46,646 bases of DNA from Gemmatimonadota bacterium. Its GTDB lineage: Bacteria; Gemmatimonadota; Gemmatimonadetes; Longimicrobiales; RSA9. The notes below the pieces were generated by a model. It made no database searches, had not been told where the DNA came from, and worked only from the letters and a program-made list of their open reading frames with translations. Made by a program: the position numbers and the translations under genes. Below are positions 1 through 46,646 of the stretch, piece by piece. The DNA lies in contig SLCC01000106.1 in the NCBI GenBank assembly GCA_007126035.1, positions 1-46,646 on the forward strand, written 5' to 3'. Positions within the stretch are counted from its first letter, which is position 1. Every line of letters starts with the position of its first letter.

Positions 1-2
1 AC

Positions 3-1598
3 GAGCTCCCCTTCAAGCCGCACTCGAGCAACCCGGCGGCGGGCGGCATGAACCACCGGGAGATAGGGCAGGACCTGAACGGCGACGGCTTCGTCACCAT
101 GATGCGGGTCCGGGACCCTGAGGGCGACTACATGATCGACCCGGACGATCCTCGCCTTATGCGGCGGGCGAACCGGGCACGGCAGGAGCGGGGCGAGTAC
201 TCGCTGCACGTCGAGGGTATCGATCCTGCCCAGATGGAGCGGTACCTGGCATCGGGCAGCGATGGCGTGAACTTGAACCGCAACTTCACCCACGACTACC
301 TGTACTACCAGCCCCACGTGGGGGTGCACCAGGTGAGCGAGGCGGAGACCCGGGCGCTGGCGGACTTCGCCTTCACCCACACGAATATCGCCGCCGTTCT
401 CACGTTCAGCCCGTACGACAACCTGCGCTCGCCGCTGCCGGCTAACGCTCCCCGTCCACAGGGCGTCTTCCCCGGGCCACCGAACCAGCCGACGAACCTG
501 CTGCCCCGGGACCGGCCCTACTTCGAGTTCGTCTCCCAGCGGTTCCGTGAGATTACCGGCCTCTCCGGTGGCGGCGAGGACGGGGAGGCAGGCTCCTGGC
601 CACAGTTCGCATACTTCCAGCTCGGCCTGCCGTCGTTCACCACGCCGGTCTGGGGCGTGCCCGACGCAGGCTCCGCGGGACCGGCGGCAGCCGGGCCAGC
701 ACAGCGTGGCGCCGGCAACGTCATCGAGGGGACCTGGGTCATCAACTTCGACGTGGGCGCCGAGGCCGTCGAGGGTTCCCTGGTCATCCGTCGCGAGGGA
801 GAGGGCCTGGTGGTGAGCCTGTCCAGCCCTGGCGGCGCGGCCGAGCTGACGGGTGAGGGGCGGGCCGGCCGCTTCAGCGCCTCCGGCCAGCTGCCCCAGA
901 TCGGGGCCATCACGATCAACGGCACCGTGAGCGGAGACCAGATGACCGGGTCGGCGTCCCTGGGACCAATGGGCTCGGCCTCGTTCACGGGCACCCGCGC
1001 CGGCGGTGGCCGGGTCGCGACGTCGCCGCAGGAACGGGGTCAGAACCGTACTGGCAACACGGCGGACCACCGCTGGCTCGCTCATTTCGACCAGGTGGGG
1101 ATCGACGGGTTCGTCGAGTGGACGGAGGCAGAGCACCCCACGCTGGGCACCGTGGAGGTAGGCGGGTTCGTGCCCAACAGCCGGGTCAACCCGCCCCCAG
1201 CGGAGATCGCGGGACTGGCCGGGTCGCACGCCGAGTTCGCGGTATGGCTCGCCGAGCAGCTACCTGCGGTCAAGGTGGTGGAGACCGCGGTCGAGCCCCG
1301 GGGAGACGGTGTATTCCTGGTCAAGACCACGCTGGAAAACACCGGATACTTCCCCACCAGGCTGGAGATGGGACAGCGGGCCAGGTTCAACAATCCTGTC
1401 TCGGTGAGGCTGCTGCCCCGCTCCGGGGTCACCATCCTGACCGGGAACCCGCAGGAGCAGGTGACCGGGATCGGCGGCATGGGCTCCCGCAGCGTCGTCA
1501 CCTGGCTGGTCCAGGGCGCGCCGGGAACCAGGCTTACCCTCGAGGTAGTCGGCGCAAGGGCCGGCGGCCTACAGTCCTCCACCGTCACTCTGCGATAG
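3..1598 (+). CDS. M14-family carboxypeptidase-like protein, partial at 5' end, probable pseudo-enzyme with inserted beta domain
   Basis: The frame is open from the first bases of the window, so the N-terminus and the HxxE zinc motif lie outside it. The visible part aligns well with the next gene, for example NLNRNF, the SEAETRALADF segment and WTEAEHPTLGTVEVGGF. Two positions that matter in M14 enzymes are changed. The third zinc-ligand His (SWHNAGG next door) is Ser in TFSPYDN (codon 408-410), and the catalytic Glu (NELW next door) is Pro in TTPVW (codon 645-647). Directly after TTPVW lies about 110 residues absent from the paralogue, with a Gly/Ser-rich repetitive beta pattern, before the family resumes. 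The protein is therefore probably a non-catalytic, exported binding or partner protein of the active downstream enzyme, but the missing N-terminus prevents certainty. A C-terminal beta domain follows. The stop lies 12 bases before the next ATG. Confidence 0.85.
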   Translation, partial: ELPFKPHSSNPAAGGMNHREIGQDLNGDGFVTMMRVRDPEGDYMIDPDDPRLMRRANRARQERGEYSLHVEGIDPAQMERYLASGSDGVNLNRNFTHDYLYYQPHVGVHQVSEAETRALADFAFTHTNIAAVLTFSPYDNLRSPLPANAPRPQGVFPGPPNQPTNLLPRDRPYFEFVSQRFREITGLSGGGEDGEAGSWPQFAYFQLGLPSFTTPVWGVPDAGSAGPAAAGPAQRGAGNVIEGTWVINFDVGAEAVEGSLVIRREGEGLVVSLSSPGGAAELTGEGRAGRFSASGQLPQIGAITINGTVSGDQMTGSASLGPMGSASFTGTRAGGGRVATSPQERGQNRTGNTADHRWLAHFDQVGIDGFVEWTEAEHPTLGTVEVGGFVPNSRVNPPPAEIAGLAGSHAEFAVWLAEQLPAVKVVETAVEPRGDGVFLVKTTLENTGYFPTRLEMGQRARFNNPVSVRLLPRSGVTILTGNPQEQVTGIGGMGSRSVVTWLVQGAPGTRLTLEVVGARAGGLQSSTVTLR

Positions 1599-1610
1599 GA
1601 GTTGAACATC

Positions 1611-3437
1611 ATGCATTCCATGATCCGGATCGGCATGACGGCGGGGGCCACGCTGAGCAGGAGCCTGCGGGCGAACCTGGCTCGCCGGGTCCGCGCAGTC
1701 TTCCTGGGTGCCATGGCCATCCTGCTCGTTGCGGGCTCCGCCGGCAGCGTCCAGGCCCAGCCGTTCAACATCCCCACCCAGGACCCGAAGGTGAACATCA
1801 GGTGGGACCGGTATTACAGTTTCGACGAGATGGTGGATGTGATGGGCCGGCTCCAGGCCGCGTATCCCCAGTTCCTGACGCTCGAGAGCATCGGCAAGTC
1901 ATGGGAGGGTCGGGACCTGTGGCTCATGATCGTGAACAACCCCGCCACCGGCCACCACACCGAGAAGGCCGCCTTCTGGGTGGACGGCAACATCCACGGG
2001 AACGAGGTCCAGGGGAGCGAGGTCAGCCTCTACATGATCTGGTTCCTGATGGAGAACTACAACTCCCTGCCCAAGGTGAGGGAGCTTGTAGACACCAGGG
2101 CCTTCTACATCCTGCCGTCCCAGAACCCTGACGGCCGGGAGAACTTCTTCAACGTGGGCGGGCCGTCCCGGACCGGCATGCGCCCCTTCGACAGTGATGG
2201 CGACGGCCGCCCCGACAGCGATCCGCCCGACGACCTCACGGGGAATCGGGAGATCCTCCAGATGCGGAAGTATGTGCCTGGTGAGGGCACCCACATCATC
2301 AGCCCGGTGGACCCGCGGCTCATGGTCCTGGCCCCCCGGGGCCAGCGCGGCGACTACATCATGCTGGGCTCGGAAGGCGTCGATTCCGATGGCGACGGCC
2401 GCAGGAACGAGGACCCGCGGGGCGGCTACGACATGAACCGGGACTGGCCCAGTGACTGGCAGCCGGCCCACATCCAGCGCGGCGCCCACTGGTATCCCTT
2501 GAGCAACCCCGAGACCCGGGCAGTGGCCGACTTCCTCCTGGCCCACCCGAACGTGGCCGGCGCCCAGTCGTGGCACAACGCGGGTGGCATGATCCTGCGG
2601 GGGCCGGGCTCCCGCTACTACCGGGGCGAGGGCGAGTACGGCCGTCGAGACGCGGCCAGCTACGATTACCTGGGCAAGCGCGGCGAGCTCATCCTGCCCT
2701 ACTACCGCTACATGACCATCTGGAAGGACCTGTACACGGTCTTCGGCGGCCAGGTGGACTGGTTCCACGACGGACTGGGCATCTTCACCTTCACCAACGA
2801 GCTGTGGTCCACTCGCCAGCTCTACAACGAGGCGTGGACGGATGACTCGCCCGTGCCCGACGAGATGAGCCGACTCTTCTACAACGACCAGCTGGGCATG
2901 GGCTCCTGGTGGGTGGACTGGGAAGAGTTCGAGCACCCGGAGCTGGGCACCGTCGAGATCGGGGGGTGGTCCAAGTGGTTCGGCCGGACCACGCCACCGT
3001 TCATGCTCCAGGAGCTGCTGCACCGGAACGCCATGTTCGCCTTCTTCCACGCGGACGAGATGCCGCTCCTGGAGATGGACGACCCGCGCGTCGAGCGGAT
3101 CTCGGGCAACACGTTCCGCGTCCGGGCACAGGTCCGGAACAGCCGCGCCATACCCAGTCGCACTGAAGCGGCTGAGGTCAACCGGATCGGCGACCCGGAC
3201 TACTTCCGGATAACCGGGCCCAGGGCCACCATCCAGGCTGGTGGCTTCACCGCCGGCGAGCTGAGGGACCGCCTCGACCTCAACAACGGCGATCCCGCGG
3301 AGGTCGAGGTGATACGGGGCGTGCCCGGGCACGGGTTCGTCGACGTCACCTGGATCGTGACCGGCACCGGTAACGTGACCATCACGTACGAGAGCATGAA
3401 GGGAGGCAGGCTCAGCAGGACGGTTGAGCTGCGGTGA
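1611..3437 (+). CDS. Secreted M14 zinc carboxypeptidase
   Basis: Exported zinc carboxypeptidase expected to remove C-terminal residues from peptides outside the cytoplasm. The ATG at 1611 is preferred over the TTG at 1602 because AGGAG (1597-1601) lies nine bases upstream of it. A long n-region, a hydrophobic stretch and a likely cleavage after SVQA form a signal peptide. Family residues are present: HGNE (H129, E132), the third ligand in SWHNAGG (H322) and the catalytic Glu in NELW (E397). Two acidic DSDGDG loops inserted between the zinc motif and H322 resemble calcium-binding repeats. A C-terminal beta domain (about residues 480-609) follows the catalytic region. It is cotranscribed with the inactive-looking paralogue just upstream and lies ahead of the sigma/anti-sigma/SusCD genes, consistent with feeding peptides to that uptake system. 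Confidence 0.93.
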   Translation: MHSMIRIGMTAGATLSRSLRANLARRVRAVFLGAMAILLVAGSAGSVQAQPFNIPTQDPKVNIRWDRYYSFDEMVDVMGRLQAAYPQFLTLESIGKSWEGRDLWLMIVNNPATGHHTEKAAFWVDGNIHGNEVQGSEVSLYMIWFLMENYNSLPKVRELVDTRAFYILPSQNPDGRENFFNVGGPSRTGMRPFDSDGDGRPDSDPPDDLTGNREILQMRKYVPGEGTHIISPVDPRLMVLAPRGQRGDYIMLGSEGVDSDGDGRRNEDPRGGYDMNRDWPSDWQPAHIQRGAHWYPLSNPETRAVADFLLAHPNVAGAQSWHNAGGMILRGPGSRYYRGEGEYGRRDAASYDYLGKRGELILPYYRYMTIWKDLYTVFGGQVDWFHDGLGIFTFTNELWSTRQLYNEAWTDDSPVPDEMSRLFYNDQLGMGSWWVDWEEFEHPELGTVEIGGWSKWFGRTTPPFMLQELLHRNAMFAFFHADEMPLLEMDDPRVERISGNTFRVRAQVRNSRAIPSRTEAAEVNRIGDPDYFRITGPRATIQAGGFTAGELRDRLDLNNGDPAEVEVIRGVPGHGFVDVTWIVTGTGNVTITYESMKGGRLSRTVELR

Positions 3438-3457
3438 GTTCTGAGCTGTTGGATTCG

Positions 3458-3487
3458 TTGACAGCTGATTATGTGAGGTGATAGCTT
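3458..3487 (+). promoter_or_regulatory. Possible sigma-70-type promoter ahead of the ECF sigma gene
   Basis: A perfect TTGACA at 3458-3463 lies in a locally AT-richer gap between the M14 gene and the sigma factor. Seventeen to eighteen bases on is ATAGCT/TAGCTT, a weak match to a -10 box. The site is about 40 bases upstream of the sigma factor ATG. The -35 is convincing and the -10 is not. Confidence 0.35.
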
Positions 3488-3524
3488 AGCCCACGCTCCA
3501 ACCCACATACCTTGCCCGGACGCC

Positions 3525-4148
3525 ATGACCGTGCGCTCACCCACGGAGGCCATCGCTTTGCCGGAGGACGCCCGGCTACTCGACGGCATCCGGGCATCCG
3601 AGCCGCGAGCCCTGGAAGAGTCCATGCGGCTCTACTGGGGCCCGCTCATGCATTACGCCCGGGCTATCGCTCCCGACAGCGACACTGCCGAGGACGCCGT
3701 GCAGGAGGCGTTTATCCGGCTCTGGTCCCGGCGGCGGCGGTGGACGATGAGCGGTAATCTGCGGGGGCTCCTGTTCCGGGTCGTGCGGAACCTGCTCCTG
3801 AACCAGCGTCGGTCCAGCCAGGCCCGTCAGCGCTGGCTCCAGCACCTGGCGCGTCGCCCCCTGCCCGTGCCTCCTTCGCCAGCGGAGGAATCAGAGGTGC
3901 GGGACCTGGCTGCCGCGGTCGATCGAGCCATCCAGGCCCTGCCCACCCGTCGGCGGGAAGTCTTTGTCCTGGTCCGCAAGTCCGGCCTCAGCTACCAGGA
4001 GGCGGCAGACATCCTCGGTCTCTCCCGGCAGACCGTGGCGAACCAGATGAGCGCAGCCCTGTCCACCCTCCGGCAAGCCCTGGAGCCCTACCTGGAGATG
4101 GAGCAGGGAGATCCCATCCCCTTTCCCCGGGAGCGCCGGACCAGCTGA
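3525..4148 (+). CDS. ECF-family RNA polymerase sigma factor (FecI-like)
   Basis: A 207-residue sigma-70 family protein with only regions 2 and 4. Region 2 contains YARAIAPDSDTAEDAVQEAF and a basic RRRR segment. Region 4 (about residues 135-190) contains ALPTRRREVFVL and the helix-turn-helix LSYQEAADILGLSRQTVANQM. It should direct RNA polymerase to the promoter of the downstream SusC/SusD genes when released by its anti-sigma factor. The neighbouring FecR protein and the STN domain of the SusC receptor complete the usual FecI/FecR/FecA-type relay. The ATG lacks a clear Shine-Dalgarno sequence. A scrap of IS3 transposase now separates it from the anti-sigma gene, although the pair would normally be adjacent. 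Confidence 0.93.
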   Translation: MTVRSPTEAIALPEDARLLDGIRASEPRALEESMRLYWGPLMHYARAIAPDSDTAEDAVQEAFIRLWSRRRRWTMSGNLRGLLFRVVRNLLLNQRRSSQARQRWLQHLARRPLPVPPSPAEESEVRDLAAAVDRAIQALPTRRREVFVLVRKSGLSYQEAADILGLSRQTVANQMSAALSTLRQALEPYLEMEQGDPIPFPRERRTS

Positions 4149-4185
4149 CGGCTCCCCTACCGGCGAGCCGGATGACACGGTTTGG

Positions 4186-4270
4186 CCCCCCCCCCGATAG
4201 TACGCCCTGCAGCCCAGCCGTGTTCTTGATGTAGGTGACGTCTGCCACGAGGCGCTCCTCGCACCAGAGA
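4186..4270 (-). pseudogene. IS3-type transposase scrap next to a C10 tract
   Basis: Read on the minus strand, about 25 codons (near 4275-4201) give WCEERLVADVTYIKNTAGL. This resembles the start of the IS3/IS481 DDE transposase core, whose usual form is W-x-x-D-I/V-T-Y-I, including the first catalytic Asp. Similarity ends within a few codons on each side, and a run of ten C residues (4186-4195) follows. No inverted repeats or remaining transposase can be seen. It is a short relic, and its right edge touches the TTG proposed as the FecR start, so an insertion may have altered the anti-sigma leader. The match is short and made by eye. Confidence 0.5.
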
Positions 4271-4278
4271 ACACGGCT

Positions 4279-5202
4279 TTGGACGACCTGATCACACGCT
4301 TCCTGCGAGGCGAGGCCCGCCCCGGAGAGATCGCCCAGCTCGCCGCCTGGCGTCAGGCTGCCAGTGAGAACGAGCAGCATTTCCGGAGCATGGCCGCGGT
4401 CTGGCGTGCGACCGCACCCGATCACGCACCGCGGCCCACGGCCGCCTCCATCATCCGCCAGGCGGAGGGTCGTCGACCCAGCTTCAGCGTCCGCCGGATG
4501 GCCACCCTCGCCGCCATGCTCGTTCTGGGGCTGGCCATCGGCGAGTTCCGGCCCGGGGCACGATCGCAACTGATGCTCAGCATGACCGAGCTGGTGACCG
4601 GCGCCACGGAGATGGCCACTACCCGGCTGTCGGACGGCACAGTGGTCCGATTGGCGCCAGCTTCCCGTCTCCAGGTCGTGGAGAGCGCAAAGCGCCGCGA
4701 GGTTTGGCTGGACGGCAAAGCATTCTTCGCGGTAGAAGCCAGCGAGCGTGACCCCTTCGTTGTCCGGACCCGTGCGGGCGAGGCCCAGGTGCTGGGGACC
4801 CGCTTTCAGGTGGAGGTCAAGGACGAGGACTTTCGCGTGATCGTGGTGGAGGGACGGGTGGACGTCGGCGCTGGAGGCGCCCGTGTCTCCGTGGGCGGCG
4901 GCCAGGCAGCCTACAGCTCCGCCGGCGTCCCGCCCAGCGTCGTCGAGACCCCCAACGTGGCGGGGCTCGTGGACTGGATGGGCGCAGTCCTGATCTTTGA
5001 GTCCACACCCCTGTATCGAGTGGCCCAGGAAGTGGAGCGCCGCTTCGATATCCAGGTTTCTATAGCAGACCCGGCCCTCCGCAATCGAACCATCACGGCA
5101 TGGTTCGGTGAGGAGGAGGTCGAGCCAGTGCTCTCGGTGATCTGCCGCATCGCGGATGTGCGCTGTGTAATCGACCGCGATGTCGTCACTATCGCTCCCT
5201 GA
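4279..5202 (+). CDS. FecR-family anti-sigma factor with C-terminal DUF4974-like domain
   Basis: Inner-membrane regulator that holds the ECF sigma factor and senses the loaded outer-membrane receptor through its periplasmic part. The N-terminal roughly 70 residues form the cytoplasmic anti-sigma helices (ITRFLRGEA, then WRQAASENEQHF). One membrane segment follows near residues 74-92 (MATLAAMLVLGLAIG). The FecR domain comes next (TTRLSDGTVVRLAPASRL, then VLGTRFQVEV), and last a C-terminal domain (FESTPLYRVAQEVERRF) typical of FecR proteins paired with SusC. No ATG or GTG is available: the in-frame TAG at 4198 leaves TTG 4279 as the only plausible start, with no good ribosome-binding site. The start is therefore uncertain and may have been altered by the adjacent IS3 scrap. 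Confidence 0.88.
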   Translation: MDDLITRFLRGEARPGEIAQLAAWRQAASENEQHFRSMAAVWRATAPDHAPRPTAASIIRQAEGRRPSFSVRRMATLAAMLVLGLAIGEFRPGARSQLMLSMTELVTGATEMATTRLSDGTVVRLAPASRLQVVESAKRREVWLDGKAFFAVEASERDPFVVRTRAGEAQVLGTRFQVEVKDEDFRVIVVEGRVDVGAGGARVSVGGGQAAYSSAGVPPSVVETPNVAGLVDWMGAVLIFESTPLYRVAQEVERRFDIQVSIADPALRNRTITAWFGEEEVEPVLSVICRIADVRCVIDRDVVTIAP

Positions 5203-5270
5203 GGCTCATGTATAGACGGTTCCAGGTTTCCCTCTGGGTCCAGTCTGCTGTTCCACTCCAAGGAGGACGC

Positions 5271-8200
5271 ATGATCTCCCACAGTCTCCGAGCCCTTGCC
5301 GCACTGGTGGTGTTGGTGTGTGCCGCACCACCGGCCGACGCTCAGCAACTGGCCAAAGCCGCCGAACGGGCGGCGAATGCCGCCACCGCGGCGACGCTGG
5401 AGAGCCAGGCGCACCTTACCATCACCGCTGGCACGCTGCACCAGGCGTTGGAAGCGCTGCACCTGAGCTCTGGCGCACGTATCGCGTACAGCCCCAGCCT
5501 CCTGCCGCCAGTGGACGTCAGTTGCGAGTGTGCGGATCTCACAGTGGGGGAGGCCCTGGCCACGATCCTGGACGGAACAGGCTTCCGCCATCTGGTCTCG
5601 GGAACGCGGATCCTGATCGTGTCGGAATCGGACGACTCGGCGGTCCTGTCATGGAGCGCGGTCGACCACGGATACGAGCCCGGCCCGATCACGGCGCCTA
5701 CCGCCCCGGCCGCGCTCAACTTCTCGGTCCGGTTGGCCGGCGTCCAGCAGGCGGGAACCATCATCGGCCGCGTGGTGGATGCCAGTACCCAGCAGCCGCT
5801 GACCTCAGCGGAGGTCTCTGTGGTGGGCATTGGCCGGGGCGCCATCACCGATGCCCAGGGCCGCTACAGGATCGCCGACGTGGCGGCGGGGACCCACGAG
5901 GTGAGGGTGACCCTGCTTGGCTATTCCGAGGGCCGCCGCCAGGTGACGATCGACCCCGGCGCCACCGTCACGGCCAACTTCCAGCTCTACGCCTCCGCCA
6001 TCGGGCTCCCTGAGATCGTGGTCACCGGCGTGGCCGGCGCCACGGAGCGGACCCGTGTCCCGTTCGTCGTGGACCTGGTCCGCGCCGACGACATGCCTGT
6101 GCCGACCATTTCCGGCGTGGGCACCATGATCCAGGGCAAGGTGGCGGGCGTTCAGGTGGTGAGCGCCAGCGGGATGCCAGGCGACGAGTCGACCATCCTG
6201 CTGCGTGGCCCCACCAGCATCATGGGCTCTTCCGATCCCCTCATCATCGTGGATGGGATCATGCTCTCCAGCGGGACCGTGGACCTGGAGTCCCTGGACA
6301 TCGAGAGCGTGGAGGTGGTGAAGGGTGCCGCGGCGTCGTCCCTCTACGGTTCCCGTGCCGCCAGTGGCGTCATCCAGATCACCACCCGTCGCGGCCGGGG
6401 CCTCACCGACGGTCAGACGCGGTTTACCGCCCGGACGGAATTCGGCCAGAGCCAGCTGGCGCGGCGGATCAACGTGGCCCGCTACCACCCCTTCAGACTC
6501 AACGCCGGTGGCACCGCATTCGTCGATGCCGACGGGAACGAGGTGGACTATGCCAACGCGATCCTGGACGGGCCGAACCGGAGCCAGGTCTTCCAGGACA
6601 AGGCGTTCCCCATGCCCACCTACGACCACCTGGACCGGTTCTTCACTCATGGCAGGTCCATCACCAACTACGTCTCTGCCGATGGCCGGGCTGGCGACAT
6701 CAACTTCCACGCGTCGTTCGGCAACCTGCGGGAACAGGGCGTGATCCTGGGCCACGACGGCTTCCGCCGCCAGAACGCCCGTCTCAACCTGGACTACGGC
6801 CTGGGCCGGCAGCTGTCCGTCGGGCTGACCAGCTCGTTCTCCCGGTCGCACCAGGACGACGTGAACATGGAGAGCCGCACCAGCCCCTTCGGGCGACTCT
6901 CATTCATGTCTCCCGTGGCGGACCTGCTGGAGCGGGACCCTGAGTCCGGCCGCATCCGGGTGGACCCGGATCCGCGCGGCTCCGCCCTCAACCCCCTCTA
7001 CCAGGTCTTCTACAACGACCGCCACAACGAGCGGCAGCGGATCCTGGCAGGTGCGTCCGTGCGCTTCGCACCCCTGGACTGGCTCGATGTAGAAGGGAAC
7101 CTAAGCTTCGACCGCACCGACCGGAGCCGCACTAACTACACGCCCAAGGGATACGAGACCAGCGGGACCGGCGTGAGTGATGGATCCCTCTACCTCAGTA
7201 ATTACCAGATCGAGGGGATCAACAGCAGCATCACCGCTGGGATCAACCGCAGTTTCGGCGACCTGAACGCCCGGATTCGAGCCCGTTACCTGCACGAGGA
7301 CGAGGAGTATAGCTTCTTCTCCGCCTCCGGGTCCAATTTTCTGGTGGAGGACCTGGCCAATCTCAACGTGACCAGCGATGGCTTTTCCGTCTCGTCGTCA
7401 GCCCAGACTGTACGGTCGGAGGGTTATTTCCTGATCTCAGACTTCGACTTCCGGGACCGCTACATCGCGTCGTTCCTGGTCCGCCGCGACGGCTCCTCCC
7501 TCTTCGGTCCCGACGCCCGCTGGCAGACGTACTACCGGGCCAGTGGTGCGTACCGCATGGCCCAGGAGGCTTGGTGGCCCGTGGAAGGTATCGATGAGTT
7601 CCGGCTCCACTACTCCGTCGGGACCGCCGGCGGCCGACCGGGCTTCGCCGCCCAGTATGAGACGTACACCATCACGGGCGGGTCGCTCCGGCCGCTGACC
7701 CTGGGCAACCGTCTGCTCCGGCCGGAGTTCTCCACCGAGCACGAGGCGGGGCTGAGGGTGGGCGCCCTCGGTCGCGTGGCCCTCGAGCTGACCAATGCCC
7801 GGACTCGCAACGAGAACCAGCTCATCCAGATGCCGCTGCGCTCGTACGCCGGGTTCAGCAGCCAGTGGCGCAACGCCGGCACCATCGAGAGCAACAGTTG
7901 GGAGTTGAGCCTCGAGGCGTCGCTGCTGGAGCGCCACGACATGTCCTGGTTCGCTCGCTTCAACTTCGACCGGACCCGTCAGTCCATCACCCACTGGCCC
8001 CGCTCCGAGCTGAGGTACGGTCCCTTCAGCTCCTTCTACTACCGTGAGGGTGAGGCGCTGGGCAGCTTCTATGGCCACCAGTGGGCCGCCAGTTGCGAGG
8101 ACATCCCGCTCCTCCCCTGCAACAGCTCGGAGTTCCAGGTCAACGACGACGGCTACCTGGTCTGGGTCGGCCAGGGCAACAGCTGGACCGACGGCCTGTC

Positions 8201-8837
8201 CAATGGACTCTGGGGGAGCACGGGCGAGGTGGATGGCACCACGTACGAGTGGGGGATGCCGCTCCGGGCCCATGATGAGACCGGAAACGACGTCTTCATC
8301 CTGGGCAGCACCCAGCCCGACTTCAGCGTGGGGCTGACCAATCACCTCCGGTGGCGGAACTTCTCCGCGTACACCCTCCTCACGGGGGAATTCGGCGCCG
8401 AGGTCTACAACATGACCCGTCAATGGTCCGTGCGTGACTTCCGCCATGGTGAGGTGGACCAGTACGGGAGGCCGGACGAGCAGAAGAAGCCGCTGGGCTA
8501 CTACTCGACGCTCTACGACATCCGCAACATCAACTCCCATTACGTGGAGGATGGGAGCTATATGAAGCTCCGGGAGGTGGCGATCCGGTACTCCATGGGG
8601 AGCGACCAGGTCCAGAGGTTCTTCCGCGGCCAGATTGACGGCGTCGACCAGATCACCTTCAGCCTGATCGGCCGGAACCTCTTCACCTGGACCAACTACA
8701 CGGGCTACGACCCGGAGGTGGGGCCGAGTTACACCGGTACGGGCATCGAGTCGCGGGCTTCGTCCTGGGCCCGCTTCGACAACTACCAGTACCCCAATTT
8801 CCGCAACTTCCGCGCGATGGTGGAGGTGCGGTTCTGA
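5271..8837 (+). CDS. SusC/RagA-family TonB-dependent receptor with STN domain
   Basis: Outer-membrane transporter that imports a ligand captured by its SusD partner, using TonB energy. AAGGAGGA (5260-5266) lies just before ATG 5271, so this start is chosen over ATG 5208. The signal peptide ends at PPADA (residue 24). Domains in order: STN signalling domain (about 45-115, TLHQALEALHLSSGARIAY), carboxypeptidase-regulatory-like beta sandwich (about 160-250, GRVVDASTQQPLTSAEV), plug (about 255-380, ending in SusC-type VEVVKGAAASSLYGSRAASG), then a long beta barrel ending in a C-terminal Phe (MVEVRF). The STN domain and the upstream sigma/FecR genes indicate a transducing receptor that reports ligand binding to transcription. 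The stop overlaps an ATG (ATGA at 8835-8839) at the head of the SusD frame. The ligand is unknown; surrounding peptidases suggest peptides. Confidence 0.95.
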   Translation: MISHSLRALAALVVLVCAAPPADAQQLAKAAERAANAATAATLESQAHLTITAGTLHQALEALHLSSGARIAYSPSLLPPVDVSCECADLTVGEALATILDGTGFRHLVSGTRILIVSESDDSAVLSWSAVDHGYEPGPITAPTAPAALNFSVRLAGVQQAGTIIGRVVDASTQQPLTSAEVSVVGIGRGAITDAQGRYRIADVAAGTHEVRVTLLGYSEGRRQVTIDPGATVTANFQLYASAIGLPEIVVTGVAGATERTRVPFVVDLVRADDMPVPTISGVGTMIQGKVAGVQVVSASGMPGDESTILLRGPTSIMGSSDPLIIVDGIMLSSGTVDLESLDIESVEVVKGAAASSLYGSRAASGVIQITTRRGRGLTDGQTRFTARTEFGQSQLARRINVARYHPFRLNAGGTAFVDADGNEVDYANAILDGPNRSQVFQDKAFPMPTYDHLDRFFTHGRSITNYVSADGRAGDINFHASFGNLREQGVILGHDGFRRQNARLNLDYGLGRQLSVGLTSSFSRSHQDDVNMESRTSPFGRLSFMSPVADLLERDPESGRIRVDPDPRGSALNPLYQVFYNDRHNERQRILAGASVRFAPLDWLDVEGNLSFDRTDRSRTNYTPKGYETSGTGVSDGSLYLSNYQIEGINSSITAGINRSFGDLNARIRARYLHEDEEYSFFSASGSNFLVEDLANLNVTSDGFSVSSSAQTVRSEGYFLISDFDFRDRYIASFLVRRDGSSLFGPDARWQTYYRASGAYRMAQEAWWPVEGIDEFRLHYSVGTAGGRPGFAAQYETYTITGGSLRPLTLGNRLLRPEFSTEHEAGLRVGALGRVALELTNARTRNENQLIQMPLRSYAGFSSQWRNAGTIESNSWELSLEASLLERHDMSWFARFNFDRTRQSITHWPRSELRYGPFSSFYYREGEALGSFYGHQWAASCEDIPLLPCNSSEFQVNDDGYLVWVGQGNSWTDGLSNGLWGSTGEVDGTTYEWGMPLRAHDETGNDVFILGSTQPDFSVGLTNHLRWRNFSAYTLLTGEFGAEVYNMTRQWSVRDFRHGEVDQYGRPDEQKKPLGYYSTLYDIRNINSHYVEDGSYMKLREVAIRYSMGSDQVQRFFRGQIDGVDQITFSLIGRNLFTWTNYTGYDPEVGPSYTGTGIESRASSWARFDNYQYPNFRNFRAMVEVRF

Positions 8838-8893
8838 TGGCGCATCGGCTCATGCCCGTGGATCCTGTGGAGACAACAACGCGGAGGATGGAA

Positions 8894-10420
8894 GTGAAAC
8901 CGCAAAACGGCCTCAAGAGACTCGTCGCCCCGGCAGTCCTGATGGCGATGATCGGGTGCGCTGACCTGGACGTAACGAACCCGAACCACCCGGACACCGA
9001 TAAGGTGCTGCGCACGGCAGCGGACGTGGAGACCCTGATCGCCTCGTCGTTCCTGACGTGGTGGACCGGGAACATGATCCGGTATCCCACCATGGCCCTG
9101 AGCACCATGGCCAACCAGACCTCCCCCCGGTGGGCGGACTGGGGGATGCAGATGTACTCCGTCGAGCCTCGCGTGGCCATCAACAACGTGGTGGGCGCCG
9201 ATTTCGGGGCTCTCCTCACCACCCCCTGGTTCGTCAACTACCGGGCGAACAAGGCGGCCAATGATGGCCTCCAGGCCATCGACCACCGGGGGATCCAGCT
9301 GGGCCCGGACGGGGAGGACTCTCCTCGCGCCAGGGCCTTCGCCAAGCTGGTCCAGGGCATGTCCCACGGCATGATCGCCCTGCTGTTCGATCAGGGGTTC
9401 GTGGTCCCTGAGGACGTGGACATCGCGCAGGACCTGGAACTCGTTCCGTACCCCGATGTTCTGGCCCAGGCGATCCGGTCCTTGGAGGAAGCCATCGCCA
9501 TCGCCGAGGCGAATGCCTTCGAGGTTCCGCCGGTGGGTTGGATCCATGGGATCACGCTGACCAATCAGGAGCTGGCCCAGGTAGCCCATTCCTTCATAGC
9601 CCGGTTCCTGGCCTCTGCGGCCCGATCCCCCGAGGAACGGGCGGCGGTGGACTGGCAGAAGGTGATTCACCATGCTCAGCGCGGTGTCCAGGGAGACTTC
9701 GGTCCTCTGAGGGACGGTGCCGCCTGGTGGGGCGGCCACTACAACACCCCCTCCGGCTCGCACCGGGGCCACCTGCGCCTCCTGGGCCCCGCGGACCAGA
9801 GCGGGGAGTACCAGGCATGGGAAGCGCTTCAGCCTGACGACCGGCGGCCGTTCCTCATCGATACCGACGACCGCAGGATCACCGACGGCGACCCGATGAG
9901 CGACGGGCTGTATTTCCGCTACATGACGAGCACACTGGTCCCGGAGGAGCGGGGCGTGTGGCACCAGTCCAACTACTTCTTCACCCGCTGGGAGCCGGTC
10001 CGCACGGGCGGTGCGGGCATGCAGATCGTCACGCTCACCACGCGGGAGCTGCGGCTCCTGATCGCCGAGGGCCTCTACCGCCAGGATGACCGGGCCGGAG
10101 CCGCGGCCATCGTGAACGAGACGCGAGTGGCCAACGGCCAGCTGCCGGCGGTCACGGCGGACGGCACGTCCGGCGACCGCTGCGTCCCTCGTCGGCGAGA
10201 CGGCAGCTGTGGTGACCTGTTCGACGCCCTGAAGTGGGAGAAGAACCTGGAGACGATGCAGACGGGCACCGGCGGCATGTACTTCGACAAGCGAGGCTGG
10301 GGCGACCTCTATCCCGGAACGCCGGTGCACCTGCCGGTTCCGGCGGTGGAGCTCATAGAGATGCGTCTTCCCGTGTACACCTTCGGTGGTGACGGTGAAG
10401 GCTCCGCACCCGCCTGGTGA
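8894..10420 (+). CDS. SusD/RagB-family nutrient-binding outer-membrane lipoprotein
   Basis: Surface lipoprotein expected to cap the SusC barrel and bind substrate. The frame is open from ATG 8837, which overlaps the SusC stop. GTG 8894 is preferred because GGAGG (8883-8887) sits six bases upstream and because it gives a compact lipoprotein signal ending MAMIGC (Cys 22). The N-terminal helical region (ADLDVTNPNHPDTDKV) and the C-terminal segment RGWGDLYPGTPVHLPVPAVEL match SusD proteins, and the length is normal. A strong hairpin terminator follows, so SusC/SusD appear to end one transcript. Specificity cannot be read from sequence. Confidence 0.9.
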   Translation: MKPQNGLKRLVAPAVLMAMIGCADLDVTNPNHPDTDKVLRTAADVETLIASSFLTWWTGNMIRYPTMALSTMANQTSPRWADWGMQMYSVEPRVAINNVVGADFGALLTTPWFVNYRANKAANDGLQAIDHRGIQLGPDGEDSPRARAFAKLVQGMSHGMIALLFDQGFVVPEDVDIAQDLELVPYPDVLAQAIRSLEEAIAIAEANAFEVPPVGWIHGITLTNQELAQVAHSFIARFLASAARSPEERAAVDWQKVIHHAQRGVQGDFGPLRDGAAWWGGHYNTPSGSHRGHLRLLGPADQSGEYQAWEALQPDDRRPFLIDTDDRRITDGDPMSDGLYFRYMTSTLVPEERGVWHQSNYFFTRWEPVRTGGAGMQIVTLTTRELRLLIAEGLYRQDDRAGAAAIVNETRVANGQLPAVTADGTSGDRCVPRRRDGSCGDLFDALKWEKNLETMQTGTGGMYFDKRGWGDLYPGTPVHLPVPAVELIEMRLPVYTFGGDGEGSAPAW

Positions 10421-10435
10421 GCTGACGACAAGCCT

Positions 10436-10472
10436 GCGGGAGGCGTGCAGCGGCGCGCCTCCCGCTTCTCTT
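10436..10472 (+). terminator. Rho-independent-type terminator after SusD
   Basis: A perfect 10-bp inverted repeat GCGGGAGGCG / CGCCTCCCGC (10436-10445 and 10456-10465) with a 10-base loop is followed by TTCTCTT. It lies 15 bases after the SusD stop and separates it from the cyanophycinase-like gene. Confidence 0.75.
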
Positions 10473-10485
10473 AGAGACCCAGAAC

Positions 10486-11466
10486 ATGATACACAACGTC
10501 GTGAGGTCCGGACTCGGCATTCTCGCTCTCTCCCTCATCCTGGTTGGCTGCGGCGCCCCGGGGGCGGCCCTGCAGACGCCGGCTCCGAATGCCACGGCCG
10601 AGACGCCAGCTCCGCAGGGCACCCTGGAGTCACCGGCCCCGCACCATGGCACCGTGCAGGGAGCCCTCCTGATCGTAGGCGGCGGCCCGCGCCCCGCCGA
10701 GATCATGGATCGGTTCATCGAGCTGGCGGGCGGGGCCGGTCACGCCAGGATCGCCGTGGTCCCCATGGCCAGCGGCAACCCGGCGGCGGCCGGGGAGAGT
10801 CTGGTCGAGGAGATGCTGGGGCTGGGCGCCGCCCACGCCTTCAGCCTGAACCTGACCCGGGAAGAGGCGCTCGAAGAGACGGCGGCCCGCCGGCTGGACG
10901 GCGTCACTGGTGTCTGGTTCTCCGGCGGCGTGCAGAGCCGTCATACCGCCGCCCTCAAGGACACGCCTGTGGAGGAGAAGCTGCACCAGCTGTACCGCGA
11001 CGGCGCGGTGCTGGGCGGTACCTCTGCGGGGGCGGCCATCATGTCCCCCCTCATGATCACCGGCGGCGAGCGTCGGCCGGGTGGCGACCGCCCCCGGGAC
11101 GAGGCGTGGATCACCATCGACCGTGACAACGTGGTGACGTCGCCGGGGTTCGGCTTCCTGCCTGGCGCCATCGTGGACCAGCACTTCGTGCGACGGAAGC
11201 GGCACAACCGCCTAATGAGCCTGGTCTTCGAGCACCCAGACCAGATCGGTGTGGGGATCGACGAGGCCACGGCCCTCCAGGTGGACCCCGACGGTCGCTG
11301 GCACGTGGTGGGCTCCAGCGTCGTCGTGATCTACGACGCTCGGTCCGCGGCTACAGCGCCCGAGGATGTGGGGGCTCTGGGCGCCGCTGGCGTGCGCATG
11401 CATGTGCTGCCCGGAGGGGCCGTCTTCGACCCCGGCACCGGGCAGGCCTTCCTGCCGGCGTCATGA
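10486..11466 (+). CDS. Cyanophycinase-like S51-family serine peptidase, lipoprotein
   Basis: Predicted exported hydrolase of the cyanophycinase family, which releases beta-Asp-Arg dipeptides from cyanophycin. A lipoprotein signal ends at LILVGC (Cys 22). A short linker with three TPAP/SPAP repeats (about residues 30-52) precedes the catalytic domain. Family motifs are visible: LLIVGGG, the nucleophile elbow GGTSAGAAIMSP, PGAIVDQHF with the conserved His, and GVGIDEATAL. The usual GG-D/N-Q motif appears as GGVQ. Cytoplasmic cyanophycinases lack an export signal, so this resembles the extracellular type. Position right after SusC/SusD suggests that its products could be imported, which is an inference. 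The stop overlaps the next gene's start (ATGA). Confidence 0.87.
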   Translation: MIHNVVRSGLGILALSLILVGCGAPGAALQTPAPNATAETPAPQGTLESPAPHHGTVQGALLIVGGGPRPAEIMDRFIELAGGAGHARIAVVPMASGNPAAAGESLVEEMLGLGAAHAFSLNLTREEALEETAARRLDGVTGVWFSGGVQSRHTAALKDTPVEEKLHQLYRDGAVLGGTSAGAAIMSPLMITGGERRPGGDRPRDEAWITIDRDNVVTSPGFGFLPGAIVDQHFVRRKRHNRLMSLVFEHPDQIGVGIDEATALQVDPDGRWHVVGSSVVVIYDARSAATAPEDVGALGAAGVRMHVLPGGAVFDPGTGQAFLPAS

Positions 11467-12821
11467 GGGTCCTGGCTCTGGCGGGTCTCCTGCCGCTCGC
11501 CGCTTGCATGGCCACGGCGGGAGGCGATGGAGCCGCCACCGCGCCGTTCCCCGATGGCAGCTACGGCCTGATCAACGACCTGGTCGTCACCACCCGACCC
11601 GCCGAGCCCGCCGAGGTCGGTTACGACGGGTTCGTGGGCACCTTCCGGATCGGCGACGAGAGGGAGCACCCTGTATCCCTCTTCCGCCCCGGCGTCTGGG
11701 TGGTACCGGAGCTGGACCTGGAGCTGTCGGCGGAGGGCAGGGAGGAAGATCGTCTGCTGCGCCTGACCCGCTATCAGGAGACCGTCCTCCTGGCGCCCGC
11801 TGGACCCGGCAACGAGGTCGATTACGCAGGCTGGGACCGCCGCGCGGTCATCGCCCACCTGGTGCCCAGACTGATGATCGCGTTCAATGTGCCCGGTGTG
11901 TCCGTGGCCCTGGTCGAGGAGGGCGAGGTCCGTTGGCTCGGCCAGCACGGTGTGAAGGTGGCGGGTGGCGAGGACCGGGTGGATGCGTCCACGATCTTCG
12001 AGGCCGCGTCCATGTCCAAGCCGGCCTACGGGTACGCCGTGCTGGGCCTGGCCCAGGACGGGATCCTGGACCTGGACCGGTCCCTGGTGGAGTACCTGGG
12101 TGCCGACTACCTGGAGGGCGAGGAGCTGCATCGCACCATCACGGCACGGATGGTCCTGTCCCACACCACTGGCTTCCCGAACTGGCGGCGGGGCGGCGAG
12201 CTCGAGGTCCGCTTCCTCCCCGGCTCCAGGATCGGGTACTCGGGTGAGGGCTTCCTCTTCCTCCAGACTGCGGTCGAGGCTGTTACAGGATTGCCTACGG
12301 AGAGATTCGCGCAGGAGCGGCTGCTACGGCCCCTGGGCATGACGGCCAGCAGTTACGAGTGGCAGGAGCGTTACGATGACCGGTACGCCACTGGACATTC
12401 CCCTGAGGGCCGGCCGCGTGAATGGGCACCCTACCAGTCCGCCAACACCGCGTACACTCTGTACACTACGCCGGCCGACTATGCCCGCCTACTGGTGGAG
12501 ATGCTGCGACCGAATGCTTCCGGTCCCTACTCCCTTTCCCCGGAGTGGCGGAGGACCATGCTGACATCCCAGGTCCAAGCGGAGGAGCGACAGCCCGTGG
12601 GCAGGCGGGGCGAGCATCCCGGCGCAACCGTCCACTTCGTGCTGGGCTGGCGGATGGATCGGCTGTCGGCTGGCCCCCGCTACTATCACAGCGGCTCGAA
12701 CAGCACCGGCTTCCAGTGCTATTCCGAGTTCGACCCGGCCACGGGAAGCGGGATCGTCATCATGACGAACAGCTCCAGCGGCAGTCCACTCTGGCGCGCG
12801 TTGCTCCGTGAGATCGGCTGA
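11463..12821 (+). CDS. Serine hydrolase of the beta-lactamase/penicillin-binding-protein class C family, lipoprotein
   Basis: Exported serine hydrolase; family members include class C beta-lactamases, D-aminopeptidases and esterases. The start overlaps the preceding stop by four bases, indicating translational coupling. A short lipoprotein signal ends LPLAAC (Cys 15). About residues 40-120 form an extra N-terminal domain of unknown role. The catalytic domain then shows SMSK (the SxxK nucleophile motif), YSG in the place of the YxN motif, and HSGSN in the place of KTG/HxG. It could trim peptides alongside the upstream peptidase or act on D-amino-acid substrates; sequence alone does not decide. 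Nothing suggests antibiotic resistance specifically. Confidence 0.85.
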   Translation: MRVLALAGLLPLAACMATAGGDGAATAPFPDGSYGLINDLVVTTRPAEPAEVGYDGFVGTFRIGDEREHPVSLFRPGVWVVPELDLELSAEGREEDRLLRLTRYQETVLLAPAGPGNEVDYAGWDRRAVIAHLVPRLMIAFNVPGVSVALVEEGEVRWLGQHGVKVAGGEDRVDASTIFEAASMSKPAYGYAVLGLAQDGILDLDRSLVEYLGADYLEGEELHRTITARMVLSHTTGFPNWRRGGELEVRFLPGSRIGYSGEGFLFLQTAVEAVTGLPTERFAQERLLRPLGMTASSYEWQERYDDRYATGHSPEGRPREWAPYQSANTAYTLYTTPADYARLLVEMLRPNASGPYSLSPEWRRTMLTSQVQAEERQPVGRRGEHPGATVHFVLGWRMDRLSAGPRYYHSGSNSTGFQCYSEFDPATGSGIVIMTNSSSGSPLWRALLREIG

Positions 12822-12952
12822 CGCCGAGCCGGACGGGAATCAGCGCCGCACGGCTCCAGGATCGGCCGGAGATGCTCTCCCATGCGGAGCGGGGAGGGGG
12901 AGGGATAGCGAGTCGGGGAGGCGAGCCTCCGCAAGCCCGGGCAGGGTGAAGC

Positions 12953-14878
12953 TCAGATCGGGCCGGTAGCGGGCCGCTGGAGCTTGCCGGTGTAATCCTC
13001 GTCCTCCTCCACCGCCTCCCACGCGCCCGGTCGGAAGCGGAGCAGGATGCGTGATGCCGGGGAGAGAGTCAGCATCTCGTCCCGCACCCGGACGGCCAGC
13101 GCCGGGTCGTCCGTGATTATCCCGTCCACCCCTCGCTCCATGAGCTCGGCCATCACGGTGGCCCTGTTCACTGTCCAGACGTGGACCTGGAGCCCCCGGG
13201 CCCGGGCGGAGCGGAGGAGGCGAGGCGTGGCGGCGGCCCGGGACGGCGCCAGGAAGCTGACCGGCAGCGCGGCGGGGTCGCCGACGGCGGCGGCGAAGAC
13301 GTAGCCCACGGCCATGTCCGGCGCTATCCGGGCCAGCTGCTCCACGGCCCCCGCGTCCAGGGACATGAGGACCAACTGGTCCTCCATCCCCGCGGCCCGC
13401 ACACGCTCCACCACGGCGGGCGCCAGCGCCGGATCGGGCCCGTAATACTTGAGTTCAATGGCCAGCCGGATCCGGTCCCGTGCCCGCGCGAGGAAGTCGT
13501 CCAGCGTGGCGAGGCGGCGGTCCTCCGGTGGCGAGCCGTCGTCCGGTCGCTGGATCAGGCCTTCCACCTCGGCCCAGGTGACGTCGGCGACGCGGCGGGG
13601 GTCGCCGGCTACCCGCATGAAGTCCGCGTCGTGGACCACCACCGGCACGCTGTCCCGGGTGAGCTGCACGTCGATCTCCGAGTAATCTGCCCCGGCCTCT
13701 ATGGCCCGTTCCAGGGCGGCCAGCGTGTTCTCCGGCGCCGGGGGCGGTCCTGCCCGGTGGGCCAGCACCACGACGGTTCCCGGCTCGGGCAGCCGGGCCA
13801 GGAGGATGCCGCTCGCCCCGGCGCTCGTGGCCGCCAGGAGCATTGCCAAAGGAGCCAATCGCCGGGGTCGGAGCCATGGCCTCGCCCGCCGCATGACCCG
13901 CCAGGTCAGCTGTCGCAGACCGGCCGTTCGGGGCGCGACGGCGTGCAGGTCGGTGTCGGCGAGATAGAACTTGGTCAGGACTGTGGCCACCAGGGAGAAC
14001 CCGAGGAAGCCCATGACGGCGTCCAGCGAGAAGAGGACGGCGCCGTAAGCGGCGGAGGCAAAGACCACCGGCCGCAGGGAAGGAGAGACTGCCGCTACCC
14101 ACTCGAGGGTGGTCGAGCCGACGGCGTAGTAGGCCGAGTGCACCGTCAGTCGCACCAGGAGCCAGGCCGTCACGGCCAGTGCCAGGAGCCGGAACAGGCG
14201 AGGCTTGTGGCCGAGCCCGCGAGCCCTGGCCCTGGCGAACGCCAGGCGCAGTGGCCGGTGGCCGTCCAGGTAGGCGGGTATGGCCAGCACGACCCGGCCC
14301 AGGACGAAGAGCGCGCCCACCAGCCAGACAGCGGTCCATGTGCTTGCGGCCACCAGGGCGTGTCTCCACTCCGGGGGGCGCGCCGAGAGGTAGTAGTTGA
14401 TGTCGAACTCGCCCAGGAAGGCGCCGCGCACCACGGCCAGCCCGCCAACCAGGACCGCGGCCACGGCCACGCCTGCCCCCACGGCCACCAGGGACAGTTT
14501 GAAGAGGACCGCGAGCTGGGGCACCAGGTGGAGGGCCGTGCGTCGCACGGTGGGTGCCCTGCCGGAGAGGTCGTCAGTGACGATGTAGAACAGCCCGGCG
14601 TAACGGATCACGCCTCCCAGGAGGCTCAGCCCTCCCGCCAGCAGCGTCCAGATGATGCCCCTGGGGGTGAGGAGCCACACCAGGAGCGCCTCATTGCCCA
14701 CCACCGCTCGCGGGCCTCGCAGGATCTGCCAGCCCAGCAGGATAGTGGACAGAGGGGCCAGGACGAGAGCTGCCGCCAACCAGACCAGGATGGTCCAGCC
14801 GGCCATGGGCCGCCAGAGCCTGAGAACCCGTCGCCAGGCGGAGGCCAGCTCTTCCGGGTGGGGCACCGGCACGTTCAT
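12953..14878 (-). CDS. Membrane-anchored glycerophosphodiester phosphodiesterase
   Basis: Hydrolyses glycerophosphodiesters from phospholipid turnover to glycerol-3-phosphate and an alcohol. The N-terminal roughly 360 residues contain several hydrophobic membrane segments (for example MAGWTILVWLAAALVLAPL) and match the membrane domain often fused to GDPD enzymes. The C-terminal domain (about 375-610) has the GDPD signature: AHRAG, PENTLAALERAIEAGAD, EIDVQLT and VVVHD, which supply catalytic His, Glu and Asp residues. It starts 49 bases downstream of the Na/Pi cotransporter stop on the same strand, so the two probably form a phosphate-acquisition unit. The 131-base gap to the convergent serine hydrolase gene holds only a short GGAGG/CCTCC hairpin and no clear terminator. 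Confidence 0.92.
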   Translation of the reverse strand: MNVPVPHPEELASAWRRVLRLWRPMAGWTILVWLAAALVLAPLSTILLGWQILRGPRAVVGNEALLVWLLTPRGIIWTLLAGGLSLLGGVIRYAGLFYIVTDDLSGRAPTVRRTALHLVPQLAVLFKLSLVAVGAGVAVAAVLVGGLAVVRGAFLGEFDINYYLSARPPEWRHALVAASTWTAVWLVGALFVLGRVVLAIPAYLDGHRPLRLAFARARARGLGHKPRLFRLLALAVTAWLLVRLTVHSAYYAVGSTTLEWVAAVSPSLRPVVFASAAYGAVLFSLDAVMGFLGFSLVATVLTKFYLADTDLHAVAPRTAGLRQLTWRVMRRARPWLRPRRLAPLAMLLAATSAGASGILLARLPEPGTVVVLAHRAGPPPAPENTLAALERAIEAGADYSEIDVQLTRDSVPVVVHDADFMRVAGDPRRVADVTWAEVEGLIQRPDDGSPPEDRRLATLDDFLARARDRIRLAIELKYYGPDPALAPAVVERVRAAGMEDQLVLMSLDAGAVEQLARIAPDMAVGYVFAAAVGDPAALPVSFLAPSRAAATPRLLRSARARGLQVHVWTVNRATVMAELMERGVDGIITDDPALAVRVRDEMLTLSPASRILLRFRPGAWEAVEEDEDYTGKLQRPATGPI

Positions 14879-14926
14879 GGCCGACCAAGATCCGCCCTCC
14901 GACCCGACACGTCCAGGGGCGGGGGA

Positions 14927-16870
14927 CTAACTCTCAGTGTCTTCCCGCTCGGAACCGGGCTCCTCCTCCGTTTGCTGCCGCTCCTGTCCCTCTGTTTCCT
15001 CCAGCTGCGCCTTGTACAGGGCCTCGTCCGCGGGGGAATCGGCATCCGAGGTGCCGCCCATGCCGCCGCCGATCTCTGGCGCGTCCTTGGCTTCCCGTCG
15101 CTTCCGCTCCGCCGCTTCCTGGCCGGCGGGGCTCTCCGGGGGCGGATCGATACCTTTTCGTATCGAGTCCTGGCGCTCATCAGGCACGGGTCCCTCCTGG
15201 CTACGGGTACGCATCCGGCTCTCACCCGGGAGGTGTGCATCCGTCGTGCCCACGGGGCCCGTCACGACGTCATCGATGCCCCGTGCCAGCCGGTTGGGTC
15301 CACCCCCTGTCGGGGCCGTCCGTGTCGCCAGGTGGTGTGCCACACGCCACAGGTGGTAGGCCGACGAATCGAGCCACCTCATTGCGTCCAGTCGCGCCAG
15401 CGCCGAGTCAGGGTCCAGTCCGCCGGCTGCCGCCGCCTCGAGCTGCGTGGCACGATGGATCCGACGACGCTCCGCGAGTTCCTCGGCGAGTTGCTCGTAA
15501 CACCCTGTCGGAGCCGTCTGACCCACGCCTCGGAACCAGGCCAGGGTAGGCGCCAACTCGGACCGGGCGTGGGCCGCGGCTTCGCGATAGTCGTCGTCGA
15601 TGAAGTGTGGAGGGGGCGCGTCCGTGAGCCGCTCGACCAGCCTGTCCAGGTGGTCGATGGCGTGGAGGACCCCCAGGTGCCTCTCTGGACGATCCGGGTT
15701 CTGAGCCGCCTGGATTCCGGCCAGGAACCGGCGGGTGTCGGACAGGGCGATGCGGGCGGCCTCGAGATGGGCCGGGTCCGGCGGCGCACCGGGTTTGCTC
15801 AGCAGGGCGACGAACAGGTCGACGAGGGTCGCCGCCACGTCCTGGATCGTCCTGCCCGCCGCCTCCACCGCTACCGCCGGGACCGTGGCCAGGGACGGGT
15901 CCAGGTGCCGGGTCAGGAGGGGACCTCGCTCGGACACCAACCGGGTGACGAGATCGGCGAATCGAGTGATGAAGGGGGCCAGCGCCAAGACGCCCAGCAG
16001 GTTGAAGGTGGTATGGAACCCGGCGATGAGCACCGCCGGGTCGCTGCCGCCCGGCGTCGCCGCCAACCAACGGTCCAGCATCAGGACCGCCGGTATCAGA
16101 AGGAAGGCGATGAGGCCGGTGATGCCATTGAAGAGGATATGGGCCACCGCCGTTCGGCGGACCGGGGTCGACGCCCCGATGGCGGCCAGCGCAGCCTTCA
16201 CTGTGGTGCCGATGTTCTGGCCCACCACCAGCGCCGCCGCCTGGTCCAGGCCGATGGCGCCGGTGTGGAGCGCCGTCAGGGTGGTGGCCACCGCCGCGCT
16301 CGACGACTGCATCACCACCGTCATGGCCGCACCCAGCCCCACCAGCAGCAGGCGGGCGCCCCAGGTGCCGTTCGGGAAGTCGCCTGGATCCAGGCGCGTT
16401 GACAGGCCGGCCATTCCTTCCTGCAACACGTCGATGCCGACGAAGATCAGACCGAACCCGGCCAGGGCCAGGCCGCTCTCCGCTACCCGTCCCCGGGACA
16501 GGAGCCGCATCAGCGCACCCACACCCACCAGCGGCAGGGCTATGGCGCTCATGCTGAAACGGAGGCCGACGAGCGATACGATCCAGCCGGTGCTGGTCGT
16601 GCCCAGGTTCGCGCCGAAGATCACGCCCACGGCCTGGGGGAAGGTGAGGAGACCGGCGCTCACGAACCCGATAGTGGTGAGGACCGTGGCGCTGGAAGAT
16701 TGGACCACCGCCGTGGCTGCCGCCCCGGTTGCCATGGCCCGGATCGGTCCGCCGGTGAACCGAACCAGCACCGACCGGAGCGCGTCCCCCGCCGCGGCCT
16801 TGAGGCCGTCGGTCAGTAGGACCATTCCCAGCAGGAACAGGCCTATGCCGCCGATTATCGCCGCTATCAT
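14927..16870 (-). CDS. Na/Pi cotransporter family protein with PhoU-like C-terminal domain
   Basis: Sodium-coupled phosphate transporter of the NptA/PNaS type. The membrane domain (about residues 1-310) carries the diagnostic inverted repeat, seen as two QSSSA motifs (VVQSSSATVLTT and MQSSSAAVATT), each followed by a GxNxGTT segment (GANLGTT, GQNIGTT). Residues about 340-550 are helical and resemble the PhoU-like domain of bacterial members. The last about 80 residues are a charged, low-complexity tail ending EREDTES. It is followed 48 bases later by the GDPD gene. A hairpin lies upstream at 16924-16957, but no phosphate-box operator was recognised. Confidence 0.93.
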   Translation of the reverse strand: MIAAIIGGIGLFLLGMVLLTDGLKAAAGDALRSVLVRFTGGPIRAMATGAAATAVVQSSSATVLTTIGFVSAGLLTFPQAVGVIFGANLGTTSTGWIVSLVGLRFSMSAIALPLVGVGALMRLLSRGRVAESGLALAGFGLIFVGIDVLQEGMAGLSTRLDPGDFPNGTWGARLLLVGLGAAMTVVMQSSSAAVATTLTALHTGAIGLDQAAALVVGQNIGTTVKAALAAIGASTPVRRTAVAHILFNGITGLIAFLLIPAVLMLDRWLAATPGGSDPAVLIAGFHTTFNLLGVLALAPFITRFADLVTRLVSERGPLLTRHLDPSLATVPAVAVEAAGRTIQDVAATLVDLFVALLSKPGAPPDPAHLEAARIALSDTRRFLAGIQAAQNPDRPERHLGVLHAIDHLDRLVERLTDAPPPHFIDDDYREAAAHARSELAPTLAWFRGVGQTAPTGCYEQLAEELAERRRIHRATQLEAAAAGGLDPDSALARLDAMRWLDSSAYHLWRVAHHLATRTAPTGGGPNRLARGIDDVVTGPVGTTDAHLPGESRMRTRSQEGPVPDERQDSIRKGIDPPPESPAGQEAAERKRREAKDAPEIGGGMGGTSDADSPADEALYKAQLEETEGQERQQTEEEPGSEREDTES

Positions 16871-16923
16871 GGCGGCTCAAGATAGTGGGCAGGCCGCGGC
16901 GTTGCCCAGTTGCGCGCTCTATT

Positions 16924-16957
16924 ACCTGTCCCGCCAGCTCGGCCGGCGGGACAAGGT
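16924..16957. repeat. Hairpin between the DUF1540-type gene and the Na/Pi transporter gene
   Basis: TGTCCCGCC (16927-16935) and GGCGGGACA (16945-16953) form a perfect 9-bp stem around a 9-base loop. The stem can extend with ACCT/AGGT across a bulged A. It lies downstream of the small minus-strand gene and upstream of the transporter. There is no T-run, so it is a possible factor-dependent terminator or mRNA structure. Confidence 0.45.
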
Positions 16958-17037
16958 GCTCAGTGGCAGGCCCTGCGACCCGCAACAGCCACGATGACTG
17001 ATGCCGAGGCCTGGCCGCCGGGCGGCGGCCGCCTGCG

Positions 17038-17238
17038 TCAAGCGAGCATGCGCCCGTCGTCGCTGCCGCTCTGGAACGTGCCGCAGATCGGGCCCCGGTC
17101 AGACGCCACCACTTCGACCTTCTCCGCGTGGCAGTGCTCCTCGTCGTTGTAGGTGCAGGCCGTGGCGGCACAGGCCAGTGAGACGGGCTCCGGCTCGTTG
17201 TGGGGGACCACAGGTAGCGGGCGAGAAGATTCAGTCAT
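17038..17238 (-). CDS. Small Cys-rich DUF1540-type protein
   Basis: A 66-residue protein starting at ATG 17238, with AGAGG five bases upstream. The longer upstream frame has no support. The pattern CAATACTYN, then C-H-A-E-K-V-E-V-V, then ICGTF gives the four spaced cysteines of the DUF1540 family, a probable metal-binding fold of unknown role. It is followed by a hairpin and lies between the SDR gene and the transporter on the same strand. Confidence 0.72.
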   Translation of the reverse strand: MTESSRPLPVVPHNEPEPVSLACAATACTYNDEEHCHAEKVEVVASDRGPICGTFQSGSDDGRMLA

Positions 17239-17352
17239 GATCGCCTCTGGTTCTCCTGGTTTGGGCGGACCAGTGGGGGTCCGCCTTCTACCAGACCATT
17301 GAGGCAAGATCGGTTCCGCTCTGGCGGCCGTCGATAGAGCCAAGCCCGCCGG

Positions 17353-18234
17353 TCAGCCGGCCACCAGCTCGTCGACCAGGGGGGCGTAGCCTTCCCGGTA
17401 GGTGGGATAGTCGAACTCGAAGCCAGATTCCACCAGGCGACGACTCGAGCACCGCTTGTTCGAGCCACGCCGCCCGCCCGCGCCTACAGCCGCCGCGGCC
17501 CGACCCTCTTCACAAGGGTCCGGCAGCCCGGCACGCGCCGCGATCCAGCGGTACACGTCCCGCAGCGGCGCCGGCTCCCGATCCACGCCCAGGTAGACGG
17601 GCAGGGGACTACTCAGTCGGAGGATATGGCGCACGGCGGATGCGGCGTCGTCACGGTGGATCCGATTACCGTACAGGTCCGCTGGCGGACAGCCTGCTTC
17701 CCCGGACAGCACTCGCCGGACAGTGCGGGTCCGGCCCGGGCCGTAGATGCCACCCAGGCGAAGGATGACTCCCGTGCGAGCGCGTTCCAGCGCCAGTGCC
17801 TCGCCCTCCAGGATCAGTCGAGCCGTTTCACCCGGGGGCTCCGGGTCCGTCCCCTCGTCCACCCAGCGACCGTCATCATGGCCATAGACCCCGGTACTGG
17901 AGACCAGGACCAGTCGCTGCACCGGTCCCGGCATGGCGGCCAGCACGTTGGCCACGCCGTCCGCGTATGCGGCACGGTACGAGGTCGGGGAAGGGGAGGC
18001 CGGAGCCACGGCGTACACCACCGCGTCGGCCTCCGGCAGGCCTCGCAAGGTTTCCGGGGCGGTGACATCGCCCGTCACCGGACGGATCCCCGCCGGCAGG
18101 TGGTCCGGGTTGCGCTTCAGTCCCCAGACCCGCACCCCCTCCTGCGCCAGCAGCGCCGCGAGCCGGGCGCCCACATAGCCTGCCCCCACGACCAGGACGG
18201 CGTTGGGGGCAGGCGAGGCATCGCTCTTCTGCAT
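17353..18234 (-). CDS. YeeZ-like atypical SDR / NAD-dependent epimerase-family protein
   Basis: Cytoplasmic Rossmann-fold protein of the extended or atypical SDR class. The N-terminal nucleotide motif is VVGAGYVGARLA. LVLVSSTGVYG and LRLGGIYGPGR are the usual downstream SDR segments. No YxxxK catalytic pair is evident, as in YeeZ-type atypical members, so the reaction is unknown. ATG 18234 is preferred over TTG 18252 because it gives a compact start just before the Rossmann strand. A basic insertion GGRRGSNKRCSSRR lies near the C-terminus. It begins about 33 bases after the stop of the secreted hydrolase gene and may be cotranscribed with it. Confidence 0.85.
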   Translation of the reverse strand: MQKSDASPAPNAVLVVGAGYVGARLAALLAQEGVRVWGLKRNPDHLPAGIRPVTGDVTAPETLRGLPEADAVVYAVAPASPSPTSYRAAYADGVANVLAAMPGPVQRLVLVSSTGVYGHDDGRWVDEGTDPEPPGETARLILEGEALALERARTGVILRLGGIYGPGRTRTVRRVLSGEAGCPPADLYGNRIHRDDAASAVRHILRLSSPLPVYLGVDREPAPLRDVYRWIAARAGLPDPCEEGRAAAAVGAGGRRGSNKRCSSRRLVESGFEFDYPTYREGYAPLVDELVAG

Positions 18235-18267
18235 GCGACGAGGCACAGGCAAGAGAGGTGCCGGGAC

Positions 18268-19389
18268 TTAACGGCTCCTGTCGAGCGTCACCGCGTAATC
18301 GAAGATGTGGAGCAGGCCCGGCTCCGATGCCCACATGCCGGCGTGGTCGTGGCCGACCTGGGGCGCGAAGGCGATCCGGTGGCGATGGCCGTCAGGGCCG
18401 TAGAAGTGCTCGATGTAGTTGAAGTAGGTTATTCCCCGGTCCAGGCGCTGGGCGCCCTGGAGCATGGCGGCGCACCCGCGGGCCAGGGCCGCTCCCTCGG
18501 GGTCGTTGTCATTCATGCCTTTGAGGTACACCACGTCGCGCTGCCCGTACTCGCGGCGGATCCGATCGATGCCCACCTGCTCCAGGTAGGGCCACGCCTC
18601 GAGGCCGTCGAGCCCGGAACCGTAGGTGTCGAACGCGGGGCAGTCCGCGACGGCGTCGTTGGACGGTACGGCGAACTCGTCCCGGGTGCGGCTGTCGGCC
18701 AGAACGCGCTCGTCGGTCAGGTACACATAGGTCGACGGGTTCGACACGATGTAGCGGATGTGGACGCCACGCTGCCGTACCAGGTCGTCCACCTGGTTGG
18801 ACGCACCGTACCGGTTGGTGAACTGGCCACCGCCCGAGTGGCCTGCCACCACCACGATCTCCAGGTTCGGGAAGACGGCAGGATTTGTCAGGTCCGCCAG
18901 CAGGCGGTCGAAGACTTCGAAAGAGCTGATGGAAACAGCCCGCGGATGGTCATCCATGCTACCGGACTGGCCGCCCCAGAACCGCTCCGCGCTGGTCCGC
19001 CAGAATATGTCCGTGGTGCCGATGGGGACGGTGGCCGCATAGGCCGCCGTCATCAGCTGTGGCGCGATGATCAGCGTGTTGTCCAGAGCGCCCGGCACCT
19101 TCTCCGCCGCCCGGACCATGTTCTGGAAATACGTCTCCGCGTTCGTCGCCACGCCATGGATCGAGAAGACGATGCGCCGGATGTTCTCGTTGCGCTGGTC
19201 GATGGGCACGGTGGAGCAGTAGGGCAGGCTGAGCCGCTGGCCGTCGACCTCCACATGGTATCGCTCAGGACAGAGCTCGTCCGCGTGTAACGGCTGGACC
19301 GCGGCGGACGATATGAGCAGCGCACCCAGCAGGGCGAGGGCAGGCGCTATCCTGTGCGCTGTCCAGGTCAGACTACGATGTCGGTACAC
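18268..19389 (-). CDS. Secreted alpha/beta-hydrolase-like protein
   Basis: An exported protein with the nucleophile elbow GHSGG (VVVAGHSGGGQFTNR) expected of alpha/beta hydrolases. An early IVFSIHGVA segment could form the oxyanion loop, and GHDHAGMW near the end could supply the catalytic His. GTG 19389 is chosen because AAAGGAGG lies six bases upstream (complement of 19396-19403). It gives a signal peptide with hydrophobic ALALLGALLISSA. The upstream GTG at 19422 would place the Shine-Dalgarno inside the gene. Substrate is unknown; esterase or lipase-like activity is possible. AT-rich GATAGT/TATAGC sequence upstream of the start could hold its promoter. Confidence 0.75.
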   Translation of the reverse strand: MYRHRSLTWTAHRIAPALALLGALLISSAAVQPLHADELCPERYHVEVDGQRLSLPYCSTVPIDQRNENIRRIVFSIHGVATNAETYFQNMVRAAEKVPGALDNTLIIAPQLMTAAYAATVPIGTTDIFWRTSAERFWGGQSGSMDDHPRAVSISSFEVFDRLLADLTNPAVFPNLEIVVVAGHSGGGQFTNRYGASNQVDDLVRQRGVHIRYIVSNPSTYVYLTDERVLADSRTRDEFAVPSNDAVADCPAFDTYGSGLDGLEAWPYLEQVGIDRIRREYGQRDVVYLKGMNDNDPEGAALARGCAAMLQGAQRLDRGITYFNYIEHFYGPDGHRHRIAFAPQVGHDHAGMWASEPGLLHIFDYAVTLDRSR

Positions 19390-19447
19390 CCCGAACCTCC
19401 TTTGGGACGGTGGTAGAAGCACTATCAGCTATATGCCTCCATATTGC

Positions 19448-19488
19448 GGCCGCCCACGAGCTTAGTCAAATCCAGCTCATGGGCGGCC
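19448..19488 (-). terminator. Strong hairpin terminator downstream of the sugar dehydrogenase gene
   Basis: A 15-bp stem (19448-19462 with 19474-19488) has a single G-U position on the minus transcript and an 11-base loop. It lies 60 bases past the stop of the dehydrogenase gene and before the AT-rich leader of the hydrolase gene. It has no strong U-run, but the stem is long and stable. Confidence 0.6.
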
Positions 19489-19548
19489 TCGGGTTTCGCC
19501 GGGTGTGCCAGGCTCAGGAGGCGGCCAGTGACACCAGGAGCGGTCTGG

Positions 19549-20700
19549 TCAGTCCACGGGCTCCAGGCGGTAGACGCCACCGTCCGTCTCGTCGGTGACC
19601 ACGTAGATCAGCCCGTCAGGCCCCTGGCGCACGTCACGGATCCTGCCGATCGTCTCGTGGAGGAGCTCCTCGACATGGACCACTTCCCGGTCCTCGATCA
19701 CCAGGCGCAGTATGCGCTGGGCCCGTAGTCCCCCCGCCAGCAGGTTGCCCTGCCAGGTTTCGTGGAACCCGCCGCCGTCGACCGCGGCCAGGCCCGATGG
19801 GGCCAGGGTGGGCAGGAACTCGAAGACGGGCGTGGTGACGCCCGGCGGGGGCTCACGCCGGCCGAACTGCTCCTGGGTCCCGTACTCCCGGCCCAGGCTG
19901 AATACCGGCCAGCCATAGTTGGCCCCCGCGACGATGCGGTTCAGCTCGTCGCCCCCTCGTGGCCCGTGGTCCGTCGCCCAGATGTCCCCGGTGAGCGGGT
20001 GCTTCACGATGCCCTGGGTGTTGCGTACTCCGTACACGAAGATCTCCGGCGCGTAGGCCGGGTTGCCGACGAAGGGGTTGTCGGCCGGTAAGGTGCCGTC
20101 GTCATTGAGGCGGACTATGGAGCCCGAGTGGTCCCGGGTGTCCTGCGCCCGCTCCGGCTGTGCGCCACGATCGCCGATAGTCATGAGGAGCGTGCCGTCG
20201 TCCAGGAACAGGATTCGAGAGCCGTAGTGGCGGCCGGGTTGGGTGGGCGTGTTCGACTCGAACAGCTCCTCCACGTCCACCAGGCGGTTGCCTTCGAGGC
20301 GCCCGCGGATCAGGGCCGGGACCGTGGCGTCGGCGTCACCCTTGGAATACGTAATGTAGATCCAGCCGTTGTCCGGGTAGTCCGGGTGTGGCACCACGTC
20401 CAGCAGCCCGCCCTGGTTCCGGGCATGCACCGGCGGCAGGCCGGTGATCTGGCTCCGGGTCCCATCCGGTCCTATCACGAGCAAACGGCCCGGTCGCTCG
20501 CTGACCAGCAATCGCTCCCCTGGCAGGAACGCCACTGCCCAGGGCCGTTCCAGGTCGCCCGCCACCCGCACCAGCCGGAGGGGCTGGTACTGGGTGGAGA
20601 TGCGGTCCTCGATCACTTCACCAGCCTGGGCAGGAAGTCGCTCCGCGGCCAGCCCGGCGGCAACTACGACTGCGAAAACGGCCATCCAGGTCCGATTCAT
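19549..20700 (-). CDS. PQQ-dependent sugar dehydrogenase family protein (glucose/sorbosone dehydrogenase type)
   Basis: Exported six-bladed beta-propeller protein of the soluble aldose dehydrogenase (YliI-like) family. It would oxidise a sugar or aldehyde in the periplasm with PQQ as cofactor. A signal peptide ends near ERLPAQA. Family segments include LERPWAVAFLPGERLLVSERPGRL, GGLLDVVPHPDYPDNGWIY, HYGSRILFLDDGTLL, YGVRNTQGI and WATDHGPRGGDELN, and the length of 383 residues is normal. It lies ten bases downstream of the small lipoprotein gene, so the two are probably cotranscribed. Cofactor and substrate are inferred from family only. Confidence 0.9.
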   Translation of the reverse strand: MNRTWMAVFAVVVAAGLAAERLPAQAGEVIEDRISTQYQPLRLVRVAGDLERPWAVAFLPGERLLVSERPGRLLVIGPDGTRSQITGLPPVHARNQGGLLDVVPHPDYPDNGWIYITYSKGDADATVPALIRGRLEGNRLVDVEELFESNTPTQPGRHYGSRILFLDDGTLLMTIGDRGAQPERAQDTRDHSGSIVRLNDDGTLPADNPFVGNPAYAPEIFVYGVRNTQGIVKHPLTGDIWATDHGPRGGDELNRIVAGANYGWPVFSLGREYGTQEQFGRREPPPGVTTPVFEFLPTLAPSGLAAVDGGGFHETWQGNLLAGGLRAQRILRLVIEDREVVHVEELLHETIGRIRDVRQGPDGLIYVVTDETDGGVYRLEPVD

Positions 20701-20710
20701 AACCGCCTCC

Positions 20711-21031
20711 CTATCTGCGCTCCAGGCGCGTGACCTCGAGGGTTATCCCTTGCTGGCAGATCGACATCTCCGGCTCCGTGCCCTCCACGTGGATCCTGTC
20801 GCCCGGCTCCAGGTCGTCAAGATCGTCATGGCCTATCAGGGTGTAGAGCGTGTCATCATCAGAGCGCATGGCGGGGCAGGTGACACCCTCGTCGGTCATT
20901 CGCCCCTCCACCCGGGTCACCTGCTCGAGTCGCTCATCGTCGTTCTCGTCGTCCATGGCACACCCCGTCAGCCCGCTGATCAGCGCCACCGTCGCGAACA
21001 CCGCGACGATGGCCTTCAGCCTGCTCGTCAT
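20711..21031 (-). CDS. Small acidic lipoprotein of unknown function
   Basis: A 106-residue protein with a lipoprotein signal ending SGLTGC (Cys 24). An acidic stretch (DDENDDERLE) follows, then a short beta-rich domain containing YTLIGHDDLDDLEPGDRIHVEG. The pattern suggests a small OB-like fold, but no family is certain. GGAGGT lies eight bases before the ATG. It is only ten bases from the sugar dehydrogenase start and is probably the first gene of that pair. The two mature-domain cysteines (TCPAM and SICQQ) could form a disulphide. Confidence 0.7.
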   Translation of the reverse strand: MTSRLKAIVAVFATVALISGLTGCAMDDENDDERLEQVTRVEGRMTDEGVTCPAMRSDDDTLYTLIGHDDLDDLEPGDRIHVEGTEPEMSICQQGITLEVTRLERR

Positions 21032-21152
21032 TGTCAGTCTACCTCCGTGTCGGGTAATAGGCCTTGTTCGTTATGGTATTGGTCGCTACAGAGACGGTGC
21101 GCCACGGGGGCAAGAACCGGTCCTGAACAGGCGGCAGTTCGTGTCCGTTGGC

Positions 21153-22100
21153 TTACAGCCGGCGAGCAGCCCGGAACGCGGTCCTCCAGTAGCCGGCATC
21201 CAGGACGAAGTCATCAGTGCTGCCGGTACGGCCGAAGGCGGGCCCATCCGTGGACCGGGCGCTGTGGATGAACCGGTGGGCGCCACGGGTGTCGCGCCCG
21301 AGGAAGATTCCCACATGGGTGATGCCGCCGGGGGTGTCGCGTGAGGAGGTCTGCCAGAAGAGCAGGTCGCCGGGCTGGAGTCGTGCCAGGGCGGCCACTG
21401 GCACGGCGGCCTCCTGGTTGGGGATCACGATGACACCGGTGCCCCAGCGGTACTGGTTATACGATGTCCGGGGCAGGGTGGAGCCGTCGCTCACGCTGAT
21501 GGACAGGAGGACCCGGTCCGGCGTGCCCCGGTATCCGAATACCATGCGGGTGTAGCCGGAGCAGTCCATGGTGCCGAGCCGATCGGGTCGCGGCTCCCTG
21601 ATCGCGCCGCTGGGGTAGGTCCACGTGATGCCCAGGTAGTCGTGGAAGTCGGACCCCATCTGGCCGTCGGGACCGTAGCCCGCTTCGCCGCCGACCTGGA
21701 GCTCATCGTCGTAGACGGGAGGGGCGCCCTCGATGTATTGCATGGCGACCGCCAGCAGGTCCGGCGTCCGGTCCTGCCGTGCCTGATCGAGCCAGAGGGT
21801 GTCCACCTGGCCGCTGAAAGGCTGCGATAGAGTCCTGACCCAGGTGTCATGGCGCGCAGTGTCATCCGCCTCGGTGAAGAGGCGGGTGTACGGGCCGCGG
21901 TATGTCACGGTGTAGGCGTCGTCGGTGAACGTGGCTATCCACTCGCCCAGGTGGTCCAGCACCTCGGTGCGGGGTGGGTCCGCCAGTCGAACCAGGGTGT
22001 ACCGCCGTTCCGGCTCCGCTGGCGGATCTGCCACGCCGTCCATACCGCAACCCGCCAGCACGGCGGCCAGCGACACCAGCACGACGAGGCGAGCACGCAT
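21153..22100 (-). CDS. NlpC/P60-family lipoprotein, probable cell-wall cysteine peptidase
   Basis: A lipoprotein (signal ending AAVLAGC, Cys 18) with a C-terminal NlpC/P60 domain that hydrolyses peptidoglycan stem peptides or related amides. The catalytic Cys is in TMDCSGYTRMVFG, the His in GITHVGIFLG, and a further polar residue in FIHSAR. About residues 30-150 form an N-terminal region that may position substrate. ATG 22100 is chosen because GGAGG lies eight bases upstream; the GTG at 22109 overlaps that site. The C-terminal part LQPGDLLFWQT is also typical of the family. It lies 98 bases after the M81 gene on the same strand. Confidence 0.88.
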   Translation of the reverse strand: MRARLVVLVSLAAVLAGCGMDGVADPPAEPERRYTLVRLADPPRTEVLDHLGEWIATFTDDAYTVTYRGPYTRLFTEADDTARHDTWVRTLSQPFSGQVDTLWLDQARQDRTPDLLAVAMQYIEGAPPVYDDELQVGGEAGYGPDGQMGSDFHDYLGITWTYPSGAIREPRPDRLGTMDCSGYTRMVFGYRGTPDRVLLSISVSDGSTLPRTSYNQYRWGTGVIVIPNQEAAVPVAALARLQPGDLLFWQTSSRDTPGGITHVGIFLGRDTRGAHRFIHSARSTDGPAFGRTGSTDDFVLDAGYWRTAFRAARRL

Positions 22101-22197
22101 CAGCGCCACCTCCGAGGCCCGTCAACGTTTCCGGTCGACGCCCTCGAGTCTGAGCCCGGGGCGTCCCGAGAAGGCCGGTGCATTCAGAAGCGCGGCC

Positions 22198-23826
22198 TCA
22201 CCGCCCGAAGGGGTAGTAGTTCCCGATGTCCACGTTCTCGTATTCCAGCGCTTCGAGCCGGATCGTGCCGAACCAGTCACCGGGCGCGTCGACAATGAAG
22301 ATACTGGGCGCGTAACCCGTCTCGTCGAAGCCGCGGCGGAAGTGGACGCGGGTCTTCAGCACGAACACGTCGTAGTCGTCAGGCTCGATGCCGGCGAACC
22401 GGATCGTCCCGGGAGTGGTCACCTGGTGGTATGCCGGCACCAGTACCAGTGTGCTGTTCCGGCCGTAGTCGATGACCGCTACACGATCATAGCCGAAGCG
22501 CTGACCCTTCCAGCGGAGGGTACCGGTGATCCGGACCGGCTCGCCCGCCTGCTCACCGGTGTAGCCGCCCACCAGCTCGTCGACGGCGTCGCCCGGCTCC
22601 AGGCCCTGCTCCCAGATCCTGTCGAGGGTGGGCTCGGCGGTGAGCGACGCGTACAGGACGCCGTCCACCTCCTGGTCCAGCAGGGCACGGAGCGTCCAGG
22701 TCGCGTCGCCGGGGCGGTCCCAGTAGTCGGCCAGGACCACCGGCGCCTCACCCGCGGCGATGGCCTGCCGGGCCAGCGTCACGGCTTCCCGGGGGAGTGG
22801 GAACTCGCCGTGGGCCCAGTCCGAGCGGACCCGCCAGATGAACTCGGACATGTCGTCGGCGATCTGGTCAGCCAGGGCCTGGTTGTCGTTCGTCATGACG
22901 TGGACCGTCACGCCCAGGTTCGGCACGTCCGCCCAGGGGAAGCCCAGGAACACGTTGACGAAGGCGCCTGGCTGCCGGTCCTCCCAGCGCCGGGCTCGCT
23001 CCATGACGTCCATGAGAGGCGATGCGCCTGTCCACTGCAGCACCGTCGGCGTCAGGATCGGCGGCCTGCGGGTGGCGATGGCGGGCACGTAATCCCCCCG
23101 CATCACCGACCTGATATAGCGAGCCGCCCGCTGGCCCTGGCGGTACGCGTCGTAATGGGGGAAGCGCTTGGTCACGAACGCGCCGTCCGCCCAACGCATG
23201 AACTCGTCGCACTCGTTGCCATGGAGGTCGAAGGTGGCGACGATGGGCACGTCCGGACCCACCACCTCACGGAAGCGTCTCGCCATCTCCGCCTCCGGCC
23301 GCGGGACGTTGCGCACCGCCATGGCACCGTGCAGGGCCAGGAACACGCCGTCCACCGGCATCGCCTCCCGGAGGTCGTCCAGCATGCGGTCCACGAAGTG
23401 GTCGAACGTCTCTTCCGTGTTCCAGCTACGAGACGATCCGCCCCAGACACCGCGAGGCGACTCGAGGCCGATCAGCTCCATGTCCAGGTACTCCCGCGCC
23501 TGCGTCACGAACCCGCTCACGTAGCCGCCGCCCCGCGTCAGCAGCTCCTCGCCGCGCTGCGGCTGGCCGGTGCGGAGCCAGTCCTCCACCTCCACGTCGC
23601 CGCCCGGGCAGAACGTGCAGGTCTCGTGGGAGAAGCGAGCCACGGCCACGCGATGGACCCGGTCCGCAGCGGTGGCACCGCCCGCGGATCCGTCGGGAGG
23701 CCCAGCGGCAACACGTCGAGCTAGGGGCTCCGCCTGGCTACCGGCAGCCCCGCACCCGGCTACCAGGAGCAGGATGGCTAGAACCGGCGCCAGGCCGGAG
23801 GGGATCGTTCGTATGCACATCGTCAT
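22198..23826 (-). CDS. M81-family (MlrC-like) metallopeptidase, lipoprotein
   Basis: A protein of the MlrC family, named after an enzyme in microcystin-LR breakdown; most homologues have unknown peptide substrates. A lipoprotein signal ends LLLVAGC, which is notable because MlrC homologues are often cytoplasmic. Family motifs are visible: ARFSHETCTF, LALHGAM, TFDLHGN and FPHYDAY, with conserved His/Asp residues for a zinc site. The C-terminal MlrC domain contains VLADYWDRPGDATW. The start is ATG 23826 or ATG 23820; GGTGAG serves either poorly. It is divergent from the C69 dipeptidase gene, with about 220 bases between them. Confidence 0.88.
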   Translation of the reverse strand: MTMCIRTIPSGLAPVLAILLLVAGCGAAGSQAEPLARRVAAGPPDGSAGGATAADRVHRVAVARFSHETCTFCPGGDVEVEDWLRTGQPQRGEELLTRGGGYVSGFVTQAREYLDMELIGLESPRGVWGGSSRSWNTEETFDHFVDRMLDDLREAMPVDGVFLALHGAMAVRNVPRPEAEMARRFREVVGPDVPIVATFDLHGNECDEFMRWADGAFVTKRFPHYDAYRQGQRAARYIRSVMRGDYVPAIATRRPPILTPTVLQWTGASPLMDVMERARRWEDRQPGAFVNVFLGFPWADVPNLGVTVHVMTNDNQALADQIADDMSEFIWRVRSDWAHGEFPLPREAVTLARQAIAAGEAPVVLADYWDRPGDATWTLRALLDQEVDGVLYASLTAEPTLDRIWEQGLEPGDAVDELVGGYTGEQAGEPVRITGTLRWKGQRFGYDRVAVIDYGRNSTLVLVPAYHQVTTPGTIRFAGIEPDDYDVFVLKTRVHFRRGFDETGYAPSIFIVDAPGDWFGTIRLEALEYENVDIGNYYPFGR

Positions 23827-24044
23827 GCTCACCCAACTGTATTAGTCTGTACAACGGCCCAAGGGGTCATCCTCATGATGGACAGGGGAGACAGGCATGG
23901 CAACCTACGGCGCGCACGCTCGGTTCGCGCCCCGGCTCTCCGCGCGAGTTCGTGACCCCATACCTACCAGTTCGTCTTGCCCACCCGCTCCAGAGGCCAC
24001 TATGGTCATGGCGGATCACGAGCCCAGGACAAGGAGAGAGCCCG

Positions 24045-25385
24045 GTGTGCGATACCCTGGTCGCCGGCCCGAACGCAGCTGCCGACGGCGCCGTCTGGTT
24101 CGCCAAGAACAGCGACCGGGAGCCAGGTGAAGCCCAGGTAGTGGAGATCCACCCCGGCCGCGAGCACACGCCCGGCTCGACGTTACAGTGCACCCATGTC
24201 CAGGTGCCCCAGGCAAAGCACACCTTCCAAGTCCTCCTGAGCCGGCCGGTCTGGATGTGGGGCGCGGAAATGGGCGCCAACGAGCATGGGCTCGCCATCG
24301 GGAACGAGGCCGTGTTCACCCGTTTTCCCGTGCCCCGCGTAGGCCTCACCGGAATGGATCTGGTTCGCCTGGCACTGGAGCGATGCCGCGGCGCCAGCGA
24401 GGCAGTGGACTTCATGATCGAGATGGTCGGGCGATACGGCCAGGGCGGTGGCTGTGGGTTCCGGAACCGACGGTTCCGATATTTCAGTTCCTTCGCCATT
24501 GTCGACCCGCGCGAGGCCTGGATCCTCGAGACAGCCGGTCCGTTCTGGGCGGCGGAGCGGGTCCACGGGCTGCGCACCATATCCAACGCGCTGTCCACCG
24601 GTGACGGGTTCGACCGAATGCACCCCGACGCCTACACCTATGCCCGTCGAAAGGGCTGGTGTGGCTCTGCCCGGGACTTCCAGTTCGCCCGCTGCTTCGC
24701 TGATCGTCGCTACGGGATCCTCAGCGGGGCCGCTGCTCGCGCCCAGTGCACGCGCCGCCACCTCCAGGCAGCAGGTGACGGACTGAGCTCAGGCGCGGTG
24801 TTCGCCGCGCTGCGCGACCACAATGGCCGGGCGCCGGCGGCTGGCCTCACCATGACGTCGCCGTGCGCCCACGCCCACTGGAGCCCGGCTCGACGCACGG
24901 GACAGACCACCGGCTCCATGGTGAGCCGCCTGCTCCCGACGGGCTCCAGTCACTGGCTAACCGGCACGTCTTCCCCTTGCCTGAGCGTATTCAAGCCGGT
25001 GCCCTTGGGCAGTGAGCCGCTGGACACCGGCACGGCGGCTGGAGAGGGTTACGACGGCCGCAGTCTGTTCTGGCTGCACGAGCGCCTGCATCGTCGAGTC
25101 ATGCTCTCCCACGAGACTCTGGCGCCGGCCCTCGAGCCTGACCTGGCCATGCTCCAGGAGCGGGCAGTCGCGGCGAGTGGCGACCCGGCGGGCGAGGCGC
25201 AGAGGGTTTGGGACGAGCACCTGGGCCTGCTCACCGAGTGGGTGGAGCGCGTGGAGGGTTACGGCGCACCCGTCACCGCCTCGGCCCCGCTCAGGGCGTA
25301 CTGGGCTCGACAGTGCCGGCTGGATGGGATCCCGGCAATGGGAGCCGTACTCGAACCGACGCCCACGACGGCGAGCACTGAATAA
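24045..25385 (+). CDS. C69-family dipeptidase (secernin-like)
   Basis: N-terminal-nucleophile hydrolase of peptidase family C69. GTG 24045 is chosen because AAGGAGAG (24031-24038) lies six bases upstream. The second codon is then Cys, so removal of the initiator Met exposes the catalytic Cys1 of CDTLVAG, as the family requires. DGAVWFAKNSDREPGEAQ and GANEHGLAIGNEAVF are further hallmarks, and 446 residues is normal. Longer starts upstream would bury the nucleophile and are rejected. No signal peptide is present. A truncated sodium:solute symporter frame begins 13 bases after the stop, which suggests that a peptide or amino-acid transporter once followed it in an operon. Confidence 0.92.
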   Translation: MCDTLVAGPNAAADGAVWFAKNSDREPGEAQVVEIHPGREHTPGSTLQCTHVQVPQAKHTFQVLLSRPVWMWGAEMGANEHGLAIGNEAVFTRFPVPRVGLTGMDLVRLALERCRGASEAVDFMIEMVGRYGQGGGCGFRNRRFRYFSSFAIVDPREAWILETAGPFWAAERVHGLRTISNALSTGDGFDRMHPDAYTYARRKGWCGSARDFQFARCFADRRYGILSGAAARAQCTRRHLQAAGDGLSSGAVFAALRDHNGRAPAAGLTMTSPCAHAHWSPARRTGQTTGSMVSRLLPTGSSHWLTGTSSPCLSVFKPVPLGSEPLDTGTAAGEGYDGRSLFWLHERLHRRVMLSHETLAPALEPDLAMLQERAVAASGDPAGEAQRVWDEHLGLLTEWVERVEGYGAPVTASAPLRAYWARQCRLDGIPAMGAVLEPTPTTASTE

Positions 25386-25398
25386 CCCGCGAGCCGTC

Positions 25399-25605
25399 AT
25401 GGCTACGCCCCAAGCGATCGTCAGCGGCCTGTACTTCCTCGTCATCTTCGCCGTGGGGCTCTACGCCACACGGTTCGTGAAGGACTCCACCGACTTCCTG
25501 CTGGCGGGCCGGCGTCTGGGGGTGGTCCTGGCAGCGGCGGCGCTGGCGGCCGTGACACCTACGGCACGACCCGGTCCCCCGCAAGCAGCCGGAGCAGGCC
25601 CCTGA
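25399..25605 (+). pseudogene. Truncated sodium:solute symporter family gene (N-terminus only)
   Basis: From ATG 25399 about 52 codons match the beginning of SSS-family transporters: a first membrane helix (GLYFLVIFAVGLYATR), then the conserved STDFLLAGRRLGVVLAAAALAA. Similarity then ends abruptly near 25553, where the family continues with a THFGGG-type segment. The remaining frame runs antisense into the last codons of the convergent YggT gene and stops at 25605. About 400-450 residues are missing. This is a gene fragment, produced either by a deletion that fused it to the YggT gene's 3' side or by an assembly join. Confidence 0.75.
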
Positions 25606-26167
25606 TGGCAAGATGCAGGAGGAAGTAGGCCAGCAAGGCGATGATGATGGAGAACTCGATGGTGCCGCCGTCGATGGCCGGGCTGGCCACGATCCCGCTG
25701 AACGGGGCGTAGAACGGGTTCGTGATTCCGTGGATGAACTGCACGAAGCCTGCGGTCTCCGCCGCGCCCAGCAACGCCAGGACGAACCGGACGCCCAGGA
25801 GCCCGTACAGCAGGTAGAACACGTAATCGACGCCGAGGGTGACCCGTTGGATCACCCGCTGCCGTTTCTCCCTGGCGTCCCGGTCCCGGGTCCGCCGGGA
25901 CTCGACTCGGCGCTCCTCGTCGACCCACTGGTCACTGGCCCGCCGGTCCTCCCCGGACCGTCGCCCCACCTCCTGCACCTCCGGCTCCCGGGCCCTGCTC
26001 TCAGGATCCCTGTCGGCTGGGCGCCGCTCCGCCGTGGGCTCTCGAGGCCCCTGGCCCGACGGGCGCTCCTGTCCAGGCTCCCGGGGCTCGGGCGCCCGGT
26101 CACCTTCTTCGGGTCTGCCTCGATCCCGCCAGCTCTGCCGTGCCCTGGTATCCCGTTCCTCGTCCAT
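25559..26167 (-). CDS. YggT-family membrane protein with long charged N-terminal extension
   Basis: The C-terminal about 95 residues contain two hydrophobic segments (VDYVFYLLYGLLGVRFVLALL and SIIIALLAYFLLHLAI) flanking NPFYAPFSGIV, the YggT-family pattern. The role of YggT proteins is not well defined; some act in membrane or osmotic homeostasis. The first about 108 residues are an extreme Arg/Glu/Asp/Pro-rich low-complexity region, probably disordered and facing the cytoplasm. This roughly doubles the usual length of about 90-100 residues. The start ATG 26167 is preceded by a purine-rich GGGGGG. The stop lies within a few bases of the breakpoint of the truncated symporter. Confidence 0.85.
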   Translation of the reverse strand: MDEERDTRARQSWRDRGRPEEGDRAPEPREPGQERPSGQGPREPTAERRPADRDPESRAREPEVQEVGRRSGEDRRASDQWVDEERRVESRRTRDRDAREKRQRVIQRVTLGVDYVFYLLYGLLGVRFVLALLGAAETAGFVQFIHGITNPFYAPFSGIVASPAIDGGTIEFSIIIALLAYFLLHLAIRGLLRLLAGDRVVP

Positions 26168-26237
26168 CTCGGCCCCCCCATCGAAGGTTTATCGTCTGCC
26201 CAAAGGGGCAACACGCATGCCAGTGGCGAGCTTAGTA

Positions 26238-26969
26238 CTAGTCCAGCGGGTGGGTGGCCGTGGCGTTGGCGAGCAGGGATTCGTCGGTGATGTCGAGCCG
26301 GAGCGGGGTGATGGAGACCCAGCCGTTCTCCACTGCCCACCGATCCGTGTCCTCCTCCGTCTCCTCGATCGGCCTGACCGTGAACCAGTAATGCGGCCGC
26401 CCTCGCGGGTCCTTTCCCGGTACCACCCGGCCGTCATAGTGACGGACCGATTGCCGGGTCCAGCGCAGTCCGTTCGGGCGGAGCGGCAGGTTGATGTTCA
26501 CCAGCGGCAGGGCAGGGTCACCGATCACGTTGCGGAGGGCCGTCTCCACGTGGGAGGCCAGCGCGTCGTAGTCCGGCTCTTCGGGGTCGCCGGGAGCGCT
26601 GACGGCTATACCCTGGATGCCCAGCAGGCTGGCCTGGCGGGCAGCGGAGACGGTGCCGGAATGCCAGATCGCGTTGCCCAGGTTGAGTCCCAGGTTGATG
26701 CCCGAGAGCACCACGTCCATGTGCTCCCAGTGGAAGCTCCCCAGCGCCACGCAGTCGGCAGGCGTGCCATCCACCCGGTAGGCTTCGAATGACTCACGGG
26801 CCAGGGGCCGGTACTTCAGGGGCCGCCCAGACGTGACCGCATGGCCCATGGACGACTGCTCCACGTCCGGCGCCACGATCCGGACCTCGCCCAGCTTGCT
26901 CGCCACCCGGGCCAGACACAGGAGGCCCGGGCTGTAGATGCCGTCATCATTGGTAACCAGTATTTTCAT
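26238..26969 (-). CDS. surE: 5'/3'-nucleotidase SurE
   Basis: Cytoplasmic metal-dependent nucleotidase that dephosphorylates nucleoside monophosphates and can have a stationary-phase survival role. The N-terminus MKILVTNDDGIYSPGL carries the metal-binding DD motif. APDVEQSSMGHAVT, RVDGTPADCVALG and LSGINLGLNLG are further SurE signatures. ATG 26969 is chosen; the upstream extension is unrelated. The length of 243 residues is typical. It is divergent from the lipid-kinase gene across a 68-base gap that must contain promoters for both. In many bacteria surE sits near pcm, which is not present here. Confidence 0.95.
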   Translation of the reverse strand: MKILVTNDDGIYSPGLLCLARVASKLGEVRIVAPDVEQSSMGHAVTSGRPLKYRPLARESFEAYRVDGTPADCVALGSFHWEHMDVVLSGINLGLNLGNAIWHSGTVSAARQASLLGIQGIAVSAPGDPEEPDYDALASHVETALRNVIGDPALPLVNINLPLRPNGLRWTRQSVRHYDGRVVPGKDPRGRPHYWFTVRPIEETEEDTDRWAVENGWVSITPLRLDITDESLLANATATHPLD

Positions 26970-27037
26970 GCTTCTTCGACCCTGAACGTGGTACGGTATT
27001 TCCATTGCTCCTGCCCGTCACCTGAACTGGAGCACCG

Positions 27038-27961
27038 ATGGCTCGCGCCACCCTCATCCACAACACCACCGCCGGCGATGGGCACCCTACCGGTGGCGAG
27101 CTGCGCGAGCTGATCGCACGGCACGGGTTCGAACTCGCCTACGCCACCACCGACGAAGACCTGGACAAGCTCCTGCAAGACCCGGGCGACCTGGTCATCG
27201 CCGCCGGGGGCGACGGCACCGTGGGACAGGTGGCGGCCCGGCTCATTGGCCGCGACGTGCCTCTTGCCATCCTGCCAGTGGGGACCGCCAACAACCTGGC
27301 CACCACCCTGGGCATGGGCCGGGCGGTGGACCTGCTGGTGGCGGGCTGGGCCACTGCGTCCTGCCACCCGCTGAACGTGGGGGTGGCCCGCGGGCCGTGG
27401 GGCGAGCAGCCGTTCGTCGAGAGCTTCGGCCTCGGCTTCTTCGCCCACATCATACCTGTCCTGTCCGCCCTCAAGAAGCAGGGCGACGAGCCCATGCTCC
27501 GGGAGCGGCAGATCCGCGAGGACCGGCGAGGCCTGAGGCAGCTCCTGAGCACCTTCGGACCAAGACCCGCGGACCTGCGCCTGGATGGGGAGCCGGCGCC
27601 AGGAGAGTACCTGCTGGTGGAAGTGATGAACGCGCCAATGCTGGGACCACGCCTCCACCTGGCCCCGGGGGCGGACCCCGGCGACGGGGTCATGGACGTG
27701 GTGCTGGCCAAGGAAGAAGACCGGCAGCGGATCAGCGACTGGCTCCACAGCGACCCGGAACAGGATCCCGGGCTCCAGGTACGCTCCACCCGCAGAGTGG
27801 AGTTCACCTGGCACGGCGATCCGGTCCACATCGACGGCGATACCTGGTCCGACTCGTCCGCTTCATTCCGTAGCGGCGGAGTCCTGGCTCATGGAGAGGG
27901 CGCGCCTGTCGTGGTGACCCTCGAGCCCCACAGCGTGGCCATCCTCGTCCCGTCGCGCTGA
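27038..27961 (+). CDS. Diacylglycerol kinase / YegS-like lipid kinase
   Basis: Cytoplasmic lipid kinase of the DAGK catalytic-domain family, transferring phosphate from ATP to a lipid such as diacylglycerol. The nucleotide-binding segment VIAAGGDGTVGQVAARL contains the family GGDGT, followed by ILPVGTANNLATTLG. The C-terminal beta domain contains LHLAPGADPGDGVMDVVLA. GGAG lies six bases before the ATG. The length of 307 residues is normal. A second member of the family lies at 32157-33035, but the two are only distantly similar. It is followed by the dipeptidase gene on the same strand, and its lipid substrate is not determined. Confidence 0.9.
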   Translation: MARATLIHNTTAGDGHPTGGELRELIARHGFELAYATTDEDLDKLLQDPGDLVIAAGGDGTVGQVAARLIGRDVPLAILPVGTANNLATTLGMGRAVDLLVAGWATASCHPLNVGVARGPWGEQPFVESFGLGFFAHIIPVLSALKKQGDEPMLRERQIREDRRGLRQLLSTFGPRPADLRLDGEPAPGEYLLVEVMNAPMLGPRLHLAPGADPGDGVMDVVLAKEEDRQRISDWLHSDPEQDPGLQVRSTRRVEFTWHGDPVHIDGDTWSDSSASFRSGGVLAHGEGAPVVVTLEPHSVAILVPSR

Positions 27962-28014
27962 GACCGCCAGAGCCGTATCATCCCACCAACTGAACCGACA
28001 CCGCCGAGGTGGAC

Positions 28015-29463
28015 ATGACTTTTGTCGAGACCCTGGAGCCCCGCTCCCTGTGGAGCCATTTCGACCGCATCCTGGAGATCCCCCGAGCTTCGAAGAAGGA
28101 GGACCGGATCCGCAACTACGTGATCCAGGTCGCCGAGCGGCACGGCCTCGAGCACCAGACAGACGACGCAGGTAACGTAGTCGTCACGAAACCCGCCGCC
28201 CCGGGCCGCGAGGACTCGCCCGTTACCGTGATCCAGAGCCACCTGGACATGGTCAACGAGAAGAACCAGGACGTGGGCCACGACTTCGAAACCGACCCCA
28301 TCCGGCCCGAGCGAGAGGGCGACTACCTGAGCGCCGCGGGGACCACCCTCGGCGCCGACAACGGTATCGGCGTCGCCGCCATGCTGACGGTGATGGAAGC
28401 CGACGACGTGGCCCACGGGCCCCTGGAGCTCCTCTTCACCGTCGATGAGGAGACCGGCCTCACAGGCGCTTCACAACTGGACGGCTCCATGATACGCGGC
28501 CGCCGCCTCATCAACCTGGACACCGAGGAAGAAGGCGCCATCTACGTGGGCTGCGCAGGCGGAGGCGACAGCCAGCTGGTGCTCGACCTGGACTGGACCG
28601 ATCCGCCCGCCGGCGCCATCACCCTGAACCTGGCTCTCAGAGGCCTCAAGGGCGGCCACTCCGGGGTGGACATCCACCTCCAGCGAGGCAATGCGGTGCA
28701 GTTGATGGCCCGGATCATCGAAGCGGGCGCGCGAGGGCACGACATCCGGTTGGCCGACTTCAGGGGCGGGAGCGTGCGCAACGCCATACCCCGTGAGGCC
28801 ACCGCCTCCGTCACCATCCGCGGCGACCAGCAACAGCAGGTCCGCGAGCGCGCCGAACAGGAGTTCCGCGCCATCAGCGACGCCCTGGCCTCCGTCGAGC
28901 CCGATGTGAGCCTGAACCTGGAAACGGCCGAAACCCCGGAACAGGTGGCCAACCCCACCTCCTCGTGGAAGGCCATCCACCTGCTCCAGGCCCTCCCCCA
29001 CGGCGTGGCAGCCATGAGCAACGACATCCCAGGACTCGTTGAGACCAGCACCAACATGGCAGTGGCCCGCGTGGAGGACGGGAAGCTCGACGTCCTCACC
29101 AACACCCGATCCTCAGTGGCCAGCGAGCTGGAAGCCGTCAGAAGCCGCCTGCGCGCCGTCGGACACCTGGCCGGCGCCCACGTCAGCCTCGAGGACCCGT
29201 ACCCGGGTTGGAAGCCCAACCTGGACTCCGCCATCCTCGGCGTCGTTCGAAACGTCTACGCAGAGCAGCTGGGACGGGAGCCGGAGGTCAAGGCCGTCCA
29301 CGCCGGCCTGGAAACAGGCATCATCGGGGAGAAGGTCCCGGGTATGGACATGGTCTCCGTCGGACCACAGATCGAATTCCCCCATTCGCCCGACGAGCGG
29401 GTGAGCATCCCCAGCGTCGACGAGTTCTACCAACTGCTTGTGAGGACCCTCGAGAGGCTGTAG
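28015..29463 (+). CDS. pepD: Aminoacyl-histidine dipeptidase-type M20C peptidase (PepD-like)
   Basis: Cytoplasmic di-zinc dipeptidase with broad dipeptide specificity in this family (carnosine/Xaa-His type). Metal and catalytic residues are in place: IQSHLDMV (His, catalytic Asp), LGADNGIG (bridging Asp), FTVDEETGLTGA (catalytic Glu and ligand Glu), INLDTEEEG (ligand Asp) and a C-terminal FPHSPDE (ligand His). The dimerisation lid domain lies between about residues 205 and 380. ATG 28015 is preferred over GTG 28009 because GAGG lies at 28006-28009. The length of 482 is typical. It is followed by a strong hairpin terminator and would finish peptides taken up after extracellular cleavage. Confidence 0.94.
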   Translation: MTFVETLEPRSLWSHFDRILEIPRASKKEDRIRNYVIQVAERHGLEHQTDDAGNVVVTKPAAPGREDSPVTVIQSHLDMVNEKNQDVGHDFETDPIRPEREGDYLSAAGTTLGADNGIGVAAMLTVMEADDVAHGPLELLFTVDEETGLTGASQLDGSMIRGRRLINLDTEEEGAIYVGCAGGGDSQLVLDLDWTDPPAGAITLNLALRGLKGGHSGVDIHLQRGNAVQLMARIIEAGARGHDIRLADFRGGSVRNAIPREATASVTIRGDQQQQVRERAEQEFRAISDALASVEPDVSLNLETAETPEQVANPTSSWKAIHLLQALPHGVAAMSNDIPGLVETSTNMAVARVEDGKLDVLTNTRSSVASELEAVRSRLRAVGHLAGAHVSLEDPYPGWKPNLDSAILGVVRNVYAEQLGREPEVKAVHAGLETGIIGEKVPGMDMVSVGPQIEFPHSPDERVSIPSVDEFYQLLVRTLERL

Positions 29464-29496
29464 CCGTTCCGTACCGGCACCCGCCGCGCCGCGACC

Positions 29497-29532
29497 AACC
29501 CCCCGTCGGGCACTCCTGCCCGGCCGGGGGTT
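29497..29532 (+). terminator. Terminator-like hairpin after pepD
   Basis: Left arm 29497-29511 (AACCCCCCGTCGGGC) and right arm 29518-29532 (GCCCGGCCGGGGGTT) pair over 15 positions with two mismatches and a 6-base loop ACTCCT. It ends in TTGACTTGCT, so the last two bases belong to a TTGACT that could be a -35 for the next operon. There is no U-run. Confidence 0.6.
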
Positions 29533-29576
29533 GACTTGCTGGCGGCGGAGTGCATCCTTTCATCCGGATACATGAA
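29531..29576 (+). promoter_or_regulatory. Putative promoter and inverted-repeat operator for the SahR-like/ahcY operon
   Basis: TTGACT (29531-29536) could act as a -35. A matching -10 is not obvious. TTCAT (29559-29563) and ATGAA (29572-29576) form an inverted repeat with an 8-base spacer that overlaps the proposed start codon at 29572. Such a site would suit autorepression by the ArsR-type regulator encoded here. The repeat arms are short and could be chance. Confidence 0.35.
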
Positions 29577-30567
29577 TGCTCAACGCGTCGTTCAGCAGCT
29601 CGCCTCGCTGGCGGACGAGACACGGACACGGTTGCTCCTGGTGCTGGAGCGTCATGAGCTGACGGTGTCGGAGCTGTGTGCGGTGTTGCAGATGCCGCAG
29701 TCGACGGTGAGCCGGCATCTGCGGCTCCTGATGGGTGAGGGCTGGCTGGTCTCGCGTGCCGAGGGCACCAGCCGTTACTACAGGCTGGCGTCGGGACTGG
29801 ATGTGGGGGCCCGCGGCTTGTGGGAAGTGGTGCGGAATGCCGTGGCCGGTACGTCGGAAGCCGTCCAGGACGTGGAGCGGGCCCGTGAGGTCCTTCAGCG
29901 TCGTCGCAGCAGGTCACAGGCGTTCTTTTCGACTGCTGCGGATCGGTGGGACAGCGTGCGTGCGGAGCTGTTCGGAGAGAACCCGGAGCTAGTGGCATTA
30001 CTGGCGCTTCTGGACCCCTCATTGGAGGTGGCGGATCTGGGTTGTGGCACTGGTGGCGTTGCGGCGCTCGTTGCTCGTTTCGCGGGGCGGGTGGTGGCGA
30101 TCGATGAGTCGCCAGCCATGCTGGAGGCAGCCCGTCGTCGTCTGGAGCAGCTACCGGGCACCGGTGAGGAGGTTCAGTTGTTGGAGGGGCGTCTGGAGGC
30201 GCTTCCCCTCGAGAGTGCGTCGGTGGACGCGGCGCTTCTGGTTCTGGTTCTGCATTATGTAGCGCAGCCGGAGCGGGCGCTGAGTGAGGCGAGTCGTGTG
30301 CTGCGGCCCGGTGGCCGGCTGCTGGTGGTGGACATGGTTCGGCACGGCCGCTCGGAGTATGCGGAGCAGATGGGCCACGTATGGCCTGGTTTCGAGCGGG
30401 AGCAGATGGAGGAGTGGCTTGGGGAGGTGGGCTTCGTCGGTCATCGTAATCACCCACTGCCCCCCGCTCCCGGTGCGAAGGGCCCGCTGCTGTTTGCGGC
30501 AGCGGCGAGCAAGCCGGTGGACACTGCTCGAGCGGGAAGTGACAATCTGTTACAGGAGAGGGAATGA
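29572..30567 (+). CDS. ArsR-family transcription regulator fused to a SAM-dependent methyltransferase-like domain (SahR-like)
   Basis: The N-terminal winged helix-turn-helix (about residues 1-85) shows the ArsR pattern [41 protein letters not shown], without an obvious metal-binding CxC motif. The C-terminal domain (about 130-290) is a class I methyltransferase fold with the SAM motif [10 protein letters not shown]. Fusion of these two domains next to ahcY matches SahR regulators, in which the methyltransferase-like domain is thought to sense S-adenosylhomocysteine. That functional assignment is inferred from context. The ATG at 29572 is preferred over TTG 29536, though neither has a clear ribosome-binding site. 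The stop overlaps the ahcY start by four bases (ATGA). Confidence 0.85.
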
Positions 30568-32042
30568 GCACAGCGATGGCAGGGAATCAGACGGGCACCG
30601 GCACGCGACCGCCGTACAAGGTGCGGGATCTGGGGCTGGCTGAGTTCGGCCGTAAGGAGATCCGGCTGGCGGAGCACGAGATGCCGGGTTTGATGGCATT
30701 GCGCGAGCGATACCGTGCGGAACGTCCCCTGGAGGGCGCCCGGATAATGGGGTCGCTGCACATGACGGTGCAGACGGCGGTCTTGATCGAGACGCTCCGT
30801 GACATGGGAGCCGATGTGCGCTGGGTGTCGTGCAACATCTTCTCGACCCAGGACCAGGCGGCGGCGGCGGTGGTGGTGGGGCCGGACGGTACGGCGGACG
30901 AACCCCGGGGTTGCCCTGTCTTCGCCTGGAAGGGGGAGACGCTGGATGAGTACTGGTGGTGCACGTCCGAGGCGCTGATGTGGCCCGACGGGAGTGGTCC
31001 CGACCTGATAGTGGACGACGGCGGTGATGCCACCCTGCTGCTCCACAAGGGCGTGGAATACGAGCGAGCGGGGCGGGTCCCCGACTTCGATCCGGACAAG
31101 GAGCCGGAGGAGTGGGGCGTGATTCTGGACCTGCTACGCCGTGAGTTGGCGCGTGACCCGCAGCGGTGGACCAAGGTGGCGGAGCGGGTCCGTGGCGTCT
31201 CGGAAGAGACCACCACGGGCGTGCACCGGCTGTACGAGATGATGCGGGAGGGCACCCTCCTGTTCCCCGCCATGAACGTCAACGACAGCGTGACGAAGTC
31301 GAAGTTCGACAACATCTACGGGTGTCGCCACTCGGTGGTGGACGGTCTGAACCGTGCCACGGACGTCATGATCGGCGGCAAGGTTGCCGTGGTGTGCGGC
31401 TACGGTGAGGTAGGGAAGGGCTGTGCCCAGGCGTTGCGGGGGCAGGGCGCCCGGGTGGTGGTAACGGAGATCGATCCCATCTGTGCGCTACAGGCAGCCA
31501 TGGAGGGCTTCCAGGTGGACACCCTGGAGAATGTGGTGGGCACGGCCGACATATTCATCACCGCCACCGGCAACCGGGACGTGATAACGGCGGATCACAT
31601 GGCCAGGATGAAGGACATGGCCATCGTTGCCAACATTGGCCATTTCGACAACGAGATCGACATGGCCGGGCTGAGTAGGACTCCCGGCATCGAGCGGATC
31701 AACATCAAGCCTCAGTACGACCAGTTCCGGTTCCCTGACGGCCACAGCGTCCTGATCCTGGCGGAGGGCCGGCTGATGAACCTGGGCTGCGCCACCGGTC
31801 ACCCGTCGTTCGTGATGAGCGCCAGCTTCGCCAACCAGGTTTTGGCGCAGATAGAGCTCTGGCGGCATTCGGCCGATTACGAGCGGAAGGTGTACGTCCT
31901 GCCCAAGAAGCTGGACGAGGAGGTGGCCCGGCTCCATCTGGAGCACCTGGACGTGAAGCTCACCGAGCTGACGGATTTCCAGGCCCGCTACATCGGCGTG
32001 CCGAAGGAGGGTCCCTACAAGCCGGAGCACTACCGGTATTAG
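30564..32042 (+). CDS. ahcY: Adenosylhomocysteinase
   Basis: Cytoplasmic NAD-dependent enzyme that splits S-adenosylhomocysteine into adenosine and homocysteine, recycling the product inhibitor of methyltransferases. Diagnostic segments are [48 protein letters not shown] (NAD site), [11 protein letters not shown] and the C-terminal PEHYRY. It is 492 residues long, with the insertion of about 40 residues (near residues 150-200) seen in many bacterial forms. AGGAGAGGG precedes the ATG, which overlaps the stop of the SahR-like regulator, so both are translated together. No SAH riboswitch was recognised upstream; regulation is more likely through the coupled repressor. Confidence 0.97.
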
Positions 32043-32156
32043 CCTAGCGCCGAACCAGCGGGGGGCTTGCCATGTGCCACGCACAGGCGGCGGCCGGTCT
32101 CGCCGCGTTCGCAGTTGGTCCCGGACCTGGTAGTCGGCCGCTTGACACGCGGCCAG

Positions 32157-33035
32157 CTACCACTCCCGTGCCGTCACCACCCGCAGGGCGGCCGGCTCGA
32201 AACGGAGCAGCACTGGCGGCTCCACGAGCTTTGGCTCCCCGTCCAGGGCCATAGGTACGGGTTCATCGGCGTCCAGCTTGAGCCATGGCAGTCTCTGCGT
32301 CGTCACCGATCCTTGCAGGGGCTTGCTGGACCGTACGCGCCGTCGTACCGATGCTGCCAGGACGGTGCAGGCGTCCAGCCGGCCGCGGTCGGCCAGAAAG
32401 ACCACTTCCAGGGCGTCCCCGTGGCCAGGCAAGGGTGCCTCGTGGGGTGCAGGGAAGCTGCCGGTGCCCACCCCCACCCAGATCAGGGCAGTGTTGCAGT
32501 CCCGCGCGGCGCCAGGGCTCCGGATGGTCAGCCGGACCCGGGGCCAGGTGACGAACCCGTGAAGGGCGGCCAGGGCGGCGGCGGGCCAGGTGGTCAGGTA
32601 CGGGCGCAGTCGCTCGCGCACCCTGATGAGGCGCGGGTACAGGCCGACGACGGCAGTGTTCACGAATACGCTGTCATTGGCGCGACCCACCGGCAGTCCC
32701 CGGACCGAGCCCTCCTTGACGGCTTGCGCGGCCCGATCCACCGAATCGAGCCCGAGCCGGCGGGCGAAATGGTTGAGCCTGCCCGTGGGGAAAGGGACCA
32801 GGACCGTGCTCGAACCGGCCAGGGCCCGCGCAGCGGTTCGATGGGTGCCGTCCCCTCCAGCCACTCCCACCAGCGGTCGACCCGTCAGCTCCCTCAGCCG
32901 GTCAGCCAGATCAGCCGGTGGAACCTCCTCGATCACCGCCTTCAGCTGATGCCGGGCCAGCGTCCGGGCCAGACGTAGTTCGCCTGCGGGGTGGGCCAGA
33001 CCGGCCCGGGCGTTCATCAGCACCGGGACGTTCAC
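32157..33035 (-). CDS. Diacylglycerol kinase catalytic-domain protein (second lipid kinase)
   Basis: Lipid-kinase family protein of 292 residues. VGVAGGDGTHRTAARAL holds the GGDGT nucleotide motif, and VPFPTGRLNHFARRLGL replaces the more usual PxGTxN loop (PTGRLN), which may change nucleotide or substrate handling. GTG 33035 is chosen; GGGAG lies about nine bases upstream. It starts three bases after the FRG-gene stop and is probably cotranscribed with it. The upstream half is most like YegS/DAGK proteins; the C-terminal beta domain is more diverged. The 114-base gap to the convergent ahcY gene shows no obvious terminator. Confidence 0.85.
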   Translation of the reverse strand: MNVPVLMNARAGLAHPAGELRLARTLARHQLKAVIEEVPPADLADRLRELTGRPLVGVAGGDGTHRTAARALAGSSTVLVPFPTGRLNHFARRLGLDSVDRAAQAVKEGSVRGLPVGRANDSVFVNTAVVGLYPRLIRVRERLRPYLTTWPAAALAALHGFVTWPRVRLTIRSPGAARDCNTALIWVGVGTGSFPAPHEAPLPGHGDALEVVFLADRGRLDACTVLAASVRRRVRSSKPLQGSVTTQRLPWLKLDADEPVPMALDGEPKLVEPPVLLRFEPAALRVVTAREW

Positions 33036-33038
33036 CGT

Positions 33039-33845
33039 CTATCTCTCCCGATAGTATCGCCCCAGCCAGGCGCTCAGCCCGTCCAGGCCCGGAAACAACA
33101 CGCGTTCGGTGAGGTTGATCTGGTCCAGCCGGTCCCTTATCTCCCACTTCAGCTCCGCCGGTATCAGAATTCGGCGCCAGGCGTCAGGTCGCTTTGACAG
33201 CCACTCCCCGAACTCGGAGTCGGTGGTGGACATGAAGGAGAAGAGGGCCGCCTGGTTGATGATACGGTCGTCCAGGGAGGGTGGTTCCAGGAACACGGCG
33301 AACGGCTCCGAGGCGAACTCCGCCAGGTCGTCCAGGGAGTTGACCGCGCGGGACAGCATCTCGCCAGTGAAGACATCGGAGCCTTCCGTGTCCAGTAGCT
33401 CCTTCAGGGGGAGTGGCAGCTCCTGCTGCACACGGATGAGGTTTGCCATCAAGACCTCTCCGTCCCTGTCCATCCGGTCAGCCCTGTGGGTCACGAAGTG
33501 GAGGGCCACGTACGGGGAATAACTCCAGTCCAGCAGTCTGGTAGGGAGTCCGTGGTGCTGGGCCAGGGCCAGCCAGTTCCAGAGGGAGTCGTCCCCCACG
33601 AAGCCGCGGCGGGCGTACTTGCGGAAGTTCCTGACCAGGTGCCGCTCCTTGGCCACCAGGTCGCCACCCACCCTGATGAGACCGGTGGTCAGGTCCGGGC
33701 GGCAGCGGCTGTGGCCACGGTAGGCGAACGGGGAGCGGATCCGACGCAGGCGGTGTCTCCATGCCTCCTGGAACAGGAGCTCATCCAGGTGACGCCAGCT
33801 CTCGGCGGTCACCGCGTTGTCCGTGTGGTCGTTCGTGGTGGTCAC
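33039..33845 (-). CDS. FRG-domain protein
   Basis: A 268-residue cytoplasmic protein with an FRG domain, named for an F/Y-x-x-R-G motif seen here as FAYRGHS. Other family features are WLALAQHHGLPTRLLDWSYSPYVALHF and the segment RIINQAALFSF. The molecular role of the domain is unknown; members occur in varied contexts including mobile and defence-like neighbourhoods. GTG 33845 gives a clean N-terminus just ahead of the domain, with a weak GAGCGGGG upstream. A start at 33932 would overlap the hydrogenase-protease stop by 31 bases and is less likely. It lies three bases upstream of the lipid-kinase gene, an unusual pairing. Confidence 0.8.
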   Translation of the reverse strand: MTTTNDHTDNAVTAESWRHLDELLFQEAWRHRLRRIRSPFAYRGHSRCRPDLTTGLIRVGGDLVAKERHLVRNFRKYARRGFVGDDSLWNWLALAQHHGLPTRLLDWSYSPYVALHFVTHRADRMDRDGEVLMANLIRVQQELPLPLKELLDTEGSDVFTGEMLSRAVNSLDDLAEFASEPFAVFLEPPSLDDRIINQAALFSFMSTTDSEFGEWLSKRPDAWRRILIPAELKWEIRDRLDQINLTERVLFPGLDGLSAWLGRYYRER

Positions 33846-33901
33846 GGCCCCGCTCAGTGCACCCAGTGTGCCAACGACTGTCGGGTGTCGGCCTGATTCA
33901 G

Positions 33902-34399
33902 TCAGTTGGCGGCGGACAGCGAGGCAGAGCACGGGGCGTCGCCCAGGTTGTCCAGCACCTCGTCGAGCAGACTGTCCAGGCGGGCCTCCAGAGCCGGTGA
34001 AAGGCCTGGCGAAATAGTGGCGCTGTCGACGGTCACGCCCAGGAACGTCACTGGCAGAGCACGCAGCGACGGGTACAGGCAGCGCAACAGCTTCAGCGCC
34101 TCGACCGGCGACAGGTGGTGGACTCCGCCGCCCCGATCCTCGAGCTCGTCCAGGTCCCCATCGAAGCGGACGAGGAGGCCTGGTTGCCCGGGGTCCGGCA
34201 GGGCGTCGACCAGGACGACCCAGGGCCGACGCTCCAGCATGGGCGCGAGCCGGAGCAGGTCCGTGCCACCTTCAACCGCGTCCAGGTTCTCAGGTAGGCG
34301 GGGGTGCCCCTTCAGCAGCCCGACCAGGCGGCTTCCGATTCCATCATCTCCCGCCAGGGGGTTGCCGAGGCCGACCATTAGCGGACGCTCCATGCTCAT
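33902..34399 (-). CDS. HyaD/HupD-like hydrogenase maturation protease (M52 family), orphan
   Basis: Endopeptidase family that clips the C-terminus of the large subunit of [NiFe] hydrogenases after nickel insertion. MVGLGNPLAGDDGIGSRLV is the characteristic N-terminus, with the metal-binding Asp in GDDGIG. VVLVDALPDPGQPG supplies the second segment, and a later VHHLSP contains His. ATG 34399 is supported by AAGGAG seven bases upstream. The length of 165 is typical. No hydrogenase structural genes occur in the window, so its substrate must be elsewhere or lost. Its start overlaps the end (ATGA) of a sensor-protein fragment immediately upstream. Confidence 0.88.
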   Translation of the reverse strand: MSMERPLMVGLGNPLAGDDGIGSRLVGLLKGHPRLPENLDAVEGGTDLLRLAPMLERRPWVVLVDALPDPGQPGLLVRFDGDLDELEDRGGGVHHLSPVEALKLLRCLYPSLRALPVTFLGVTVDSATISPGLSPALEARLDSLLDEVLDNLGDAPCSASLSAAN

Positions 34400-34690
34400 G
34401 TGGGCACTCCTTGTATGGAACTTGGCGTGGGTGACGGTGACGACCGGCCCTGGGCGTCTGCCAGCGTGAGGAAATCGATCCGGCCGTGTTCCCGGACCTG
34501 CTGCAGACAATCCAGCAGCCCCACGGTGTCTCCTGCCTCCAGGAGATGCGGGATCGTCATCCCCGCGGCCGATGTGTGAAGGGTTCGCTCCAGGAGGCGG
34601 AGCTCCTGGTGGTAGAAGGCACGGGCAATAGCCAGGTCGTGCTGCAGCGGAGCGACAGCTGACGAAACAGGGTCCAGATCCGATCCACCT
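34396..34690 (-). pseudogene. Remnant of a sensor-histidine-kinase-type extracellular sensing domain
   Basis: About 85 residues, including LQHDLAIARAFYHQELRLLERTL and IDFLTLADAQGR, resemble the helical/cache-like periplasmic sensor domain at the N-terminus of bacterial sensor kinases. The expected first membrane helix upstream is missing: the frame instead runs into the 56-bp repeat. Similarity ends at DAQGR, and the frame then reads a short Ser/Pro tail into the hydrogenase-protease ribosome-binding site. Membrane, HAMP and kinase parts are absent. It overlaps the next start by four bases, but this coupling probably arose from a deletion. The family match was made by eye. Confidence 0.5.
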
Positions 34691-34704
34691 CCCTCCTGGG
34701 TGGT

Positions 34705-34760
34705 GGGGACCACCGCGGTGGTCCCGGGCGGGGGGTCATCGCCCGGCCGCGGGGCCCCCA
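34705..34760. repeat. 56-bp repeat, copy A, with 20-bp perfect palindrome
   Basis: First of two direct copies (53 of 56 positions identical) spaced 104 bases apart. GGGACCACCGCGGTGGTCCC at 34706-34725 is a perfect palindrome. The unit ends CCGCGGGGCCCCCA. It borders the truncated end of the sensor remnant. It resembles a dispersed intergenic repeat more than a regulatory site. Confidence 0.7.
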
Positions 34761-34808
34761 AATCACCAAGGCCTCGTACCCTCCGACCCCCGAGGCATCA
34801 TGCGTTTG

Positions 34809-34864
34809 GGGGACCACCGCGGTGTTTCCGGGCGGGGGGTCATCGCCCGTCCGCGGGGCCCCCA
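34809..34864. repeat. 56-bp repeat, copy B
   Basis: Second copy, differing from copy A at three positions. Two of the changes break the central palindrome (GGTGTTTCC in place of GGTGGTCCC). The 48 bases between copies contain a GCCTCG/CGAGGC inverted repeat. Confidence 0.7.
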
Positions 34865-35699
34865 CGAGTCATGAGCTCATCTGCGACGGACCAGGTGGAC
34901 CGCATCGCGTAATCGTCGTCGATAACGACCGATGCGCTCCTGCGGCTTGCCGCCCTGCGCCTTCGGGTCCTTGGTGCGTCCCGGTGCGCCCTGCCCGACG
35001 GCGTTGGTAGCCATTAGGTTGTCGCTCACGTCATCCGCTTCGAGCAGCGGGTGTGCCTTCCTTACCGCCTCCAGGCACAGGTAGGATGCGTGGCGGCCTG
35101 CTGAGGATCTGGCTCGACCGAACCGGCGCCGGTATGCCGGCGCTTCGTCCCTGTCGTCAGGGCTCTATGGGGTGCGAGCCCGGTCAGCGGTCGCCCGCCG
35201 GCACCTGCTCGTAGCCCCGCGTATCGCTCCACCAGGCCTCCTGCCGTCGCCAGCAGCAATGGCGTACAGGCGACTCACTCGAGCTGTAGACTCCACCGCT
35301 CCCGAGAGTCACCTCACAGAAGCCCGTAGGCCCCGTCCACGTCGTTCACCAGAACCTGCCTCCACCGGACCACCCGGGCCACGCGCCTCGCTACGACGCC
35401 AGGCCGGAGGTGAGCCCGCAACATCCCGCCCCCACCTGCCCCTTGTCCCCTCCCATGGTGAAGATGCTTAACGGGGGTTAACTATGCAATAGGTATCGGC
35501 TTTCCCACCGGTGAATGGGCCCGGCCAGTGTTGAGGCGGGTGATGTGCTCGGCTGGGGCGAGGGCGCGTTCGGTCGGGGCTTCGTGGCACATCAGGTGCA
35601 GACACGTGAGGTGACGCAGAGGGCAGACACGGCCTCGTGGGTCCACAGGTTGTTACCCGATCCACCGAGTTCGTATCCATGTGGGAAGGGGAGCAAGAC
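34865..35699. other. Gene-poor stretch without a recognisable gene
   Basis: No convincing gene is visible in these 835 bases. On the minus strand a frame is open from 35164 to the stop at 34877 (about 96 codons, with EAVRKAHPLLEADD and GRYRRRLRDAV), but it has no start codon upstream of MATN near its middle. A second minus frame at 35062-35259 (AGLRAGAGGRPLTGLAP) could be a frameshifted upstream part. Together they look like decayed coding sequence of unknown family. The part from 35460 to 35699 is less GC-rich at 35471-35505 (GTTAACTATGCAATAGG). The next gene's ribosome-binding site ends the stretch. Confidence 0.5.
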
Positions 35700-36413
35700 G
35701 TGGACGCGATGATACTGGCCGCGGGGCTGGGCACCCGGCTCCGGCCCCTTACGCACGAGGTTCCCAAGGCGCTGGTCGAGGTGGCGGGCGTTCCGGTGCT
35801 GGACCGGGTCGCCCGGAAGCTGGTGGATTCGGGGGTGGACCGGATCGTGATCAACGTTTCGCCTCATGCGGACCTGATCCGGGAGCACGTGAAGGCGCAG
35901 GGCGGGTGGGGCGTCGACGTGCGAGTATCAGAGGAGCCGGACGGCCCCCTTGAGACCGGAGGCGGGCTGGCCGCCGCCGCGCGACATTTTCGCGGGGATC
36001 GCCCCATCCTTCTGCACAACGCTGACATCCTGAGCGACGTGGAGTTGGGCTCTCTGTACCGCGCACACGATGACCGCAGCGCGGTTGCCACATTGGCGGT
36101 GAGGCCAGCGCAGGGTCACCGATACCTCCTGTTCGATGACCTGGGGCTTTCAGGCTTTGCTCACCAGGGCCGGGAACATCGTGCACGGGAGCCGGCGGGA
36201 TCGGAGCAGCGGCTGGACTTCCTCGGAATCCAGGTGGTCTCACCCCAGTTGCCGGACCTCCTGGAAGAGACGGGCAAGTTCTCCATTTTCACGGCGTACA
36301 TGCGCCTGGTCCGCGCTGGCGAGCGGATCCACGCGTACCGTGCCAGCCCGGCCCGCTGGACCGACATCGGGACGCATGAAGAGCTGGCGCGTGCTCATGT
36401 GGCCTGGGCCTGA
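35700..36413 (+). CDS. Sugar-1-phosphate nucleotidyltransferase (MurU/ManC-like NTP transferase)
   Basis: Cytoplasmic enzyme joining a nucleotide to a sugar-1-phosphate. The N-terminus MILAAGLGTRLRPLTHEVPKALVEV is the classic nucleotide-binding signature (GxGTRLRPLT and PKAL). EEPDGPLETGGGL, LLHNADIL (metal-binding Asp) and WTDIGTHEEL follow in the usual order. At 237 residues it is a short single-domain member, similar in size to MurNAc-1-phosphate uridylyltransferases. GTG 35700 is preferred, with GGAAGGGGAG six bases upstream; ATG 35709 is the alternative. The specific sugar and nucleotide are not determined. The following SDR gene starts 65 bases on. Confidence 0.9.
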   Translation: MDAMILAAGLGTRLRPLTHEVPKALVEVAGVPVLDRVARKLVDSGVDRIVINVSPHADLIREHVKAQGGWGVDVRVSEEPDGPLETGGGLAAAARHFRGDRPILLHNADILSDVELGSLYRAHDDRSAVATLAVRPAQGHRYLLFDDLGLSGFAHQGREHRAREPAGSEQRLDFLGIQVVSPQLPDLLEETGKFSIFTAYMRLVRAGERIHAYRASPARWTDIGTHEELARAHVAWA

Positions 36414-36478
36414 CATGAGCCCGAAACTTGCACGGCGGCCTGCCGTACTCCACTGGCCACACTGGCCCGACTGAGTAA

Positions 36479-37339
36479 ATGGCTGAGAAGGTTCTCGTCA
36501 CCGGAGCCACCGGCAAGGTGGGCACCGTCCTGGTCCGGCTGCTGCTGGAAAGGGGCGTCGAGGTGAAGGCTGGTACCCGCCGGCCTGCCGATGCGGAGGG
36601 GCTTCTGGGCGCTCGCGTGGAGGCGGTGGAGCTGGATTACGAAGCCACCGAGACCTGGGACGAGGCGGTCCAGTGGGCCGACCGGGTCTTCCTGGTGCCG
36701 CCGCCCTTCGATCCTCGCAGCGACGATCTCCTCGTCCCGTTCTTGGACTGGGCGGTCCAGTCCGGTACGGAACACGTGGTGCTGTTGTCGGCCATGGGTG
36801 CGGAGGCCAGGGAGCGCATGGCGCTGAGGCGGGTCGAGCAGCGTATCGAGCGGACGGGAGTGGCCTGGACGTTCCTTCGTCCGAACATCTACATGCAGAA
36901 CTTCTCCCGGGGCATCGTCGCCCATCAGATCCGGGATATGGGCGAGGTGCGGCTCCCGACAGAGGACGGCATGGTGAGCTTCGTGGACGGCCGTGACGTG
37001 GCCGCGGTGGCGGCGGCGGTCCTGACGGTGGACGAGCACGCTGGCCGGGCCTATACCCTTACCGGCCCGGAAGCCCTGGACCACTACCAGGCCGCAGCCA
37101 TCATCTCCGAGGTCTCGGGCCGACACGTGGGTTACATGCCAGTGGACGAGGACGAGACGCGCTACTCGCTGCTCGCCGCGGGTTGGCCGGAAGACCAGGC
37201 CGAGACGTTTTCCCGGCTGATGACGGCCATCCGGGAAAGTCGGCGGGCGGGGATCAGCCAGGATGTCCCGAAACTTCTGGGCCGCCCTGCCACTACCTTC
37301 CAAGCTTTCTCCCGGGAGCACGCCGAGGCGTGGCGGTGA
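36479..37339 (+). CDS. NmrA-like NAD(P)-binding SDR family protein
   Basis: Rossmann-fold protein of the atypical SDR (NmrA/quinone-oxidoreductase-2-like) group. VLVTGATGKVGTVLVRLL is the dinucleotide motif, followed by the VKAGTRRPADAEG switch. VVLLSAMGAEARERMALRRVEQRIERTGVAWTFLRPNIYMQN is characteristic, with no catalytic YxxxK evident. It is predicted to act as an NAD(P)-dependent reductase or a redox-sensing regulator. The ATG is at 36479, and the length of 286 residues is normal. Its stop lies directly before the Gfo/Idh gene fragment, which appears to have been the next gene of its operon. Confidence 0.88.
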   Translation: MAEKVLVTGATGKVGTVLVRLLLERGVEVKAGTRRPADAEGLLGARVEAVELDYEATETWDEAVQWADRVFLVPPPFDPRSDDLLVPFLDWAVQSGTEHVVLLSAMGAEARERMALRRVEQRIERTGVAWTFLRPNIYMQNFSRGIVAHQIRDMGEVRLPTEDGMVSFVDGRDVAAVAAAVLTVDEHAGRAYTLTGPEALDHYQAAAIISEVSGRHVGYMPVDEDETRYSLLAAGWPEDQAETFSRLMTAIRESRRAGISQDVPKLLGRPATTFQAFSREHAEAWR

Positions 37340-37494
37340 TGGAGTGGTCGTCACGAACACCGGGGCAGCCGGTGGGTTACGCTGTGGTCGGCCTGGGACG
37401 GATCGCCCAGACGGCCGTGCTCCCGGCCTTCAACGCTCGCCACAATACCCGTCTGGTGGCGCTGGTCCTGCCTCGAGCGGGCTCAACCTGGTGA
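37339..37494 (+). pseudogene. N-terminal fragment of a Gfo/Idh/MocA oxidoreductase
   Basis: From ATG 37339, overlapping the preceding stop, PVGYAVVGLGRIAQTAVLPAF and NTRLVALV give the first strand-helix-strand of the Gfo/Idh/MocA NAD-binding domain. After about 46 residues the match ends and the frame stops at 37494. The remaining about 300 residues are missing, and the sequence changes to an OsmC-type C-terminus in another frame. It is a gene fragment at a deletion or assembly junction. Confidence 0.75.
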
Positions 37495-37676
37495 AGCGGG
37501 AAGAAGGCTTCACCATCACCCGGATAGAGCTGCATACCGAGGGCGAGGTGCCGGGCATCGATGAATCAGAGTTCCGCGAGAAGGCGGAGGCGGCGAAGGC
37601 GGCGAAGGTGGGGTGCCCCGTTTCGAGAGCTCTGAAGGCGGTGCCGGAGATCACCGTCACGGCGCGCCTGTTGTAG
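37490..37676 (+). pseudogene. C-terminal fragment of an OsmC-family peroxide-resistance protein
   Basis: The frame reads KREEGFTITRIELHTEGEVPGIDESEF, then AKAAKVGCPVSRALKAVPEITVTARLL, which is the second half of an OsmC/Ohr-type protein with the CPVSRAL catalytic Cys. The first half with the other Cys is absent. A GTG at 37490 overlaps the Gfo/Idh stop (GTGA), so it could be translated, but a half domain is unlikely to work. AKAAK before the Cys looks like a small in-frame duplication of GCGGCGAAG. A strong hairpin follows 22 bases on. Confidence 0.72.
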
Positions 37677-37698
37677 CGCGCAGACACCGACCCCCCGA

Positions 37699-37731
37699 CC
37701 CCCTGCGACCAAGGCGTTTGGTCGCGGGGGG
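37699..37731 (+). terminator. Hairpin terminator after the OsmC fragment
   Basis: CCCCCTGCGACCAA (37699-37712) pairs with TTGGTCGCGGGGGG (37718-37731), a 14-bp stem with one G-U pair and a 5-base loop GGCGT. It lies between the gene fragments and the aminopeptidase. No U-run is present. Confidence 0.6.
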
Positions 37732-37797
37732 CGGCCCCAGGTTGCCATCGCGGTCGGTTCAGCGCGACATTACGGGTTCCGATCTGCCGGAGGACAT

Positions 37798-40395
37798 GTG
37801 TGGATGTTGCGCCGTAAGCGGAACCTGCTTCGAGTGGCCCGAGGGAACCGTCTCTCGCCTCTTGCTCTCGCCCTGGTGATGATCTTCGCTCTCGTGTCGC
37901 CGGCAGCCGGCCAGCTCGCGGAGCCTGGCGTATCCGTCGAGCTTGCCCATCACCGTGCCGCCACCATCACGGATGTCTTCTACGACGTCCATTTCCACAT
38001 CCCGGCGGAGCGACGCCACCCTGTGACAGGGGTGCTGGACCTGGGCTTCACCCTGGAGGAGCACGGGCCGGTCATCCTCGATTTCGCCAGACACGGCGCG
38101 ATCAGGGCCGTCTCGGTCCAGGGTGTTCCGGTCGCCATCGAGATTGTCCACAACCACCTGGTGCTGCCGGCTGGTGCCCTGAGCCGCGGGAGGAACCAGG
38201 TCCGGATCGAGTTCACCGCGGGCGACGGACCGCTGAACCGGCACGACGATTTCCTCTACACCCTCTTCGTGCCGGACCGTGCCCACGAGGCGTTCCCCGC
38301 CTTCGACCAGCCGGACATGAAGGCCCCGTTCCGGTTGACCCTCACGGTGCCGGCATCGTGGGAGGCCGTGGCCAATGGGGAGGTGCTGGAGCGCCTGGAA
38401 TCAGGTGATCGGGCGGTGTATCGGTTCCAGGAGACCGAGCCTCTTTCCACCTACTTCTTCTCCTTCGCCGCCGGCCGCTTCCAGGTGGAGACGGCGGAGC
38501 GTGGCGGGAGGACCATGCGCCTCTACCACCGCGAGACGGACCAGGAGAGCGTCGCCCGCAACCTGCCCGCGATCTTCGACCTGCACGCCACGTCACTGGA
38601 CTGGCTCGAGGAGTATACGGGCATCCCGTATCCCTTCGGGAAGTTCGATCTCGTCGCCATCCCGGCCTTCCAGTACAACGGAATGGAACACCCGGGCGCC
38701 ATCCTGTACCGGGCGTCCAGCCTGTTCCTTGACCCCGCGGCGACCCGGGGGCAGGAGCTGGGGCGAGCCAGCCTGATCGCCCACGAGACGGCGCACATGT
38801 GGTTCGGCGACCTGGTCACCATGCCGTGGTTCGACGACGTCTGGATGAAGGAGGTGTTCGCCAACTTCATGGCGGCCAAGATAGTCAACCCGTCGTTCCC
38901 CGACCTGGACCACGAGTTGCGCTTCTTCCTGGCCCACTACCCGGTTGCCTACCGGATCGACCGGACGCCGGGGGCGAACCCGATTCGACAGGAGCTGGAG
39001 AACCTGGACGACGCCGCCAGCCTCTACGGCCCCATCATCTACCAGAAGGCGCCCATCGTCATGCGGCAGCTCGAGCGCCTCACCGGCGAGGAGGCGTTCC
39101 GCCGGGCGGTGCGGCACTACCTGGAAGCCCACGCCTTCGGGAACGCCAGCTGGCTGGACCTGGTCACCTACCTGGATGACGTTACGCCCCTGGACGTACC
39201 GGCGTGGAGTCGGGTCTGGGTGGACGAGCCCGGCCGCCCCACCATCACGATCCATCGGGGAGAGGGCCGGCTGGTGCTGACACAGGAAGACCCGCGGGGC
39301 AGGGGACTCCTCTGGGACCAGGTCCTCTACGTGAGGATCCCCCACCAGGACGGGTGGGTCGAAGAGAAGGTCAGGCTGGACTCGGAGACGGCCCAGGTGC
39401 CAGAACTGCCCGGAGAGCTGGTCCGAGCCGATGTGGCGGTGCTGCCCAACGGTGCCGGGCTGGGCTACGGGCTGTTCCGACTGGACGACCTGACCAGGCA
39501 GGTCCTTCTCCGCACCCTGCCGGAGCTGGAAGACGCTCTGGCCCGGGCCGTTGCCTGGGTGGCCCTGCACGAGCTCATGATGGAGGGCCGGGTGGATCCG
39601 TCCGCCATGCTCGAGCTGGCGGCTACCACCGTCGAAAGGGAGGACGACGAGCTGGTGGCCCAGGCTGTTCTGGATGACCTGACCGCTCTGTACTGGAGCT
39701 GGGTCCCCGCCGCCGAGCGGGCCCGGTGGAGTCGTACCCTGGAGACCATGCTCTGGGAGCGTCTGGAGGCGGTGGAGGCAGCGTCCCACAAAGCCGCCGT
39801 CTTCAACGCCTGGCGCGCCGTGGCATCCACACAGGAGGCTCTCGCCCTGATGGAGAGCATCTGGGCCGGCGACGCGGAGGTGCCCGGGGTCACACTGGCC
39901 GAGCAGGACCACACGCGGCTCGCACTACACCTGGCCCTCCACCGGGTGGAGGAGGCCGGGCCGATCCTGGACGCCCAGGCCCGCCGGATCCAGAACCCGG
40001 ACAGGCGCGATCGATTCGAGTTCATCCGCCAGGCGGTGGCCCCCGACCCGTCCTGCCGGGCGGCCTTCTTCGCCGGTCTGGCCGAGCCCGCCAATCGCCA
40101 CCGCGAGGAATGGGTTGTGGCCGCCCTCGGCTACCTCCACCACCCGCTCCGGGCCGAGGAGTCGGTGCCGCTCATACGCCCGGCCCTCGACCTCCTGAGA
40201 GAGGTCCGGGATACCGGCGACATATTCTTCCCGCAGCGCTGGCTCAATTCGGTCCTCGCCGGCCACCACTCACCCGCCGCCGCCAACGTCGTGAGGGAGT
40301 TCATCGAGGCGCAAGACGACTACCCGCCCAGGCTCATGGAAAAGATCCTGCAGGCCGCGGACCCGCTGTTCCGCAGGAGCGTGATGGCCCGGTGA
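37798..40395 (+). CDS. Secreted M1-family zinc aminopeptidase
   Basis: Aminopeptidase that removes N-terminal residues from peptides, predicted to be exported (signal with PLALALVMIFALVSPAAG). The zinc site is HETAH with the second Glu 18 residues on (HEXXHX18E, ending WMKEVFANFM). The exopeptidase motif is NGMEHPGA instead of the usual GxMEN, which could alter N-terminal binding or mark a subgroup. FPAFDQPDMKAPF and YPFGKFDLVAIPAFQ are typical N-terminal-domain segments. Residues from about 540 to the end are helical, as in the M1 C-terminal domain; the length of 865 is normal. GTG 37798 is used, with GGAGG about four bases upstream; an ATG at 37796 is out of frame and 37804 is an alternative. 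Confidence 0.93.
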   Translation: MWMLRRKRNLLRVARGNRLSPLALALVMIFALVSPAAGQLAEPGVSVELAHHRAATITDVFYDVHFHIPAERRHPVTGVLDLGFTLEEHGPVILDFARHGAIRAVSVQGVPVAIEIVHNHLVLPAGALSRGRNQVRIEFTAGDGPLNRHDDFLYTLFVPDRAHEAFPAFDQPDMKAPFRLTLTVPASWEAVANGEVLERLESGDRAVYRFQETEPLSTYFFSFAAGRFQVETAERGGRTMRLYHRETDQESVARNLPAIFDLHATSLDWLEEYTGIPYPFGKFDLVAIPAFQYNGMEHPGAILYRASSLFLDPAATRGQELGRASLIAHETAHMWFGDLVTMPWFDDVWMKEVFANFMAAKIVNPSFPDLDHELRFFLAHYPVAYRIDRTPGANPIRQELENLDDAASLYGPIIYQKAPIVMRQLERLTGEEAFRRAVRHYLEAHAFGNASWLDLVTYLDDVTPLDVPAWSRVWVDEPGRPTITIHRGEGRLVLTQEDPRGRGLLWDQVLYVRIPHQDGWVEEKVRLDSETAQVPELPGELVRADVAVLPNGAGLGYGLFRLDDLTRQVLLRTLPELEDALARAVAWVALHELMMEGRVDPSAMLELAATTVEREDDELVAQAVLDDLTALYWSWVPAAERARWSRTLETMLWERLEAVEAASHKAAVFNAWRAVASTQEALALMESIWAGDAEVPGVTLAEQDHTRLALHLALHRVEEAGPILDAQARRIQNPDRRDRFEFIRQAVAPDPSCRAAFFAGLAEPANRHREEWVVAALGYLHHPLRAEESVPLIRPALDLLREVRDTGDIFFPQRWLNSVLAGHHSPAAANVVREFIEAQDDYPPRLMEKILQAADPLFRRSVMAR

Positions 40396-40417
40396 CGCCC
40401 TGGCCGGGAAGCGGGGA

Positions 40418-40810
40418 CTACCCGGGCGTCGGTTCCTCCGATTGGACGCGCTGCTTCGAGGCCGCCTCGTCATCCCTGACCACCTGCTTCTGCTCCTGGT
40501 CGACCTGGAAGCGCAGCGATGCCACGCCCTCTCGCAGTATCCGGCTCTTGGTACGTGCAGGACCGCTGCGACCCGCCGCGATCTCCATGGCTCCGGCCAG
40601 CTGGGACATGCTGTCCATGCCAAGGCCCATCAGCTCGATCTTCAACCGCCCGAACGCCCGCTTCATCGGCTGAGCGTACTGCTCAGCGAGCCGAGGGTCA
40701 CGGGACGTCGCGAACCGCTCCACGAGACCATGGACATGCTGCACCTTGTCGAATACCTGCTGCAGCGTGGTCAGCTTCATCTGCGCCGCCGGACTCAGTT
40801 TTCCAGTCAT
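40418..40810 (-). CDS. Conserved-looking hypothetical protein, helical, 130 aa
   Basis: No family recognised. The sequence is predicted helical (KLTTLQQVFDKVQHVHGLVERF, then MGLGMDSMSQLAGAMEIAAGR) with a charged C-terminal part (FQVDQEQKQVVRDDEAASKQ). It has no signal or membrane segment. Its codon use and position-3 GC match neighbouring genes, it starts with ATG at 40810, and opposite-strand frames are not better. It is convergent with the aminopeptidase gene and divergent from the cytochrome gene. Function cannot be given. Confidence 0.65.
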   Translation of the reverse strand: MTGKLSPAAQMKLTTLQQVFDKVQHVHGLVERFATSRDPRLAEQYAQPMKRAFGRLKIELMGLGMDSMSQLAGAMEIAAGRSGPARTKSRILREGVASLRFQVDQEQKQVVRDDEAASKQRVQSEEPTPG

Positions 40811-41041
40811 GCCCTACAATACCACTATCGCCGCCTGCATCGCTACCGGGAGCCAGGACCACTGACAGTCTCCCGCAGCCAGGTCGCGGCAGCTCAAACG
40901 CCTTGTGTGGGAATCTTGCTTGAGGCGCTACCGTGTTGCTCCCCACGAGGCACACTACACCAAGTGTCGGGCATTCCCCGATAGCGAAACTTGACCCGGG
41001 GCAATAATGTGCCGCTACCGAGTATCGAACCGGGGGGTCAC

Positions 41042-42187
41042 ATGCTCGACGAAGACAAGGGCGCGATCCGGATGGGTGCGCGCCGATCCATATTGATGGG
41101 GCTGGGCGCCGTCGCGGTCCTGCTGCTGGTGCTGGGCGTCGCCCGGATCGGCGAGGCCGGGAAACCGGACACGTCCGATCGGATCAGTCTCAGCGCCGCC
41201 AGCGACACCATTCCGCCGGTAGGCCAGGTCCGCACACGACTGGACCTGCGGTGCTTGACCGACCGGGAAGAGCACTGCCTCGACGAGCCCATGTCCCCGG
41301 ACGAGCCGCATGGCGCAATCTGCGCCACCTGCCACGACATGGTGGCGCAGCGCGAGTTCGCCGAGGTCAGGGCCACCTGTGCCGGGTCAGGATGCCATGA
41401 GCGGCCCGAGTTCCTCACGCCGTTCCACCGGGGGCTCTCGCCTGGCGTGCTGACCAACTGCGTCGGCTGCCATGACCCGCACGATGTAGAAGTGCCGGGG
41501 GGCGGCGAGAACTGCGACGCCTGCCACACCCCCGGCGTCAGAATGGCGGAGCCCAGAAGCTTCGAGCGGCACCCGCTGCCAGGCCGACCGTCCGCTCTGG
41601 ACCTCACCTTCCGTCACCGTGACCACACGGCGGTGGAATGCCAGGCCTGCCACAGCAGCGAAAGGGCCCACGGCCGGGCTTTCGTCACCGGGCTCAGGGA
41701 CTGCCGTTCCTGCCACCACACCCAGCCAGTGGCAGCAGACTGCGCCAGCTGCCACGACCGCGGTGAGGTACGGGCCATTACCACCTGGGTGCCCCGAACC
41801 ATGGACATCCAGATCGGACGCCTGGATCGGCCCCGCAGGACACTGCCGTTCGACCACGCAGCACACGACCGCATCGAATGCACTGCGTGCCACACCGACG
41901 GCCTGGCTCTGAGCGCCGCCCGGGTTGACTGCTCAGGATGCCACGCCGCTCACCACCAGCCCGACGTGAGCTGTATGCGCTGCCACGAACAGCCAGCGCC
42001 AGATGCCCACACACGTGACGCACATCTGGGCTGCGCCGGTTGCCATACGGCGGCGCCCGCCAGCATCCGCGACGTGCCTCGGACCAGAGAGTTTTGCCTG
42101 TCCTGCCACCAGGACCTGGTAGACCACAGACCAGAGGGCAACTGCGCCGATTGCCACGTGCTGCCCAGGCCCAGGGTCGTACGGTAG
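41042..42187 (+). CDS. Membrane-anchored multihaem cytochrome c (12 CXXCH plus one CX4CH)
   Basis: Predicted electron-transfer protein anchored by one N-terminal helix (LMGLGAVAVLLLVLGVARIG, about residues 16-36) with the rest in the periplasm. Twelve CXXCH haem motifs are present (CATCH, CVGCH, CDACH, CQACH, CRSCH, CASCH, CTACH, CSGCH, CMRCH, CAGCH, CLSCH, CADCH). A thirteenth site is of the CX4CH type (CAGSGCH). Segments such as RHRDHTAVECQACH and FDHAAHDRIECTACH show the paired-His pattern of cytochrome c3/c7-type modules. The N-terminal about 100 residues carry few haems. ATG 41042 is preferred to 40991. No partner reductase or maturation genes are nearby, so the acceptor and donor are unknown. 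Confidence 0.92.
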   Translation: MLDEDKGAIRMGARRSILMGLGAVAVLLLVLGVARIGEAGKPDTSDRISLSAASDTIPPVGQVRTRLDLRCLTDREEHCLDEPMSPDEPHGAICATCHDMVAQREFAEVRATCAGSGCHERPEFLTPFHRGLSPGVLTNCVGCHDPHDVEVPGGGENCDACHTPGVRMAEPRSFERHPLPGRPSALDLTFRHRDHTAVECQACHSSERAHGRAFVTGLRDCRSCHHTQPVAADCASCHDRGEVRAITTWVPRTMDIQIGRLDRPRRTLPFDHAAHDRIECTACHTDGLALSAARVDCSGCHAAHHQPDVSCMRCHEQPAPDAHTRDAHLGCAGCHTAAPASIRDVPRTREFCLSCHQDLVDHRPEGNCADCHVLPRPRVVR

Positions 42188-42201
42188 AAACTCCTGACGT
42201 G

Positions 42202-42240
42202 CCCCCGTTCGGCTGATTTGGCCCGGGCGGGGGGTTCTTC
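42202..42240 (+). terminator. Hairpin terminator after the cytochrome gene
   Basis: CCCCCGTTCGG (42202-42212) can pair with CCGGGCGGGGG (42223-42233) over 11 positions with two G-U pairs. It is followed by GTTCTTC and lies 15 bases past the cytochrome stop. Confidence 0.55.
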
Positions 42241-42415
42241 CCTCCACTCCGTGACGGGTAACGGTCGGGAGCGTGTGCTGGACGTGCGGGTGATCCCTCC
42301 CCGGGGGAAGCACCCGGCCATCTTCGAGCGGCAGCAGGCGCAGCGCCATCACTTTCGCAGGACCCGCCGGGGAAGTTATCGTGTCGGTTCCCGAGTCCCT
42401 TCGAACATTGCGTCC

Positions 42416-42733
42416 ATGGAAACCGAGATCCCGAATGCCGAGCTGACGGTCGACGACATCCCTGCCTCGGCGCGGGATCTGCCCGCAATTACGAGCTTCG
42501 CGCTCTCATTCGATGGCTACGCCTATTGGGGGGAGCAGTGCGGTGATCGAGCTGAGCGGGCCGTTGCGGCGTTCCGTCAGACCGGTGAGCTACCCGCCAC
42601 CCTGTCGGCGCTGCGGGCGTGCCTGTTCTATGAGCAGGGGAGGCTGCGCTGGACCAGGGTGCCTCCGGACGAGGAGTGGACCACCTGGATCCAGGCGCTA
42701 CTGGACGCGATCCGGGCCGGGGCGGAACGATAG
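42416..42733 (+). CDS. Small hypothetical protein (about 105 aa)
   Basis: From ATG 42416 the protein has a coherent acidic N-terminus (ELTVDDIPASARDLPAITSFALSFDGYAYWG) and a helical C-terminus ending LLDAIRAGAER. The frame is open further upstream to 42218, but that part is Arg-rich with an abnormal composition and is not included. No family recognised; the FALSFDGYAYWG core could be a small alpha/beta domain. It lies 60 bases upstream of the acyltransferase gene, possibly in the same operon. Ribosome-binding sequence is weak. Confidence 0.6.
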   Translation: METEIPNAELTVDDIPASARDLPAITSFALSFDGYAYWGEQCGDRAERAVAAFRQTGELPATLSALRACLFYEQGRLRWTRVPPDEEWTTWIQALLDAIRAGAER

Positions 42734-42793
42734 CCGCCGGCGTCGAATGGGGACGGACTGCGTAAAGGCCGGCACGGTCCTGTCCGTGGGGCC

Positions 42794-44179
42794 ATGATCG
42801 CTGCTCTCCTGCGGGTCGCCGTGGCGGCGACAGTCACCATCTTCTATCGGCTCGAGCGCCGGGGCCCTCCTGTACCCGCTGGCCCGGTGCTCCTGGTGGC
42901 GAACCACCCGAACAGCTTGCTCGACCCCCTCATCCTGTTTCACACCGCTGGCCGCAGGTCCCGGCCGCTGGCGCGGGCGCCGTTGTTCGAGTCCCCGATC
43001 CTCGGTACGCTGCTACGGGCGGTGCGCGCGATCCCGGTGTATCGCCGGGAGGATGACCCGGCCCAGATGAGCAGGAACCTGGACGCGTTGCGGGCGGCCA
43101 TGGCGTCTCTGGCGGCGGGCGACGCCGTGCAGATCTTCCCCGAGGGCCGTACGCACTCCGACCCGGCCATAGCGCCTCTCCGAACGGGTGCCGCCCGGGT
43201 CGCGCTTGGCGCCGAGGCGGAAGCGGAGTGGAAGCTGGGGGTCAGAGTGGTGCCGGTGGGCCTGACATACGCCCGTAAAGCGGTCTTCCGCGGGCACGCC
43301 GTGGCGCTCTATGGCGAGCCCATGGTGGTCAGGTCGTTCCGCCCCCAGCTCGAGGAAGACGATCAGGCCGCAGTACGTTCGCTCACGGCCCGTATCGACC
43401 AGCGACTCCGGGCGTTGACCCTGGACCTGACTCGCACCGAGGACGCGGACCTGATCGACGCTGCGGAACGGGTCTGGTCCCTGGGCAAGGGATTACGCAG
43501 CTCCCGGCAGCGGGTACGGCTGGGCGAGCGGCTCCCACGGCTTCAGGCAATGGCCCGCGGCCTGGCGTGGCTGCGGGCCCATCACCCGGATCGCCACAGG
43601 CGTCTGGCGGCCCGGGTCCGGCGTTACCAACGCATCGTCGCGGTGCTGGGTGCAGGGGAGGGCGATGTGCCGGAGAGTTACCGGGTCCGGCCCGCTCTTC
43701 GCTGGATCCTGCGGCGTGGTATCCCCACAATCGCCCTGTCGCCAATCGCAGCGGTGGCCGCGGTGGTCTGGGGGGTGCCGTACCAGGTGATCCGGCGGGC
43801 GGTGGGTCAAATGGATCTGCCCCCGGAGGTGGTCGCCACCTACAAGGTGGGAGCGGGGATCCTGCTGTATCCTGGTGTGCTCGCCCTGTGGGTATCGCTG
43901 GCTGCCTGGTTCGTCGGCTGGCGCGCAGGCCTGGTGCTGACCTTCGCGCTGCCACTGACCGGCCTGGTGGCTGTGCGCTGGCTCGACCTGGCCGCGGAAG
44001 CGGTCCAGGACCTGTGGCTACTGGTCCGACTGTGGTGGCCCGGGACACGAACTACTCGAGCCCGGAAGATGGCACGGACCCGCGTGGCCGCGGAGCGCAA
44101 CCGACTTACGGCCGATCTCGACTCTGTTCTCGAGTTGATGGGCTCCCGACCTTCTCCGTCTCCCGACCCCGGGGCATGA
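42794..44179 (+). CDS. PlsC-like glycerol-phosphate acyltransferase family protein
   Basis: Membrane-associated acyltransferase expected to transfer an acyl chain in phospholipid synthesis. The active-site segment is LLVANHPNSLLDPLIL. Its H-x5-D spacing differs from the H-x4-D of standard PlsC and resembles the larger glycerol-3-phosphate acyltransferase (Gat/Sct1-like) branch. IFPEGRTHSDPAIAPLRTGAARVAL is the second conserved motif. A C-terminal extension (about residues 290-425) adds several hydrophobic helices, so the total of 461 residues is about twice a normal PlsC. It is convergent with the FmdB gene. Together with the CDP-alcohol transferase gene nearby it suggests phospholipid assembly. 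Confidence 0.9.
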   Translation: MIAALLRVAVAATVTIFYRLERRGPPVPAGPVLLVANHPNSLLDPLILFHTAGRRSRPLARAPLFESPILGTLLRAVRAIPVYRREDDPAQMSRNLDALRAAMASLAAGDAVQIFPEGRTHSDPAIAPLRTGAARVALGAEAEAEWKLGVRVVPVGLTYARKAVFRGHAVALYGEPMVVRSFRPQLEEDDQAAVRSLTARIDQRLRALTLDLTRTEDADLIDAAERVWSLGKGLRSSRQRVRLGERLPRLQAMARGLAWLRAHHPDRHRRLAARVRRYQRIVAVLGAGEGDVPESYRVRPALRWILRRGIPTIALSPIAAVAAVVWGVPYQVIRRAVGQMDLPPEVVATYKVGAGILLYPGVLALWVSLAAWFVGWRAGLVLTFALPLTGLVAVRWLDLAAEAVQDLWLLVRLWWPGTRTTRARKMARTRVAAERNRLTADLDSVLELMGSRPSPSPDPGA

Positions 44180-44202
44180 CCTGGCTGACCGGCCCCGGTC
44201 GT

Positions 44203-44367
44203 TCAGCTCTTACGGGAGGTCTTGGCGAAGAAGGTGCTGAAGACCTGTTCGACGTTGCCACTACCGCAGGCCGGGCAAGCGGGTCGGTTCGTCTCGTGCT
44301 CCGACATCTTGGCCGGCTGTTCAAAGACCGTGTCACATTCGAGGCAGCGATACTCGTAAGTGGGCAT
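44203..44367 (-). CDS. FmdB-family zinc-ribbon protein
   Basis: A 54-residue protein beginning MPTYEYRCLECD, the FmdB signature, with a second CPACGSG pair completing a C4 zinc ribbon and a Phe/Ser-rich tail (VFSTFFAKTSRKS). ATG 44367 has AGGAG seven bases upstream, so the much longer open frame is not used. The family role is unclear; some members are annotated as regulators. It follows the CDP-alcohol transferase gene on the same strand by 98 bases. Confidence 0.88.
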   Translation of the reverse strand: MPTYEYRCLECDTVFEQPAKMSEHETNRPACPACGSGNVEQVFSTFFAKTSRKS

Positions 44368-44465
44368 GTCATGCTCCTGTCTCGGTCCACAGGGCGCAGG
44401 GCGTGGGGATTTCGCACGCGCCCACATCCTGCATGGTATAGCTGTTCGCACGCGCCCGTCCAGAG

Positions 44466-45035
44466 TCAACGAGTCCACCAGCTCCGGATGTAGAGCCCGA
44501 CAGACACAGTGCTCAGGCCCAGGCCCGCGGCCGCCAGCGCCGTAACACCCAGTGGTGGCAACCCCAGAACGATCCATGCCAGCAGGGCAAAGAACACGTT
44601 GGTCGCCACTCGCCCGGCGTCGCCGTGCTCGCGGGGCACCGGAACCCCCCGCATGGTCCAGGCGAGCAACCATGCGCCGCCCGCCAACACGTCCAGCCCC
44701 AGCAGCCAGAGCGGCACCAACAGCGGCACCGGAGGGAAGGCGGCCGGCTGAGCAAGAGCAAAGTAGAAGAGGGGCAGGAGCAGGGCCAGCCGGTCAGCCA
44801 CCACGTCGGCGACGCTGCCCAGCCGGGTGACGGCATCAAAGCGGCGGGCAGCCAGGCCGTCGGCAAAATCGGTGATCCCGATGACCAGCAGTAGCAGGGC
44901 GGCGCCGACCCGCTCGGCGGGCATGGCCCCGATATCCGGGGCCGGCGGCGGGACCTGGGTCAGGACGTACAGGAACGTGGGGATCAGAGCCAGGCGGATC
45001 CCGGTCAGCAGGTTGGGGAGCCACTTCACCACCAT
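44466..45035 (-). CDS. CDP-alcohol phosphatidyltransferase family protein
   Basis: Integral membrane enzyme joining a CDP-activated lipid to an alcohol such as glycerol phosphate, inositol or serine. The full signature D-x2-D-G-x2-A-R-x8-G-x3-D-x3-D is visible in [27 protein letters not shown]. Several hydrophobic helices follow ([42 protein letters not shown]). [12 protein letters not shown] at the start resembles PgsA-type proteins, but the alcohol substrate cannot be set from sequence. The length of 189 residues is normal. It begins 42 bases downstream of the DUF4235 gene, probably cotranscribed with it and with fmdB. Confidence 0.92.
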
Positions 45036-45077
45036 TTCCTGTCCTTTCCGGCGGGTAAAGACGGAGCGCGACGTCTC

Positions 45078-45371
45078 CTAGTCCAGCGCCCGCGGATACG
45101 TGCCCAATGCCTTCTGCCAACCCGCAGCCGCGCCTCGCTGGGCCACGACCTGGGCCACTCCCATGGCTACGCTCGTGGCCACCGTCCAGGCCAGGGCGGA
45201 GCCCCAACCCACACGACGAGAGGCGGGGTTCTCCGGCGGCTCCTCATTCTGGACCAGCCGCCAGCTCCTCTCGAGCGCCTGGCGCACCACCAGCCCGGCC
45301 AGTGCGCCACTCGCCATCGCTACCAGACTCCAGGCCCGTTCCTCGTTCACAGCGCGATCGAGCAGATTCAT
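45078..45371 (-). CDS. DUF4235-type small membrane protein
   Basis: A 97-residue protein with two hydrophobic segments ([19 protein letters not shown] and [22 protein letters not shown]) separated by [20 protein letters not shown], the pattern of DUF4235. Function of the family is unknown. ATG 45371 has GGGAG four bases upstream; the upstream 36-base extension is not needed. It is divergent from recQ, separated by 132 bases. Confidence 0.75.
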
Positions 45372-45503
45372 GTCGCTCCCGGGTTCGGTTCGCTCTCCGA
45401 CCTTCACCGAGCAAGCCCGGTGCCCGCGGGATCGAAGGTCCGCTCCAGGAGGATGTCCCGCCCAGCCATTCCAGTGCCCCTCTCAGACCTGCATCCTGCG
45501 ACC

Positions 45504-46646
45504 ATGAAGAACGCACCAGGCTGCCCACCAGGATTTACGCCGTTGCGGACCCCCGCACCCCGCCGCGGGACCGCCGCCGAGGCAGAGGCGCGGGCGGTCC
45601 TGAAGCGACACTTCGGCTTCGACGATTTCCGCCCCGGCCAGGACCTGGCGGTCCGCTCCATCCTGGCGGGCCGGGACGTCCTGGTGCTGATGCCCACAGG
45701 CGGCGGCAAGAGCCTCTGCTTCCAGATCCCAAGCCAGCTGGCTCCAGGTGCCACCCTGGTGGTGAGCCCTTTGATCTCGCTGATGAAGGATCAGGTCGAC
45801 GGGGTCGAGAGGGCGGGGATCCGAGCAACCTTCATAAACTCGACTCTCTCGTCGGATGAGGTGACCCGGCGCCTCGACGAGGTGGAGGCTGGGGTGGTAC
45901 GGCTGCTCTACGTGGCTCCGGAGCGCTTCGACAGCCGGTCCTTCGCTCGCCGCCTCGAGCGGATCCGCGTGGCCCTGTTCGTGGTCGATGAGGCACATTG
46001 CATCAGCCAGTGGGGTCACGACTTCCGCCCGAGCTACATGCGGCTGGGCCAGGTCCGGGACCGGCTGGACTGCCCGACCATGGCCCTGACCGCCACCGCC
46101 ACGCCGGAGGTCCGCCAGGATATCGAGACGCATGTGCGCCTCAGGACCCCGGTCCTGGTGGCCAAAGGCTTCGACCGACCGAACCTCCTCTGGCACGTAC
46201 TGGCCGCCAGAAACGATGAAGAGAAGGACGGTCTGCTGGTCCGGCTCCTGGGGGATCGGCGCCGGAGCGGTGGCGACGGGAGCGCCATCGTCTACGCTAC
46301 CACGCGCAAGAGCGTGGACGCCATCGCCGACTTCCTCAACCGGAACGGGATACGTGCTGGCGGCTATCATGCCGGGATCGGGGCCACGGAGCGCCAGCGG
46401 CTCCAGGACTCCTTCATGCAAGGCCAGACCCGGGTGATCGCCGCCACGAATGCCTTCGGCATGGGTATCGACAAACCCGACGTCCGCCTGGTCGTCCACT
46501 ACAACACACCTTCCACCATGGAGGACTACTACCAGGAGGCAGGTCGGGCGGGGCGGGACCGCAACGACGCGGACTGCGCGCTGATCCATGCGTATGCCGA
46601 CCGGTTCACCCACGAGTTCCTCCTGGGCCAGGCCCACCCTGACCGG
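45504..46646 (+). CDS. recQ: RecQ-family ATP-dependent DNA helicase, 3' end beyond the window
   Basis: Cytoplasmic 3'-5' DNA helicase for recombination and replication repair. The frame is open for 381 codons to the last base, so the C-terminus is missing. Motifs: [13 protein letters not shown] (motif 0), [14 protein letters not shown] (Walker A), [33 protein letters not shown] (DEAH plus aromatic-rich loop), [12 protein letters not shown], and in the second helicase domain [18 protein letters not shown] and QEAGRAGRD. Zinc-binding and HRDC regions would come after the window. ATG 45504 is used, although it has no clear ribosome-binding site and the first about 25 residues are Pro/Arg-rich. 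It is divergent from the DUF4235 gene. Confidence 0.95.

Follow-up and report, generated by a model that had tools for sequence, protein, structure and literature searches.

A predicted M14 pseudopeptidase gene conserved directly upstream of the gene of an intact M14 metallocarboxypeptidase

The first two genes of the analyzed stretch of 46,646 nucleotides (the window), which is a complete contig of a Gemmatimonadota bacterium, code for two proteins of the peptidase family M14. The second one, ORF B, has an intact active site and is an M14 metallocarboxypeptidase. The first one, ORF A, has lost the catalytic residues of the family and, judging from its sequence, is most likely an M14 pseudopeptidase, in which case every such locus would contain one M14 gene that does not code for an enzyme. 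The A proteins share a common ancestor, are kept under purifying selection, are encoded side by side with B orthologues, and have evolved in parallel with them. We think that A is probably an obligate noncatalytic partner of B and that it belongs to a bacterial family of secreted M14 pseudopeptidases.

Genes and active-site residues of A and B

As the window comprises the whole contig G000:C185, the 5′ end of ORF A is cut off by the contig start. A search of the same assembly showed that the first 39 residues of this truncated frame are 100% identical to the end of contig G000:C117, and the last 121 bases of C117 are identical to the first 121 bases of the window and are present at those two contig ends only in the whole genome. 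Such an exact and unique identity is typical of neighboring contigs of one assembly graph. The N-terminal 157 residues of A are encoded on C117 with the initial Met at L034:13871, and the joined protein has a length of 688 residues. It begins with the signal-peptide-like sequence MRHSYLW, which suggests that A is exported. Just upstream of A and on the same strand there is a gamma-glutamyltranspeptidase gene (L034:11826-13676 on C117, Pfam E 2.4e-158), which ends about 195 bp 5′ of the start of A. On the other side the likely start codon of B, the ATG at position 1611, is found 12 nt past the stop codon of A, and this spacing of the genes points to coupled translation of A and B. The features of both genes are collected in Table 1.

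Table 1. Positions of the features of ORF A and ORF B in the window
Feature	Position	Strand	Basis or remark
Assembly overlap with the 3′ end of contig G000:C117 (24339-24459)	1..121	.	Exact identity
ORF A, the last 531 residues (of 688) of the predicted M14 pseudopeptidase	3..1598	+	Exact unique 121-bp end overlap, frame continuous
Asn-Arg pair (CPA N144/R145) kept in A	276..281	+	Alignment
Ser replacing the third zinc ligand (CPA H196) in A	408..410	+	Aligned to B His 2574-2576
Asp-Asn, A-only, 3-4 residues past position 196; Gly-Gly in B	417..422	+	Alignment
Pro replacing the catalytic Glu (CPA E270) in A	645..647	+	Aligned to B Glu 2799-2801
Gly/Ala/Pro-rich linker of A receiving the inserted domain	648..716	+	Alignment
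Inserted beta domain of A, about 97 residues	717..1007	+	8 antiparallel strands in the L052 model
End of A, comprising the final M14 helix and a beta-rich C-terminal domain, also in B	1008..1595	+	
AGGAG, Shine-Dalgarno-like, overlapping the stop codon of A	1597..1601	+	9 nt 5′ of the B ATG at 1611
ORF B, intact M14 metallocarboxypeptidase	1602..3437	+	Pfam PF00246, E 8.5e-45
B zinc ligands His (1995-1997) and Glu (2004-2006), HGNE	1995..2006	+	
B third zinc ligand His	2574..2576	+	Alignment
B catalytic Glu, FTNELW	2799..2801	+	Alignment

The assignment of A to family M14 is based on sequence profiles as well as on the predicted fold. The full-length homologue L052 matches Peptidase_M14 (PF00246) with 104.6 bits at a cut-off of 21.6 bits, and for the protein of the window the N-terminal match on C117 has 89.7 bits and the cut part in the window, taken alone, 17.8 bits. 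Altogether 16 of 17 A members gave a match at E ≤ 1. When the single-chain AlphaFold model of L052 (mean pLDDT 79) was compared with the PDB using Foldseek, carboxypeptidase T was found with an E-value of 9.9e-14 and a target-normalised TM score of 0.61. The best structural matches of A are carboxypeptidase T and carboxypeptidase A of family M14, which are also found among the top matches of B, both in structure and in sequence. Both are active enzymes encoded by a single gene, and their catalytic residues are missing from A.

The residues were counted in a family-wide alignment of 61 A rows (including one duplicate locus) and 62 B rows (including two other active M14 proteins); the numbering is that of carboxypeptidase A (CPA). 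In full-length A all five alignable catalytic residues are changed whereas all five, including the zinc ligands H69, E72, and H196, are kept in B. A preliminary description of the window had already read the third zinc ligand of A as Ser and the catalytic Glu as Pro. Both replacements are borne out by the alignment with B and can be extended to the whole family: position 196 is His in 62/62 B rows and never in A (Gly 49, Ser 10, Thr 2), and position 270 is Glu in 62/62 B rows and in no A row (Pro 24, Gln 15, Arg 14, the rest Ser, Thr, or Ile). It had been left open in this description whether the HxxE motif is intact further upstream. This is not the case, as the part of the gene on C117 reads EGNH (ANLEGNHLIG) where B has GNIHGNEVQG, and the first two zinc ligands are gone from A as well. 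Position 69, His throughout the 62 B rows, is Glu in 38 A rows, Ser in 8, Tyr in 4, Phe in 3, His in 3, and Asp in 2, with Ala, Trp, and Gln in the remaining ones. Position 72, Glu throughout B and never in A, is His in 47 and Gln in 11 A rows, i.e., His or Gln in 58/61. In the column of Arg127, where the alignment is less certain, Arg is present in 61/62 B rows versus 16/61 A rows, being replaced in 45/61. As these substitutions are found repeatedly in a clade of some 60 proteins and every residue is kept in the neighboring B proteins, they reflect more than chance. Three deeper A proteins (L157, L158, and L167) have HGPH at the HxxE site, that is, His69 is kept and His is found at position 72, while in their relatives position 69 is occupied by Phe, Tyr, Trp, or Ser.

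Part of the pocket is retained in A, with Asn144 in 47/61, Arg145 in 52/61, and Arg71 in 58/61 rows. In active relatives the C-terminal carboxylate of the substrate is bound by Asn144 and Arg145. In addition there are residues which are nearly invariant and specific to A, namely Arg142 (58/61), Asp296 (60/61), and Asn297 (61/61), the latter two being Gly-Gly in B.

The domain inserted into A had been described as following exactly at the position of the catalytic Glu. The domain itself is present. Its start, however, lies 23 codons past the Pro codon, and the insertion site is a low-complexity linker rich in Gly, Ala, and Pro, as seen in the alignment with the A protein of genome G010. Among the nine closest A proteins the domain is found in only five (the window, L041, L042, L052, and L089) and is absent from four (L036, L091, L092, and L093), with five changes on the tree. 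L089 with the domain and L092 without it are 95% identical in the shared part, and the homologues without the domain have the same active-site residues as those with it. In the L052 model the domain comprises residues 389-478 and consists of eight antiparallel strands (block pLDDT 85-92); it is flanked by the strand that follows the pseudo-active site and by the final helix. An insertion at the active site, and with it the domain as an active-site feature, is ruled out by the distance of 23 residues from the Pro codon and by its absence from close homologues. An amidohydrolase-like protein carries the same domain at its C-terminus (G000:C92:8357-8656), and further copies are found at G000:C190:11048-11350 and in other proteins of the order. 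Neither a Pfam family at E ≤ 1 nor a credible solved structural relative was found for it. The inserted domain is a dispensable module, which is also carried by unrelated proteins, and does not account for the loss of activity in A.

Pairing and common descent of A and B

Homologues of A are found in MAGs labelled as Gemmatimonadota, Bacteroidota, Planctomycetota, Acidobacteriota, and unclassified bacteria, labels which may be wrong, and also in the cultured isolate Mongoliitalea lutea (locus L054). The E-values and pairings were mostly obtained from draft MAGs. With a cut-off of at least 640 bits, the next M14 group having about 400 bits or less, B orthologues were detected in 29 of the 154 genomes of the order of the window, and in 29/29 genomes they are located directly downstream of an A gene. 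The wider phylum contributes 20 more loci, of which 19 are A-B pairs and one is an A gene at a contig end. The gap between A and B is usually within about 25 nt, and some of the genes overlap by 4 nt. L050 is the sole pair with an ORF in between (716 aa, L050:7765-9915). The remaining loci with A only or B only are cut by contig ends or partial, except the distant active M14 proteins L113 and L114.

The flanks of the other pairs are unrelated and code for an antiporter subunit, M20 peptidase, phosphodiesterase, RecQ helicase, Vps10-like, PAP2, Usp, FtsX, and ThuA proteins. As the flanking genes differ between the loci, A and B form a conserved unit, and the ECF sigma factor and SusCD genes behind the pair of the window are incidental. 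The SusCD context, to which the pair had been related in the preliminary description, is no conserved neighbor of A and B, and a functional link to SusCD or to a single peptide-uptake locus is ruled out by these flanks. The suggestion that the dead copy serves the live one is strongly supported with respect to the conserved, near-obligate gene pair, but those parts of it which relied on the insertion and on SusCD failed. At 10486-12821, behind the SusCD genes, the window has two ORFs with a 4-nt overlap. One codes for a peptidase of the S51 (cyanophycinase) type (Pfam E 4e-15) and the other for a serine hydrolase of the beta-lactamase family (E 1.9e-48).

For the phylogenetic analysis trees with 86 and 117 rows were calculated, from which the key columns had been left out. 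In these trees A forms one clade of 58 homologues on one side of a single branch with a support of 100. The branching of A into subclades mirrors that of B, and the patristic distances of A and B are correlated with r = 0.948 over 54 pairs, a value which includes the shared history of the organisms; the branches of A are about 1.5 times longer than those of B in the distances of the 54 pairs. The dN/dS values of A range from 0.056 to 0.165 versus 0.012 to 0.118 for B in the same six close pairs, and the reading frames are open throughout the A clade. The single, fully supported clade, the mirrored trees, and the low dN/dS allow us to conclude that the active site was lost once and early and that A has been kept since then. 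Three marks of an M14 pseudopeptidase, namely the loss of the catalytic residues, a conserved fold, and purifying selection, are thus found in A.

Possible roles of A

In the partner reading, which we favor, one duplication would have given rise to A and B. In A the general base and the ability to bind zinc would then have been lost and a remodelled conserved pocket gained, and both genes would from then on have been inherited and moved as one unit. Both proteins would be made by coupled translation, exported, and assembled into a heteromer in which A holds the substrate or shapes B. It is a physical contact and a division of labor between A and B that we infer here. Against this reading stand the faster evolution of A, the loss of Arg145 in part of the deeper A clade, and the ORF between the two genes of L050. 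A more specific proposal, which we put forward tentatively as a real possibility, is a novel bacterial two-subunit carboxypeptidase that has spread across phyla and in which the dead M14 subunit captures substrate C-termini and presents them to the live one, or licenses it. The rebuilt, conserved pocket of the dead subunit would comprise His/Gln72, Gly/Ser196, and the Asp-Asn motif.

Alternatively, A could be a stand-alone peptide- or wall-binding protein which acts in the same operon and pathway as B without a complex, for example by capturing the C-terminal carboxylates of the peptides of B. Gene pairing by itself indicates co-use and not contact, and Asn144, Arg145, and Arg71 show that the pocket has largely kept the part which binds the carboxylate. 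Arg145, however, is absent from several deeper A proteins, which makes a single substrate-binding role throughout the family doubtful, and the near-strict 1:1 pairing, with no B lacking an A in the order, together with the parallel trees exceeds the usual loose link within a pathway. We regard a stand-alone binder as unlikely. A dedicated inhibitor, pro-segment, or chaperone, which is made together with B, fills its cleft or aids its folding until export, and is then discarded, would also be expected to have its gene immediately in front of B with a short or overlapping junction, as is the case for A. A simple inhibitor, however, does not need what A has, namely full size with the whole M14 fold, the C-terminal domain, and a conserved pocket of its own, and such a role appears quite improbable to us.

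It is very improbable that A is still an enzyme with a metal or acid-base site rebuilt from Glu69/Asp144, His72, and the Asp-Asn motif. The near-invariance of His/Gln at position 72 and of Asp-Asn would agree with such a site, and so would the combination of Ser69 with Asp144 in 7/7 cases among the first 40 homologues, as if a carboxylate was kept by compensation. Yet position 69 is elsewhere also Phe, Tyr, Trp, or Ala, and there position 144 is Asn or Ser, so that there is no constant carboxylate or ligand set in the A family; the equivalent of Glu270 is gone as well. The link between 69 and 144 goes back to two or three independent origins, with which a sign test is unable to reach significance. 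A metal site rebuilt via covariation of these two positions, suggestive in the first 40 homologues, has been rejected in view of these few independent changes and of Phe, Tyr, and Trp at position 69 in the deeper clade. Finally, a decaying copy without function could explain that every catalytic residue is gone from A and that its rate of evolution is about 1.5 times that of B. Against this stand dN/dS values of 0.06-0.17 in the six close pairs, the open frames throughout the clade, and the presence in several phyla; with its selection and phylum breadth the gene can hardly be in decay, and we have rejected this explanation.

The M14 pseudopeptidases named in a review, AEBP1/ACLP, CPXM1, CPXM2, CPD domain III, and Ecm14, are all eukaryotic, from animals or fungi (PMC11266112). 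They belong to the same family as A, likewise have zinc ligands, Arg127/Arg145 and/or Glu270 replaced and the fold kept, and have a noncatalytic role (PMC11266112), as is predicted for A. In CPD dead and live domains are joined in one chain (PMC11266112), whereas A is encoded by a separate gene beside its active sister. His69 is kept in all of the eukaryotic proteins and Glu72 in all but CPD-III (PMC11266112, Table 2). A, having lost both, is therefore altered more thoroughly, and it differs from them also in being bacterial and in its ExxH/DN pocket. We found no match to a discoidin domain in A and no previous report of an M14 pseudopeptidase from bacteria in the open-licence literature. Among other peptidases, the mitochondrial processing peptidase (M16) has an inactive alpha subunit which serves the active beta subunit. 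This inactive/active sister pair may be seen as an analogue of how A and B could work, although its fold and family are unrelated.

The roles of these eukaryotic M14 pseudopeptidases are hard to study. A bacterial pair of a dead and a live protein, strictly 1:1 and small enough for joint cloning, would make the service of a dead peptidase to its active sister directly testable. For genome annotation it should be kept in mind that one M14 gene in each such locus is predicted not to be an enzyme. Apart from A and B there is a third group of M14 paralogues, represented by L039 (G000:C209, ORF 3103-5343) and L040 (G001:C144, ORF 3749-5863), in which HxxE (HSGE) and the catalytic Glu are kept. The column of the third zinc ligand is occupied by Asp and position 144 by His in this group, and its metal site is possibly altered.
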